DNA from: Pseudomonadota bacterium | Lineage (GTDB): Bacteria > Desulfobacterota > Binatia > Binatales > Binataceae | DNA length: 64,000 nucleotides | Direction: 5' to 3' | Assembly: GCA_021324455.1 (NCBI GenBank) | Contig: JAJPJA010000139.1 | Coordinates: 70,207 to 134,206, forward strand | Shown here: one piece after another, positions 1 to 64,000 of the stretch | How the letters are laid out: each line of letters begins with the position of its first letter | Position numbering within the stretch: position 1 is the first letter of the stretch | Notes under the pieces: model-generated | Databases searched by the model: none | Seen by the model: only the letters and a program-made list of their open reading frames with translations | What the model was told of the DNA's origin: nothing | Translations under genes and position numbers: made by a program

Positions 1-343
1 CGCTCACAGCCGCCGCATTATAACCTGCCACAGCGCCGAAAACGGCCGTGACCGGCGCGAACAGCATCGCGGGCGCCGGCACTGACGTCGACCACGCAAG
101 ATTACACGCGGCCCCTGACCATACCGCATGAGTGATGAGCGGGTTTATCCAATGCCATACGGCATAAGGCCACCAGACGAAGAACCACATCATCATCGCC
201 GGATCCGTGTTGTAGCCGACGTGAGCGTTCCGCGGTCCGAACGCTATCGGAAGACCAAAGAGAAACAGGGACAGTGTCAAGTAAAGACTGAACGCGAGTA
301 CCGCGCGTCCAGCGCCGGTGCTTACTGTGAGACGGTTCTTCAA
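1..343 (-). CDS. Multi-pass membrane protein, GT-C-like, N-terminal part only (runs off window start)
   Basis: Own translation of the minus strand from TTG at 343: LKNRLTVSTGAGRAVLAFSLYLTLSLFLFGLPIAFGPRNAHVGYNTDPAMMMWFFVWWPYAVWHWINPLITHAVWSGAACNLAWSTSVPAPAMLFAPVTAVFGAVAGYNAAAVS; no stop to position 1. Pattern DPxxxxWFFxWWPxAxxHxxNPxxTHxxW...NLAW is typical of large bacterial membrane proteins. Absent from ORF track because it is open at the window edge. Confidence 0.7.
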   Translation of the reverse strand, partial: MKNRLTVSTGAGRAVLAFSLYLTLSLFLFGLPIAFGPRNAHVGYNTDPAMMMWFFVWWPYAVWHWINPLITHAVWSGAACNLAWSTSVPAPAMLFAPVTAVFGAVAGYNAAAVS

Positions 344-567
344 TTTAGATCTGCCTGCGCAATTCTGCGCTGCCGGAAATCTGAATACCTGCACCGGAAA
401 TCGGCAATCAGCCGCATTGATTGATATCGGAAAATCAACTTCCTGATCCGAGTGAAAGTTCCCGCGAATCAGTTGCGTTGTTCGCCCCCGATCCGCGACA
501 ACTCAAAGGCGCCGGCCGCGTGCTTTCGCGTTTTCAAGGGACGGCTGCGATGAAGAAGCCCGAAGCA

Positions 568-2247
568 TTAAGGGAACCACGCCTGCTCCGGGATTCGGTT
601 GAATTCCGGACGGAGGTTTTTCGCTCTGGGGTCATCCGCTCTGGCAAACAGCGCCGCTATGCGGTCCCGATACAGGAGTTTCCAGCGCCGGTCAGCGGCA
701 ACATTCCGGTAAGCGCCGCTCTTTGGACTGATGAGAATGTAGTCATGCGGATAGCGGTCAAGCAGCTTTTGGCCGCCAACCCCGGCATTGAGGAAAATGA
801 AATATTCCCGCAAAAGCCGGTCGGGATAGACCACCTCGCAGCGTCCATCCACGAACACTTTATCCCGCGGCGCTCCATGCCAGACAAGGTACGATCCCCA
901 CTCATACTGATTGAGAATATTCCCTTGCAGTCCGTGTTCCTTCATGAACGCCACGGCGCCGCGCGGTACCGGCCCAAAGGTCCTCAGGTGAGTCGACAGT
1001 TCTCCGGTTTCCACCGCAATGACCAGAGCCGCGATGATGACAAAGAGACCCGCAGGCTGATTGCGGGCGGCGTCTGCGGTTTGGGCATCTCTGTCTCCGA
1101 GCAGCACGCCAATATGATGCGCCAGAGGGATGCTGAGCGCGATAATCGCAAGGGCGATGTTCCGATAGGCATGAAACGCCGCCGCCATGAAAACCAGTCC
1201 GACCGCCTGGAGGCTTAAATCACCCGCCAGCGGCGCCGCCGCGACCGCCAGAGCGAAGGCACCGAACAGCCCCAATGGAATGACCCATTTAAGCTTTTCC
1301 GCCAGAGGTAAAGTCCAGTCCCGGGTAAATGCAATTCCCAAAGTATTCCATTCCTGAATGTTTGACCTTACGATTGGGTCGGATACCGAATGCAGCACCC
1401 TGGTCCAGAGCTGCAGGCCGAAGGGGTTGGCGAGAGTGGCTATGGCGCAGCATACTGCGATACCCGCAATTTTGGAGGTATCGGCCAGAGTTTTTTTCTG
1501 CCAGTACTCGGTTATGCCCTCAAACAAAGTGAAAACCGCCAATGCGGCGATGCCCGTGACATACCCGCCGTGAAGGTTGGCCCAGAGGGCAAACAGGGGG
1601 ATCAGCGTCCACATCCTGGCGCGTCCATCGTACACGACCGCGGCAAGTACGGCCATCTCGAAGCTCAGGCTTGCCAGTGTAAAGAGCTGGGGCCTGAACT
1701 GAACCTGACCTACAAGTCCAGCCGCAACGAAAAGCAGTATCAGCCGTCTGGCGCGGGGGCCGGCCGCCGTTTTCGCGATGCCGGCCGCAAGCGAGCACAT
1801 GATGACAGCCACGCATGCGAGTTTGACTATCCGAAGTCCCAGAATGCCGAGCACATCGTAGCTTAGGGCAAGAATCACCTGGCTCAACCATACGTGGTTG
1901 CGCCACGGGAAGCCCGGCGCGGAGTAAGAATATGAATTGAACGCCGGCAGATGAAGCGTGGCGATGATTTGTCTGCCTGCGAACAAATGCATCCACAGAT
2001 CGGGGTCGGCGATATTGTTTCCAGATGCAATAGCTATCGCGAGCACCAGATAGGGGATCGAATATCGCGCGATAGCGCGGCGGTCTCGAGCCGCTTTCGC
2101 GGACATCGCCTGAGCGCTGACGCCTACCAGCGCGGCCGTCTGTTCCTTTCGCTGCAACACGATCGCCTTCATATATACGTCAGGACGCCTGATCGGCTGA
2201 AGCGGGCGCCGTCCTGGCCGGGAAACACACAAGCCGGTGATGTTCAA
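568..2247 (-). CDS. Multi-pass membrane protein, putative GT-C-like glycosyltransferase (paralogue of 16593..18131)
   Basis: 559-aa ORF, many hydrophobic segments; motifs ADPDLWMHLFAGR, YSYSAPGFPWRNHVWL, VQFRPQLFTL, ALWANLHGGYVTG, VFVDGRCEVVYPDRLL shared with 16593..18131. Start could be internal. Confidence 0.7.
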   Translation of the reverse strand: MNITGLCVSRPGRRPLQPIRRPDVYMKAIVLQRKEQTAALVGVSAQAMSAKAARDRRAIARYSIPYLVLAIAIASGNNIADPDLWMHLFAGRQIIATLHLPAFNSYSYSAPGFPWRNHVWLSQVILALSYDVLGILGLRIVKLACVAVIMCSLAAGIAKTAAGPRARRLILLFVAAGLVGQVQFRPQLFTLASLSFEMAVLAAVVYDGRARMWTLIPLFALWANLHGGYVTGIAALAVFTLFEGITEYWQKKTLADTSKIAGIAVCCAIATLANPFGLQLWTRVLHSVSDPIVRSNIQEWNTLGIAFTRDWTLPLAEKLKWVIPLGLFGAFALAVAAAPLAGDLSLQAVGLVFMAAAFHAYRNIALAIIALSIPLAHHIGVLLGDRDAQTADAARNQPAGLFVIIAALVIAVETGELSTHLRTFGPVPRGAVAFMKEHGLQGNILNQYEWGSYLVWHGAPRDKVFVDGRCEVVYPDRLLREYFIFLNAGVGGQKLLDRYPHDYILISPKSGAYRNVAADRRWKLLYRDRIAALFARADDPRAKNLRPEFNRIPEQAWFP

Positions 2248-2382
2248 GCCGGGTTGTCTCCGCCGTAATTGAACGCCGGGACGCCGATCTTCGAGTCGAG
2301 CAACGCATGGGGGTTGCGAACGCGCCGGCGTTTTGGATTGAGCCTCGAATGTATCAGCGGCCGAACCGGAGCACCGGCGGCG

Positions 2383-3381
2383 CTATTGTGTCAGACTTAT
2401 CGCGAGAGCGCCGAAATTCGAGCTCGAAGACAACGAACCGTCGACGCCGTTGGCCACCCAGCGCCCGGTGATATTGGCGTTCGACACGCTGTCGATCCAG
2501 AGCTGAGCGAACGCGCTCACCTTGCAGCAGCCTCCGGCGGCGCCCCAGTCCACCATGGCAACCGTCACGGCGCGGGAATCGTTCGCGGTGTAGTTCGGCG
2601 GCGGGACGGCTGAGCCGGAAGGATCCACCGCGGCACCGGCGCTGACGCGCATCTGAATCGCCGCGGTTACCGGTCCCGTCGTCGTGGCACTGCGGTCCGG
2701 GGCGATCAGGTCGCTCACGGAGACTTTCCCATTGTATCCCGGGGGAAACACCGTGGTGAACTGCTTGCCGCCGAGTGCCAAAGCGCTCCAATTGTTGGGC
2801 ATGCTCATCGGCGCGGTGGGACTTGTGAATCGAAGAAACACCGCCGTGCCGTCGGACGGGATGGTGCTGTGAGTAGGATCTCCGGAGCGGTACTGAACCC
2901 CGATCGGAACCAGCCCGAGATCTATCGCGCCGGCCGGTCCCGCTGTCGCTGTGGACGTGGTATTGACGACTCCGTTGTCCACTCCCACCAGACGGGCGAA
3001 GTAGTAGGAAACGCTGCGGCGAAGAATCATCGTCAGCTTGCATCCCGGAACCGGGGGCGGCGGCGGCAAAGGCGGCGCCGGACACAGGGTCGCATCGTAA
3101 GCCGTAGTGGCGGACACTATTTCGGCGCTCGCCACACCATTGAGGCTGGCATAGGTCCGGGCGGTGGAAATGGCGCGGGCCGGCTGGTCCGGTAGATACA
3201 TCGCTCCCGACAATACTGAAGCGTCGTCGGCTGTCTGGAGGCGGAAGTAGTTGAGATACAAATCACCCACATCCGTGGCCAGCGTCATACCGCCCAGCAG
3301 CACCGGCAGCGCCATCGCCACGATGACGAGAACCTGACTTCGGGTACGATCCTGCGCATCCCGCGAAATGGATTCTCCCAT
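2383..3381 (-). CDS. TadG-like pilus assembly protein
   Basis: N-terminal RSQVLVIVAMALPVLLGGMTLATDVGDLYLNYFRLQTADDASVLSGAMYL, a TadE/TadG-like hydrophobic N-terminus; sits in the tad locus. Confidence 0.75.
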   Translation of the reverse strand: MGESISRDAQDRTRSQVLVIVAMALPVLLGGMTLATDVGDLYLNYFRLQTADDASVLSGAMYLPDQPARAISTARTYASLNGVASAEIVSATTAYDATLCPAPPLPPPPPVPGCKLTMILRRSVSYYFARLVGVDNGVVNTTSTATAGPAGAIDLGLVPIGVQYRSGDPTHSTIPSDGTAVFLRFTSPTAPMSMPNNWSALALGGKQFTTVFPPGYNGKVSVSDLIAPDRSATTTGPVTAAIQMRVSAGAAVDPSGSAVPPPNYTANDSRAVTVAMVDWGAAGGCCKVSAFAQLWIDSVSNANITGRWVANGVDGSLSSSSNFGALAISLTQ

Positions 3382-3458
3382 AGCCCCCCCTGGAGTATCC
3401 AGTTCTACTGTTACAACACCTGACTAACCTCTCGCGGCCGGCAAAAGAATCACTTTAC

Positions 3459-4598
3459 TCAACCATTAAGCTTTGCGACGCTGATGCCGCATCCGGGCGG
3501 ACAGGTCCAGGACGGCGATCCGCTGTTCACGGTACCGCTGGTTATGACGCTCTGGGTCCACACACCGCAGATGTCCAACGGACTGGTGGCACTTGAACCG
3601 CAGCCGCTGGTTCCCACGCCCTTAATCCAGATAGTCGCGAAAGCGATGATGGTACAACTGCCCGATGCGCAGGCGGGCGAGGTCCAATCCACCAGCGGGA
3701 CAATGACCGCACGCGGATCGCCGGGCGTTATGACGCAACTGGAGGTGTTGCAATGATCGGCGCTGAAAGCCGGGTCGGTGGCGGCCGCGGTCAACCGCGC
3801 ATTGATCGCACTGGTGGTGGGACCCGTCTTGGCGCCGGTCTCGGCGGGCAAGACATCCCCGATCGAAAGCTTGTACTGCCATCCGAATTGCAACTGGTTG
3901 CTGAACGTGCTGGCTCCGGGAGGTCCGAAGATGAGGCCGCCCCAGTATTGTGGTCCGCTGCCGCTTACCCCTCGGTAAATGAGATTGATCGGCTGTCCCA
4001 TGCAATAGCCGCCCGTCGCGCATGCGGACTCATACTGCACGCCGATAGGAACGATGTTACTGGCCAGGTTGGTATTGTTGCAGCTCGAGGTGCAGGAGCC
4101 ATTGCCCACGGCCGTCGGGGGTCCGATAGGCGCGCTGGCTGACACGTTGAGCGTACCCGAGTTCACACCGATGAGGCGCGAAAAATAGTAAGGAACGGTC
4201 CTCTGCACCTGCATCTTGAGATTCGAACTGTTGGTACCGGTAAAAGTAACCACGTCGCCTGCCGCGCCACCGCTGCCCGTGCCAATACCGTTGGAGTAGC
4301 CAAAGCTGGCCCCGGTCGGTGTGCCAGCGCCCGAAGAAAGACAGGAGCCCGCGCCCGAGTTGCAGGCGGCATTTTCCGCGGCCGATATACCTCCAGTCGG
4401 GCTGGCCAGGTAGGTTACGGAAGAAATCACCGCGGCGTCCACGCCGGTCTGCAGTTTATAGTAGTTGTAGTAAAAATTTCCGACGTCCGAGGCCAGTCCA
4501 AGTCCTCCGACAACGGTCGGCAGGGCAATCGCCATCAGAGCCATTGTCTGCCCCCATTCGCGCAGAGATCGCGGACGCGAAAAAACCGATTTTGCCAT
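3459..4598 (-). CDS. TadG-like pilus assembly protein (second copy)
   Basis: Start MAKSVFSRPRSLREWGQTMALMAIALPTVVGGLGLASDVGNFYYNYYKLQTGVDAAVISSVTYL; track start at 4721 overlaps upstream gene, ATG at 4598 preferred. Confidence 0.75.
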   Translation of the reverse strand: MAKSVFSRPRSLREWGQTMALMAIALPTVVGGLGLASDVGNFYYNYYKLQTGVDAAVISSVTYLASPTGGISAAENAACNSGAGSCLSSGAGTPTGASFGYSNGIGTGSGGAAGDVVTFTGTNSSNLKMQVQRTVPYYFSRLIGVNSGTLNVSASAPIGPPTAVGNGSCTSSCNNTNLASNIVPIGVQYESACATGGYCMGQPINLIYRGVSGSGPQYWGGLIFGPPGASTFSNQLQFGWQYKLSIGDVLPAETGAKTGPTTSAINARLTAAATDPAFSADHCNTSSCVITPGDPRAVIVPLVDWTSPACASGSCTIIAFATIWIKGVGTSGCGSSATSPLDICGVWTQSVITSGTVNSGSPSWTCPPGCGISVAKLNG

Positions 4599-4642
4599 GG
4601 AGCGTCTCCTGTGAGAGTTCATTTGCCGAATGCGAAGAGAGG

Positions 4643-5716
4643 CTACTGTAGCATCTCGATCGCAATAGCACCATCTTTGATTCCGGGCGGACTCCCGGGT
4701 GAAAATGACCCGCCTGGACAAAGTGATGAAATCCAGGTCGCGGTGATCGAGCTCGAAGCTCCCCTATCGGTGACCGAGTCAACCCACATTTCAGCAAAGC
4801 CCTTGACCGGCACCGTGCACGTACCCTTGGTGCAGGCCTTGCTGACGTCATAACTCCAGTCGACCAGCGGCAGACAAATCGCGCACGGGCTGTCGGCGGG
4901 ATGAGAGGTCGCGGTCTGGCCGCTGCATGGAGTATAGCGATAAGTATTCATGGCCTTGAATTTGGTTCCCACTCCCGGACTGGTGGTAACAAACATGCTC
5001 GGTTGCGACGCGGGCGAAGATGTTCCATCCCACACATTAAGGGTTCCGGAATAACCGTTCTGGATATTGCAGGAAACTCCCGAATCTCCGCGTCCGCAAC
5101 TGCCGCCAAGATCAAGAAATCCCCAGTTGCCGGGCCCGGCGGAGAATTTATAGGCAATCGGGGTCACGCTGCTGTTGTTGGTGAAGACCGAGGTGTAATC
5201 GAGGCCGATCGGCATCAGGTTGTTGGTGCCGGAGGAGGGGGCGGTAAATGAAGTCATCGGCCCGCCGGTCGCGGTGGCTGTTACGTTAAACACTCCGCTG
5301 GTAACCCCGACCAGGCGGGCAAAATAGTACGGCACGGTCTGGGTCGCGGAGACAGTGATCTGACAGGCCGGTCCGCCGGGACAGAACGAATTGGTGACCG
5401 GCGCCGCGACCGGGTCAGGATCCAGAGTGATGAATGAATCGTTATTTTTCGCATAACTGGTCGCGGTACTGCTGGCGCCCGCGGTGCAACTGGCGGGCAG
5501 CGACAGGCAGGTCGCGCCCGCCAACGCGGCGGCATCCACCGCGGTCTGCGCTCTATAGTAGTTGAAGTAGAAATTCCCGACGTCGACCGCCAGTCCCATC
5601 GCGCCTACGAACGCCGGCAGAGCGATTACCATAAGGGTGAGCGCCTGCCCAAACCCCTTTGTGGGCCGCAGCCTGTTAGGTGATCCTCCGGGGCCTTTCA
5701 TCGAGTTCTCCCGCAT
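4643..5716 (-). CDS. TadG-like pilus assembly protein (third copy)
   Basis: GQALTLMVIALPAFVGAMGLAVDVGNFYFNYYRAQTAVDAAALAGATCL; same architecture as two downstream paralogues. Confidence 0.75.
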   Translation of the reverse strand: MRENSMKGPGGSPNRLRPTKGFGQALTLMVIALPAFVGAMGLAVDVGNFYFNYYRAQTAVDAAALAGATCLSLPASCTAGASSTATSYAKNNDSFITLDPDPVAAPVTNSFCPGGPACQITVSATQTVPYYFARLVGVTSGVFNVTATATGGPMTSFTAPSSGTNNLMPIGLDYTSVFTNNSSVTPIAYKFSAGPGNWGFLDLGGSCGRGDSGVSCNIQNGYSGTLNVWDGTSSPASQPSMFVTTSPGVGTKFKAMNTYRYTPCSGQTATSHPADSPCAICLPLVDWSYDVSKACTKGTCTVPVKGFAEMWVDSVTDRGASSSITATWISSLCPGGSFSPGSPPGIKDGAIAIEMLQ

Positions 5717-5721
5717 TGGAT

Positions 5722-6654
5722 TTAGTGGAATCTGAATGCTCGAAAGATCTGGACCATGGCGGGGCCGATCAAAACCAACATCATGGCCGGCAACAGAAAG
5801 AGCACCATGGGAAACACCATTTTGATTGGAAGCTTCTGCGCTGCCTCTTCGGCGCGTTGGCTGCGCTTGATCCTGAGCTGCTCCGAGGTCGAACGCAGCG
5901 CGTGGCCAATTTCAGTTCCGAGCTTGTCGCTCTGTACCAGCATCGCGGCAAGGTTCTTCACATCGTCGACGCCGGTCCGCTCGCCCACCGCCTTTAACCC
6001 TTCAGCGAGAGTCGAACCGGCAATCAACTCATTGGAGAGCGCGGTCAACTGATCGCCCAGAGCCCGGCCCTGGCGTTGGGATTCGCGGCCGACCACTCTG
6101 ATCGCCGCCTGAAGTCCCAATCCGCATTCTACGGATACCACCAGCAGGTCGATTATATCGGGCAGTTCCTTTCTGATTCTGAGTTGGCGGGCGTTGGCCA
6201 TCCGCCTGACCATAATAATCGGAATTTCGTATCCCAGACCGGCTCCAATCGGGATGGCGAGAATCGTACTGCGGTGCAGGAAGAGCGGTAGTATATAGCC
6301 CAGAACCGCTCCGCCGGCGGTGCAGAGCAAGCGCACGGCCTGGAAGGCCTTGGGCGCGGCCGGATGATAAAAGCCGGCATGACGCAGGGTCTGAACCAGC
6401 TTCTCCACCGCGGGTTTGTCCAGATCGGGCTGCGGCATCCCCTTCTGAGCCCAGTCAAGGAATACCGCGCCCAGCCGATGCTGCGCCGGAGCATCGTTGT
6501 CCTGTTTTTCCTGGCCGGCTTTGAATCTCGCGGCCAGTTCCTCCATACGGCGCTGCAGGGGATGGTGTCCATAGACGGCGGAATAGATCAGGAAAAATCC
6601 CCCGGAGGTGAGGACAAAGACAAACAATGCGGATGTGAAAGGCTCTCCCATCAA
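5722..6654 (-). CDS. tadC: Type II secretion F-domain pilus assembly protein TadC
   Basis: GLGYEIPIIMVRRMANARQLRIRKELPDIIDLLVVSVECGLGLQAAIRVV; T2SSF hallmark, adjacent to TadB. Confidence 0.9.
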   Translation of the reverse strand: MMGEPFTSALFVFVLTSGGFFLIYSAVYGHHPLQRRMEELAARFKAGQEKQDNDAPAQHRLGAVFLDWAQKGMPQPDLDKPAVEKLVQTLRHAGFYHPAAPKAFQAVRLLCTAGGAVLGYILPLFLHRSTILAIPIGAGLGYEIPIIMVRRMANARQLRIRKELPDIIDLLVVSVECGLGLQAAIRVVGRESQRQGRALGDQLTALSNELIAGSTLAEGLKAVGERTGVDDVKNLAAMLVQSDKLGTEIGHALRSTSEQLRIKRSQRAEEAAQKLPIKMVFPMVLFLLPAMMLVLIGPAMVQIFRAFRFH

Positions 6655-6657
6655 ACC

Positions 6658-7611
6658 TCAGTAGTCGATTCCCATCATGCGATAGATGATGAACAAAGCC
6701 GCGACTTCGAGTCCGGCGGCGGCCCTGAGCATATTCTGACCGGTCGGATCGTGAAGTAACATGGCGACAAAGTCATGATGGAAGAAATTCAGAAAGATCA
6801 GGAGAATAACCGGCATCATCCCTACAATAAGCGCGGTCATGCGCGGCTGCGCGGTCAAAGTGCGGACTTTCATCTCAACCCGCTGGCGGTCGCGAATGGT
6901 ACCCGATAGAAGTCCGATGATGTCCGCCAGACTGCTGCCGGATTCGGTTTGAACCCGGATCGCCGTAACCAGGAAACGGAGATTTTCATCGGGCATGCGC
7001 TGGAGCAGGTATTCAAAGGCTCTGGCCAACGGCACACCCAGCCGGTTCTGCTCGAGCACGATGCGAAGTTCGCTGGAGGCCGGCTCGCCGAACTGCTCGA
7101 CCGTCACCTGCAGAGCGCGCTGCAAGGTATGCCCCGCCGCCAGAGAAGACTTAATCATGTCGAGAATTTCGGGCAGCTGCTGATCGAACGCCGACAACCT
7201 GCGTTTTCTGCGCCAGTTGATATACACCAGCGGGGACAAGCCGCTGAGCAGGCCGCAAAACAGGGTAAAGAAACTGAGGCCCCCGGTCCATAAAGCGGCG
7301 GCCGCATCGCCCGCCACCGCGAGCACGACCATCAGGGCCAGCGCCTCCGAGGCCCTGGTATAAAGCCCCGCCTGCCAGAGCGCTTCCTGAAGACGCGCGA
7401 CCAGCGAGATCCTCGAGAACAATCCTCCAAAGAGGCCGGAGTCGCTGGCCGGAGCCGCGCGCGTAATGCCGATATCGGGCGCGTCGGCCAGAGACGGACG
7501 CAAAAGCTGACTGATGGTCTGTTTGCGGCTTTCATAGTAATGGCGGTAGATGATGACCAGACCCAGAACCATTACCGCCACGAAAACCAGCAGTGGGAGT
7601 AAAGCTTCCAT
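6658..7611 (-). CDS. tadB: Type II secretion F-domain pilus assembly protein TadB
   Basis: RRKRRLSAFDQQLPEILDMIKSSLAAGHTLQRALQVTVEQFGEPASSELRIVLEQNRLGVPLARAFEYLLQRMP, typical TadB. Confidence 0.92.
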   Translation of the reverse strand: MEALLPLLVFVAVMVLGLVIIYRHYYESRKQTISQLLRPSLADAPDIGITRAAPASDSGLFGGLFSRISLVARLQEALWQAGLYTRASEALALMVVLAVAGDAAAALWTGGLSFFTLFCGLLSGLSPLVYINWRRKRRLSAFDQQLPEILDMIKSSLAAGHTLQRALQVTVEQFGEPASSELRIVLEQNRLGVPLARAFEYLLQRMPDENLRFLVTAIRVQTESGSSLADIIGLLSGTIRDRQRVEMKVRTLTAQPRMTALIVGMMPVILLIFLNFFHHDFVAMLLHDPTGQNMLRAAAGLEVAALFIIYRMMGIDY

Positions 7612-7614
7612 CGC

Positions 7615-8979
7615 TCAGCCCGCAAACCATCTGGAGTCGAAGCGCACGCCGGCGGCTTCGAAGCGTTTGATGTAATTGGAGCGAATGCCGGTGGGGCGGA
7701 AGCTGCCCAACAACTCGCCGCCGCTTCCAATTCCGGTGCGCACAAACTCAAACAGGTCCTGCATAGTTACCATGTCCCCCTCCATGCCGGTGATTTCGGA
7801 AATACGGGCAACCTTGCGGCTGCCGTCCGACATACGGGAGACGTGAATGAACAGATTGATGGCTCCGACGATTTGCTGGCGCATCGCGCGCTCGGGTATC
7901 AGATAGCCGGACAACATCATCATCATTTCAAGCCGGCCAAGGCTATCGCGCGGGCTGTTGGCATGAATGGTCGAAATCGAACCGTCATGGCCGGTTGACA
8001 TCGCCTGCAGCATGTCCGCGACTTCAGCGCCGCGAACCTCGCCCACGACTATCCGATCGGGCCGCATACGCAGCGAGTTGCGCACCAGGTCGCGTTGTGT
8101 GACCTCGCCCCTGCCCTCAAGATTGGGCGGGCGCGTTTCCAGACGCACAACGTGGGTTTGCTGCAGACAGAGTTCGGCGGAATCCTCGATCGTGACTATT
8201 CGCTCGTCGGATGGAATAAAGCTGGTCAGGCAATTGAGCATGGTGGTTTTGCCCGATCCGGTTCCTCCGCAGACAAGAATGTTCAGCCTCGCCCTGACCG
8301 CCGCGTTGAGAAATTCAGCCATCGCGGTGGTTATGGTTTGATTGCGAATCAAGTCATCGATCGTCAGCGGGTCGCGGCCGAACCGGCGGATGGAAAGCAC
8401 CGGCCCATCAAGCGCCAAAGGAGGTATGATGGCGTTGACGCGCGAGCCGTCGGGCAATCGCGCATCGACCATGGGCGAGGCCTCGTCGACCCGCCGGCCC
8501 ACCCCCGCAACAATCCGGCCGATGACGTGGAGCAGATGCGCGTCATCCTGAAACCTGATGCCGGTCAGATACAGCCGGCCCGCGCGCTCGATATAAACCT
8601 GGCCCGGACCGTTGACCAGGATGTCGCTGATGGCATCGTCGCGCAGCAACGGCTCCAGCGGACCCAGTCCCAGAATCTCATCCTTGATTTCTTCGATCAG
8701 CCGCAGACGATCGGCGTCGGCCAGCAATCGATTCTGCTGCTCCAGATGTTCGAGGATGGCCGCGCTCAGCCGTTCGTTGACCGTCGCCGGATCGAGGGTG
8801 TCCAGCTTGGACATATCCAGCGTCTGGAGCAGATGGTCGAGCACTCGGCCCTTGAGTTCGCGAAAAGCAACCGCCTCGGGAGAATCGCGGGATTCGCGTC
8901 TTTGTGAAATGACCGCCAGCGACGACAGCGCCGGCCCGCCGCCGCTGCCGTTCTTCGACAGGCGCTCGCTCAAGCTCAT
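7615..8979 (-). CDS. tadA: CpaF/TadA family secretion ATPase
   Basis: [108 protein letters not shown]; start overlaps upstream stop (ATGA). Confidence 0.97.
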
Positions 8980-10196
8980 GATTTAACCCCGGCATGGGCG
9001 CCATTGCGCGCAAAAAGTTTCGACAGCAATCCTCCCTTTTTCGGCAGGTCCACCGGCGCCGAAAGCTGCAGCGCCATCTCCTCCAGAGCGCGGGTCAAGG
9101 CCGAACGGGGCGCCGCCTTCCACAGATCTTCACCCCGGCCCAGCGCCTGCTCCAGCACCGAATCCTCCCGCGGGATGCGGGCGAACAGCGGTCTGCCCAG
9201 TGTGGTGATGATTTGCTTTTCGGTTATCGGATGGCGCGGTGTCCAACGATTGAGCACGAAGCGGAGCTGCAGGCGGGGAAGCTCGAGCCGGGCGAACAAA
9301 TCCAAAAAGCGCCAGGCGCCGCGCACCGCGCCGATCGACTGGTCGATTACATACAGAAGATCATCCGAGCGCTCCCACGCCGCCACCGAGACGTCGCTGA
9401 TGTAGCGGCCGATATCCATCACCACTACATCGACCATTTCGCGCAGCAGACCGATAATCATGCCGACGCGGGATGCGGCTATCTGTTCGCTCTCCTCGAT
9501 GCGCTTGGGAGCGGCCAGCAGGTACACGCCCGAACGATGCCTGGTGAGCACCGATTCGATCTGCACCGAATTGAGCCGCGCACCGGTGTCATTGAGATCC
9601 GAAATACAACGCTCCGGCTCCAGATTCAGACATACCGCCAGGTCGCCGGATTGGAAATCGAGATCGACCAGGGCGGTTTTCTTTCCCGCCAGATTGGCCA
9701 GCGCGATGGCGCAGTTGGACGCTATGGTTGTAACTCCGGTACCGCCCGTCAGGCTGACCACCGAAATCACCTTGCCGCCGCTGTGGGCGGCCGCGTCGCC
9801 CACCGACTCGCTGATTTTGAGCAGCGCGCGGGAGAGATCCTCCTGGTCCAGCGGCAGAAACAGCACCTCATCGGCGCCCGCCCGCAGGACCTCGCGAATG
9901 GCCTGCGGGGATCGTTCGTGCGTCAGGGCGATACGAACCGGCCGTCCCTTGTCGCCCGCGGCACCGGGCTGGGGGAGAGACTGGCCGTCAAACTCGAAGA
10001 TCACGACATCAACCGGCGCGCCGGTCGTCTGCGAGAGTATTCCGGGTTTTTCGTCGATGACTTCGATATCCAGTTCGGTCATCGCGAGCAGGGCCGAGCG
10101 CAGCGCGGGCCCGTCCGCCGCGTTGGCCATCAACAGCACCCGCAGCCTGGGCCGGGCGGTCCTCAATCGTTCGCGCGTTTCCAGATCTTTCGCCAC
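8976..10196 (-). CDS. tadZ: CpaE/TadZ-like ParA-family pilus assembly protein with receiver-like N-terminus
   Basis: [52 protein letters not shown]; deviant Walker A as in TadZ/CpaE. Confidence 0.9.
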
Positions 10197-10205
10197 TAAT
10201 AACCT

Positions 10206-12110
10206 CTAAAATCGCGGCCGCGCCGCATCCGGCGTCGACAGCGGTCGCGTCCGGACTTCTTCGGGCGTCAGGGGCCCCTGCCGTTCGGTCGGGAGAGAAA
10301 CCTCGCCCCCGGGCGGAAGCGGCCGGACCAGCTCCGGAGTGACGCTCATTACCAATTCGGTCTTGTCGTGGGCCCAATAGGTTTGGCGGAACAGGCTGCC
10401 GAGGTAGGGCAAATCGCCGAGATAGGGAACTTTCTTTACCGTGGCCCTGCTGTCGTCCAGAATCAGTCCGGCAACGATCAGGGTCTGATTATCCCGCAGC
10501 CGAACCCGCGTCTCGGCCCGGCGGGTAACGAATGCCGGTATGGTAAAGCCGAACAGCTGGACTCCCTGGGTGTAATCGGGCTTTGAAACTTCGGGCCTTA
10601 CCAGCAGGTCGATATCCCTGCCGCCTATCACCGTGGGAATGAAGGCCACCGAGGTTCCGTACTGCTTAAACACGATAGTAGTGGTCAGGGCTTGCGTGAC
10701 GACAATGGGAATCTCGCCGCCCGAGAGAAATTTCGCCTTCTGCCCCGAGTTCGCGAGCAATTGAGGCCGGGCCAGAATCCGGGCCAAATCGTGCGATTCC
10801 AGAAATTGAAAAAACGACCAGGCCGTCACGTTCGAATTCGATCCCGCCAGCATGTAGGTCAGATTCTGCGAAAATAGCGGCGAGAGCGGGGTGCCGCCAG
10901 CCGGAGGGAAGGACGGTCCGACACCGCCTGCCGATGCGCTAAAAGGGGTGGCGACAAAGCCGGGCAGACTCAGAAATGTGAAACCATACTTGGTAAGCGC
11001 AACCGAGATATCGATTCCCATCTGCTCCAGCTTGTTGAGATCCACCTCCGCCACAATCACGTGCAGCATGACCTGTTGATGTCCGGCGATCTCGGTCCAG
11101 ATTTGACGCTCGATATAGTTTCCCTGGCTGTCCCAAACCACCAGCGAACCAAAGCCCGGATCGTGACCCACCAGCATCAACTGGTGATTACCCAGAACCT
11201 GAACGTCCGCCACTTTGGTGTTGGAAATCGAAACGCGGCTGACCGGTCCGCCAAAGTCGTAAACCTGAGATGTTCCCGAAGTCAGAGTAATCGTGTCGTT
11301 GGGCAGATTGTGGCGGCCGCCGAAGGCCCGGTTGTTCAGATAGCCGTCGGAACGCAGGCTGCGCGGGTTGGTGGTGAATTGCTGACTTACCACCGACGGC
11401 GCCTGCTCATGCCATTCAGCGGCAGTGCTGCGGCTGACGTTCGCCGACAGCGCGGATGCGGAGGGACCCGCGGCCCTTGCGGCATAACCGTCCGCCCCGG
11501 GAGCGTATTCGGCGGAATTTCCAGCGGCGTCGAACGCGGTCGGCCCGATGGTCTCGGTTTTCGTCCCGCCCACCTCGGTAGAGTTGTATTCCCCGGGTGC
11601 CGCGGCTAACGGACCGGTGCCGGAGTCGCCGGGACTACCGGCTGCAGGGCCCAATCCAGCCGCAGGCCGCGGTGCGGCCGCGACCGCGGCACTGGCCGGC
11701 GCGTAGGGCGCCGGGGCGGGCGTTTCGGAATGGCCCGCGCCGCTTAGCGCCGGCGGAGCGGCTCCCGGCCGCAGCGGATGCCCGGGATTGGCGATACCGC
11801 TGACGATGATATGGTAAGTAACATCCTCGCCGGCAATCTTGGTATCCAGACTGCCTTCGCCCGGTTGAAAGCTGAATACCGTCAGCGAATGCGGACCGGT
11901 GCTTTTGACTGTAAACGAATTTGGGTTATCCGCAAAGCTGACGCGCGGTGCGGCGTTGGCGTCAACGTTTTGTATTACGTAGGCTTCGCCCGCGTTAAGA
12001 GTCAGGGTGAGGACCTGGTTAGCCGATGCGCTTTCGCATACAAGCGAAACGAGTGCCGCGAGCACCAATACCGCGGTCGAGCGGCTGAATTTCCGGCCTC
12101 TCTCCATCAC
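10206..12110 (-). CDS. rcpA: RcpA/CpaC secretin of Tad system
   Basis: Signal peptide; VILHVIVAEVDLNKLEQMGIDIS-like, LARPQLLANSGQKAKFLSGGEIPI, GTSVAFIPTVIGGRDIDLLVRPEVS, ETRVRLRDNQTLIVAGLILDD, VPYLGDLPYLGSLFR. Confidence 0.95.
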   Translation of the reverse strand: MMERGRKFSRSTAVLVLAALVSLVCESASANQVLTLTLNAGEAYVIQNVDANAAPRVSFADNPNSFTVKSTGPHSLTVFSFQPGEGSLDTKIAGEDVTYHIIVSGIANPGHPLRPGAAPPALSGAGHSETPAPAPYAPASAAVAAAPRPAAGLGPAAGSPGDSGTGPLAAAPGEYNSTEVGGTKTETIGPTAFDAAGNSAEYAPGADGYAARAAGPSASALSANVSRSTAAEWHEQAPSVVSQQFTTNPRSLRSDGYLNNRAFGGRHNLPNDTITLTSGTSQVYDFGGPVSRVSISNTKVADVQVLGNHQLMLVGHDPGFGSLVVWDSQGNYIERQIWTEIAGHQQVMLHVIVAEVDLNKLEQMGIDISVALTKYGFTFLSLPGFVATPFSASAGGVGPSFPPAGGTPLSPLFSQNLTYMLAGSNSNVTAWSFFQFLESHDLARILARPQLLANSGQKAKFLSGGEIPIVVTQALTTTIVFKQYGTSVAFIPTVIGGRDIDLLVRPEVSKPDYTQGVQLFGFTIPAFVTRRAETRVRLRDNQTLIVAGLILDDSRATVKKVPYLGDLPYLGSLFRQTYWAHDKTELVMSVTPELVRPLPPGGEVSLPTERQGPLTPEEVRTRPLSTPDAARPRF

Positions 12111-13150
12111 TTATCCACTCCTGAATTTATACCCACTCCGCTCCCGCCCATGCCGCTGTCGGAGACGCCGTTATCCGATCCGTAGGTGTCGGAATTCTGA
12201 CCGTCATCTCCGCCCAGGCTGTTGCGATATACGCTCGGCGTGCCGTCGTTTGCATGGGCTCCGGCCTCGCGGCGCGCGGACGGCATCGCCATGCCATTTC
12301 TGCCAATCACGATGGTTTCGCGGCTTTGACCGTCTCGCAGCAGTTCCACCGTAGCCAATGGGCGCAAATGGCGGACGAATTCACGCACCGGCAAACGCAC
12401 ATGCTTGGATTCCTGAATCGGAGCCGGCTCGGGCACCGCGGTGCTATAGGCGCTCATCACCTTGTGCACATCGGCCCCCGAAGTTGCGACAACGCTGTTG
12501 TCGCCGTAGTTGCGCAGGGCAAGATGCAATTTGCCCTGGGTGCTGGCGACCGCCAGCGCCTCGGCCTGTTCCGGGGTTACTTCCAAAGTGACCACCCGTT
12601 CGGGCTGCGGGTTGTCCTTGCGTTCAATGGTCTGAGCCACGGCCAGCACCGGCACATTCTCCAGGATGATCTTGGAGCGTTCGGGCTGTTTGTCATTGCC
12701 GGCGGTAGAGAGAAGCACGTCCACCCTGGTGTAGGGCAAAACGAACCCCGACATGTCGGAGACCTCGTCCACCGCCACCGACATCGCGCGCATGTCGGGC
12801 GGAATCATCAGCGGAAGAACTCCAGAGGTCCGGTCTCCGGCGACCAGCCTGCTGGCCACGATCGGTTCATTGGTTACGAACTCCGCCTTGGCCAGGTTTC
12901 CCAGCACGCTGGCGGCATCGGTAACCGCACCCGGTGGAAGACTGTCGCGGGGCCAGCGGGCCAGCTTGACGGAGGCGGCGTCGATTTTGGCCCCGACTCC
13001 GATATCATGCGCCGCAACCACGATCGTGGTCGTGCCCGCCAGCGCCCTGCGCATCTCCTCGTCCTTTTTTTTCAGCGACGAGTACACCACCATCGACGCA
13101 AGGACAGCGGCAAAGACCGCCAGCACGAGGAATACCGCTGGACGTCTCAT
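12107..13150 (-). CDS. cpaB: RcpC/CpaB Flp pilus assembly protein (SAF domain)
   Basis: VVAAHDIGVGAKIDAASVKLARWPRDSLPPGAVTDAASVLGNLAKAEFVTNEPIVASRLV...MRAMSVAVDEVSDMSGFVLPYTRVDVLLS. Confidence 0.93.
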   Translation of the reverse strand: MRRPAVFLVLAVFAAVLASMVVYSSLKKKDEEMRRALAGTTTIVVAAHDIGVGAKIDAASVKLARWPRDSLPPGAVTDAASVLGNLAKAEFVTNEPIVASRLVAGDRTSGVLPLMIPPDMRAMSVAVDEVSDMSGFVLPYTRVDVLLSTAGNDKQPERSKIILENVPVLAVAQTIERKDNPQPERVVTLEVTPEQAEALAVASTQGKLHLALRNYGDNSVVATSGADVHKVMSAYSTAVPEPAPIQESKHVRLPVREFVRHLRPLATVELLRDGQSRETIVIGRNGMAMPSARREAGAHANDGTPSVYRNSLGGDDGQNSDTYGSDNGVSDSGMGGSGVGINSGVDK

Positions 13151-13220
13151 TCCCTTTACTCTCCTCCCAAGTACCTTGCGCGGGCCGCAGGCGCCGCCCC
13201 AAATGGCAATCGCACCACGA

Positions 13221-13673
13221 TCATTCAGCCATCACGGAACTCGAATTGGTGATTGTGGTAGGGAGCGTGAAACCCAGCAGCGATTTGGGTATTATCAACT
13301 TGCCACCGCTCGAGAGATTATATGTGACGGTAACCGTGACCTGGGCGCCGGAAACGATGTTGCCGCTCGAATCCGAAGAGGTTACCGTCGGCACGCCGAG
13401 ACCGGTTCCGCTGCTGCAACCCGAGAAGCCCGAGGTACAAATCGTCGGCGACGGGCTGACATTGCTCTCGATCGTCGAGCCGTAACCGGACGCGCTGGAG
13501 CCGGTGCCATGCACCGCCGCATAACGCGCCGCGGTGTAGGAATACTGGCTCACCGCCAGTGCCGCATTCAAAATCAGGGCAAGCTGCAATCCCCCCATCA
13601 CAATAACCAACAGCGCGGTGGCCAGCAGCGCGAACTCAACCATCCCGGCCCCGCCATTTTTGGTCCGTGCCAC
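13221..13673 (-). CDS. tadE: TadE-like pseudopilin
   Basis: GAGMVEFALLATALLVIVMGGLQLALILNAALAVSQYSYTAARYAAVHGTGSSA; GTG start at 13673. Confidence 0.85.
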   Translation of the reverse strand: MARTKNGGAGMVEFALLATALLVIVMGGLQLALILNAALAVSQYSYTAARYAAVHGTGSSASGYGSTIESNVSPSPTICTSGFSGCSSGTGLGVPTVTSSDSSGNIVSGAQVTVTVTYNLSSGGKLIIPKSLLGFTLPTTITNSSSVMAE

Positions 13674-13883
13674 TTCAGTCCGCAGCCGGGCTGAAGATGA
13701 AACCGTCCCTTTATGCTTAAGGAAACAGCTCAGATGATCATCAGCGCCCCGGTCGACGGCGCTTCCTCCATTTGCTTCCGCTATCGTTCACGCCGTCTCA
13801 GCCGCGGCGGACCCGATAGTCTTGTGATTGTGCCGCAAATTCACAGGGCGCAGCCCTGGCCAAAAGCACTTCATTGACAAACC

Positions 13884-13924
13884 AAAAAAGCCGCCCCCCG
13901 CCCCAACACAAGTTGGGACAGGGG
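13884..13924 (-). terminator. Putative intrinsic terminator/attenuator between flp pilins and tadE
   Basis: Minus-strand: CCCCTGTCCCAACTTGTGTTGGGGCGGGGGGCGGCTTTTTT; stem CCCAAC/GTTGGG plus CCCC/GGGG, then a T6 tract. Confidence 0.5.
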
Positions 13925-14013
13925 AACCAGTTTCTTCCGGTTTACCCAACATATGCCTTCAGTCGGATGGCCAGGGGCCGTCCGGACCGCGGCTGGGTAC
14001 GACTCCGGCCGCC

Positions 14014-14199
14014 TCAGACTTTCGCCGCGATGTTGTTCAGGGCGGTCGCGATGTTGGTGCCGAGCGCTGTCAGCGCCAAGATGCAGACCAGAGCGACCAG
14101 CCCGATAATTAGCGCATACTCAGCCAAAGCCTGCCCCTGATTGTCTTCGCGCACCTTCAGGTAGCCTCGAACAAGACTGTCCATTAACCGATCCATCAC
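14014..14199 (-). CDS. flp: Flp family type IVb pilin (canonical)
   Basis: DNQGQALAEYALIIGLVALVCILALTALGTNIATALNNIAAKV; canonical G|xxxxEY processing motif; AGGAGG-type RBS. Confidence 0.95.
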   Translation of the reverse strand: MMDRLMDSLVRGYLKVREDNQGQALAEYALIIGLVALVCILALTALGTNIATALNNIAAKV

Positions 14200-14273
14200 T
14201 GTTCCTCCTTGACTATCGTCAGCGTGTTAACCCACGCATAAGACGCTTACTGCGGCTGACCCAACCCAAATTT

Positions 14274-14447
14274 CTAAAACGAGCCAGTGATTGCGTTCAG
14301 CTTGGTGGCGATGGCGTTGCCCAGAAGAGTCAACGAGCCTACCGCCACCGCCATGATTAACAAAAGGATCAAAGCGTATTCCGCCAGACTTTGAGCCTTG
14401 ATGGGCGACGCTTCCTTGCCGTTCGGACAGCTTTTTGACTCTTCCAT
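14274..14447 (-). CDS. Flp family type IVb pilin, second copy with Ala at -1 of the putative cleavage site
   Basis: MEESKSCPNGKEASPIKAQSLAEYALILLLIMAVAVGSLTLLGNAIATKLNAITGSF; ATG at 14447 preferred. Confidence 0.88.
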   Translation of the reverse strand: MEESKSCPNGKEASPIKAQSLAEYALILLLIMAVAVGSLTLLGNAIATKLNAITGSF

Positions 14448-15127
14448 GCTTCGTGCCCCCTGTTTGTTTGAATAAAGCACAGGAATCTGTCTCGCATCAC
14501 CGAACAAGGATCTTCCAATTCAATTCTGTTCTCGTCGAACAACCCGAACCATCTTTGCCCGAAATGGTCAAACTTTTCTACTTATGGTATGCTTAAACTG
14601 TCAGACTCATCAATTAGACTGATCTCGTATGTATAAGTCAAGACCGAGAAGGTCTGATTAGATTTTCTCAGGTAACGGCAAAACTGCGACAATTAAAATG
14701 CCGTTCTATCTCATCCGCCGCCCTGCCATATTCATGAATCTGCTCTGAAATCTATCTTTTTTTCGACAGATACCTGCAAATCACTTATTGCTGAATATTT
14801 TGCCTCCCGCTGTTGGCGATCCGCGGCTGTGGGATCTGAAACCATCCATGCTCAACCTTATTGCGGCGCGACTGCGGATGCTTCAAACTGAGCTCCGTGC
14901 GCAAGCACTCCCGAGCTCCCTGTTTGTGTCAGAAAAACCCGAGGCAAGCACCCCGGATGTCCGCTTATGCTCAGGCCATAGCGCAGCGCAGATTGACAGA
15001 GATGAGGCGGACTTCCTGGAACCGGAATTCCAATCCAACCGGACCGATTCGTGATCTGTGACAGAGACTGGCTGGACGCGCTTCAACCCCAGCTCTGGCG
15101 CCGGGTTTTCCCGGCCGCCTGAATCAG

Positions 15128-16561
15128 ATGAGCTCGCGCCGCGCCTGGCTGATCACGGCCGTGCTGATGCTCGCCACGGGGATCTTTTGCAGCTTACATC
15201 TTGGACGACCTCTGGGAGCCAGTGAAGCCTATACGGCTTTGGCCGCCGAACAGGACGGTTTGCGCGCCGTAATCGACGCCTCGCTGCGCTTCGATCCCGG
15301 CAAACCGCCGCTGTATCCGCTTGCGGTGCATGGCGTTGAATCGGTGCTCGGCCGCAGCGACGGCGCTTTGCGGCTCGCGTCAGCGTTGTGCGCGATGATC
15401 GATGTGGCTTTGACGATGGCGCTGGGGAGCCTTTTTTTTTCGCCCGCCGTGGGAGTAGGCGCCGCAATGCTTTGGGCGCTCAGCCCATTTTCAATCATGT
15501 ACGGGACCTGGGCGCGGGTCTATGCGCTGCTGATCGGTTTGTCGCTCTGGCAATTGATCCTGCTGTGGCAGCTGCGCACGCAATCCTCGGGCTACCGCGC
15601 AACTCTGTGTGGAGCGGCGGGCGCGGCGATGCTTTATGCTCATCTTGGCGCGGCGCTTTTTCTGGCCGCCGAAGCGATGATGCTGGCGGGCGCTGAACGG
15701 CGGGGTCAACGCAGCCGCGCAGCATGGGCCGCCCTGTTGCTGAGCGCGATCTTTTTCCTGCCTTTTTTACCCATCGCCTGGCGCCAGACGGAGCAGTTGC
15801 TGGCCGGGCACTGGATGGACTGGATCGGACCGGCGCGGCACGCCGGTTTCGGCTATAAAGCGGCGGTGTTCGCCCTGGCGGCGGCGGCCATTGGCGTACT
15901 GATGTTTGCCCCCGCCGTCGAAGACGATTGGCGCGAACCCTTGCGCTGGTGCGCCGGTGTGGGCCTGATTCCGATCATCGTGCTGGCCGCCTGTTCGATG
16001 GGCATCCGCCCCCTGTTCAATATCAGGTACGTGGCGCCCTCCTGCGCAATCCTGATCCTGCTTTGCGCCGCGGCACTGAAAAAGCTGCCGGCGCGGGCAT
16101 ACCGGCTGACACTGGCCGGGATGGTCACCGCCTTGTCATGTCTGTTGCCGTTTTATCCCTGGTATGAGCCTTGGCGTGACATGGCGACCATCATCGCGCG
16201 CGGCGGCCCGCGCCAGGCCATATTTTTCGAATCGGGGTATGTGGGTGCGACGGCGGTGGAAGATGATCCCAAGCAGGGCTTTCCGCAAGGTTTTTTTCGC
16301 GTCCCGCTGGACCGCTATTTTAAAGGACCGAATCCGCGCCTGGTGGTCGACCCATCCGCGCCCGCCTCCGCCCGCCGGCTGATAGCGAGCAGCGCTCGCG
16401 CCAATCATGGCGCCTGGCTGCTAAGCAGCCTTGACCGCAAGCTGGCGCGTGCGGAATCGGCCGGCCCATGCCTCCACATCGAACCGCAGGCCGCCGGCGA
16501 TTACGCCACTCTATACCATGTCATACCACAGCCGAATTGCTCCGCCCTCAGCGTCCGGTGA
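15128..16561 (+). CDS. Membrane glycosyltransferase, GT39/ArnT-like
   Basis: GASEAYTALAAEQDGL near N-terminus, PPLYPLAVHGVESVLGRSDGALRLASAL, LWALSPFSIMYGTWARVYALL; typical of PMT/ArnT-like proteins. Confidence 0.75.
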   Translation: MSSRRAWLITAVLMLATGIFCSLHLGRPLGASEAYTALAAEQDGLRAVIDASLRFDPGKPPLYPLAVHGVESVLGRSDGALRLASALCAMIDVALTMALGSLFFSPAVGVGAAMLWALSPFSIMYGTWARVYALLIGLSLWQLILLWQLRTQSSGYRATLCGAAGAAMLYAHLGAALFLAAEAMMLAGAERRGQRSRAAWAALLLSAIFFLPFLPIAWRQTEQLLAGHWMDWIGPARHAGFGYKAAVFALAAAAIGVLMFAPAVEDDWREPLRWCAGVGLIPIIVLAACSMGIRPLFNIRYVAPSCAILILLCAAALKKLPARAYRLTLAGMVTALSCLLPFYPWYEPWRDMATIIARGGPRQAIFFESGYVGATAVEDDPKQGFPQGFFRVPLDRYFKGPNPRLVVDPSAPASARRLIASSARANHGAWLLSSLDRKLARAESAGPCLHIEPQAAGDYATLYHVIPQPNCSALSVR

Positions 16562-16592
16562 CAATTGCGCCGTCCATGGGCCGGCAGCCGTG

Positions 16593-18131
16593 ATGCCCTC
16601 GCACGGGCGCGGGCTGAGAGCGCTGCGTAATCTGGCTCCCGAGTTGATCACATTGATGATCGCGAGTGCGGCCGCGATCCGGACCAGCGACCCCGATTTA
16701 TGGGGCCATGTGCGCTTTGGCCAGGTAATGTTGAACCGCCGGCACCTGGTTCTCTACGACCCCTATTCCTATAGCGCTTTGGGTCACTTGTGGCGCAATC
16801 ATGAATGGCTCACCGAGATCGTCATGGCGCTGTTCTACAATCATCTGGGGGGAACCGGTCTGAAGCTTTGGAAGCTTGCGTGCAGCGGTGCGACGCTGGG
16901 CCTGCTGGTGCTGGCCATGGCTGAAACCGGAGCAGCGCGGCGCCTGCAGCTGGTGATCCTTATTATCACCGCGGTGGCCATCACACCTTTCATTCAGTTC
17001 CGGCCCCAACTATTCAGTTTTGTACTGTTCACCGCGCTCATCGCGCTGCTCGCACGCCGTACTTATCGCGAAGCGACGCCGCTGTGGATGGTAATTCCTC
17101 TGATGGCGCTGTGGGCCAACCTTCATGGCGGGTTCATAGTCGGAATCGCCGCGCTGTGGATTTATGCCGCTGTGGTCTGCTGCCGGAACGCGATTGCGGC
17201 GCGCCAAATGGGCGGAGCGGGCCGGCTCGTGATGCTGGCAGCCGCCGGTACGCTTGCCACAGTGCTGACGCCCTACGGCGGCGGCCTGTGGATTGCGGTA
17301 GGACATGCGTTAAGCAATCCTCTGACCCGCGCCATTATCGACGATTGGAAGACCCCCTTTGCCTTCATACGAAGCGGAGGAAAAACCAATTACCTCTACG
17401 CGTTCTTCTGTCTTTACGCCTGGGGCCTGGTAGGTCTGCTGGGCATCGCTCTTTACCTGACCCCATCGCTGGACGATTTGCCGCTGGTTGCGGTGGCCGC
17501 GATTATGAGCGTCGGCTCGTTCATCGCCGTCCGCAATCTGGCCTTTGCCGCTTTGGCGTGCAGCGTTCCCGTTGCTCATCACCTGGCGTTGTCGGAGCGC
17601 GGGGGCCAGCCGCGCATTGATGGCGTTGTCCTGTCGCTGCGAATGCGCTGGGGGATTACGGCCATCGCGCTCATGGTGGCTCTTTTCCGTGGTGGACTGG
17701 CCTCCGGGCTTATACCGGTGGACGAGTCCTATCCCTCGGGTCCGGTGCAATTCATGAAAGCGAACGGCCTTCATGGCAATGTGTTATGCAACTTCGGCTG
17801 GGGTGAGTATCTGATCTGGCATCTGGCCCCGCAGTCGCGGGTGTTTATCGACGGCCGCTACGATACCGTGTATCCCTCCAAAGTGATACAGGACTATGTC
17901 AAGGTCCACTTCGGAATACCCGGCGCCAAGCGGGTATTGAAAAGCTATCCGCACGATTTCATACTGTTTCCCGCACAGAGCGTGCCCTCCCTATCGCTGA
18001 AGGCTTCGCCCGACTGGAAGCTGGTTTACAAGGATAATGCGGCGGCCCTGTTCGCACGCCGGAATTCAGCCGCCGCGCGCCTGCACCCGATTGCGGAAAA
18101 CGCAAGGCCGGCCGCGGCATATTTCCCATAG
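16593..18131 (+). CDS. Multi-pass membrane protein, putative GT-C-like glycosyltransferase (paralogue of 568..2247)
   Basis: SDPDLWGHVRFGQ, YSYSALGHLWRNHEWLTE, IQFRPQLFSFV, ALWANLHGGFIVGIAALW, VFIDGRYDTVYPSKVIQDYV; start MPSHGRGLRAL after upstream stop preferred over 16431. Confidence 0.72.
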   Translation: MPSHGRGLRALRNLAPELITLMIASAAAIRTSDPDLWGHVRFGQVMLNRRHLVLYDPYSYSALGHLWRNHEWLTEIVMALFYNHLGGTGLKLWKLACSGATLGLLVLAMAETGAARRLQLVILIITAVAITPFIQFRPQLFSFVLFTALIALLARRTYREATPLWMVIPLMALWANLHGGFIVGIAALWIYAAVVCCRNAIAARQMGGAGRLVMLAAAGTLATVLTPYGGGLWIAVGHALSNPLTRAIIDDWKTPFAFIRSGGKTNYLYAFFCLYAWGLVGLLGIALYLTPSLDDLPLVAVAAIMSVGSFIAVRNLAFAALACSVPVAHHLALSERGGQPRIDGVVLSLRMRWGITAIALMVALFRGGLASGLIPVDESYPSGPVQFMKANGLHGNVLCNFGWGEYLIWHLAPQSRVFIDGRYDTVYPSKVIQDYVKVHFGIPGAKRVLKSYPHDFILFPAQSVPSLSLKASPDWKLVYKDNAAALFARRNSAAARLHPIAENARPAAAYFP

Positions 18132-18313
18132 GACCGCCGCGGTCGATCCGGCTCCAACCCCCTCATCGGGAAATTGATAAGAATCGGTTCCCGTTTGCGC
18201 CGCCGTCCAATACCTGCCCCTCCAACCCTCGCCCGGCATAAAAGACACCTGATGGATATTCACCCGCCAAAAAAGACCGTCGAGACCAGCGCGCGGGGGG
18301 TTTCGCCGCAAAG

Positions 18314-20590
18314 ATGAACGACGGCCGGCTTTCTGCCCTTGCCTACTGCGCCACGCTCTTCGCCGGATCGTTTCTGCTGTTCCAGCTCGAGCCGATGATG
18401 GGCAAATTCATACTGCCGTGGTTCGGCGGGGCGCAGGCGGTGTGGACCACCTGTATTCTTTTTTTTCAGATTGTTTTAGTGGCCGGCTATGCTTATGCAC
18501 ATCTGATTGGGACGCGTCTGGGTCCGCGGCGCCAGGCCCTCGTCCACCTTGCGCTGGTGGCGCTATGCTTGATGAGCATGGGCGCGCTTGCCTTGATATG
18601 GCAGTCGCCCATCATGCCGCCCGCCGCCTGGAAACCGCCGGATCCCGCACTGCCGGTCCTGCGGATTGTGAAGCTCCTGTTGGCCAGCGTCGGATTGCCT
18701 TATTTCGTGCTGTCCACCACCGCACCTCTGCTCCAGGCGTGGTTCGCGCAAAGCTGCCCGGGGTCATCTCCCTATCGTCTCTATGCATTCTCCAATCTGG
18801 GAGCGATGCTGGGTCTGCTGCTTTACCCATTTGTGGTGGAGCCGGCGTTCAGACTGAGCACGCAGGCGCGCCTGTGGTTGCTCATGTACATCGCATTCGC
18901 GAGCGGGATTGTATGGTGCGCCCGCACCCTTCCAGTAAGCGCGGCGCACCAGCCGCCTTATGCAGACCCGCACGATTATGAGGAGTCGGGGCCTGCGCCG
19001 GCGGCTTATCTTCTGTGGCTGGGGTTGAGCGCCTTTCCTTCGCTGCTGTTCCTCGCGGTGACCAACGAGCTTTGTCAGGATGTCGCAGCCGTACCCTTTT
19101 TGTGGGTCGTGCCGCTGGCCATCTATCTCTTATCCCTGAGCCTGTGTTTCGGCAGCGAGCGATGCTATCCACGGGGTCTTTTCAATCTCGCTTTCGCGCT
19201 TACAACCGTGCTGGTCTGCGCGGTGCTGTACCGGCCCGCGATTGCGATGTCCTGGCAGATAGTCGTCTACCTGGCGCTGCTGATTTGCGCGTGCATGGTC
19301 TGCCATGGCGAGCTGGTGCGACTCAAACCGGGACTTACGCGGCTGACCAGCTTCTATTTGACGGTCTCGGCCGGAGGGGCACTGGGCGGATTATTCGGCG
19401 CCGTCCTCGCACCCTGGATCTTCCGCGGATTCTGGGAGCTGCAGCTTTCAATCTTCGGCTGTGCGGCCGCACTTTACGGGGCGCTGCTGTATGACGGTCG
19501 ATCCTGGATGAAGCAACGCGGACCATTGCTGGCGCTGGCACTGCTGGCGGGAGTCGTGTTGTCGCCCGAACTGATTCTTCCCGGGGCCGCGGGCGGATCG
19601 CTGCTGTATTACAACCTGGCGGTGGGCGCCACTCTGATCGCGGCCGCGTCAGCCGCGATGCGGGGAAATGGATCTTCGAGCCGGGGTCACGGCCTTTTGG
19701 CAGTGACGGCGGGCTCAGGTCTGCTGCTCATCGGCGCCATCCTGTTGTACAACGTCAGGGCGCGGCTGGCCGTCAGCCTGGTCGCGGGCCGGAACTTTTA
19801 CGGCTCCTACGCCGTGGTGCTGAGCAACGCCGGCGACCCGGCCTGGCGCTCCTACACGCTGCGCCATGGACGGATCAGGCATGGGATGCAGTTCCCGCAA
19901 CCGGATAAGCGTTATCGCCCCACGAGTTACTACGGCCCCACCAGCGGCATTGGTCTGTTGCTGCTCCACGATCGCGTTCGCGCGCTCCATCCTCTGCACA
20001 TAGGAATAGTCGGACTCGGCGCCGGCACTGTGGCGGCCTATGGAAGGCCGGGCGACTACATCCGCTTTTACGAGATCGATCCGGCGATTATCAAACTCGC
20101 CACCGCCACCAGCAGTTATTTCACCTACGTGCGAGACTCACAGGCGCGGGTCGAGATAGTTCCCGGCGATGCCCGTCTTTCCATGGAACGCGAAATTGCC
20201 CACAAGCGCGGCCAACACTTCGACGTTCTGGCCATCGACGCTTTCAGCGGCGATTCCATTCCCGTGCATCTGCTGACCAGCGAAGCCTTTGCCATCTATC
20301 TGCGCCTGCTGGCGCCCGACGGAGTCCTCGCCTTTCACATCAGCAATCGCTACGTGGACTTGAAACCGGTCCTGCTGCAGTCCGCACGGCACTTCGGCCT
20401 GCGCGGCGGATGGGTACATGACGAGCCCTCGGACAGATTGAGCGAAACCAGCGACTGGGTGCTGTTGGCGCGCAATGACCTGGTCCTCGGCCAAAGCGGG
20501 ATATCGCAAAGGCTAACGCCGCTCAGTGGGGCAAAACCGGTGCGCATGTGGACCGACGACTACAGCAATCTTTTCCAAATTCTTCGTTAA
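18314..20590 (+). CDS. Fused MFS-like membrane / spermidine synthase-like protein
   Basis: N-terminal multi-TM LFAGSFLLFQLEPMMGKFILPWFGGAQAVWTTCILFFQ; C-terminal IGIVGLGAGTVAAYGRPGDYIRFYEIDPAIIKLA...VEIVPGDARLSMERE...FDVLAIDAFSGDSIPVHLLTSEAF. Confidence 0.9.
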   Translation: MNDGRLSALAYCATLFAGSFLLFQLEPMMGKFILPWFGGAQAVWTTCILFFQIVLVAGYAYAHLIGTRLGPRRQALVHLALVALCLMSMGALALIWQSPIMPPAAWKPPDPALPVLRIVKLLLASVGLPYFVLSTTAPLLQAWFAQSCPGSSPYRLYAFSNLGAMLGLLLYPFVVEPAFRLSTQARLWLLMYIAFASGIVWCARTLPVSAAHQPPYADPHDYEESGPAPAAYLLWLGLSAFPSLLFLAVTNELCQDVAAVPFLWVVPLAIYLLSLSLCFGSERCYPRGLFNLAFALTTVLVCAVLYRPAIAMSWQIVVYLALLICACMVCHGELVRLKPGLTRLTSFYLTVSAGGALGGLFGAVLAPWIFRGFWELQLSIFGCAAALYGALLYDGRSWMKQRGPLLALALLAGVVLSPELILPGAAGGSLLYYNLAVGATLIAAASAAMRGNGSSSRGHGLLAVTAGSGLLLIGAILLYNVRARLAVSLVAGRNFYGSYAVVLSNAGDPAWRSYTLRHGRIRHGMQFPQPDKRYRPTSYYGPTSGIGLLLLHDRVRALHPLHIGIVGLGAGTVAAYGRPGDYIRFYEIDPAIIKLATATSSYFTYVRDSQARVEIVPGDARLSMEREIAHKRGQHFDVLAIDAFSGDSIPVHLLTSEAFAIYLRLLAPDGVLAFHISNRYVDLKPVLLQSARHFGLRGGWVHDEPSDRLSETSDWVLLARNDLVLGQSGISQRLTPLSGAKPVRMWTDDYSNLFQILR

Positions 20591-20769
20591 ACACGCCGAC
20601 CACAGCGCGCCTGAGGATTTATGGCCGCTGGATTGCCGCGCGCATCTGTTTTTTTCCCTTCGGCTCCGCTCCGCCTCTGAAGGCCGGACTTTCGTTGCCG
20701 CTGCGGCTGGAAGCGGCCCCAGGCTGCCGCTCCCGCATGCTCAAGCCGCCGCCGGCCCCTCAGCCGCGG

Positions 20770-21420
20770 TCAGCGGATGGCGCCGGGCACTTCCAAATCA
20801 CGGCTTAATCGGGAGACGAACTCGATCACGAGATCGGCGGCCTCGGCCAGGTTCTGCTCCAATGTGCGGCCCGAACGCCTGGTGGGTTTGAAGGAATGGT
20901 CGCCGTCATCGATCCAGGCGATCTTGATTTTCCGCGACAACTGGTAGCCCGCGACCTCATCGCGGTTGCCCAGGGAGTCGCGCGTGCCCTGGATTATCAG
21001 GGCGGGCGTGCGCAGGGTGCGCAGATGCTCGATACGGGGGTGCTGCGGGCGGCCGGGGGGATGGAAGGGGTAGCCCAAACAGACCAGGCCGGCCGCGCCG
21101 ACCTCGTCAGCCATCATGCTCGCGACGCGCCCGCCCATCGACTTGCCGCCAATTATCAGCCGCGCGGCGCCGCCCAACTGCTCGATAACCTCCATCCAGG
21201 CCGCGCGCAGGCTCGGTTCGCGATCGGGTGCGGTCCGTTTACCAGTGCGCCGCCGCGCCGCCATGTAGGGAAATTCGAACCGAACTACAGCCATTGCGGC
21301 GGTCCCGGCCTCCGCGGCAATGCGGTTCATGAAGGGCGAGTCCATCGGCGCTCCAGCGCCATGCGCCAGCACCAGGGTCAGCCGCGATGAGCGCGGCCCA
21401 TCATGCAACAGTTCAATCAT
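20770..21420 (-). CDS. Alpha/beta hydrolase, KANL3/Tex30-like
   Basis: LVLAHGAGAPMDSPFMNRIA, VVRFEFPYMAARRRTGKRTAPDREP, LIIGGKSMGGRVASMMADE, LCLGYPFHPPGRP. Confidence 0.85.
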   Translation of the reverse strand: MIELLHDGPRSSRLTLVLAHGAGAPMDSPFMNRIAAEAGTAAMAVVRFEFPYMAARRRTGKRTAPDREPSLRAAWMEVIEQLGGAARLIIGGKSMGGRVASMMADEVGAAGLVCLGYPFHPPGRPQHPRIEHLRTLRTPALIIQGTRDSLGNRDEVAGYQLSRKIKIAWIDDGDHSFKPTRRSGRTLEQNLAEAADLVIEFVSRLSRDLEVPGAIR

Positions 21421-21826
21421 AAAGGCAGACGCGTCCTGTGTGACCGATTAATAGCAAATCGCGGCCATCTTTAAGAGCCCGCAAAAGCTTCTGTTTATCA
21501 GGTCTTTGAAGCGCAGCGCCGGACCGCGGCGGCAAGATGGCTGAGGGCGAACGGCCATCGGATTGGCTTGCGCCGAGCTGTTAATTATTAGCAGACCTAA
21601 TCGGATTCGGCGTTCGCCGGATATTGACTACGAGCGTCTTCATCTCTATGTTTGTGCTAATCAATGCAATACCGAGCTAAAACACGTAGTAGAGCAACTT
21701 TTCCATTCAGTATGTTCACCCGATTTGAACATCCGGTTAAGTAGCGCAGCTTACATCCAGGAGATTAGTTTTTCTTACACGGAGTAGGTACGACGGGCGC
21801 AGCGGCAGGCAATCAGGAGGAAAAAA

Positions 21827-21922
21827 ATGGTTCTCTTATCCAACCCGTGGCTGTGGTTCGCGATTATCGCTGTGGCTTGGGTTCTGCTGCCACAACCGGG
21901 CTTGAGAAGAAGGCGGCGCTGA
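21827..21922 (+). CDS. Candidate 31-aa single-TM microprotein
   Basis: Own translation: MVLLSNPWLWFAIIAVAWVLLPQPGLRRRRR*; AGGAGG at 21815-21820 with a 6-nt A spacer before ATG; below the length cutoff of the ORF track. Confidence 0.5.
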   Translation: MVLLSNPWLWFAIIAVAWVLLPQPGLRRRRR

Positions 21923-22035
21923 GGATTTTGTCCGACTTGATGCCACCACGCGGCCACCGCGGGCGGCCCCTACCGCTTGACCCAAGCCGGCCCCCGCTTG
22001 ACTGTCATTGGGCAAACGTCGATGCTGCCAGTCAC

Positions 22036-22126
22036 GGAGAGGTTCGGGAGTCCGGCTTAACCGGCGTGACTCGAAATCACGTGTGCCCTTGTGGCACCGA
22101 GGGTTCAAATCCCTCCCTCTCCGCCA
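22036..22126 (+). tRNA. tRNA-Ser (anticodon CGA), CCA encoded
   Basis: Acceptor GGAGAGG/CCTCTCC, anticodon arm CGTGA-CTCGAAA-TCACG, long variable arm GTGCC-CTTGT-GGCAC, T arm GAGGG-TTCAAAT-CCCTC, G73, genomic CCA. Confidence 0.96.
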
Positions 22127-22197
22127 CCTTTCGGCCCGCGCTCCCGCAAGGCGGGGCGGTCTGAAGCGGCCGTCAATCAGGATTGGCGCGCTCCCAA

Positions 22198-23445
22198 TCA
22201 AATCCGGTCCGCCAGCGCCGGATCCTCCGACACGATACCTTTGGCCGCCAACTCCCGGATATCCGCCTCGCTGAAGCCGAGGTCCCGGGAAAGGACGGCG
22301 CGGTTGTCCTCGCCCAGCATCGCGACGCGCTGGCCGATTCGGGTCGGCGTCTCGGTCATATGGTAGGGCGTGCGCGCCAGCATCATCAGGCCCGCGCCGG
22401 GAACTTCGACCGGCTGCAGCACGTTGCGGCTGTTGATTTGCGGATGATTCACCGCCTCGGGCACGGTCAGCACCGGTGCCGCGATCAGGCCCGCGTCGCG
22501 GATGAATTTGATCGCGTCGTCGCGCCGCCTGAAGTTCTTGGTCACCCACGCCTGGACCTTCTCGGCCAGGACGTAGCGATTCTCGGAGCGCAACCGCAAA
22601 TTGGCGAAGCGCGGGTCGTCCTTAAGCTCGGTCATCCCGGACACTTTGACGAACAGGTCCCAGTAATGGTCGAGCACGACCATGATGAAGTAGCCGTCTT
22701 CGGTCTTGTAATAGCCGTGCGGCGTGGGGCCGTTGCGATGGCTGCCGAACGGCTTGGGCGCGTCGCCCGCCTTGTCGCCGGCCAGGTATTCGCACAGCGT
22801 GTTGTCGTGCAGGTTGAAGATGCATTCGGCCAGGCACAGGTCGATGTACTGGCCGCGGCCCGACTTCTCGCGGTAATACAGCGCCGCGCTGATCGCCCCG
22901 AACGCGTTGACGCCGGCGTTGCCGTCGGCCATGTAGATGCCGCTGAATACCGGCATCCCGTCCGGATTGCCGGTCAGCGAGGTGACGCCTGAGATCGACT
23001 GCGCGATAGCGTCGGTGGCCGGCAGCCTGGCCATCGGACCGGTCTGCCCGAATCCCGACACCGAGCACATGATGAGGCGCGGATTGATGGGCTTGAGGTC
23101 CTCGTAGCCCAGCCCGTACTTGCCCAGCAGGCCCGGCGTCAGGTTTTCCAGGAAGACGTCGAAATGTTTGATTAGCTGGCGCACCAGGGCCGCGCCGTCG
23201 GGCCGTTTGAAATCGATGCAGACGCTGCCCTTGCCGCGATTGTAGTAGGCATGCATCGGCGAAAAACGCATCCTGGAGCTCGGTTTGGGCATCGGACCGC
23301 GGCAGTAATCGCCGTTGGGCGGAAGCTCCAGCTTCACCACTTCAGCGCCGAGATCGGACAGGATGCGGCCTGCGACCGGACCCGCGATATAATTGGTAGC
23401 CTCCAGCACCCGGACTCCGGCCAGCGCCTGCGCGTCATTTGACAT
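22198..23445 (-). CDS. CaiB/BaiF family (class III) CoA-transferase
   Basis: LAGVRVLEATNYIAGPVAGRILSDLGAEVVKLE, YYNRGKGSVCIDFKRPDG, ENLTPGLLGKYGLGYEDLKPINPRLIMCSVSGFGQTGP. Confidence 0.95.
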   Translation of the reverse strand: MSNDAQALAGVRVLEATNYIAGPVAGRILSDLGAEVVKLELPPNGDYCRGPMPKPSSRMRFSPMHAYYNRGKGSVCIDFKRPDGAALVRQLIKHFDVFLENLTPGLLGKYGLGYEDLKPINPRLIMCSVSGFGQTGPMARLPATDAIAQSISGVTSLTGNPDGMPVFSGIYMADGNAGVNAFGAISAALYYREKSGRGQYIDLCLAECIFNLHDNTLCEYLAGDKAGDAPKPFGSHRNGPTPHGYYKTEDGYFIMVVLDHYWDLFVKVSGMTELKDDPRFANLRLRSENRYVLAEKVQAWVTKNFRRRDDAIKFIRDAGLIAAPVLTVPEAVNHPQINSRNVLQPVEVPGAGLMMLARTPYHMTETPTRIGQRVAMLGEDNRAVLSRDLGFSEADIRELAAKGIVSEDPALADRI

Positions 23446-23570
23446 CGTCGATGAAACCTTTCAGATTCTGGACGGCCGCGGTCTTCGCGCCCGAAACGGA
23501 GTCGCGCCGCGGCCATCTTCAACCCAATATCCCAAAGCGCCGCCACCGTACAACCAAGAGATATCGCGAG

Positions 23571-24527
23571 ATGAAACTGCCCGATTATGATCAACTGCCG
23601 ATTCGACCCGATGCGCCGCCCGGTTCGGCCTGGGGCGTGTTCGGCGACGACGACGAACTCGGCACGCTCAACCTGCTGACGCCCGACCGCGTTCGCGACG
23701 CCCTGTGCGAAGTGCGCACCGGCCGCTGCTTCTCCCTGGACCTGCCGCTCAATCTGCCCGACCCGCCAATCGTGCCGCGCACGCCCTATCGTCATCGGGT
23801 AAGCGGGATGCCGGGTTACGGCGACCTGCTCGACGACACCATCGACAACCTGAACACGCAGTCGTCCTCGCAGTGGGACGCGCTGGCGCATTTCCGCCAT
23901 CCGTCCTTCGGCCTGTACAACGCAGTCCCCGACACACAAGCGGCGGGACGCGGCGGCCGCAAACTGGGCATCGATCGGATCGCGCGCAAAGTCGTGGCCG
24001 GACGCGGCGTGCTGCTCGACGTCGGACGCTATTATGAACGCCATCAAGTGGCGTTCGATTATTCGACGGCGTCGGTGGTGCCGCTGACCGATCTGAAAGC
24101 GGCGCTGGCCCAACAGCACACCGAACTGAAGATCGGCGATATCCTGCTGATCCGGCTCGGATGGCTCAACTATTATCTGTCCGCCGACGCCGCGACGCGC
24201 CGCGCTTACGGCGTCAGGGCGCGGCTGCCGGGAATCGAAACCAGCGTCGAGGTGGTGCGATGGCTGTGGAACGCGCACGTAGCCGCGGTCGCCACTGACA
24301 CGCCGGCGCTGGAAGCGGCGCCCAAGCGCGGTGCGGAGCGCGAGCGCGAAACCCTCCACGCGCATCTGCTGGTGTATCTCGGGATGCCGATCGGCGAGTT
24401 GTGGGACATGGAGGAATTGGCCGCCGCCTGCGCGCAGGACGGCCGTTACAGCTTTTTCCTGTGCTCGGTGCCGCTGAAACTGCCCGGCGGCGTCGGCTCC
24501 CCGCCCAACGCCGCCGCAATCAAATGA
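23571..24527 (+). CDS. Cyclase family protein (kynurenine formamidase-like fold)
   Basis: MKLPDYDQLPIRPDAPPGSAWGVFGDDDELGTLNLLTPDRV, SSQWDALAHFRHPSFG, ARKVVAGRGVLLDVGRYYE; upstream in-frame extension disfavoured. Confidence 0.82.
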   Translation: MKLPDYDQLPIRPDAPPGSAWGVFGDDDELGTLNLLTPDRVRDALCEVRTGRCFSLDLPLNLPDPPIVPRTPYRHRVSGMPGYGDLLDDTIDNLNTQSSSQWDALAHFRHPSFGLYNAVPDTQAAGRGGRKLGIDRIARKVVAGRGVLLDVGRYYERHQVAFDYSTASVVPLTDLKAALAQQHTELKIGDILLIRLGWLNYYLSADAATRRAYGVRARLPGIETSVEVVRWLWNAHVAAVATDTPALEAAPKRGAERERETLHAHLLVYLGMPIGELWDMEELAAACAQDGRYSFFLCSVPLKLPGGVGSPPNAAAIK

Positions 24528-24616
24528 GTCCCGCCATGCCGATGAGCGCCCAACGCCGCCCTTAAGACCAATCGTTGCAGGCTTTGGCGGCGGCCCGCTC
24601 TCGACCGCTGCGGAAA

Positions 24617-25072
24617 TCAAAACAGCCACGCGGCGTTTCGATGCAGCGCCGGGCAAGCGTACGACGCGAATCTGAGGACAATGAAGAAGGCGAGCAGAAA
24701 GATGCCGGCGACAAACCATCTGCGCAGCCCGTTTGACCAGAACCCCACGGTCTTTCCGCTGGTGTACATGGAATAGATATCCAATTCCCTGCTCGGCGGA
24801 TCGGCCGGCACTCTTTGAACGCAGCCCGGCAATAAATTCAGCAACAGCACGCCGCAAAACAGCGAGACGCTCAACGCGATCGCGGTCAATGCGAGGATGA
24901 GTATCTGCCCGGGCGCAAGGGCCATTTTCGCGAAATCCGTATATCCCGCCAAAGCCCCGATAACCCCCAGCGCCGCGGTCTGAAGCTGGATGAGAGCGGT
25001 GGTCCAATCCTTCATCAGCCCCGCCGCGGCGGCGATGGTCTGCGCGGTGAAGTTTATCTTGTATCTCGCCAT
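24617..25072 (-). CDS. Hypothetical membrane protein
   Basis: MARYKINFTAQTIAAAAGLMKDWTTALIQLQTAALGVIGALAGYTDF...ILILALTAIALSVSLFCGVLLLNLLP, and C-terminal RRWFVAGIFLLAFFIVLRFASYACP; no family recognised. Confidence 0.55.
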   Translation of the reverse strand: MARYKINFTAQTIAAAAGLMKDWTTALIQLQTAALGVIGALAGYTDFAKMALAPGQILILALTAIALSVSLFCGVLLLNLLPGCVQRVPADPPSRELDIYSMYTSGKTVGFWSNGLRRWFVAGIFLLAFFIVLRFASYACPALHRNAAWLF

Positions 25073-25134
25073 AATTGCCTCGAAGCGGTGTGTGCGGGTG
25101 AGCCGCGCGGCATTCGCCAATTGCCGCAACAGCC

Positions 25135-25202
25135 CGCGCCACCATGTCATTGCGACCGACCGAGGTCCAGCGAAGGAAGCGGAGGAATGACACTGTGGGG
25201 CG
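25135..25202. repeat. REP/MITE-like imperfect palindrome
   Basis: CGCGCCACCATGTCATT (25135-25151) is inverted at 25186-25202 (AATGACACTGTGGGGCG): 14/17 matching arms; intergenic. Confidence 0.5.
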
Positions 25203-25316
25203 TGCGCAGGCCAACAGGCTCAGCGAGAATCCGATGCACGGGAGGACGTCGCAATTTGCCGCGAAAAAAATTTCGTCTAAGGTGGCTGCATATTCTCACG
25301 ATGGAGCACAACCGCG

Positions 25317-26111
25317 ATGCGGCTTAAAGACAAAATTTCCCTCATTACCGGCGCGGCTTCGGGAATCGGGGCGGCAACCGCCGCAACCTTCGCGCGGGAA
25401 GGAGCCGCCGTCGTCGTGGCCGATATCAATGACGAGGGCGGGCATCGGATGGTCGAACGGATTCGCGACGGCGGCGGTAGGGCGGATTTCGTCCATGCGG
25501 ATATCGCGCAGCCCAAAGAGGTCGAAGCGATGATCAAGTTCGCGGTCGATCGATTCGGCCGGCTGGATATTTTGCATAACAACGCGATCACGGCGAGCGC
25601 CGGCCACATCGGCGACATTTCGCTGGCGGGGTGGCAGAAAACGATCGACGTGGGACTGACCGCTTATTGGTACGCCACCAAGTGCGCGATCGCGGAAATG
25701 ATGCCCAACAAGCGCGGCGCGATAGTCAACACCGCTTCAATATCGGGGCTGGGCGGCGATTACATGATGGGCGCCTACAACACCATCAAGGCCGGCGTCA
25801 TCAACCTGACGCGCACCACGGCGATCGAATATGCGCGCAAGGGCATCCGCTGCAACGCCGTCTGTCCCGGACCGATTGCAACGCCGGCCCTGATGGGCGC
25901 GCTCAACGCCCAACCCAAACAGATCTCCGATCAGATCTGCCAGGCGATTCCGATGGGCCGTTTGGGCGATCCGCAGGAGATCGCCAACCTGGTCCTGTTC
26001 CTGGCCTCGGATGAGGCGTCGTACATCACCGGCGCATATTTTGTCGCGGACGGCGGACTGACCGCACATACGGGGATGCCAAGCCTGTTCGGCGTCGGTC
26101 CGCAATGGTAA
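25317..26111 (+). CDS. SDR family oxidoreductase
   Basis: LITGAASGIGAATAATFAREGAAVVVADIND, NTASISGLGGDYMMGAYNTIKAGVINLTRTTAIEYARKGIRCNAVCPGPIATP. Confidence 0.95.
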   Translation: MRLKDKISLITGAASGIGAATAATFAREGAAVVVADINDEGGHRMVERIRDGGGRADFVHADIAQPKEVEAMIKFAVDRFGRLDILHNNAITASAGHIGDISLAGWQKTIDVGLTAYWYATKCAIAEMMPNKRGAIVNTASISGLGGDYMMGAYNTIKAGVINLTRTTAIEYARKGIRCNAVCPGPIATPALMGALNAQPKQISDQICQAIPMGRLGDPQEIANLVLFLASDEASYITGAYFVADGGLTAHTGMPSLFGVGPQW

Positions 26112-26206
26112 CGGCGTCATCCGCGGTCCGTCGGTGGGTCATTTACCGCGGGTGAAAAAGAGCGCTGTTCAGTCTGCCGTCCGGCCCGGATGAATCTTCC
26201 CCTCGG

Positions 26207-28525
26207 CTAACGCTCTTTGGCGTTCTTCAGCGCCTTGACGATGCGCGGGGGCGACATCGGGCATTCGGTCATGCGCACGCCGATTGCGCGATAGATCGCG
26301 TTGGCGACCGCGGCGGGCGGCGCCACGATCGACACTTCGCCGACGCCGCGGATTCCCAGCGGATGCCCCGGATGCGGGACCTCGACGATGCGCGGCTCGA
26401 TCGCCGGCAGGTCCAGACAGGTCGGCATGCGATAGTCCAGGAAACCGGCGTTGCGCATGATCCCTCTGGCGTCGTACACGTATTCCTCGTTCAGCGCCCA
26501 GCCCAAACCCTGCGACGTGCCGCCCTGCATCTGCCCTTCGACGTAGCTGGGATGAATCGCGCGGCCGGCGTCCTGCGCCACCGTGCAGCGCAGCACCTGC
26601 ACCTTGCCGGTCTCGGGATCGACTTCGACGTCGACCAGCAAGCCGGCAAAGGCGGGGCCCACGCTATGCGGATTGACCGTGGCGCGGCCGATAATCGGGC
26701 CGCCCAGCATCGGCAACCGCATCGCGATATCGCGCAGCGCGGCGGGGCGCTTGCCGTTGTTGCGCGCGATCGCCTTGCCGTCCACCCAGTCCACGTCTTC
26801 GGGCTTGAGCTGCCACATCACGGCGGCGCGCTGCTTGAGTTGGCGCACGGCGTCCTGCGCGGCCTCGTACACCGCCATCCCGGTGGCGAAGGTCACGCGG
26901 CTGCCGCCGGTCACGTCAGTCTGGCCGATTGAATCGGTGTCGGCGACCAGCGGGCGGACGCTGTCGATGCCGACGCCCAGCACTTCCGCCGCAATCATCG
27001 CCATCGACGCGCGCGAGCCGCCGATATCCACCGATCCGGTAACCACGCTGACGCTGCCGTCGCCATGGATATTGACCGTGGCGGAGGACTGATGGCCGGC
27101 GTTGAACCAGAATCCAAACGCGGCGCCGCGCCCGCGATTGGGTCCGGTCAGTTTGGATTTGTAGTGGTCGGAATTCTTGAGCGCCTGGCAGACTTCGATA
27201 AAGCCGATCTTGCCGTACCTGGGTCCGATAACCTGACGCGTGCCTTCCTGCGCGCCGTTCTTGATGCGGAAGTCGATCGGATCCATCCCGCACTTTTCGG
27301 CCAACTCGTCGATCACGCATTCCGAGCCGAACGCGGCGTTGGTGGCGCCGGGCGCGCGATAGGCCGCCGTTTTGGGCCGGTTGACCACCACGTCGAAGCC
27401 GTCGATCAGAAAGTTGGGGATGTCATAGGGCGCGATCACGCACATCGCGCCGGCGCCCACCGGCGACCCCGGAAACGCTCCGGCCTCGAAGGCGAGCCAA
27501 ATCCGGGCCGCGGTGATGCGGCCGTCTTTGGTCGCGCCCATCTTCACCTTGATCCACGACCCCGACGTCGGTCCGGTGGCGCGCAGCACTTCCGCCCGCG
27601 TCATCACCATCTTCACCGGATGCCCGGTCTTCTGCGACAGCAGCAGCGCCACAGGTTCCAGATAGATCGTGGTCTTGCCGCCGAAGCCGCCCCCGATCTC
27701 GGCCGGAACCACGCGGATGTTGCCCTGCGGAATTCCCAGCAGCATCGAACAGAGCATCCGCACCTCGAACGGTCCCTGGGTCGAGCAATACAGCGTCGCG
27801 TGGCCGTCGGCGTTGAATATGCCCAAAGCATTGTGCGGTTCGATGTACCCCTGATGCACCATCTGGGTGTTGAATTCGCGCTCGACGATAAAGTCCGCCG
27901 CCTTGAAGCCGGCGTCGAGGTCGCCGCGCTGGAACTGGAAATGAGCGGCGACGTTGGTCGGCTTGTCGCCCGCGCCCTTGGACGGCGCGATGAACAGCTC
28001 CATCGGGCTGTCGAACGACAGCTGGCCGAATTCCTGATTGCGCAGGTCTTCCAGCACGATCGGCGCGTCCGGCGCCATCGCTTCCTTGACCGTCAGCACA
28101 AACGGCAGCGGCTCGTATTCGACTTCGATCAGCCCGAGCGCCTCTTCCGCGATGTGCGGCGAGGTGGCGGCGACGGCGGCGACCGCGTGTCCGTCGTACA
28201 TGACCTTGTCGCGCGCCAGGATGTTGTGCGAGATGTCGTGCGGATTCATCATCATCTCGCCCATCGACTGGCGCCGTCCGGGCAGATCGACGAGGTCCTT
28301 GCCGGTCACGACCGCCTTGACCCCGGGCAGGCGCAGCGCCTTCTCGACGTTGATCGATTTGATTCGCGCGTGCGGATAAGGACTGCGCAGCACCTTGCCG
28401 TGCAGCATGTCCGGCCAACTGTAATCGGCGCCGTACTTGGCCCGCCCGGTCACCTTGTCGACGCCGTCATGGCGCACGGGCCGGGTTCCGATGACTTTGA
28501 ATTCGTGCTGTTCGGTTGTGCTCAT
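26207..28525 (-). CDS. Xanthine dehydrogenase/aldehyde oxidase family molybdopterin-binding large subunit
   Basis: VIGTRPVRHDGVDKVTGRAKYGADY, EIGGGFGGKTTIYLEPVALLLSQKTGHPVKMVMTR, AAYRAPGATNAAFGSECVIDELAEKCGMDP, RGVGEVSIVAPPAAVANAIYRAIG. Confidence 0.95.
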   Translation of the reverse strand: MSTTEQHEFKVIGTRPVRHDGVDKVTGRAKYGADYSWPDMLHGKVLRSPYPHARIKSINVEKALRLPGVKAVVTGKDLVDLPGRRQSMGEMMMNPHDISHNILARDKVMYDGHAVAAVAATSPHIAEEALGLIEVEYEPLPFVLTVKEAMAPDAPIVLEDLRNQEFGQLSFDSPMELFIAPSKGAGDKPTNVAAHFQFQRGDLDAGFKAADFIVEREFNTQMVHQGYIEPHNALGIFNADGHATLYCSTQGPFEVRMLCSMLLGIPQGNIRVVPAEIGGGFGGKTTIYLEPVALLLSQKTGHPVKMVMTRAEVLRATGPTSGSWIKVKMGATKDGRITAARIWLAFEAGAFPGSPVGAGAMCVIAPYDIPNFLIDGFDVVVNRPKTAAYRAPGATNAAFGSECVIDELAEKCGMDPIDFRIKNGAQEGTRQVIGPRYGKIGFIEVCQALKNSDHYKSKLTGPNRGRGAAFGFWFNAGHQSSATVNIHGDGSVSVVTGSVDIGGSRASMAMIAAEVLGVGIDSVRPLVADTDSIGQTDVTGGSRVTFATGMAVYEAAQDAVRQLKQRAAVMWQLKPEDVDWVDGKAIARNNGKRPAALRDIAMRLPMLGGPIIGRATVNPHSVGPAFAGLLVDVEVDPETGKVQVLRCTVAQDAGRAIHPSYVEGQMQGGTSQGLGWALNEEYVYDARGIMRNAGFLDYRMPTCLDLPAIEPRIVEVPHPGHPLGIRGVGEVSIVAPPAAVANAIYRAIGVRMTECPMSPPRIVKALKNAKER

Positions 28526-28571
28526 GGCTGCTCCCTGCGCGCTCGGATGTTGATTTGGATTATAAACGCCT

Positions 28572-30680
28572 TCAGGCGCCCACGTTCAAGACGATATTGC
28601 CGTAATCGTCCACGTGGCTGGTCTGGCCCGGACGCACCGGCATCGTCGTGTGCGGCAACTCGATGATCGCGGGTCCCGTAACTTCGGCGCCGGGGCCCAG
28701 CCGCCCGCCGTCAAGCACCGGCGTATCGACAAAGCCCTCGGCCTCCCACCAGTACACGCGCCGGCGCCTGACGATCGGTGCGGCGCCGCGGCCGTTGTCT
28801 GAATTGGCGGGCAGCTTGACCGGGTTGACTTCAGGCAGGCGGCCCACCGCGCGCAACCGCAGCTTCATCAGCTCGACTCCGGCTTCGCGAAAGCCCGCGC
28901 CCTGGCCGTAGCGCCGGGCGTAGGTGGATTCGAAGGTATCGACCAGCGCATCGACTTCATCGGGCGCGAAGCCCGCCGCCGGATAAGGAATCTCGAGCGA
29001 AGAGATCTGCGCTCCGTATTTGAGGCTGACGAAGCGCTCGAAATGCATACTGGATCGCGCAAAGCCTTCGCCCGCAAGCTGAAGCGCCGCGCGCTCTTCC
29101 ATCTCATTGAAGATGGCATTGAGCGCGCGCGCGTCCAGCGGCTCGCGCATGAATTCGTTGCGGTCATACACATGCACCACGCCGCCCAGATAGGTACCGA
29201 GCGCCGACCACACGGCGGCGCAATTGCCCAGCGGCACCACCACCTGCCCGACGCCCAGTTCGCGCGCGTATGCACCGGCATGCGTCGGACCGCCGCCGCC
29301 GAAAGCAAACACCACGAACTCGCGCGGGTCATAGCCGCGAAACAGGGTCATGCGGCGGATTTCCCCGGCCATCATGTTGTCCACGATCTGACAGATGCCG
29401 GCCGCCGTTTCCTCCAGTCCCAATCCCAGGCTTGCGGCCAGACGCCCGATGCCCTGGCGCGCAAGGTCGGCGCGCAGCTTGCGCTTGCCGCCCAAAAAGT
29501 AGTCCGGGTCGAGGATTCCCAGCACCAGGTTGGCGTCGGTGACGGTGGGCTCGGCGCCGCCCTGCCCATAGCACATCGGTCCGGGCTCGGCACCGGCGCT
29601 GCGCGGCCCCACGCGCATCGCACCCGAGGCCGGATCGATGTACGCGATACTGCCGCCGCCCGCTCCGATCGACACCACGTCGACCATCGAGACCGCCATT
29701 TCATAGCGGCCCAGCACCGTCGCGCTGCGGGTAAGCGGCGCGCCCTGATGAACGATGCCCACGTCGAACGTCGTCCCGCCCATGTCGGTGGTGATGATGT
29801 TCGGATAGCCCATGCGCGGACCAAGGATGCTGGACGCGCCGACGCCGCTGACCGGACCCGAGTCGATCGTATAGAGCGGCACCGCTTCCGCCTGCTCGCC
29901 CGGCACGCATCCGCCGACGCATTGGGCGAACAGGAAGCGGCCCTTGTAACCGGCCTCCGCCGCCTGCCGCTCCAGCCCGGAGACGTAGCGCTTCATCAAC
30001 GGACCGATACAGGCGTTGAACACGGCGGCGACCGCGCGCGGATATTCCCCGACCATCGGGGAGACTTCGTGCGAGCAACTGACAAAGAGGTCCGGCGCGG
30101 CTCGGCGGGCGATCGCGGCCAGCGCTTTTTCGTGCGCGGGATTCATCGGCGACCACAACAGGCAGATGGCCAAAGCTTCGATTCCTTTGGATAACAGGCG
30201 CCGCAGGGCCGCCTCGGCGCGAGCCTCATCCAGCGCGACCACGGTGTTGCCCTTGCAGTCCACGCGCTCAATTACTTCCTCGATACAATCAGGCGCGACC
30301 AGCGGCTCGGGCTTATGCGCGCCGGGTATATAGAGCAGTTCGTCGATCGAAAGCCCCTTGGTACGTCCGCCGCCGCGCATGATGGAAAGCGCCTCGCCGT
30401 GGCCCACGGTGGTCAGCAATCCGACCCGGGCGCCGCGCCTGGTCACGATTGCGTTGGTCCCCACCGTGGTGCCGTTGACCAGGGTCACGGTGTCAGCCAG
30501 CAGCCGGCCCACGTCCAGCCCGGCCGCGGATGCCGCCGCTTCGAGCGCCTTGAAGAAACCCTGAGCGGGATTTTGCGGAGTAGTCGGCGCCTTGCCGGTG
30601 ATGAAGCGGCCGGCCCGACCGTCGAACACCGCGCAATCGGTAAACGTGCCGCCGATATCCACTCCGACCATGTAGCTCAT
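28572..30680 (-). CDS. Hydantoinase/oxoprolinase family protein (HyuA-like)
   Basis: MVGVDIGGTFTDCAVFDGRAGRFITGKAPTTPQNPAQGFFKAL, LVNGTTVGTNAIVTRRGARVGLLTTVGHGEALSI, TTDMGGTTFDVGIVHQG, FAFGGGGPTHAGAYARELG. Confidence 0.95.
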   Translation of the reverse strand: MSYMVGVDIGGTFTDCAVFDGRAGRFITGKAPTTPQNPAQGFFKALEAAASAAGLDVGRLLADTVTLVNGTTVGTNAIVTRRGARVGLLTTVGHGEALSIMRGGGRTKGLSIDELLYIPGAHKPEPLVAPDCIEEVIERVDCKGNTVVALDEARAEAALRRLLSKGIEALAICLLWSPMNPAHEKALAAIARRAAPDLFVSCSHEVSPMVGEYPRAVAAVFNACIGPLMKRYVSGLERQAAEAGYKGRFLFAQCVGGCVPGEQAEAVPLYTIDSGPVSGVGASSILGPRMGYPNIITTDMGGTTFDVGIVHQGAPLTRSATVLGRYEMAVSMVDVVSIGAGGGSIAYIDPASGAMRVGPRSAGAEPGPMCYGQGGAEPTVTDANLVLGILDPDYFLGGKRKLRADLARQGIGRLAASLGLGLEETAAGICQIVDNMMAGEIRRMTLFRGYDPREFVVFAFGGGGPTHAGAYARELGVGQVVVPLGNCAAVWSALGTYLGGVVHVYDRNEFMREPLDARALNAIFNEMEERAALQLAGEGFARSSMHFERFVSLKYGAQISSLEIPYPAAGFAPDEVDALVDTFESTYARRYGQGAGFREAGVELMKLRLRAVGRLPEVNPVKLPANSDNGRGAAPIVRRRRVYWWEAEGFVDTPVLDGGRLGPGAEVTGPAIIELPHTTMPVRPGQTSHVDDYGNIVLNVGA

Positions 30681-30778
30681 AGAGTTGCCGCTCCCGTCTT
30701 CCGCTCAGCTTGTGATGCGCCGCCTGCGATCGTAGGCTGCCCGAAAAAGCGTAAGCCGCCGAACGGAGAGAATCCACC

Positions 30779-31897
30779 ATGGCCGAAATTCCCAAAACCT
30801 GCAAAGCCGCCGTGCTCAACCGCCTTAAGCAACCGATCAGTATCGAAGAGGTCAAGGTGCCGCAGGAACTGGAACCCGGAGCGATGCTGGTGCGGACCGA
30901 CGTGGCGTCGCTGTGCGGCTCCGATATCCACATGTGGGACGGCACCATCATGCTCCCGATCGAACCCTTTCTGCCGATCATTCCGGGCCATGAGATGATG
31001 GGTACGATTGTCGATCCGGGCACGGTCAGCTGCGACGCGGTGGGCCAGCCGCTGCGCGAGGGCGACCGCATCGTGTGGAGTCCGGCCACGTGCGGTCAAT
31101 GCTTCTGGTGCCGCGTCACGAAACAGGAGTCGCTGTGCCCCAACCGGCGCAACTATAACTTCGCCTCCTGCCGCAATTATCCTTACCTGCTCGGCGGTCT
31201 GTCGCAGTACTGCTACGTTTATCCGACTTCGGGCAAAATCAGGATTCCCGACGAAGTCAAGAGCGAATGGGCCTCGGCGGCGTCATGCGCGCTGCGCACC
31301 GTGGTGCATGCGTTCGAAAAGCTCGGCGCGGTGCACGATTGCGACACCGTCGTGGTGCAGGGCGCGGGACCGGTGGGTTTGTTCGCGGTCGCGATGGCGT
31401 CGAAGGCCGGCGCCAGCCGCATCATCAATATCGGAGCGCCGCAGGTCAGGCTGGAGATTGCGCGGCGATGGGGCGCCAATCACGTTATTTCGGTGGACAA
31501 GGCCGACGCCAGACAGCGGCAGGATCAGGTGATGACGCTGACCGGCGGGCGCGGCGCCGATATCGTGATCGAAGCGTCGGGCGCCAAAACCGCTTTCCGC
31601 GAGGGAATCGACATGGTGCGCCGCGGCGGACGCTACCTGGTAATCGGCCAGACCAACATGGACGAGGTCTCGATCGCGCCCAGCGCAATCGTCGGCCGCG
31701 AGATGACCGTGTTCGGATCGCTGTCGGCGGAAACCACGGATTACTACAAGGCGATGGAATTTCTGCGCAACAATCGCGACCGCTTCGACTTCGACGCGAT
31801 GGTCGGTTCGCGCTATCCGCTGTCCAAAGTGAATGAAGCATACGAGGCGATGCGCACCTTCAGCGTCATCAAGCCGGTCATCCTGCCGTATGGCTGA
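30779..31897 (+). CDS. Zinc-dependent alcohol dehydrogenase family protein
   Basis: ASLCGSDIHMWDG, IPGHEMMGTIVDPG, structural Zn CGQCFWCRVTKQESLC, VVVQGAGPVGLFAVAMASKAGA. Confidence 0.93.
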   Translation: MAEIPKTCKAAVLNRLKQPISIEEVKVPQELEPGAMLVRTDVASLCGSDIHMWDGTIMLPIEPFLPIIPGHEMMGTIVDPGTVSCDAVGQPLREGDRIVWSPATCGQCFWCRVTKQESLCPNRRNYNFASCRNYPYLLGGLSQYCYVYPTSGKIRIPDEVKSEWASAASCALRTVVHAFEKLGAVHDCDTVVVQGAGPVGLFAVAMASKAGASRIINIGAPQVRLEIARRWGANHVISVDKADARQRQDQVMTLTGGRGADIVIEASGAKTAFREGIDMVRRGGRYLVIGQTNMDEVSIAPSAIVGREMTVFGSLSAETTDYYKAMEFLRNNRDRFDFDAMVGSRYPLSKVNEAYEAMRTFSVIKPVILPYG

Positions 31898-31981
31898 AGG
31901 CGCGCGTCCGCGCGGCTTGTGATCGCGCCATTTTTGCGCCAACCTTCCCTCTCCGGCATCGCGCGATAAGGGAGAATCATC

Positions 31982-33163
31982 ATGGCTTACGGCGACACGC
32001 CCTACGATGAGCGGCTCAAACGGGCATGGGAAGAGTTCTGCGACAAGCTCAAGAGCGCGCAGAGCCTGATCTTCAACGACACCCTGGGTGCGACGCCGCT
32101 GGATCGCGCCACCGGTTTCCAGTACCTGTCGCGCTACATCTCCAAGGCGCTGAATGAGAAGTTCGAGTTCAACGATCCGCTCTATCCGCAGTTGTGGCAG
32201 TTGCAGACGCCGACCAACAAATCCTTCGGCGACAATCCCGACTGCACTTACCTGGTGACCTGGCTGGACGGCGCGCACGATTACCGCATCGTCGGCAACC
32301 GCGGCACCGTATCGTGGGTGTCCTTCCTGGTCAACGGCGCCGAGTTCACTGTCACCAACTCCGCCATCAGCAACAGTCAGCTCATAACGGAATGGGACGG
32401 AAGCTTTCAGATCAATGTCAGCGCGCAGCGGCATCCGGGAAACTGGCTCAAACTGGGCCCCGGCCCCAACTTCCTGTTCATCCGGCAGTTCTTCGGCGAA
32501 TGGGATACCGAAGAGCCGATGTGGATCCGGGTCGAGCGCGTCGGCGCGGCCGAACCGCCGCCCCCGCTTACGCCCGAGCGCCTGATAAAAGGGCTGCGCG
32601 ACGCGGGCGACTGGTTCATCTCGGATTCAAAGCGGTGGGTTGACTGGGTGGAGTTCTACGCCGACAAACCCAATCAGTGGGTGTCGGGAATGCCGGCGTG
32701 GGCGGGCGACGGACAGAGCCAATCGCTGGGGCGGCAGCTGCAGTTCTGCTACTGGAAGATTCAACCCGATGAAGCGCTGATCTTCGAAGTCAAGCCGCCG
32801 CGATGCGCTTACTGGAATTTCGAACTGGCTAATCGATGGTTCAATTCGACTGACTACAGATACCGGTTCTCGTCCCTGAATGGAAAGCAGGCGGTTTACG
32901 AAGACGACGGCTGGGTGCGAATCGCGGTATCGCACGTCGACCCCGGCATTCCGAACTGGCTCGACGTGGGCGGGCATTGCGTGGGCATGGTCAATCAGCG
33001 CTGGGTCGAGGCGGAAGACCATCCGGTGCCGACGGCCAAACTGGTCAAGGTCGCGGATCTGCCGGGATTGCTGCCCTCAAACGCGCGCCGCGTAACACCC
33101 GAGCAGCGCCGGGAACAGTTGCGCCGGCGCAAAATCGGAGTCGATCGCCGCTTCCCGGTATAG
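31982..33163 (+). CDS. DUF1214-like protein
   Basis: FLVNGAEFTVTNSAISNSQLITEWDGSFQINVSAQRHPGNWLKLGPGPNFLFIRQFFGEWDTEEPMWIRVERVG; resembles DUF1214 proteins by recall. Confidence 0.6.
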   Translation: MAYGDTPYDERLKRAWEEFCDKLKSAQSLIFNDTLGATPLDRATGFQYLSRYISKALNEKFEFNDPLYPQLWQLQTPTNKSFGDNPDCTYLVTWLDGAHDYRIVGNRGTVSWVSFLVNGAEFTVTNSAISNSQLITEWDGSFQINVSAQRHPGNWLKLGPGPNFLFIRQFFGEWDTEEPMWIRVERVGAAEPPPPLTPERLIKGLRDAGDWFISDSKRWVDWVEFYADKPNQWVSGMPAWAGDGQSQSLGRQLQFCYWKIQPDEALIFEVKPPRCAYWNFELANRWFNSTDYRYRFSSLNGKQAVYEDDGWVRIAVSHVDPGIPNWLDVGGHCVGMVNQRWVEAEDHPVPTAKLVKVADLPGLLPSNARRVTPEQRREQLRRRKIGVDRRFPV

Positions 33164-33193
33164 CGACTGTCGTCCATCCAGGGCGAGGAAGTC

Positions 33194-34057
33194 TCACGCG
33201 CGCATTCGCCGCGCCAGTGACGCGACTTCGCGCCGCATCTCGCTTTCCGCCAGCCAAATCCTTCCGCCGTGGCCGGGCAGCACCCACTCGAAGCGCTCCT
33301 CGACCAGCCGCCGCATCGACGCGATCTGATCTTCCCACGAATCCCAACAGGCCCATCGCGAGGCGCCCAGCCTGCGCTCATCGGCGCGCCACCAGACGTG
33401 GTCGCCGGTGAACAGGTAGCGATCCCGGAACAGCAGCACGCAATGCCCGGGCGAATGGCCCGGAGTCGGGATTACCTTGAATTCGGGCGCGATCCGCACC
33501 GGCGCGTCGCCGTCGATCACGATCTCGGCCCCGGGCTGCGCGTCCAAATCGCGCCGATGGATGATGCGGCGGGCGCCGAACCGATGCGCGAACTCGGCCG
33601 CCTGCGCCACGTCGTCGCGATGGGTCAGGAAGATGTATCTGATTGCGCCCATCTGCTCGAAATGCCGCAGCAGATGACTCACCGTCCGGGGCGAATCGAC
33701 CAGCCAATTGCCGGCCGGATGCCGGATGAAGTAGCTGCTCGCGCCGTAGCTGCCGGGCGCAGCGAAACCGCAGTAATACACCGGCCCCTCGATTTGGATC
33801 GGGAAGTCGGCCATCACCGATTTCACATCGGCGCGATTGCGCGTGCCGATCGATCCGACCGGGCAGGCCAGCAGCGCGCGCGCCGCGGCACGGACATCCG
33901 CGCCGCTTTGCGGCTGCGCGCGCACGTAGGAGTATTGCGCGGCTTGGGCAAACACCGCGGGCGCCAACTGCCGGCAGGTGTCGCAGTCGATACAGGTCGA
34001 ATCGACGAAGAACTCGCCCGCGGCGTTCTCAGGGACACTTTTCCTGACGTCCGCCAT
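33194..34057 (-). CDS. Ferredoxin-domain / metallo-beta-lactamase-fold fusion hydrolase
   Basis: N-term CIDCDTCRQLAPAVF...ACPVGSI ([4Fe-4S] motif) then MBL: YIFLTHRDDVAQAAEFAHRFGARRIIHRRD, VIPTPGHSPGHCVLLFRDRYLFTGDHVWW, WVLPGHGGRIW; start MADVRK preferred. Confidence 0.85.
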   Translation of the reverse strand: MADVRKSVPENAAGEFFVDSTCIDCDTCRQLAPAVFAQAAQYSYVRAQPQSGADVRAAARALLACPVGSIGTRNRADVKSVMADFPIQIEGPVYYCGFAAPGSYGASSYFIRHPAGNWLVDSPRTVSHLLRHFEQMGAIRYIFLTHRDDVAQAAEFAHRFGARRIIHRRDLDAQPGAEIVIDGDAPVRIAPEFKVIPTPGHSPGHCVLLFRDRYLFTGDHVWWRADERRLGASRWACWDSWEDQIASMRRLVEERFEWVLPGHGGRIWLAESEMRREVASLARRMRA

Positions 34058-34177
34058 GATTCCATCATGCCACAAATCGCGTGCAGGCGCTTTCAGCCGC
34101 AAACCGGACCCGCGGTCGTTGACAGGCGGCATCAAACCGGATTAGCAAGCGGGGGATGCTCGCGCAGGAGGAAAGTC

Positions 34178-34858
34178 ATGGCCGATCCAGCCAACGTACC
34201 CTCGCAAATTATCCCGGCGGCTCAGCGCGAATGGGAAACGATCTCGCCCACGGTGAAAATGAAGAAGCTGTGGTCCGACTCCGCCGCCAAACGGCGCGTC
34301 CAGATAACCCGCTTCGAACCCGGTGCGACCCTCCCGATGCATCGCCATGTCGGCGACGAACTGCTCTATGTAATCGAAGGCGCGATCTCGGACGACTTCG
34401 GCACGACCACGGCCGGCAACGTCAGCTACCGGCCCAACGGATGCGTTCATACGGTAACCTGCCGCAACGGCGCGACGATCCTGGCCATGGTCAGCGGAAG
34501 CAGCGAACCGGCGGCGGAGATCGGCAACGCACCGCGCTCGCAGAATTTCATCCTCAGCGACATCGCATGGGTCGAAGCGATGCCCGGGATGCGCCACAAA
34601 CCGATCTGGCGCGATCAGGCCACCAATCGGCTCGTGATGCTGGGGCGGTTCGAGGCGGGAGCAACCATCCCGCTCCATCGGCATCTGGGCGACGAGCTGA
34701 TTTTCGTGATCGAAGGCAGCAGTATCGACGAATCAGGCGAAGTCGCGGTGGGCGACGCCAACTACCGGCCCAACGGCTGCACCCATACGGTGTGGACCAA
34801 AACCGGCGGCACGTTTCTGGCCTTTGTCAGCGGCGGCGTCGAGATGGTGAAGAGCTGA
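34178..34858 (+). CDS. Bicupin domain protein (ChrR-like cupins)
   Basis: Two repeats: RFEPGATLPMHRHVGDELLYVIEGAISDDFG...NVSYRPNGCVHTV and RFEAGATIPLHRHLGDELIFVIEGSSIDESG...NYRPNGCTHTV; RBS GGAGG upstream. Confidence 0.88.
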   Translation: MADPANVPSQIIPAAQREWETISPTVKMKKLWSDSAAKRRVQITRFEPGATLPMHRHVGDELLYVIEGAISDDFGTTTAGNVSYRPNGCVHTVTCRNGATILAMVSGSSEPAAEIGNAPRSQNFILSDIAWVEAMPGMRHKPIWRDQATNRLVMLGRFEAGATIPLHRHLGDELIFVIEGSSIDESGEVAVGDANYRPNGCTHTVWTKTGGTFLAFVSGGVEMVKS

Positions 34859-34860
34859 GG

Positions 34861-35682
34861 CTACCAGTTGCGCTCCAAAAACCCGCGCACGATTCGTATC
34901 ACTGCATCGGTGCTGTCCAGAATGATCTGATGGTCCGCGCCGGATATTTCGACGAACGCGCCGCGCGCTGATGCCGCCGCGAGCTGCTCCAACTCTTCGC
35001 GCCGGTTCATCGTGCTCTGTCCTGCCCTGACTACCAGCACGGGACACGAAACCCGGCGCATCCATTGGATGCCGTCGAATGCGTGCAGGCGGCGCCCGGT
35101 ATTCCGATCAAGTTTATTGATCCATTCGCCGCCCGGCAGTTGGCGGAATGAATGCCGCGACAGATGATCGACCATGGCGGGCGGCGCGCCGGCGGTGGGC
35201 GGCGTCAAGCGAAATGACTTGCGAGCCTCTTCCAGAGAGGAAAAGGTTCGCGGCGGCCGCGGCGCCCGATTGCGCATCCGCTCGACCATCTCAAGGTCAT
35301 AAACCGGTCTGGTCTCCAGCAGCACCATACCGCGAACGTTGTGCGGATAATGCGCCGCGTACATGATGCACGGCAGTCCGCCGCCGGAATGCGCGACCAA
35401 AAACGCAGCGCCCAATCCCCGCTTGGCAATTACGGCGTGCATGTCGGCCATGTAATCCTCGATTTCGTAACGTCCGGATTGCGCCCATTGGCTGTCGCCG
35501 TGCCCGCGCCGGTCCAGCGCGACAACATGATAACGGTCGGTGAGCGCGGGCGCGGTGAAATCCCACCATCGCGAATGCGCCGCCGCCCCATGCATCAGCA
35601 GCACCGGCGCCCCGCCTTCACCGCCATAATCGATACAACTGAGCTCCAACCCCTCCGGTCCGGGAAACTTGAGGAAATGCAT
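34861..35682 (-). CDS. Alpha/beta fold hydrolase
   Basis: VLLMHGAAAHSRWWDFTAPALTDRYHVVALDRRGHGDSQWAQSGRYEIEDYMADMHAVI...FLVAHSGGGLPCIMYAAHYP. Confidence 0.93.
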   Translation of the reverse strand: MHFLKFPGPEGLELSCIDYGGEGGAPVLLMHGAAAHSRWWDFTAPALTDRYHVVALDRRGHGDSQWAQSGRYEIEDYMADMHAVIAKRGLGAAFLVAHSGGGLPCIMYAAHYPHNVRGMVLLETRPVYDLEMVERMRNRAPRPPRTFSSLEEARKSFRLTPPTAGAPPAMVDHLSRHSFRQLPGGEWINKLDRNTGRRLHAFDGIQWMRRVSCPVLVVRAGQSTMNRREELEQLAAASARGAFVEISGADHQIILDSTDAVIRIVRGFLERNW

Positions 35683-35886
35683 TATGACGAAGAGGCGTAA
35701 ATGATGGGCCGCAGCGATTCAAGCACTGCTTACAAATTTCGAGGCCCGCGGTTGGCCGCGATTACCGGCCCGGTGTTTGACAACGAGCCCCGCAGCGCGG
35801 CCAACGCCGCCCCGAGGGCGCATGCATCCCGCAAGCCCGCCTCTCAGCGTCGCTGGCGTTCCGGTGACAGCGGGAGGGCGAGTTTT

Positions 35887-37107
35887 CTACTTTGCCGATC
35901 GGGCCCGCGACAGGGCCTTTAATCTCAATCCGGCCAGCCGGATGAAGCCGGTTGCGTCGGATTGCTCATAGCCGCCGGCTTGTTCGAAACTGGCCAGATT
36001 CGCGTCGTACAGCGAATGCTCCGAGCGGCGGCCAGCGATCCATACGCCGCCCTTGTACAGCTTTAATCGCGCCACTCCGCTGACGTTTTCCTGCGACCGA
36101 TCGATCAGCGCCTGCAGCGCCTCGCGTTCGGGCGCGAACCAGAACCCGTTGTACACCATCTCGGCGTAGCGCGGGATCAGCGCGTCGCGCAGATGCATCA
36201 GTTCGCGGTCGAGCGTCAGTTGTTCCACCGCGCGATGCGCATGCATCAGCATCGTAACTCCCGGGCTTTCGTACACGCCGCGCGACTTGATACCGACGAA
36301 GCGATTCTCGACCAGATCGACGCGGCCAATCCCGTGCCGTCCGCCGATCGCGTTGGCCAGATCGATCAGCGAGGCCGGCGACAGCCGTTCGCCGTTGATA
36401 CCGGCCGGGTCGCCGCGCAGATATTCGATTTCCACGTATTCGGGCTCGTCGGGACCTTTTTGCGGCGCCACGGTCAGCCGGAACATGTCGTCGTATGGCT
36501 CTCTCCAGGGATCCTCCAGGATGCCGCCCTCGTAGCTGATATGTACCAGGTTGCGGTCCATCGAATAGGGCTTCTCGGCGGTGACCGGAACCGGAATCCG
36601 ATGCGCCTGGGCATAGGCGACCATTTCGGCACGCCCGTTGAAGTTCCAATCCGGATGCCGCCAGGGGGCGACCACCTTGAGATCGGGGGCGAGGCGGGCG
36701 AAGGTCAGTTCAAACCGCACCTGGTCGTTGCCTTTGCCGGTGGCGCCGTGAGCGACGGCGTCGGCGCCCTGTTCGCGCGCGATTTCGACCTGGCGTTTGG
36801 CGATGACCGGACGCGCGATGGAAGTGCCGAGCAGGTAATACCCTTCGTACACGGCATTGGCGCGCAGGATGGGAAAGACGAAGTCGCGGGCGAACTCCTC
36901 GCGCAGGTCGGCAACGCAAAGCTTGCTGGCGCCGCTGCCCAAGGCGCGTTCTTCAAGCCCCGAGATCTCCTCGGCCTGTCCCACATCGGCGCAATATGCG
37001 ATCACTTCACACTCGTAGTAATCCTTGAGCCAGCGCAGAATGACGGAAGTATCGAGTCCGCCGGAATATGCCAGCACTATTTTTTTGATGTCGTTTTTTT
37101 CTGCCAT
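35887..37107 (-). CDS. argG: Argininosuccinate synthase
   Basis: [72 protein letters not shown]. Confidence 0.97.
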
Positions 37108-37150
37108 TGAACAAATATCCGGGAAAGAATTTCCCTCTGATAACCCGGCG

Positions 37151-37495
37151 TTACAACCATAACACCGGGCGCAGGCCGTCTTCGACTTCGCCAACGCGCT
37201 GGGGAGAAATTTCCCCCATCCGGCTGACGAGGCAGTCTCTGCTCAGGGTTGAAAGCTGAGAGACGTTGACGACGCAATCCTTCGACAGGCGGCTTTCGCG
37301 CCTGGGCAGGGCAACATTGCCGGGCGCTTGCGCCAAACGCGGATTTGAAGTGATCGCCGCGGCAATAACCGTCTGGATGGCGCTGCGGTTGAAGCTGTCG
37401 GTTTGCACAACGAGGACGGGGCGGCGATAAGCAGGTTCCGAGCCCCGCGGTTCGGGCAAGGACGCCCACCAGATCTCACCCCGTACTATCACCAA
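37151..37495 (-). CDS. MazF/PemK-like toxin
   Basis: [51 protein letters not shown]...[22 protein letters not shown]; overlaps upstream antitoxin gene. Confidence 0.92.
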
Positions 37496-37725
37496 TCTTC
37501 GTGCGGGATCGATAATTCCTGCAGCGCCTCAAGCATGGGGGCCAGCCTGGCCGATTCGTGCGCGTAAATCCTGTTCAAGCGCGCGGTTGCGTCAGACTCC
37601 TCCGCCTCCCCTACGTAGCGTTCAAGCGCGCGGGAATACAGCCGGCTGCGCGTTACGCCTAATCTCTTCGCCAGGCGCTCGGCCGCGCGGAACAGCGGAT
37701 CGGGAAGGGAGACGGCGGTTTTCAC
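37489..37725 (-). CDS. MazE-like ribbon-helix-helix antitoxin
   Basis: [81 protein letters not shown] start; overlaps mazF by 7 nt. Confidence 0.85.
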   Translation of the reverse strand: MKTAVSLPDPLFRAAERLAKRLGVTRSRLYSRALERYVGEAEESDATARLNRIYAHESARLAPMLEALQELSIPHEDW

Positions 37726-37831
37726 GGGTCCAGCATAACCCCGTTGATACCGGCCGCCAAACGACTCCGGCACCGCGCCGCGGCGTTGATGTATGACCAT
37801 CGCACTTGACGGGCGCCGACGGCGGCACGAT

Positions 37832-38779
37832 TCATCTCCGCGCCGCCGCGCCGTCCGGCCAGCGCTCCAGCACCTCGGGTTTGAGCAGCCAGAGCATGAT
37901 TGCCTTCTGCACGTGGAGACGGTTTTCGGCCTGGTCCAGCACCACGGAACTGGGACCGTCGAGCATCTCGTCAGTGATTTCCTCGCCGCGATGCGCCGGC
38001 AGGCAATGCATCACCAGGGCGCCCGGTTTGGCATGCTTCATCAGCTCGCGATTGACCTGGAAGCCCCTGAACTCCCGCCGCCGCTTTGCCGCCTCGCGCT
38101 CCTGGCCCATCGAAGTCCACGTATCGGTGTAAACCGCGTCGGCACCGCTGACGGCTTCTTTGGGATCGTTGCTGATCAGGATTTTCGACCGCTTGAAGCG
38201 CTGCACGAAGCTTCTATCCGGCTCGTAACCCGACGGCGACCCCACGCGCAGATCCAGTCCAAACAGCTCCGCCGCCTCGATCCAGCTGTTGGCCAGATTG
38301 AAGCCGTCGCCCACGAACGCGATGCGCAGGCGGGTGAAGTCGCCATGATGCTCCTTGAGAGTCAGCAGGTCGGCCAGCAGCTGGCAGGGATGGAGCAGGT
38401 CGGTCAGGCCGTTGATCACCGGCACGCTGGCCTCGCGCGCCAATTCAACACAGGTGTCGTGCGCGAAGGTGCGGATCATGATCAGGTCGACCCATCGGGA
38501 GAGGTTGCGCGCGACGTCCTTGACCGACTCGCGCTCGCCGATTCCGATTTCATTGGGGCCCAGATAGATGGCGTGCCCGCCCAACTGCGCCATCCCGGCT
38601 TCAAACGTGAGCCGCGTACGCAGGGAGGGCTTCTGAAAAAGCATCGCGAGCGTCTTGCCGCGCAGGTAGGGATGCTCGAGGCGGTTTTTTACGTCGCTCT
38701 TCAGCCAACTGGCGAGGCTCAGCAGGGCGTGGCCTTCGGCGGCGGAGAGCGAGGAGAGATCTATGAAGTCGCGTTTCAT
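37832..38779 (-). CDS. argF: Ornithine carbamoyltransferase
   Basis: LAMLFQKPSLRTRLTFEAGMAQLGG, HPCQLLADLLTLKEHHG, DTWTSMGQE, KPGALVMHCLPAHRGEEITDEML. Confidence 0.97.
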   Translation of the reverse strand: MKRDFIDLSSLSAAEGHALLSLASWLKSDVKNRLEHPYLRGKTLAMLFQKPSLRTRLTFEAGMAQLGGHAIYLGPNEIGIGERESVKDVARNLSRWVDLIMIRTFAHDTCVELAREASVPVINGLTDLLHPCQLLADLLTLKEHHGDFTRLRIAFVGDGFNLANSWIEAAELFGLDLRVGSPSGYEPDRSFVQRFKRSKILISNDPKEAVSGADAVYTDTWTSMGQEREAAKRRREFRGFQVNRELMKHAKPGALVMHCLPAHRGEEITDEMLDGPSSVVLDQAENRLHVQKAIMLWLLKPEVLERWPDGAAARR

Positions 38780-38832
38780 TGGGTTGAGTTTGGTTTCAGG
38801 CGCCCTCTCCCAGGGGGCTGAGGGCGCAGGGG

Positions 38833-40017
38833 TCAGGCGGCGAGAGCGCGCCGTATTATTGCCATTCCTTCCTGCGCCTGCTCCAGGGTCAGGTTCAGCG
38901 GCGGCAGCAGACGCAGCACGTTGCCGGCGGTTGCGTTTAAAATCAGATGCTGTTTGAGGCAGGCGTCCACCACCGGGCGCGCTTCATCTTTAAGCACCAC
39001 GCCGATGATCATGCCCTGCCCTCTGACTTCGACGATCCGTGAGGAGCTCTTCGCAATCGTGCGCAGTTCCTCCATCAGGTAGTTGCCGATCGCGGCGGCG
39101 TTTTCCAGCACCCGCTCCTTTTCGATCGTGTCCAGCACCGCGAGCGCCGCCGCGCAGGCGACCGGATTGCCGCCGAACGTGGTGCCATGAGTACCCGGCG
39201 TCAGCGTGGCGGCAACCTCGGGCCGCGCCAGCATCGCACCGATGGGAAGACCGCCGCCCAGCGCCTTGGCCAGCGTCATCACGTCGGGGCGGACGCCGAA
39301 ATGCTCGTGCGCGAACAGCTTGCCGGTGCGGCCGACGCCGACCTGCACTTCGTCGAACATCAGCAACAGGTTGTTGCGATCGCAGAGCTGGCGCAGCCGT
39401 CCCAGGTAGTCCGCGGTTTTCGCAATCACCACGCCGCCCTCGCCCTGGATCGGCTCGACCAGCACCGCCGCGGTGCGCTGGTTCACGGCCGCTTCCACGG
39501 CTTCGATATCGTCGAAGTTGACCAGCGCGACACCGGGGAGCATCGGCTCGAACCCGTGATGGTATTTTTCCTGGCCGGTGGCGCTGAGCGTCGCCATGGT
39601 GCGGCCGTGAAAGGAATTGTGCATCGCGATGATCTCAAACCGTCCGCCGTGGTCCGCTCCCCAATGGCGCGCCAGCTTGATCGCCGCTTCGTTCACTTCC
39701 GCGCCCGAGTTGGCGAGAAACACCTTGGCGCCATTGAACAGGCCCGACAAACGCTCGACCAGCCGCGCGCCCGGCTCGGTATGGAACACGTTGGAGACGT
39801 GAATCAGCTTTTCGGCTTGCGACTTGATCGCGTTTACCACGGCCGGATGGCAATGACCCAGGCTGGTGACGGCGAGGCCGCAGAAGAAATCCAAATAGCG
39901 GTTGCCGTCGGCGTCGATCAGATAAGGGCCGCGACCTTCGACAAAAGCCAGCGGCAGACAGCCGTAAATGTTGACCAGGTGTTTATGCGTCAGCTCGACG
40001 ATTTCAGCGTTGGTCAT
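38833..40017 (-). CDS. argD: Acetylornithine/succinyldiaminopimelate aminotransferase
   Basis: GRGPYLIDADGNRYLDFFCGLAVTSLGHCHPAVV, AIKLARHWG, SFHGRTMATLSATGQEKY, LLMFDEVQVGVGRTGKLFAHEHFGVRPDVMTLAKALGGG. Confidence 0.96.
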   Translation of the reverse strand: MTNAEIVELTHKHLVNIYGCLPLAFVEGRGPYLIDADGNRYLDFFCGLAVTSLGHCHPAVVNAIKSQAEKLIHVSNVFHTEPGARLVERLSGLFNGAKVFLANSGAEVNEAAIKLARHWGADHGGRFEIIAMHNSFHGRTMATLSATGQEKYHHGFEPMLPGVALVNFDDIEAVEAAVNQRTAAVLVEPIQGEGGVVIAKTADYLGRLRQLCDRNNLLLMFDEVQVGVGRTGKLFAHEHFGVRPDVMTLAKALGGGLPIGAMLARPEVAATLTPGTHGTTFGGNPVACAAALAVLDTIEKERVLENAAAIGNYLMEELRTIAKSSSRIVEVRGQGMIIGVVLKDEARPVVDACLKQHLILNATAGNVLRLLPPLNLTLEQAQEGMAIIRRALAA

Positions 40018-40184
40018 CTTTTCTCCCGTGCAGGGTCAGCTTCGCCCCCGATTCAACTAGCGGATTTGTTTTGCGGCGGATAGTGCTCCTCAGTCCGGAA
40101 ACATCGTCCTGTCCGCTCCGGGCGGGATTGCCCGCGGCGCGGACTCCAGCCTGCAGGCAAACCGCGGCTCCGTCCTTTACGTTT

Positions 40185-41171
40185 CTATTTGTTGCCGCCG
40201 GTGCGGCCTTTGCGCGCCGGACGCTTGAGCTCCCGCACGCTGCCCGGCCCCTCCACCACTTCAGTGCCGATTCCGGACCGGGTGAACGTCTCCAGCAGCA
40301 GCGAATGCATCACGCGGCCGTCGATAATATGCGTCTTGGCGACCCCTTCGTTGAGTGCGTCGATGCAGCATTCCGCCTTCGGGATCATCCCTTCGGAAAT
40401 GGTCCCGCGCGCGATCATGCGCCGTGCGCGCGCAACGTCCAGCGTGGAGACCAGCTTGCCGGACTGGTCGCGGATACCGGAAACGTCGGTCATCAGGATC
40501 AGCTTTTCGGCCTTGATCGCCGCGGCGATTTTCCCCGCCGCCAGATCGGCGTTGATGTTGTAGGTCAGGCCCTCATGGTCGTAGCCCACCGGCGCGATCA
40601 CCGGGATATAGTTCGCCTCATCCAGCGCCCGCAGCAGGCCCGGATTGATTTCCACCACCTCGCCGACCAGCCCGATATCCACTTCGCTGGGCCGCCCCTC
40701 GCTGTCCGGCACGACCATCCGCATCCGCCGCGACAGCATCAGCCCGCCGTCCTTGCCCGACAGCCCGACGGCGCGGCCGCCATGGCGCGCGATCAGCATC
40801 ACGATTTCCTTGTTGATCCGCTGCAGCGCCATCTCGACCAGTTCCATCGTGGCTTCGTCGGTCACCCGCATCCCGCGCACAAAGGTGGACTTGAGCCCCA
40901 CGCGCTCGATCAGTTCGGAGATTTGCGGGCCGCCGCCATGCACCACGACCGGGTTGATGCCGACCAAATCCATCAGCACGATATCCTGGGCGAAGCTCTG
41001 CTTGAGCTCCTCGGAGAGCATCGCGTGGCCGCCATACTTGATGACGAAGGTCTTGCCGCGAAAGCGCTGGATAAAGGGCAGCGCCTCAACGAGGATCTGC
41101 GCCCTTTGAATGAGTTGTTCCACCTGGTTATACCGCCGGCTCCCGGTTCTATTTTGAGGCCCGCACCGCAA
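40185..41171 (-). CDS. argB: Acetylglutamate kinase
   Basis: RGKTFVIKYGGHAM, VGINPVVVHGGGPQISELIERVG, VGLSGKDGGLM, TYNINADLAAGKIAAAIKAEKLILMTDVSGI; true start may be GTG near 41126. Confidence 0.96.
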   Translation of the reverse strand: MRCGPQNRTGSRRYNQVEQLIQRAQILVEALPFIQRFRGKTFVIKYGGHAMLSEELKQSFAQDIVLMDLVGINPVVVHGGGPQISELIERVGLKSTFVRGMRVTDEATMELVEMALQRINKEIVMLIARHGGRAVGLSGKDGGLMLSRRMRMVVPDSEGRPSEVDIGLVGEVVEINPGLLRALDEANYIPVIAPVGYDHEGLTYNINADLAAGKIAAAIKAEKLILMTDVSGIRDQSGKLVSTLDVARARRMIARGTISEGMIPKAECCIDALNEGVAKTHIIDGRVMHSLLLETFTRSGIGTEVVEGPGSVRELKRPARKGRTGGNK

Positions 41172-41181
41172 GCGGGCGATT

Positions 41182-42558
41182 TTACAGGATATAACGCGAC
41201 AAGTCTTCGTCCTTCACGATCGAATCCAGCCGCTGATGGACGTAGGCGGAATCGATCCGGACCTCGCGCTCGTTGAGCTCCGGAGCCGAGAACGAAAGAT
41301 CGTCGAGCACCCGCTCCAGCACGGTGTGCAGGCGGCGCGCGCCGATATTTTCCGACCTCGCATTGACCGTCGCGGCGATTTCCGCCAACGCCACGATCGC
41401 GTCATCGGTGAAGTGCAGGTCAACCTGCTCGGTCTTGAGCAGCGCCACGTACTGCTTGATGAGCGCGTTTTCCGGCTCGGTCAGGATGCGCACGAAGTCC
41501 TCGCGCGTCAGCGCCTTGAGTTCGACCCGAATCGGAAAGCGCCCCTGGAATTCGGGAATCAGGTCGGAGGGTTTGGAAATGTGAAACGCACCCGACGCGA
41601 TGAACAAAATATGGTCGGTGCGCACCGAGCCGTACTTGGTGTTGACGGTAGTGCCCTCGACTATCGGCAGCAGGTCGCGCTGCACGCCTTCGCGCGATAC
41701 GTCGGGGCCGCGGCCGGCTTCGCGCCCCGCAATTTTGTCGATCTCGTCGATGAACACGATCCCCGACTGCTCCGCGCGATGGATCGCCTCGTGCGCGACC
41801 TGGTCCATATCGACCAGCCGGGCGGCCTCTTCCTGGGTCAGAATTTCCATCGCCTCGGGGATTTTGACGGTGCGGCGCTTGGTCTTGCGGGGCATGATCT
41901 GGCTGAACAGGTCCTTCATGTTGACCCCCATCTCCTCCATCCCCTGGGGAGTAAAGACCTCGACCATCGGGGTGGCCTGGGCGGTGACTTCAAGCTCCAC
42001 GTCGCGGTCGTCGAGATGGCCGCCGCGCAGCAGCTTGCGCAGCTTTTCGCGGGTATCGCGATGGGAATCGTCGGCGGAGGAAACCTGCAGGTTGCCCTCG
42101 GGGGTGATACCGACCGGGCGGCGGCTTTTGGTGGGCGGGGGAAACAGGATGTCGAGCAGGCGCTCCTCGGCCGCCTCGTGCGCCTTGAGCGCGACGCGCT
42201 GGCGCTCCTCCTCGCGCACCATCTTGACCGTCACTTCGACCAAATCGCGGATGATCGATTCGACGTCGCGTCCGACGTAACCGACTTCGGTGTATTTCGA
42301 GGCTTCGACCTTTAAAAAAGGCGCCTGAGCCAAACGCGCCAGACGCCTTGAGATCTCGGTCTTGCCCACTCCGGTGGGACCGATCATCAGAATGTTCTTG
42401 GGCGCGATTTCCTCGCGCAGGTCGGGAGGCACGTTCTGCCGGCGCCATCGGTTGCGCAGCGCGATCGCCACCGCGCGCTTGGCGTCGTTCTGCCCCACGA
42501 TGTAGCGATCGAGCTCGGAGACGATTTCACGCGGAGTCATTACCTGCGCGGATGCCAT
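41182..42558 (-). CDS. hslU: ATP-dependent protease ATPase subunit HslU
   Basis: [82 protein letters not shown]. Confidence 0.98.
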
Positions 42559-42573
42559 GGCTCAACTCCCGGC

Positions 42574-43140
42574 TTACAGCTCTTCGAAAACAAATTGATC
42601 GTTGGTGTAAACACAAATTTCCGCCGCCGCGAGCATCGCCGCCTCCGCAATCTGGCGCGCGGTCAGATTGGGCGCGTTGCGCACCAAAGCGCGCGCCGCC
42701 GCCAGAGCGTAATTGCCCCCCGACCCGATGGCCAGCACGCCGTCGTCGGGCTCGATAACGTCGCCCGAGCCGGAGATCAGCAGCGAGCTTTCCTTGTCCG
42801 CCACCACCAGCATCGCCTCCAGCCGGCGCAGCATCCGGTCCGTGCGCCAGTCCTTGGCCAACTCGACCGCGGCCCGGCGCAGGCTGCCGTTGAATTCCTG
42901 CAGCTTGGCCTCGAATTTGTCGAACAGGGTCAAGGCGTCGGCGGTCGATCCGGCAAATCCCGACAGCACGCGATCATTATATAAGCGGCGCACCTTGCGC
43001 GCGCCGCGTTTCATTACCGTCTGGCCCAGGCTGACCTGACCGTCCCCCGCCATCACGACGCCGTCCTTATGCCGGACGGTAAGTATGGTGGTGTGTCGGA
43101 ACGTGGCTTGTTCTTCAGGCGCGCGGGTGGGCACGGGCAT
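42574..43140 (-). CDS. hslV: ATP-dependent protease subunit HslV
   Basis: [64 protein letters not shown]. Confidence 0.97.
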
Positions 43141-43999
43141 AAACCTCTTTGAGCCGGTTCACACTGACGTGGGTATAGCGCTGCGTGGTGGCCAGGCTGG
43201 CATGGCCGAGCATCTCCTGGATCGAGCGCAGGTCGGCGCCGCGGTCGAGCAGATGCGTGGCGAACGAATGCCGCAACCCATGCGGCGTGGTGCGGTTGGC
43301 GATACCCGATCGAGCCTGCATCCGCGCCACGATCAGCTCCACGCCGCGGGTGGTGATACGGCCGCCGCGCAGATTGGTGAAGATTGGGCCATCGGTCAAA
43401 ACGCCCGGCGTCACGCGGCGCCACGCCTCGATCGCCCGCAGCGCCGGCTCTCCAATGGGAACAATCCGCTGCTTGTTGCCTTTGCCATGCCGTACGCGCA
43501 GCAGACTCATTTCGTAGTCGAGATCGGCCCAGTTAAGCGCGACCAGCTCGCTGATGCGCAGGCCCGAGGAATACAGCGTCTCGACCATGGCGCGGTCGCG
43601 TATGCCGGCGCGGTCGTCGGCCGCCGCGCCGCCGATCAGGGCGGAGACTTCCTTTTCCCGCAGCACGGACGGCAGATGCTTTTCGCGCCGGGGCGATCGC
43701 AGTCCGCGCGCCGGATTGGAGGCGCCGCAGCTGACTTCGCGATAGCGGAAAAACGCCTTGATCGCGGCCAGATGGCGCTGCGCGGTGGCGCGGGTGGCGC
43801 GTTTCATCAGCTCGCCGAGGTAGGCGCGGATATGGTCGGCGTGGACAGCCTGCACCGAAACTTCGCCGCCGGCGGCTCCGCGCTCGATCAGAAAGGCGCG
43901 AAAGCTCATCAGATCCCTGCGGTAGGATTTCACGGTGTTCGCCGAAGCGCGCAAAACTTTGCTCAAACTTGCCACAAAGGCTGCAATTTCCTCCAACAT
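43115..43999 (-). CDS. xerC: Tyrosine recombinase XerC/XerD-like
   Basis: [77 protein letters not shown]; next to hslVU. Confidence 0.93.
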
Positions 44000-44066
44000 A
44001 CTCGCCCTCGCCGCCTCCGGGAGTTATGCTATCAAGGGACTGAAAGCGGCAAAAGCCGGGCCGATT

Positions 44067-44372
44067 ATGAAGTGCTGGAACTGCGCAACTGAGATCGACA
44101 CGCGCGAGCGGGTTGAATTTCGCGCCGCCTGTCCGTCATGCGACCGGGCTGTGCACGTATGCAAAAACTGCAGGCATTACGACCCCGCCTATTATAATCA
44201 ATGCCGTGAGACGGCGGCGGAACGCGTGGTGGACAAGGAACGCGCCAATTTCTGCGAATTTTTCGCTCCTGGCGGCGGGATTGCACAGGCCAAACGGATC
44301 GGTTCGCAGGCGCGGGCGCAGCTTGACGCGCTGTTTAAAAAACCGCCGGGAGCCAAGGGAGGGCAGGCCTAA
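44067..44372 (+). CDS. Small cysteine-rich zinc-ribbon-like protein
   Basis: MKCWNCATEIDTRERVEFRAACPSCDRAVHVCKNCRHYDPAYYNQCRETAAERVVDKERANFCEFF; three CxxC pairs; ATG at 44067 preferred. Confidence 0.75.
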   Translation: MKCWNCATEIDTRERVEFRAACPSCDRAVHVCKNCRHYDPAYYNQCRETAAERVVDKERANFCEFFAPGGGIAQAKRIGSQARAQLDALFKKPPGAKGGQA

Positions 44373-44373
44373 C

Positions 44374-44805
44374 TTGAATCAAGCCCCGCCAGCGCGCGCA
44401 ACTATCCGTACTATCCCGGCGAAAGTCCTGGTTTTGCTTGGTATTTCTCTGCTCAGCGCATGCAAACCGGCCAACACTCCGCGCGCCGTCGTCGATCGCT
44501 TCATCGAGGCCCACTACCTCGCCATCGATCTCAAGAGCAGCGAGCGCTGGTGCACGGGTCTTGCTTTGGACAAGCTTCATCATGAAGAGGCGCTGACCGC
44601 AGGACAGGCGATCGACGATGAAACCCGCAAACCGACAATCCATTACCGGCTAAAGCAGCAGCGCGACGGTACCGATCGGGTCATGTATCTGTTTGTCGCC
44701 ACCATCGACGTGCCCGACGGCGGCTCGTTCGACAAGAAATGGATGATAACGGCGCGCAAGGAAGGCGATATCTGGAAGGTGTCGAATTTCAGTGAATACG
44801 ACTGA
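44374..44805 (+). CDS. Hypothetical lipoprotein
   Basis: TTG start; VLVLLGISLLSACKPAN lipobox; ends overlapping glmU start. Confidence 0.65.
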   Translation: MNQAPPARATIRTIPAKVLVLLGISLLSACKPANTPRAVVDRFIEAHYLAIDLKSSERWCTGLALDKLHHEEALTAGQAIDDETRKPTIHYRLKQQRDGTDRVMYLFVATIDVPDGGSFDKKWMITARKEGDIWKVSNFSEYD

Positions 44806-46249
44806 GCGCACCGATGCGGCGCACGAATCGGCGCCGCTCGCCGCCATTACACTGGCCGCGGGGTTGGGCACCCGGATGCGATCGGCGCGCGCCAAGGTGC
44901 TGCATGAATTGGCCGGCGAGCCGATGATCGCCGCCTCGCTGCGTCCGCTGGTAGGTCTGGGCGCCGATCCTCTTATCGTGGTCGTGGGGCATCAGGCGGA
45001 TCAGGTCCAAGCCGCGGTGCGCGGCGCTTTGGGCGGCGTCAGTCTGAGATTTGCGCTGCAATCCAGCCAGCGCGGCACCGGACACGCCGCCCTGTGCGGG
45101 ATGGCCCTCTTGCCGGAAGATTTCAGCGGCGACGTTCTTATCACCTACGGCGACATGCCGCGGCTGCGGGCGCAAACGGTCGCGAGTTTCGTGCGGGCGC
45201 ATCGGCAAAGCGGCGCCGCGCTGTCCTTCATCTCGGTGGAACTGCGCGAAGCCGGCGCCTACGGGCGGGTGGTGCGCGATGCGGACGGAAAGGTGGCGGC
45301 AATCGTCGAAGCCAAAGACGCGTCGCCGAGTCAGCGCAACATCCGCGAAATCAATACCGGTGTATACGCGGCGCCGGCGGCGTTTTTGCGCGGCGCGCTG
45401 GGCGCGATCAGGTCCGAAAACGCGCAGGGCGAGTATTACCTCACCGACCTGGTTGCGATTGCACGCGGGCGCGGGCTCGCGGTTGAAGCTTTCAAGGCGG
45501 AGCAAATCTCCGAATTCGCCGGGATCAATTCCCGGGAGGAGCTGGCAGAAGTGAACGCGGAAATGCGGATGGCGATCAATCGCAGGCTGATGGCTTCGGG
45601 GGTGACGCTGATCGATCCGGCCACGGCCTACATCGGCGAGCAGGTCGAAATCGGCGCGGACACGATCATCGGCCCCAACGTGCAGATATACGGACGCAGC
45701 AAAATCGGCGCGGGGGTGCGGATCGACGGCACCGCCTGGCTGCGCGACGTCACCATCGGCGACCGCAGCCATCTGAAGATCGGCATCCGGGCCGAGCAAT
45801 GCCGCGTCGGCGAGGATTGCGAGCTGGGGCCGTTCGCCCATCTGCGCGAGGGTACGGATCTGGAGGGCCGCAACCGTATCGGCAATTTCGTCGAAACCAA
45901 GAAGGCCCGCATCGGGCGCGGCACCAAGGCCAGCCATCTCAGCTACCTGGGCGACGCCAAAATTGGACGCGAAACCAACGTCGGCTGCGGCGTAATCACG
46001 GTCAACTACGACGGCTACGAAAAACATCGCACGGAAATCGGCGATCGATGCATGGTCGGATGCGATACGCAGCTGATCGCGCCGGTCAAGGTCGGCAACG
46101 ACGTCTATATCGCGTCGGGCACCACGGTGCTGCGCGAAATTCCCGACGGCGCGCTCGCGATGTCGCATCATCCGCAGCGCGAGAAAGCCGGATGGACCGC
46201 GAACTGGCACAAGCGCCATCAGAAGGGCGGCGGCGCGGCGGAATCCTGA
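44792..46249 (+). CDS. glmU: Bifunctional UDP-GlcNAc pyrophosphorylase / GlcN-1-P N-acetyltransferase
   Basis: ITLAAGLGTRMRSARAKVLHELAGEPM, hexapeptide repeats, HLSYLGDAKIGRETNVGCGVITVNYDGYEKHRTEIGD. Confidence 0.97.
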   Translation: MNTTERTDAAHESAPLAAITLAAGLGTRMRSARAKVLHELAGEPMIAASLRPLVGLGADPLIVVVGHQADQVQAAVRGALGGVSLRFALQSSQRGTGHAALCGMALLPEDFSGDVLITYGDMPRLRAQTVASFVRAHRQSGAALSFISVELREAGAYGRVVRDADGKVAAIVEAKDASPSQRNIREINTGVYAAPAAFLRGALGAIRSENAQGEYYLTDLVAIARGRGLAVEAFKAEQISEFAGINSREELAEVNAEMRMAINRRLMASGVTLIDPATAYIGEQVEIGADTIIGPNVQIYGRSKIGAGVRIDGTAWLRDVTIGDRSHLKIGIRAEQCRVGEDCELGPFAHLREGTDLEGRNRIGNFVETKKARIGRGTKASHLSYLGDAKIGRETNVGCGVITVNYDGYEKHRTEIGDRCMVGCDTQLIAPVKVGNDVYIASGTTVLREIPDGALAMSHHPQREKAGWTANWHKRHQKGGGAAES

Positions 46250-46266
46250 AATTTAGGGAGCCAATA

Positions 46267-48099
46267 ATGTGTGGAATCGTCGGTTACGTCGGCAATCGAG
46301 ACGCGGTTGCGGTCCTGATTGGCGGCCTCAAGCGGCTTGAATATCGCGGCTACGACTCCGCCGGCGTGGCGACGCTGGGCGCGGACGGCAAACTCGATCT
46401 CCGCCGCGCGGTGGATAAACTCGTCAACCTGGAGAAACTGCTGGAGAGCCGGCCCCTCTCCGGCAACACCGGCATCGGCCACACCCGCTGGGCCACGCAC
46501 GGACGCCCCTCCGAAGAAAACGCGCATCCGCATAAAGCCGGCCCCGTTGCCGTGATCCACAACGGCATCGTGGAGAACTACATCGAACTGCGCGACGCGC
46601 TGATTGCCCGCGGCCATCGGATGGCGTCGCAGACCGACACCGAAGTCATCGCGCATCTGATCGAGGAAAAAGTCAAAGCGGGAAGAGAGCTGACCGCGGC
46701 GGTGCTGGAAACCGTGCGCGAACTGCGCGGATCGTTTTCCATCGTGGTGCTGTCTGAGACCGCGCCGGGCAAGCTGGTCGCGGCCAAAACCGCCACGCCG
46801 CTGGTGATCGGATTGGCCAGGGGCGAGAACTTCGTCGCCTCCGACATCCCCGCCCTGCTCGAACATACGCGCGAGACCATCGTGCTCGAAGACGGCGAGC
46901 TGGCCGAAATCAGCGCCGGCGAAGTGCGGCTGATGACGTTCGCCGGCACCCCCGTGCAGCGCAAGCCGCGCCATATCGAATGGGACGCGGTGGCCGCGAC
47001 CAAGGGCGGCTTCCGCCATTACCTGCGCAAGGAAATCGCCGAGCAGCCGCAGGCCTGGATCGATACGCTGAGCGGCCGCGTCAAGGCCGACTCGCAAACC
47101 GTCGAATTCGAGCAGGAGCTTTTCCCCGGCGGCGATCCGCGCGCCGTCAACCGCCTGGTGATGGTCAGCGCGGGCGCGTCGTGGATCTCCTCGCTCATCG
47201 GCAAATTCATGATCGAGGAACTGTGCGGCGTTGCGGCCGAAGTGGATTACTCGGCCGAGTTCCGCTATCGCAGCCCGGCCATCGACGATCGCACGATGAT
47301 AATCGCGGTATCGCAGTCGGGCGAGACCGCGGACACGCTGGCCGCGATGGAAGAGGCGCGCCGGCGCGGATCGCATATCCTGGCGCTGACCAACACGGTC
47401 GATTCGTCGATCGCGCGCAAGGCCGACGCGCAGCTCTATACGCGCTGCGGTCCGGAAATCAGCGTCACCACCACCAAATGCTTCCTGACCCAGATCGAGG
47501 CGTTCTACCTGTTTGCGATTCATATGGCGCAGCGGCTCGGCCGGCTGACCGCAATCCAGGTGCGGGAGTTGCTGTCCCCCGCGATGGCGATCCCGGCGCA
47601 GATCGAAGCGGTAATCGGCAGGGAGCGTCAGATCGAAAAAATCGCGCGCAAGTACGGCAAGGCGCACGATTTTCTCTATCTCGGCCGCGGCATCAACTAT
47701 CCCGTGGCGCTGGAGGGCGCGCTCAAGCTGAAGGAAATTTCATACATTCACGCCGAAGGCTATTCCGCGGGCGAGATGAAGCACGGTCCGATTGCGCTGA
47801 TCGACGAGAACATGCCCGTGGTGGTGCTGATTCCCAACGACAACGTGTTCGAAAAGACGCTGTCGAATCTGAAGGAAGTCGAGTCGCGCAGCGGCCGTAT
47901 TATCGCGGTCACCGACCATCGCAACGCCGAACTGGAAGAGGTGGCGTGGGAGATAATCGACGTTCCCGCCACCAACCGCCTTCTGGCCCCGGTCCTGCTG
48001 ACGGTCCCGCTGCAGCTGCTCGCCTACCACATCGCGGTCTACCGCGGCACGGATGTGGACCAACCGCGCAACCTGGCGAAATCGGTCACCGTGGAATAA
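46267..48099 (+). CDS. glmS: Glutamine--fructose-6-phosphate aminotransferase (isomerizing)
   Basis: MCGIVGYVGNRDAVAVLIGGLKRLEYRGYDSAGVA, HTRWATHGRPSEENAHPH, VSAGASWISSLIGKFMIEEL, AEGYSAGEMKHGPIALID, NLAKSVTVE end. Confidence 0.98.
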   Translation: MCGIVGYVGNRDAVAVLIGGLKRLEYRGYDSAGVATLGADGKLDLRRAVDKLVNLEKLLESRPLSGNTGIGHTRWATHGRPSEENAHPHKAGPVAVIHNGIVENYIELRDALIARGHRMASQTDTEVIAHLIEEKVKAGRELTAAVLETVRELRGSFSIVVLSETAPGKLVAAKTATPLVIGLARGENFVASDIPALLEHTRETIVLEDGELAEISAGEVRLMTFAGTPVQRKPRHIEWDAVAATKGGFRHYLRKEIAEQPQAWIDTLSGRVKADSQTVEFEQELFPGGDPRAVNRLVMVSAGASWISSLIGKFMIEELCGVAAEVDYSAEFRYRSPAIDDRTMIIAVSQSGETADTLAAMEEARRRGSHILALTNTVDSSIARKADAQLYTRCGPEISVTTTKCFLTQIEAFYLFAIHMAQRLGRLTAIQVRELLSPAMAIPAQIEAVIGRERQIEKIARKYGKAHDFLYLGRGINYPVALEGALKLKEISYIHAEGYSAGEMKHGPIALIDENMPVVVLIPNDNVFEKTLSNLKEVESRSGRIIAVTDHRNAELEEVAWEIIDVPATNRLLAPVLLTVPLQLLAYHIAVYRGTDVDQPRNLAKSVTVE

Positions 48100-48164
48100 T
48101 GCGTTAAAGCACCCGCTCCAACCGATTGGCGAAATATAATCGTTGGACTGGCCGGTTTGCGGCA

Positions 48165-48193
48165 ACGGCGCGCGGCCGCAAGCCGCGCGCCGT
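48165..48193. terminator. Strong GC-rich hairpin between convergent genes, candidate bidirectional terminator
   Basis: ACGGCGCGCGGC-CGCAA-GCCGCGCGCCGT: 12-bp perfect stem, 5-nt loop, no U-tract. Confidence 0.45.
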
Positions 48194-48201
48194 ATGCTCG
48201 C

Positions 48202-49893
48202 TCAATCCGCCGGTTCGCCGGTGGACGGCTCCAGGATGAGTTTGCGTTCTCCCAACGGGTGATGGCTGAAGTCGAAGAGGTTGTTCAACGGCCCCGCCAG
48301 CGCGTCAAAGGAACCATTTCCGATCCGGCCGGTGCCGAAGTTGTCCTCGATGAAGCGCAGGATCGAGCTTTGATCGCTGAGCCCGTGATCGACGAAATTC
48401 CGCCTCGCATAGGGTGAGATCACCAGCAGCGGAATTCGCGGACCGTACCCGCAGCGCCCCTGGATTTCATTGCCGCCGTCGTCCGTCAGCGGCGTTCCGC
48501 TGCCGCACTTGCCGGTGCCGTTCAGGTTGTCCGAATCCGCCGAGTTGCCCGAGCCGGTCTCCGCGGACGGATTGACGATCGGGTTCATCTGATGGTCGTA
48601 CCAGCCGTCGGAGTCGTCCCACGTGATGAAGATGGCCGTGTCTTTCCAGAACTTCGACCGCTCGATCGTATTGATGGTAGCGGCCAAAAATTCCTGCTCC
48701 AGCAGCGGATCGGAATAGCCGGCGTGGCCGTCCATGTTCGCCGGCGCCTTCAGGAAGCTGACGGCGGGAAGATTGCCGGCCTCAAGCGCGTCGAAAAAGT
48801 CATGGATGTCGTATTCGTGATTGGCCCCGGTGTCGGCGCTCGTCCCGTACTGCGCGGGAGGCACGCTCGGACGGGTGTGCATGGGGTTGGCTGTCGAAGC
48901 CCAGTACTGAAAGAACGCGTGATGCGGGATGTAATCGTTAGTGAAATTGTCGACCGGAGGAACCGTAAGGCTGTTGGCCGCGGTTGCCGGGCTGGAGCGG
49001 TTGCATCCGGTGGTGCCGTTGGGATTGGTAAGCGTCAGGTCGAACCCGCCCATGAACGCGCCCCAACTGATGCCGTTGGCGTTGAGCAGGTCGCCGATGC
49101 TCTGGCCGCCCATCTGCACGGTCACGCCGCCGGAGCAAACGTCGCCGGTTGGATCGAGATCGCCAACCAGTGTGTATTTGCCGTTGGAGTTGAGCACGAA
49201 TTTGGGCGACGCTGCGCTGCCGGTGGCGGGATATGTGTTGCCTGCCACCAGATTGAGCAAACCGGGAGTCGACGGACCGAAGGTCGTGCCGTAGAAATTG
49301 TCGGACATGGCGAAGTTCTGGGCATAGTTCCACAGCGCCGTAACCGTATTGCCGTCAAAGTAGCCCATCACGATCCCGTTGCCCTGCGCGTACGAATAGA
49401 CGCTGTTGCAGAAACTGCCGCCGCCCGACCCCACGCTCCGGGGGAAAAGATCCATCAGTCCCTGATCGAACGCGAGCTGTTCATGGCCGTAGTTGTGGTC
49501 CTGATCGCAGGTCGACGCCTCGGAATGGCTCAGGCGAAACGGGTTGATGTTGTACGGAGCGTTGGCGGAATTTTCCAGGTTGGGATTCCTGGTCAGCAAC
49601 ACTCCTGACGGCTCGCCCTCTGCCAGAGTGCCCAGCCCATTGACAGTCGGCGTGCCCGCGGCAGGATGAAACAGCGAGCCGTCGGTGTTGGCCGCAAACG
49701 GATAGGTCGCGAAATAATGATCGAACGAAACATTTTCCTGGAAAATGACCACCACGTGCCGGATCGGCGTGGCGGGCGACGGCGGCCCTCCGCGATGCGG
49801 CTCGGCCAGGGACGATCCGGCGAGCGTGCTCAGCGCCGCAATGATCGCTGCCGCGCCGCTCAGGACCTGGTTGATCGCGCGCAATCCCTTCAT
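48202..49893 (-). CDS. Secreted alkaline phosphatase/phospholipase C-family phosphoesterase
   Basis: Signal peptide at MKGLRAINQVLSGAAAIIAALSTLAGSSLA; IRHVVVIFQENVSFDHYFATYP, AIFITWDDSDGWYDHQMNP, GYGPRIPLLVISPYARRNFVDHGLSDQSSILRFIEDNFG. Confidence 0.92.
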   Translation of the reverse strand: MKGLRAINQVLSGAAAIIAALSTLAGSSLAEPHRGGPPSPATPIRHVVVIFQENVSFDHYFATYPFAANTDGSLFHPAAGTPTVNGLGTLAEGEPSGVLLTRNPNLENSANAPYNINPFRLSHSEASTCDQDHNYGHEQLAFDQGLMDLFPRSVGSGGGSFCNSVYSYAQGNGIVMGYFDGNTVTALWNYAQNFAMSDNFYGTTFGPSTPGLLNLVAGNTYPATGSAASPKFVLNSNGKYTLVGDLDPTGDVCSGGVTVQMGGQSIGDLLNANGISWGAFMGGFDLTLTNPNGTTGCNRSSPATAANSLTVPPVDNFTNDYIPHHAFFQYWASTANPMHTRPSVPPAQYGTSADTGANHEYDIHDFFDALEAGNLPAVSFLKAPANMDGHAGYSDPLLEQEFLAATINTIERSKFWKDTAIFITWDDSDGWYDHQMNPIVNPSAETGSGNSADSDNLNGTGKCGSGTPLTDDGGNEIQGRCGYGPRIPLLVISPYARRNFVDHGLSDQSSILRFIEDNFGTGRIGNGSFDALAGPLNNLFDFSHHPLGERKLILEPSTGEPAD

Positions 49894-50272
49894 GTGCAGG
49901 TTTCCTCCTTGATTTCCGCACTCGCTTGCAGCCCTCGTTCGAGAGCGGACGCAAGCTGGTGAGGATCTCCGAACCGAACCCTCCAAAAGCTTTCGTTCCG
50001 CGCCTCGACCGCGCCGAACCAAGCTCATCAGTTTCGCAGGCAGGATTTAGTCAGGCTGATTTACCCGACTCAGATCGATTCGATGAAAGTTTGGTTGCGC
50101 TCCGGTTAAGCCCCGGCCGGAGGTTTCGCACAAAGAAGGGGTTGCGCGGGACCCGCCGTCTTGAGGGTTGTTTGGCCGGCTCAAGGGCGGTGCCGGATGA
50201 AGAATGACAGGCGGCGGGTTAGGCGCGGCAGGCCCGCGCAGCGGCGCCGCGCGCGGCGGCGGCCCGACGCGA

Positions 50273-51307
50273 TCAACCGATCCAGCCGACCAGGATCGCG
50301 GCGAGGGACCCGGTTCCCATCAGGACCCACAGAAGAAATCCCTGTATCAACGGGCGCTTGCCGACCAGCCGCAATGCGCCGCGGCTGAGTCCGGAACCGA
50401 TCAGGAACAGCGTCAGGACCAGGCATCGCTGCGCCGCGAGGAACACCACATGCCCCGGCGGTTTGAGCGCCGGAATCCAGGTCGCCAGTGCGGCGGCCGC
50501 GATAAATCCCAGAATGAACCATGGGCGTTTAGCCTTCGCGGCCGTGTTTTCCGCCTCCCGCCCTCGATTCCACATCATCCCGGTGATGAGGGTCACGGGC
50601 ACAATCCACAGCGCCCGGGTCAGCTTGATGGTGGTCGCGATTTCCAGCGCGCGCCGGCCGTACTGCATCGCGGCGCCGACCACGGAACTGGTGTCGTGAA
50701 TCGCCAGCGCGCTCCACACCCCAAACTGCGCCTGGCTCAGGCCCAATCGATGACCAGCCCAGGGAAAAAGCACCAGCGCGATGGCGTTGAGGAAAAATAC
50801 GGTTGCCAGGGCCACGGACACTTCGTGACTGCGGGCGCGAATGACGGGAGCCACGGCGGCAATCGCGCTTCCGCCGCAAATCGCGGTGCCGACCGTAACC
50901 AGCAGAGAGGTATCGCGTCCGGTGCGAAGCAATCGACCCAGCATCAGGCCGATCGTCATCGTCAGACTGATGCCGGCCACGGTATAGAAGAAACCATGCA
51001 CGCCCGCGCGGCCGACCTGCACCAGATTCATTCCCGCGCCCAAACCGACGACCGAAAGCTGCAGCAACGGCGTTGTGAGCCGCGCCGTCGCCAAAGGATA
51101 GGGATTGCCCATGCTTAGAGCCACTGCGATTCCTGCCATCAGCGCCAGGCCCGGCGAAACAAAGGGCAGCAGCGTGGCCAATGCGCACAGCAAAAATAAA
51201 ATCGAGGGAGCGCCGCCGGTTTTTACCCAGGTCCGCCGGTCTCGCCGGCTGATAACCGCCGAGGAGCGCGATACCCCGGGATTTTTCTCTTCCCTGATGC
51301 GCCGCAT
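50273..51307 (-). CDS. YeiH/YadS-type putative sulfate exporter family protein
   Basis: LVTVGTAICGGSAIAAVAPVIRARSHEVSVALATVFFLNAIALVLFPWAGHRLGLSQAQFGVWSALAIHDTSSVVGAA. Confidence 0.9.
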   Translation of the reverse strand: MRRIREEKNPGVSRSSAVISRRDRRTWVKTGGAPSILFLLCALATLLPFVSPGLALMAGIAVALSMGNPYPLATARLTTPLLQLSVVGLGAGMNLVQVGRAGVHGFFYTVAGISLTMTIGLMLGRLLRTGRDTSLLVTVGTAICGGSAIAAVAPVIRARSHEVSVALATVFFLNAIALVLFPWAGHRLGLSQAQFGVWSALAIHDTSSVVGAAMQYGRRALEIATTIKLTRALWIVPVTLITGMMWNRGREAENTAAKAKRPWFILGFIAAAALATWIPALKPPGHVVFLAAQRCLVLTLFLIGSGLSRGALRLVGKRPLIQGFLLWVLMGTGSLAAILVGWIG

Positions 51308-51312
51308 TCCAG

Positions 51313-51765
51313 TTATGCCGGTCTGCGCCGGTTGAGCGAAACCACCTGGGCCTGGAGTCTTTGGCGCAATCGAGCACAGATCATTTCGCAGAGTTCAAAG
51401 ACCATCGGATCCATTACGGAGTAGAAAACACAGTTGCCCTGCTGGCGGCGCCGGATAAGCCCCGCGTCCTGCAGAACCTTGAGATGCTTGCTGGCGTTGG
51501 GCTGGGTTGATTGCACCAGTTCGGCGAGCGCGGAAACGCTGGATTCGCCCCGCATCGTCAACTCCTGTAAAATCCGCAGGCGCAACGGCTCGCTCATCGC
51601 CCTGAACTGGCTGGCGACCAGCTCAAGCGCCTGGGGCGTCAACGCCGCTACCGGGCCGGATTTTCTTTCCTTCATGCGTATCAAGGCATATACGAAATCA
51701 GTGCGCGAGCGAAGCGCTTCGAAACCCGGTATTTGCGCCGGCCATGCGGCCTGCTGAACTTTCAT
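51313..51765 (-). CDS. ArsR/SmtB family transcriptional regulator
   Basis: SEPLRLRILQELTMRGESSVSALAELVQSTQPNASKHLKVLQDAGLIRRRQQGNCVFYSVMDP; start MKVQQ at 51765 preferred. Confidence 0.88.
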   Translation of the reverse strand: MKVQQAAWPAQIPGFEALRSRTDFVYALIRMKERKSGPVAALTPQALELVASQFRAMSEPLRLRILQELTMRGESSVSALAELVQSTQPNASKHLKVLQDAGLIRRRQQGNCVFYSVMDPMVFELCEMICARLRQRLQAQVVSLNRRRPA

Positions 51766-52194
51766 GCACAGGGAACCTGACAACAGATTGGGGAAAAGGC
51801 GGCCGGGCCGATGCTCGCGGAGAAAGGACCAGAGCGTGGAGTACCCCCTCCCCCTGACCAACCCTGAGGCAAAGGCGATCAACGCATGTCACCCAAGTCT
51901 CCGGTTTTTATGCAACCTATCTCTGCGCCTGATCACGGAAAGATGGGGGATAAGGCGGGACCCCGCAGAGCCGCATCGGCCCCAATCAAACCCCGAATGC
52001 CCGTAAACCGGCGAGCGGCCGATACCGGTCCGGGAAAGTCCGCCGTTGCGGCAAACAAAACCGGATGCGGCGCACGGGGCCGCTTGGACGCTCCCGGATG
52101 CCCAATGCGCGAGCTTGTGCCTATTCACTGTGCAATGATGGCGGTATAGGATAAGAAAACCACAAACCCACGCCGCAGGGACCCCGGGCCAGCT

Positions 52195-53391
52195 ATGTTC
52201 AACGAACTGATTTTACGCGAGTCGCAGGCTGAAGCTCCCTTTGTCAGTGTCGAGGAGGGCCTCGAAGAGATCCGCCGCGGGCGGATGATCATCCTCATGG
52301 ATGACGAACAGAGGGAAAACGAGGGCGACCTGTGCATGGCGGCCGAAAAAGTCACCCCCGAGGCCATCAACTTTATGGCCAGGTACGGCCGCGGGTTGAT
52401 TTGTCTGCCGATGTCCCCCGATCGCATCGAGCGGCTGGGCCTGGGCATGATGGTGGGCGACAACCAGGCGCCGCTGGGCACCGCGTTTACGGTTTCGATC
52501 AACGCGCGCCGCGTGTCCGGATCCGGCGTCTCCGCCCATGACCGCGCCACCACGATTCTCCAGGCCGTGCGCGAGGACGCGGTCGGCTCCGAGTTCGTGA
52601 CGCCCGGCCATGTCTATCCGCTGCGCGCGCGTGAAGGCGGCGTGCTGGTGCGCACCGGACAGACCGAAGGCGGCGTGGATTTGGCCAGGCTGGCGGGGCT
52701 CAAGCCGGCCGCGGTGATTTGCGAGATCCTCAAGAATGACGGCACGATGGCGCGGCGCGACGACCTGGTGGATTTCGCCCGCGAGCAGAACCTCAAGATC
52801 CTCACCGTGGCCGACATTATCGAGTACCGGCTGCGCAACGAGACCCTGGTCCAGCGCGTGGCCGAAGCCAGACTGCCGACCGAGTATGGCGAATTCCGCG
52901 CCTGCGTCTATCGCGACATGGTCGACCTCACCGAACATCTGGTGCTGATCATGGGTAAGGTTGAGCCGACGGTGCCGATCATGGTCCGGGCGCATCGCGA
53001 ATACCTGCCGGGCGACGTGTTCGGCTACCTGGAGCGCAACACGCGCAACCTGCTGAGCGCGTCGATGGCGCATATCGCGGCGGCCGGCAACGGCGTCATT
53101 CTCTATCTCAAGCGCAACTTCAACGCGATCGCCTCCGAACTCAACGGCGCCCTGCAGGACATGCGGCGCGTCACCACCCATACCAACGCGCTGGGCGGCG
53201 ATTTTCGCGAATACGGAATCGGCGCGCAGATCCTGCGCGACGTCGGCGTGCGCAAGATTATCGTGGTGTCGGACCGGGTGCCGCGTTTGGCCAACCTGCC
53301 CGGCTATGGCCTCGAGATCGTCGACAGCATCCCGCTTTCAATCAACGAACCGCCGCCGCTGGTGTTTCAGAACACCAACGGCCATCAGTGA
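52195..53391 (+). CDS. ribB: 3,4-dihydroxy-2-butanone-4-phosphate synthase with degenerate GTP cyclohydrolase II-like C-terminal domain (RibBX-like)
   Basis: MDDEQRENEGDLCMAAEKVTPEAINFMARYGRGLICL (RibB); C-terminal RAHREYLPGDVFGYLERNTRNLL lacks GCHII zinc cysteines. Confidence 0.93.
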   Translation: MFNELILRESQAEAPFVSVEEGLEEIRRGRMIILMDDEQRENEGDLCMAAEKVTPEAINFMARYGRGLICLPMSPDRIERLGLGMMVGDNQAPLGTAFTVSINARRVSGSGVSAHDRATTILQAVREDAVGSEFVTPGHVYPLRAREGGVLVRTGQTEGGVDLARLAGLKPAAVICEILKNDGTMARRDDLVDFAREQNLKILTVADIIEYRLRNETLVQRVAEARLPTEYGEFRACVYRDMVDLTEHLVLIMGKVEPTVPIMVRAHREYLPGDVFGYLERNTRNLLSASMAHIAAAGNGVILYLKRNFNAIASELNGALQDMRRVTTHTNALGGDFREYGIGAQILRDVGVRKIIVVSDRVPRLANLPGYGLEIVDSIPLSINEPPPLVFQNTNGHQ

Positions 53392-53446
53392 TGCGCACTG
53401 ATTTGGTGTCGGACATTGCCGCGGCGTTGTCACGCCTTTAGTTGAG

Positions 53447-55207
53447 GTGGCGCTGTTTTCCCCCGGGCGTAAATTGTTGGTGTGCGCGGGCCTGCTCGCC
53501 GTTGTGGTTGCCGCGGCCGCGGCTCACGCCGCACTCCCCAGGCCCGAACAGGTCGTATCGATCACCGGCGGCGCGCTCGCTCCCGTAGCCCGCGGCAAGG
53601 CGGTTTTGCGCGTCGACGCCGCCATCCTGCCCGGATGGCACATCAATTCGGACCAGCCTTCCAGCCCCGATTACATCGCCACCCATCTGTCCATCAAGGG
53701 CGCGCCGGAGCTGAAAGTCGGCGCGATCCAATATCCGCCCGCCGAAACGATCGCTCCGGAGTTTTCCATGGGCGAGAAGCTCTCCGTGTTTACCGGCAAG
53801 GTCAGCTTCAAGGCGGAGGTTTCCAGCACCGCGGAGCTCGAACCGGGCCGCAAGGCGGCGTTCGATCTGTCGCTCGATTACCAGGCCTGCAACGAGCGGC
53901 AATGTCTGCGCCCGGTGACCATCGCCAAACAGATTGCGCTGCGATGGCCGGAGGCCCCGCACGCGAACGCGCCTGCGATCCAAGCGTATCCGGCCGCGCC
54001 CATCAATGCTCAGCCCGGCGGCGATCTGTTTTCCAGCCGCGGATACGCTTTTGGCTTTTTGCTGATATTTCTCGGCGGACTCGCGCTTAACCTGACGCCC
54101 TGCGTTTACCCTCTGATTGGCGTGACGATCGCGTACTTCGGCAATCAGGGCGGCGGCGGAACGCGGCGCGTCCTGATCCTGGCCGCGCTCTACGTCGCCG
54201 GCATCGCGCTGATGTTCTCGGCGATCGGCACGGCGGCGGCGCTGTCGGGCGGATTGTTCGGCGCGGCGCTGGAGAGTCCGTACGTGCTGGCCGCGATTGC
54301 CGCCGTGATGCTGTTGCTGGCGGCCTCCAGCTTCGGATTGTTCACGCTCCAGGCGCCGGGCTGGATGCTGCGGCGGGCGGGCGCGGCCCGTCCCGGCTTT
54401 GTGGGATCGCTCGCGATGGGGCTCGGGATGGGCGTGGTCGCCGCCCCCTGTATCGGGCCGTTTGTGCTGGGGCTGCTGCTGGTGGTCGAGCGCAGCGGCA
54501 ATGCGACGCTGGGATTCGCCGCGTTTTTCGTCCTCGCCCTGGGGATGGGCCTGCCCTACATCGTGCTGGCGCTGGCCGCCGGCAGTATCCGCAGTTTGCC
54601 GCGATCCGGCCAGTGGCTGGCGTGGGTCGAGCATCTGTTCGGTTTCGTGCTGATTGGCCTGGCGCTGTATTTCATCGACCCGCTGCTGCCCAACCGTCTG
54701 GCCACGCGGCTACTGCCCTACTACGCCGCCGCCGCCGGCATCTATCTCGGCTTCCTCTCACCGCATGGACGCCGTCCGCGTCCGTTCGCGATCTTCAAAG
54801 GCGCCGTCGGAGCGCTTTGCGCCGCCGCTCTGATCTACCTGCTCAGCGCGGGCGGGAAAACCAGTTCGCTCAGGTTCCAGCCTTACGCGCAATCGCGCAT
54901 TACAGCGGCGGCGGCGCAGCATAAGCCGGTGCTGATCGATTTCGGCGCCGACTGGTGTATCCCGTGCCGCGAGATGGAACGGACCACGTTCACCGACCCC
55001 GCGGTGGTTGCCGAGGCGCGCCGCTTCGTGGCGCTGCACGCCGACCTGACCAGGCTCGACCGCCGCAACGACGCGATTATCAGCGAGTACCGGATCCAGG
55101 GCGTTCCCACGATGCTGCTGTTGGACGGCTCCGGCAGCGTGCGCAAGCGGATGGTCGGTTACATCGGTCCGGATGAGATGCTGAATTCGATGAAATCGGT
55201 CAATTAG
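53447..55207 (+). CDS. dsbD: Thiol:disulfide interchange protein DsbD
   Basis: N-terminal YQACNERQCLRPV; TM domain LTPCVYPLIGVTIAYFG and VAAPCIGPFVLGLLL; C-terminal thioredoxin DFGADWCIPCREMERTTF. Confidence 0.95.
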   Translation: MALFSPGRKLLVCAGLLAVVVAAAAAHAALPRPEQVVSITGGALAPVARGKAVLRVDAAILPGWHINSDQPSSPDYIATHLSIKGAPELKVGAIQYPPAETIAPEFSMGEKLSVFTGKVSFKAEVSSTAELEPGRKAAFDLSLDYQACNERQCLRPVTIAKQIALRWPEAPHANAPAIQAYPAAPINAQPGGDLFSSRGYAFGFLLIFLGGLALNLTPCVYPLIGVTIAYFGNQGGGGTRRVLILAALYVAGIALMFSAIGTAAALSGGLFGAALESPYVLAAIAAVMLLLAASSFGLFTLQAPGWMLRRAGAARPGFVGSLAMGLGMGVVAAPCIGPFVLGLLLVVERSGNATLGFAAFFVLALGMGLPYIVLALAAGSIRSLPRSGQWLAWVEHLFGFVLIGLALYFIDPLLPNRLATRLLPYYAAAAGIYLGFLSPHGRRPRPFAIFKGAVGALCAAALIYLLSAGGKTSSLRFQPYAQSRITAAAAQHKPVLIDFGADWCIPCREMERTTFTDPAVVAEARRFVALHADLTRLDRRNDAIISEYRIQGVPTMLLLDGSGSVRKRMVGYIGPDEMLNSMKSVN

Positions 55208-55293
55208 CTTGCTCTGCCGTGCGCAACTGTCACAACGTCCGGCACCGGGACGGACCGACAAAGCTTCGCCCGGACCATCGATAACATGGTGTA

Positions 55294-56289
55294 TCAGGAC
55301 GCGAACTCAGGCATCACTTTGCCGGCGAACAGCTCGACCGCGTCGGGACTGCCCAGCGCGAGCATATAGTAAGTGATATTGAATTCTTCGATCCGGTAGC
55401 GCAGCTCGCGTCTGATCTCCTCGGGCGTGCCAATCAGCGACATCGGCAGGCGCCGCACTTCGTCCAGATCCGTGATGCCCGACGCGTCGCCGGCCGACTT
55501 CGCCATCGCGTCCGCCTCGCTCTTGCTCTCCGACATCAACACCAGGGGAAAGCCTGACAGTTCGATCGCGGCAGGGTCGCGGCCGGCGGCACGCGCGAAT
55601 TGATGCAGCTGCGCTATCTTTTTGCGCAGCTGAGTGTTGTCGAACCGGGCCTGCTGACTGGGTTCGATGCTGCCCTGATAGACCGCCGCGATCAGGTTCA
55701 TGATATCGGCTTCGCGGCCGGCGATTTCCAGGATTTTCCTGCCCGACCCGCCCATCATGATCGGCGGATGCGGTTGTTGCAGCGGCTTGGGAAAATTATA
55801 CGCGTTCTCGATTCGATAATGGCGGCCGCTAAAGCTGGTCTGCTCATCGGTCCACATCGATTTCAGGATCCTGATTCCCTCGGCCAGCCGCTCGATTCGT
55901 TCCGCGTTGGTGCCGAATCCGTAGCCGTAGTTCTCGAATTCTTCCAACTCCCATCCGGCTCCCAATCCCGCGATCACCCTGCCGCCGCTTATGCGATCGA
56001 TGGTGGACAGCATTTTTGCCAGCAGCGGCGGATGGCGGAACTTCATCGGCGAGATAAACGGCACCAGCCGCACGCGTCTGGTGATCGCCGCGACCGCCGC
56101 CAGCGTGGTGTAGCATTCGATTTGCGGCTGCGCTGGAGTCCGTTCGAAATTGAGGAAATTGGTGCGGGTAAACATGTGATCGGCGACCGATACCGAGTAA
56201 AAGCCCAGCTCATCGGCGCGCTGCGCCCACGCCTTGGCCCGGCTGAAGCCGGCAATCGGCAGCCCCAAATTAAACTTGATCTCCCGCAT
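55294..56289 (-). CDS. LLM class F420-dependent oxidoreductase
   Basis: AQRADELGFYSVSVADHMF, RVRLVPFISPMKFRHPPLLAKMLSTIDRISGGRVIAGLGAGWELEEFENYG. Confidence 0.93.
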   Translation of the reverse strand: MREIKFNLGLPIAGFSRAKAWAQRADELGFYSVSVADHMFTRTNFLNFERTPAQPQIECYTTLAAVAAITRRVRLVPFISPMKFRHPPLLAKMLSTIDRISGGRVIAGLGAGWELEEFENYGYGFGTNAERIERLAEGIRILKSMWTDEQTSFSGRHYRIENAYNFPKPLQQPHPPIMMGGSGRKILEIAGREADIMNLIAAVYQGSIEPSQQARFDNTQLRKKIAQLHQFARAAGRDPAAIELSGFPLVLMSESKSEADAMAKSAGDASGITDLDEVRRLPMSLIGTPEEIRRELRYRIEEFNITYYMLALGSPDAVELFAGKVMPEFAS

Positions 56290-56473
56290 CCAATCACTCC
56301 TGGTTCACGATCGGCCGCAACTATCCGCCTTGCGGCCGGATAAGAGCCGCGGTCTATTAATGTCACCGCGGCCCGCGCGGTGCCAGCCAGGCGTCGGCGT
56401 CAATCCCCGGCGCCATCAATTGCGGCTCTTGACAGCGGCGCCGTTTGGCAATAGATAAGCTTGCCGATAGGCT

Positions 56474-56932
56474 ATGTTGTCAAACAAGGCCAAGTACGCT
56501 CTCAAGGCGCTCCAGGTTCTGGCCAAAGAATACGGTCAGGGGCCGGTCCTTATTTCGGAGATCGCCCGGCGCGAGAGCATGCCGCCCAAATTCCTCGAAT
56601 TGATCCTGCTGGAGCTCAAGAACCACGGCATCCTGCAGAGCAAAAAGGGCAAGGGCGGAGGGTATTTCCTTGCCCGCGCGCCGCAGTCGGTCAGCGTCGG
56701 ACAGGTTGTGCGCCTGATGGACGGGCCTTTGGCTCCCCTGCCTTGTGTCAGCAAAACCTCTTACATGCGCTGCCGCGAATGCCGCGATGAACGCAGCTGC
56801 GGTATCCGCCTGATCATGAAGGACGTGCGCGACGCCACCGCCCGCATCCTGGATTCAACCACGCTGGCCGACGTGCTCAAGCGGGTCGAGGCCGTGGTGC
56901 TGGGCAAGGAAGGGCTGCATTACGCGATCTGA
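56474..56932 (+). CDS. Rrf2 family transcriptional regulator
   Basis: MLSNKAKYALKALQVLAKEYGQGPVLISEIARRESMPPKFLELILLELKNHGILQSKKGKGGGYFLAR; cysteine cluster CVSKTSYMRCRECRDERSC. Confidence 0.95.
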   Translation: MLSNKAKYALKALQVLAKEYGQGPVLISEIARRESMPPKFLELILLELKNHGILQSKKGKGGGYFLARAPQSVSVGQVVRLMDGPLAPLPCVSKTSYMRCRECRDERSCGIRLIMKDVRDATARILDSTTLADVLKRVEAVVLGKEGLHYAI

Positions 56933-56975
56933 AAAGTTTTTTCCGACGTCAGTCAAGTAAAATGATAGGGCTAAT

Positions 56976-57182
56976 ATGAAAACGGACCGCAACCTCAACC
57001 AAACCGGGCTGGCCGACCAATCCGACCGGATATCGCACAGCGCGATCAGCGAAATCCTGCGCTCCTTACGCGCGGTCCGCTTCGGCTCGGTCGAAATCAC
57101 CATCCACGATTCCCGCATCGTTCAAATCGAGCGCAAGGAAAAAGTGCGGTTCTCCGCTCCATCCCGCCTCCCCCCGGAATAG
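56976..57182 (+). CDS. YezD/DUF2292-like small protein
   Basis: ISEILRSLRAVRFGSVEITIHDSRIVQIERKEKVRF. Confidence 0.85.
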   Translation: MKTDRNLNQTGLADQSDRISHSAISEILRSLRAVRFGSVEITIHDSRIVQIERKEKVRFSAPSRLPPE

Positions 57183-57303
57183 CGGCGCTGTCGCGGGCTC
57201 AACCGATCGTCGACCAGTCATCTGGAGGCGCGGATGCGGCGTTTGAGGGATCTGACCGGACCACCGGAAGTCTCCCCGTTCACTGCCATTGGGAGAAGCT
57301 TCG

Positions 57304-58752
57304 ATGTTCAAGCAGCGGTGGTCATGGATCCACCTGGCAGCGGCCGTTGCCCTTTGGCTGGCGGTTTCGCCGGCGCTGGCCCAAACCACCGACGCGACGG
57401 TGCGCGAGTTGGAAAAACGGATCGCGGATTTGGAGCGGCAGGTCAGGGCCCTGCAGGCGGCCAGCCAGCGCAAAGACCGCAATCTGCAGGCGGTCGATCA
57501 GCGGGTCAAAGTCCTCGATCGCAAGGTTGACGTCCAGCAGCAGGCGCAGCGCCAACTCACCCGCACCCTGCCCAAAGTCGATTTCAACTACAGGGATCAG
57601 GGCGGTCTGACGCTCAAGAGCACCGACGGCGCCGAACGCTTTACCGTCGGCGGCTGGGTCCAGGCTGACGGCCGCTACTACACCACTCAAGCGCCGGGCG
57701 GGGCGAGCACCTTCCTGATGCGCCGCGTGCGGCCCTACTTCGAGGGTACGATCGACAACTACTACGATTTCCGCGTGATGCCGGACTTCGGTCAGGGAGC
57801 CTTCACCCTGCAGGACGCCTTCGCTGACATCCATTATTTTCCCCAATTGCGGCTGCGCGCCGGCAAGTTCAAGGAGCCGATGGGTCTGGAGCGCTGGCAG
57901 GACGACCGCTGGAACGAGTTCGTGGAACGCGGACTGCCCACCCAGCTGGTGCCGGACCGCTCGATCGGCGCCCAGTTGCACGGCATGCTGCTGCACGACG
58001 TTATCGAGTATCACTTCGGTGTCTTCAACGGATCGACCGACAACGTCGCCACGTCGGATATCGATACCAACAACGCCAAAGACCTGTCCGGCCGGATCTT
58101 CGTGCGGCCATTCGCCACTTATGCCAGCGAGGCTCTGCAGGGTTTCGGAGTCGGCCTTGCCGGAACCTACGGCACGTCGGAAAAGGGTATCGCGCTGGAC
58201 ACTTTGAAGACCGCGGGGCAGAACGTTTTCTTTCAGTACAACAGGACCGCGTTCGCGGCGGGAGACCGCTATCGTTATTCGCCGCAGTTCTATTACTATG
58301 GCGGACCGTTCGGGCTGCTGGGCGAGTTCGTTTACAATTCGCAGAAAATCGGCCGGTTCAATCCCGCGGGCAGCGCCGTCAATCATCAGATTTCCAACTA
58401 CGCCTGGAATCTGACCGCGAATTATGTCCTAACCGGCGAAGATGCCGCGTTCGACGGGATCAATCCGCGGCATAACTTCGATCCGCGAGCCGGCTCCTGG
58501 GGCGCGCTCGAACTGGTGGCGCGCGTGGATCAACTCGTCGTCGATCCCGACGCTTTCAAATACGGCTTCGCCAATCCGTCGCTCTCGGCGGGATGGGCCC
58601 TGGAATGGGGCGTCGGATTCAACTGGTGGCTCTCGCGCCGGCTGAAACTGCAGACTGACTATTCGCGCACCACCTTCCATCAGGGCGCCGCCAACGGCGG
58701 CACGCGCAAGCCGGAAAGCGTTTTTCTCCAGGAACTCCAGCTCATCTTCTGA
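57304..58752 (+). CDS. OprP/OprO-like phosphate-selective porin family outer membrane protein
   Basis: Signal peptide; coiled-coil VRELEKRIADLERQVRALQAAS; FLMRRVRPYFEGTIDNYYDFRVMPDFGQGAFTLQDAFADIHYFPQLRLRAGKFKEPMGLERWQD; ends ...LQELQLIF. Confidence 0.92.
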   Translation: MFKQRWSWIHLAAAVALWLAVSPALAQTTDATVRELEKRIADLERQVRALQAASQRKDRNLQAVDQRVKVLDRKVDVQQQAQRQLTRTLPKVDFNYRDQGGLTLKSTDGAERFTVGGWVQADGRYYTTQAPGGASTFLMRRVRPYFEGTIDNYYDFRVMPDFGQGAFTLQDAFADIHYFPQLRLRAGKFKEPMGLERWQDDRWNEFVERGLPTQLVPDRSIGAQLHGMLLHDVIEYHFGVFNGSTDNVATSDIDTNNAKDLSGRIFVRPFATYASEALQGFGVGLAGTYGTSEKGIALDTLKTAGQNVFFQYNRTAFAAGDRYRYSPQFYYYGGPFGLLGEFVYNSQKIGRFNPAGSAVNHQISNYAWNLTANYVLTGEDAAFDGINPRHNFDPRAGSWGALELVARVDQLVVDPDAFKYGFANPSLSAGWALEWGVGFNWWLSRRLKLQTDYSRTTFHQGAANGGTRKPESVFLQELQLIF

Positions 58753-59047
58753 GCAACGCGATGCCGGTGCTCCGTCTTCATCAAAAAGTATTCTCGTTTT
58801 CGAGACAAAAACTGACGCGCGGTTCCCGCTCTTGGGAATATCCATTCCCTAACCCATTGACACGACGCTGAACTGGAAAACTCGCTCCGCTTTTCGGACA
58901 AATTCACCGCCGGCGATGCCTGCCTCCGGTCCCGAAATTGCTAATGTCCTCGCAGATGCGCCGGCCTCTCTTTGAACCCAAAATCCACACCTGAGTTCAT
59001 CATTGCGGCCGCTGCGCGCTTCATGCATTAAGGCGGTGGGTTGAAAG

Positions 59048-61480
59048 ATGACGACCAGGAAAAGGCCGGATGTCGGACATATCGTTTTGCGCTATCGGGC
59101 GTTAATCGGGGCGATTCTGGTTCTTTCTACGGCTTTTATGGCCTATGAGGCCTCGCGCGTCACAATCGGCACTCGTTTCGTGGATTTCTTTCCGCAAAGC
59201 GCGCACAACGTAAAGCTTTACCGGCGCTTCCACCGTTACGGCGGAGCGCAAACGCTCGCCCTGATGCTTCACGTCCGCCGCGGCGACATCTTCAACATCC
59301 CAACGCTGCGGAAGATCCAGGCCATCAACGCCGCGGTCGACCGCCTGCCCGGCGTCAACCATCAGGAGATCTTCTCGCTGGCCTCTTACCGCGTCGCGTA
59401 CGCGGAAGCGGTGGCGGGCGGACTCAACACCAGGCCCTACATGTATCCGGAGGTCCCGACCACCGCCGCCGGAATCAAGGCGCTCAAGGTTCACGTCTTC
59501 GCGCATCGCGAACAACTCGCCAACCTGGTCAGCCCGGATTACAAGAACACTCTGGTGACGGCCTCGTTCAACGAAGAAGGACTCAATTACAGGAGCCTTT
59601 TCGAGCAGATCCAGGGAATCGTCAAAAAATTCCAGGATTCGAATACGGATATCTACGTCGCGGGCGAGCCGGTGGTGCGGGGTTACGGTTATCATTACTT
59701 TCCAGTCATCGTCGCAATATTCTTCGCCGCGATTTTCCTGATGATTGTCACGCTGTACTGGAATTTGGGCGATTATACGTCGTGGTGGGCGCCGATCGTG
59801 ACCGGTAGCTGCTCCGCGATATGGGGCCTCGGCTTTGTCGGCATTATGGGATACAACTTCGACCCCCTGATGCTGGTGGTGCCGTTCATTCTGACCGCGC
59901 GCGACATGAGCCACGGCATTCAATGGCAGCGGCGCTACTACTACATGCTGGAGCAGACGCATCATCGCCGCGCCGCATGTATCGCCACTACCAACTTCAT
60001 GCTGCCGGCGGGTCTGCTCGCAATTTTGGCCGATATCGCGGGGATTATCTTTATCTCCTTTTCGGGAATCACGGTGCTGGACGATATCGCCCGCGCGGGC
60101 ACGGTGTGGCTGGCGGCGAGCCTGGTGATGGTGTTTATCTTCCAGCCGATCATGATGAGTTATCTGCCGCAGCCGCGGCGCAGGGGGCGGCTGGCGGGCG
60201 CAGGCCCGATCGCGCGGCGGCTGCGGCCCGCGGCCGACTGGTTGTGCCGCATTCCGGTAATGCCGGGGCCGGTCCGCAGCGGGCTGCTGATCGGATCGCT
60301 GATATTTCTGCTCGCCGGAATCTTCTCCGGCCTCCACGCGCAGGTCGGTTACACCCACCCCGGCACCCCGCTTTACCGGCCCGGTGCCAAGGTCAACCAG
60401 GATATCGCCGCAATATCCAGATACTTCCCCACCGATGAAGGGTGGGTGATCCTGAGTACCCCGGCTTATCCGGACGCTCAATCGGTGCTGGGTCCGCGAA
60501 CATTGCGGATGGCGGACGATCTGCGCGACTACCTGCTGCGGGACTCGCGCGTCAAACAGGTGGTCACTTTCGCATCGATGGTGATCCGGCCGTTCAACCA
60601 GATGTTTCATTACGGACATCCGAAGCTGTACGCGATTCCGATGAATACCCAGATCGCGGGGAATCTCTGGTATCTGTTTTTGGGCGGCACCGCGCCGGGG
60701 GAGATGGAGCATTATATTTCCAGTACCGCCGCCAACGACACCTGCATCCGCATTCTAATGTCGGACCATACTTACAAAACCCTCAACGACATGCAGAACA
60801 AGCTGGGCGCCTTTGTGAATTCATATGCCGTCCGCAATCCGGGGCTGGCGAAAGTACACGTGATGTATCTGGGCGGAATCGCGGGATTGTACGCCGCCGC
60901 CAACCAGGTTCTGTTCAATCTTGATTTCTACAACATCAGCTTCGTATTGGGATGCGTTTTTCTTTTCTGCCTGATTGCCTTTCGTTCCTTCGTTGGCGGC
61001 ATCCTGTTCGTGTTCGCCTGCGTTCTGGCCAATTTCGGCGCGTTCATCTATCTGCAGGCGCGTCAGATTGGACTGACTATCGACACGGTTCCCGTGATTT
61101 CGCTGGGAATCGGTTTGGGCGTCGACTACGGCATCTACACCGTCTCGCGCATCAGGGACGAGGTAAGGGGCGGGATGCGGCTGGAGGACGCTGTGCCGCT
61201 GGCGATCAGGAGCACCGGCGGCGCGGTGTTCATGGTGATGTGCGTGATGATCGGCGGCATCATCCCGTGGGCGTTTTCGCCCGCGCTGTTCCATAACAAC
61301 ATGAGCGTGCTGCTGGCGGTTTTGATGTTTCTCAACGGAATCGCGGGCGTATTCGTGCTGCCGGCGTTTATCGCCTGGTCGCGCTCGGGATTCATCTGCC
61401 GCTATGAACAAGCCCGCGAGCCGGCACAGCCGATGGCGCCGGCGCTGGGCGCGCTGGGCGGCGCTCATCGGGCGGGTTAG
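59048..61480 (+). CDS. MMPL/RND family transporter
   Basis: 810 aa, two TM blocks; FSGITVLDDIARAGTVWLAASLVMVFIFQP, VISLGIGLGVDYGIYTVSRIRDEVRGGMRLEDAVPLAIRSTGGAV. Confidence 0.9.
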   Translation: MTTRKRPDVGHIVLRYRALIGAILVLSTAFMAYEASRVTIGTRFVDFFPQSAHNVKLYRRFHRYGGAQTLALMLHVRRGDIFNIPTLRKIQAINAAVDRLPGVNHQEIFSLASYRVAYAEAVAGGLNTRPYMYPEVPTTAAGIKALKVHVFAHREQLANLVSPDYKNTLVTASFNEEGLNYRSLFEQIQGIVKKFQDSNTDIYVAGEPVVRGYGYHYFPVIVAIFFAAIFLMIVTLYWNLGDYTSWWAPIVTGSCSAIWGLGFVGIMGYNFDPLMLVVPFILTARDMSHGIQWQRRYYYMLEQTHHRRAACIATTNFMLPAGLLAILADIAGIIFISFSGITVLDDIARAGTVWLAASLVMVFIFQPIMMSYLPQPRRRGRLAGAGPIARRLRPAADWLCRIPVMPGPVRSGLLIGSLIFLLAGIFSGLHAQVGYTHPGTPLYRPGAKVNQDIAAISRYFPTDEGWVILSTPAYPDAQSVLGPRTLRMADDLRDYLLRDSRVKQVVTFASMVIRPFNQMFHYGHPKLYAIPMNTQIAGNLWYLFLGGTAPGEMEHYISSTAANDTCIRILMSDHTYKTLNDMQNKLGAFVNSYAVRNPGLAKVHVMYLGGIAGLYAAANQVLFNLDFYNISFVLGCVFLFCLIAFRSFVGGILFVFACVLANFGAFIYLQARQIGLTIDTVPVISLGIGLGVDYGIYTVSRIRDEVRGGMRLEDAVPLAIRSTGGAVFMVMCVMIGGIIPWAFSPALFHNNMSVLLAVLMFLNGIAGVFVLPAFIAWSRSGFICRYEQAREPAQPMAPALGALGGAHRAG

Positions 61481-61561
61481 AAAGGCTGCCGCAAGAGGGC
61501 GCAATCTGGTATTTTTATCCGGTCAGCCGCGAAGACTGAATCCCGCCCGGCGGAAACAGGG

Positions 61562-62743
61562 ATGAAGATATCGCCGAAAGCAGCTACTCCCTTTGCGCGC
61601 CAGTTGGCGCGCGGCGGCGGGAAGGTCGATCTCGCCCGCTGCCTGATGGATACCGCCCACGTTATAATCATGGTGCTGGATCGGCTGGGAAGAATTGTCA
61701 GGTTCAATCCCTTCACCGAGGAAATATCCGGCTTCCGCATGGACCAGATGCGCGGCCGCGACTGGTTTTCGAGCTTTCTCCCCGAGCATGAACGCGGCCG
61801 CATGAAAGCGCTGTTCGAGCGCTGTCTGCGCGGGCAGAGCACCGGCCCCATCACCGCCGCGATGCTCACGCGAGCGGGCACCGCGCGCGCGATCGACTGG
61901 CGCGTCTGCGCGTTGCCGGACCGCGGCGCAGCGCCCGCAGGCGTGCTCTGGATCGGCAAGGATATTACGCAGCGGATGCAGGCGGAGCGCGAACTTTATG
62001 AACTCAACAAGGTCGCCCAGCAGCGCGAACGGCTGGCCGACGTCGGCGCCATCGCCGCCCAGATTGTTCATGACGTCGGCAATCCGCTGGCGGCTCTGTC
62101 GATGCAGGCCCAGTTGATCCGGCGGCGCGCGCGCGAATACCCCGATCAGCCGGTCGGATCGGTGCTCAAATCGGCCGAGCAGATGGTGATGGAGCTGCAT
62201 CGGCTGGAATCGCTGATCCGGGAATTCATGAACTTCGCCCGCGAACAGCGTCTGCATCTGGGGCGCATCGATCTGACCCGGTTTCTGTCCGAGATTGCCG
62301 CGCTGTGGAGCCAGGTCGCCTTTGCGCGCGGCATCAATCTTATCTTTCACGCTCCCGACACTCCGCTGAGCGTGCGCGCGGACGAGGAAAAGATTCATCG
62401 CGTGCTCGACAACCTGATCAAAAACGCGGTCGAGGCGATCGGCGACGCCGGCGGTCGCATCGCGATCTGCGCGGGCGCCTGCGGCGGCGGCCGGGTGCGG
62501 ATATCGGTGGCCGATACCGGCCCGGGCATCGCCCGGGACGTCGCGGTGTTCCGGCTGTTCGAAAGCACCAAGGCCGAAGGATCGGGCCTGGGTCTGGCGG
62601 TGGCCCGGCAGATCGTGCTGGCGCATGGCGGCTCGATCTATCACGAAGCCGCTTCCCCCCATGGCGCCGTGTTCCATTTCGAGCTGCCGATCGAAGGTCC
62701 CACCCCGGACGACGCGGCCGCGCGCCCGCCGAGAAGCTTATGA
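61562..62743 (+). CDS. PAS-domain sensor histidine kinase (NtrB-like)
   Basis: HVIIMVLDRLGRIVRFNPFTEEISGF (PAS), IAAQIVHDVGNPLAALSMQAQLI (H box), NLIKNAVEAIGDAGG, VADTGPGIA, GSGLGLAVARQIVLAHGGSI. Confidence 0.95.
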   Translation: MKISPKAATPFARQLARGGGKVDLARCLMDTAHVIIMVLDRLGRIVRFNPFTEEISGFRMDQMRGRDWFSSFLPEHERGRMKALFERCLRGQSTGPITAAMLTRAGTARAIDWRVCALPDRGAAPAGVLWIGKDITQRMQAERELYELNKVAQQRERLADVGAIAAQIVHDVGNPLAALSMQAQLIRRRAREYPDQPVGSVLKSAEQMVMELHRLESLIREFMNFAREQRLHLGRIDLTRFLSEIAALWSQVAFARGINLIFHAPDTPLSVRADEEKIHRVLDNLIKNAVEAIGDAGGRIAICAGACGGGRVRISVADTGPGIARDVAVFRLFESTKAEGSGLGLAVARQIVLAHGGSIYHEAASPHGAVFHFELPIEGPTPDDAAARPPRSL

Positions 62744-64000
62744 ACCCGCCGCGCCAAGCCTCAGGACGGATTCTCATCGCCGATGACGAAGCGTCGATCC
62801 GCGGCGGCCTGGTCGACGTGCTGACCGATGAGGGCTACGAGGTGACCGGCGTGGCCAACGGGGCCGAGGCGATCGGCGCGATTGCCCAATGCGGTTACGA
62901 CATTGTGGTGACGGACCTGCGGATGCCGGGGGTTGACGGGCTCGAAGTGCTGCGCCGCGTGCGCGAGCTTTCGCCCCAGACCCTGGTGCTGCTGATCACC
63001 GCCTACGCCTCGGTGGAGACGGCGGTTGAAGCGCTGCGCAACGGCGCCCACGACTACATCCTCAAGCCGCTCATCGTGGAGGACGTGCTCAGCAAGATCC
63101 ATCGGCTGGTCGAATACCGCCGGCTGGCGTGGGAGACGCAGATGCTGCGGCGCGAAATCGCCTCGCGCTATGAACTGGATCAGATGGTCATCCGGTCGCC
63201 CGCGATGCGCGAGATTTCCGGCATGATCGAGAAGGTCGGCCCCACCAACAGCACGGTTCTGATCACCGGCGAAAGCGGAGTCGGCAAAGAGGTGGTGGCG
63301 CGCGCCCTGCACGCCGCCAGCACCCGGCGCGACCAGTTGTTCCTTCCGGTCAATTGCGGGGCGATACCGGAGAATCTGCTGGAAAGCGAGCTGTTCGGCC
63401 ACGCGCGCGGCGCCTTCACCGGCGCCGCGGCCGCGCATGAGGGGCTGTTCCAGCGCGCGCGCGGCGGCACCATCTTTCTCGACGAGATCGGCGACTTGCC
63501 CGCCGGCGTTCAGGTCAAGCTGCTGCGCGCGATCGAACGGCGCGAGATCCTGCCGCTGGGCATCAATACGCCGGTGATGACCGATGTGCGGATTATCGCG
63601 GCGACCAACCGCAGGCTGCACGACGCGGTCCAGGAAGGGAAGTTCCGCGAGGATCTGTTTTACCGCCTCAATGTCGTGGGTATCGAAGTACCGCCGCTGC
63701 GCCAGCAGCGCGAGGCGATTCCGGCGCTGGTCGAATACCTGATTCGGCGCCACAACGCCGATTTGAAAAAGAGCTACCGCGGCGCGGACAACGCCACCAT
63801 GCGCATTCTGATCGCTCATTCATGGCCGGGCAACATCCGCGAGCTCGACAACGTAATCGAGCGCGCGATGATTCTGGGCAACGGGGAGTGGATCACGCCC
63901 GCCGACCTGCCCCCCGCCATCCGGCACGACGCCGAAAACCCGCACAGCGTGGCCGACAATCTGCGCGAAGCGATCCGGGCCTACGAAAAGATCCACATCG
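62740..64000 (+). CDS. Sigma-54-dependent NtrC-family response regulator (truncated at window end)
   Basis: Own translation: ILIADDEASIRGGLVDVLTDEGYEV..VVTDLRMPGVDGLEVL.., GESGVGKEVVARALH, ELFGHARGAFTGA, GGTIFLDEIGDLP, FREDLFYRLNVV; ATGA overlap with kinase; open at end so absent from the ORF track. Confidence 0.97.
   Translation, partial: MNPPRQASGRILIADDEASIRGGLVDVLTDEGYEVTGVANGAEAIGAIAQCGYDIVVTDLRMPGVDGLEVLRRVRELSPQTLVLLITAYASVETAVEALRNGAHDYILKPLIVEDVLSKIHRLVEYRRLAWETQMLRREIASRYELDQMVIRSPAMREISGMIEKVGPTNSTVLITGESGVGKEVVARALHAASTRRDQLFLPVNCGAIPENLLESELFGHARGAFTGAAAAHEGLFQRARGGTIFLDEIGDLPAGVQVKLLRAIERREILPLGINTPVMTDVRIIAATNRRLHDAVQEGKFREDLFYRLNVVGIEVPPLRQQREAIPALVEYLIRRHNADLKKSYRGADNATMRILIAHSWPGNIRELDNVIERAMILGNGEWITPADLPPAIRHDAENPHSVADNLREAIRAYEKIHI

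Follow-up and report, generated by a model that had tools for sequence, protein, structure and literature searches.

A 31-codon open reading frame (ORF) on the forward strand of the window, the 64,000-nucleotide stretch of DNA analysed here, is probably a translated orphan: a young, species-restricted small ORF in a lineage-specific intergenic stretch. This microORF (21827–21922) follows an AGGAGG Shine–Dalgarno (SD) sequence and encodes MVLLSNPWLWFAIIAVAWVLLPQPGLRRRRR, a peptide that ends in five arginines and is predicted to form one membrane helix; it has no relatives in the collections searched and its codon usage is not that of its host.

Start signal, predicted peptide and codon usage

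The microORF begins with ATG (21827–21829) and ends with TGA (21920–21922). The SD sequence (21815–21820, forward strand), assigned from its sequence and from the genome-wide use of the same arrangement, lies 6 nt upstream of the start codon, with a spacer of AAAAAA (21821–21826); a preliminary description of AGGAGG, six A residues, ATG and a 31-codon frame was exact to the base. Translation and hydropathy analysis also agree with the single hydrophobic helix ending in five arginines that it had proposed. MVLLSNPWLWFAIIAVAWVLLPQPGLRRRRR contains a single hydrophobic stretch (maximum Kyte–Doolittle mean of 1.92 in a 19-residue window), and an AlphaFold2 model computed from the single sequence placed a helix at residues 7–20 (mean pLDDT 77). 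The product is a short, one-span hydrophobic peptide, as are membrane-associated type I toxins.

AGGAGG-N5-8-ATG is a genuine start signal used by the host: its genome contains 195 such sites, against 52 for a reversed control pattern, and an excess over control was seen in 38 of the 38 genomes examined. Of 108 sampled AGGAGG-N5-8-ATG sites in the host genome, 67 opened frames that reached 100 codons or more or that ran off the sampled stretch. Three other ORFs of at most 80 residues with a transmembrane stretch were found at these 108 sites and, with identities assigned by eye, they correspond to a Flp-type pilin, the ATP synthase c subunit and a glycine-rich lipoprotein. As a chance model, we simulated 6 Mb of DNA from host intergenic sequence and counted AGGAGG-N4-10-ATG ORFs of 20–60 residues. 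The simulation yielded 56 such ORFs, one of them with a transmembrane stretch, which scales to about 0.1 for the intergenic DNA of one genome, a rough estimate because it rests on a single simulated event. Together, the enrichment of the SD pattern and the simulation indicate that the combination of SD and single span exceeds the expectation for random ORFs, and the earlier argument that SD strength and clean topology lower the odds of chance held up against these simple chance models.

The top promoter-like site of the region, TTGACT-17-TATGTT (21624–21652, forward strand), is directed at the microORF and is its best promoter candidate. Its weighted score of 15.0 exceeds both the 95th percentile of shuffle maxima (14.3) and the score of the promoter of the neighbouring tRNA-Ser gene, and its position implies a leader of about 165 nt. 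Because the SD pattern is enriched, the sampled ORFs are recognisable, the simulated rate is low and a promoter-like site is present, the balance of the sequence evidence favours translation of the microORF over its absence.

Codon usage suggests that the microORF is not an established gene. Its synonymous codon preference averages −0.24 bits per codon (−7.3 bits in total), compared with an average of −0.12 for intergenic ORFs, which places it within the intergenic-ORF range and below 97% of 30-codon segments from real genes (3rd percentile); it includes the host-rare codons AGA (twice) and TTA (once). The test is weak at 30 codons, and a 32-residue lysine-rich ORF with the same SD likewise scored negative. 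Real genes themselves score lower over their first 30 codons than in their interiors, and about 10% of these opening segments are as low as the microORF, so the result is indicative and not decisive.

A lineage-specific stretch beside tRNA-Ser

As the preliminary description had held, the surroundings upstream of tRNA-Ser are gene-poor: about 615 bases separate an Abhydrolase_11 (hydrolase) gene (20770–21420, reverse strand) from tRNA-Ser(CGA) (22036–22126), and the microORF falls within this interval. A class III CoA-transferase gene (22198–23445, reverse strand) follows beyond the tRNA, and it and the hydrolase gene are the only credible genes flanking the microORF; no transporter or oxidase gene adjoins it. 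GC content is about 44% at 21570–21790, compared with 62% for the window. Neither of the two congeners matched the partly A+T-rich stretch that holds the promoter-like site and the microORF (21421–21986), and 145 genomes of the class gave no notable match; on this comparison, the stretch appears unique to the host species among the genomes searched. In one congener (G002), the hydrolase gene directly neighbours the CoA-transferase gene across a gap of about 80 bases, and tRNA-Ser lies beyond the hydrolase gene, away from the CoA-transferase gene, and is oppositely oriented. The absence of the stretch from the congeners and the altered gene order in G002 suggest that it was gained or reshuffled in the host lineage, or lost in the congeners.

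Three further features of the locus were noted. Imperfect 18-nt direct repeats (21801–21818 and 22165–22182, 16 of 18 positions identical) bracket the block of microORF and tRNA-Ser and are possibly a trace of rearrangement, or chance. A 74-codon frame with a TTG start in the A+T-rich part (21563–21787) matches a PHROG weakly (phrog_36691, E 0.002); as it has no relatives in the class or in phages, we rejected it as a gene. Farther away, a 758-residue frame (18314–20590) without a Pfam match at E up to 1 resembles, by eye, a fusion of a membrane protein with a spermidine-synthase-like methyltransferase domain.

The tRNA-Ser gene has a conserved promoter of its own, TTGACT-17-GATGCT (21998–22026, forward strand), which lies 3′ of the microORF. 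The same element, TTGACT-17-(G/A)ATGCT, is found directly upstream of the tRNA in most members of the family, and this conservation does not include the microORF. Since the promoter is kept and the flanking genes are not, tRNA-Ser and its promoter seem to move together as a unit. What the 20 tRNA-Ser(CGA) loci examined have in common is the tRNA promoter, not the microORF, and we therefore rejected a conserved gene upstream of tRNA-Ser; a conserved gene oriented divergently to Abhydrolase_11 was likewise rejected, as none was present in the relatives' loci examined. The congener G002 has, between its tRNA-Ser (contig C14, 84934–85075) and its hydrolase gene (85842), an A+T-richer, lineage-specific stretch of its own, which encodes a 110-residue single-span protein (MMSTPKLLLWIGFVALMIYVFFFGF...) that is unrelated to the microORF and has a weak TatA match (E 0.02). 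The 5′ flank of tRNA-Ser may be a site where orphan stretches collect.

The preliminary description had proposed looking for conservation in related genomes, and there the microORF found no counterpart: homologues were absent from 57 relatives, 148 genomes of the class and 395 of the phylum. The microORF is single-copy in its own genome, phage and plasmid collections yielded no match to it, and its product has no family or sequence match in Pfam, NCBIfam, PHROGs or PDB sequences. Weak protein matches in relatives (E 0.006–1) were discounted, as those read lie in other frames, lack an SD-preceded start codon, or contain stops. Scanning GTDB for the NPWLWFA codon pattern returned 67 places, approximately the chance expectation, none with a similar ORF; the matches to this pattern in GTDB and IMG/VR fall within unrelated frames, and two more patterns searched in IMG/VR gave no match or unrelated frames.

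Alternative explanations

We regard it as quite possible, and rank just behind a translated orphan, that the microORF is fortuitous, with AGGAGGAAAAAAATG and a short hydrophobic frame coinciding in non-coding DNA and giving no functional protein. Such an ORF would be expected to look as this one does in two respects: its codon usage is indistinguishable from that of intergenic ORFs and homologues are absent from every collection searched. At about 0.1 per genome, chance cases also arise when many genomes are scanned, and the combination of SD and transmembrane stretch could still have come about by chance across the many genomes read. What counsels against this serious rival is that SD and start codon form a real signal in the host genome, that the remaining sampled hydrophobic short ORFs with AGGAGG are all recognisable proteins, and that a promoter-like site lies upstream.

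It is very unlikely that the microORF encodes a toxin of type I, in which an antisense RNA and a base-paired ribosome-binding site would silence the membrane peptide, although the shape of the peptide fits (PMC8309996) and the SD is predicted to pair with codons 2–4 (pairing probability 0.76–0.99), which could damp translation. The fold energy is no better than that of shuffled sequence (z-scores of −1.06 to +1.01), revealing no mRNA structure at the microORF beyond shuffles. An antisense promoter, for which the preliminary description had suggested looking upstream of the microORF, did not emerge: among sigma70-like sites on the minus strand across the microORF and its leader, none scored above shuffles, and the best score, 11.5, fell short of the mean for shuffles (12.6). 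This search covered sigma70-like promoters at the locus, and other promoter types or genome sites could still supply an antisense RNA. The single copy of the microORF and the lack of a phage, plasmid or toxin-family match also argue against a toxin. Least probable of the readings weighed is that mobile or foreign DNA inserted beside tRNA-Ser and left a remnant, in which the microORF would be a passenger or a decayed gene. The A+T-rich stretch confined to the host, the different position of tRNA-Ser in the congener, the direct repeats and the codons unlike the host's are all consistent with such a remnant, but no integrase, transposase or inverted ends were seen, the phage and plasmid collections gave no match, and the repeats, which mismatch at 2 of 18 positions, may be due to chance.

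Proposed expression and relation to known systems

For a translated orphan microORF, we infer that transcription would proceed from the sigma70-like site at 21624–21652, starting near 21660, and that translation would initiate at the AGGAGG site with the ATG at 21827. The peptide would form a single helix (approximately residues 4–21) inserted in the cytoplasmic membrane and, by the positive-inside rule, its arginine tail would be cytoplasmic, with the C-terminus in. In the cell, it would either play a mild accessory part at the membrane or have no role under selection. If there is a selected function, a small accessory peptide bound to a membrane protein or lipid is likelier than a toxin.

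KdpF, CydX, AcrZ and MgtS are small single-span bacterial membrane proteins that are conserved and act with identified partners. They share with the microORF a length of about 30–50 residues, one hydrophobic helix and a ribosome-binding site of their own; unlike them, the microORF has no homologue, adjoining partner gene or family match. It resembles the type I toxins TisB, Ldr, Fst and AapA1 in length, single span and positive C-terminus (PMC8309996), and differs from them in lacking antisense RNA evidence, repeat copies and sequence relation. The toxin, regulator or transporter-subunit identities entertained earlier thus find no support, given the absence of homologues, the single copy, the lack of an antisense promoter, the ordinary mRNA structure and the absence of a transporter or oxidase neighbour.

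In yeast, de novo emerging membrane ORFs have been described that resemble the microORF in being lineage-restricted, short, capable of forming transmembrane segments, located in A+T-richer intergenic sequence and unadapted in their codons (PMC7005711). Compared with the yeast ORFs, the microORF is bacterial, has a strong SD and is a candidate predicted from sequence. We consider it doubtful, if conceivable, that the microORF is a bacterial gene caught soon after its birth from non-coding DNA, a reading that would join its strong start and membrane frame with its unadapted codons and its restriction to one species. ORFs of about 30 codons that lack annotation are common, most of them without verification, and the microORF is one orphan candidate among many. 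If translated, it would represent a membrane peptide that is dated, restricted to one species and placed among neighbouring genes that serve as landmarks, and would inform the origin of bacterial membrane microproteins.
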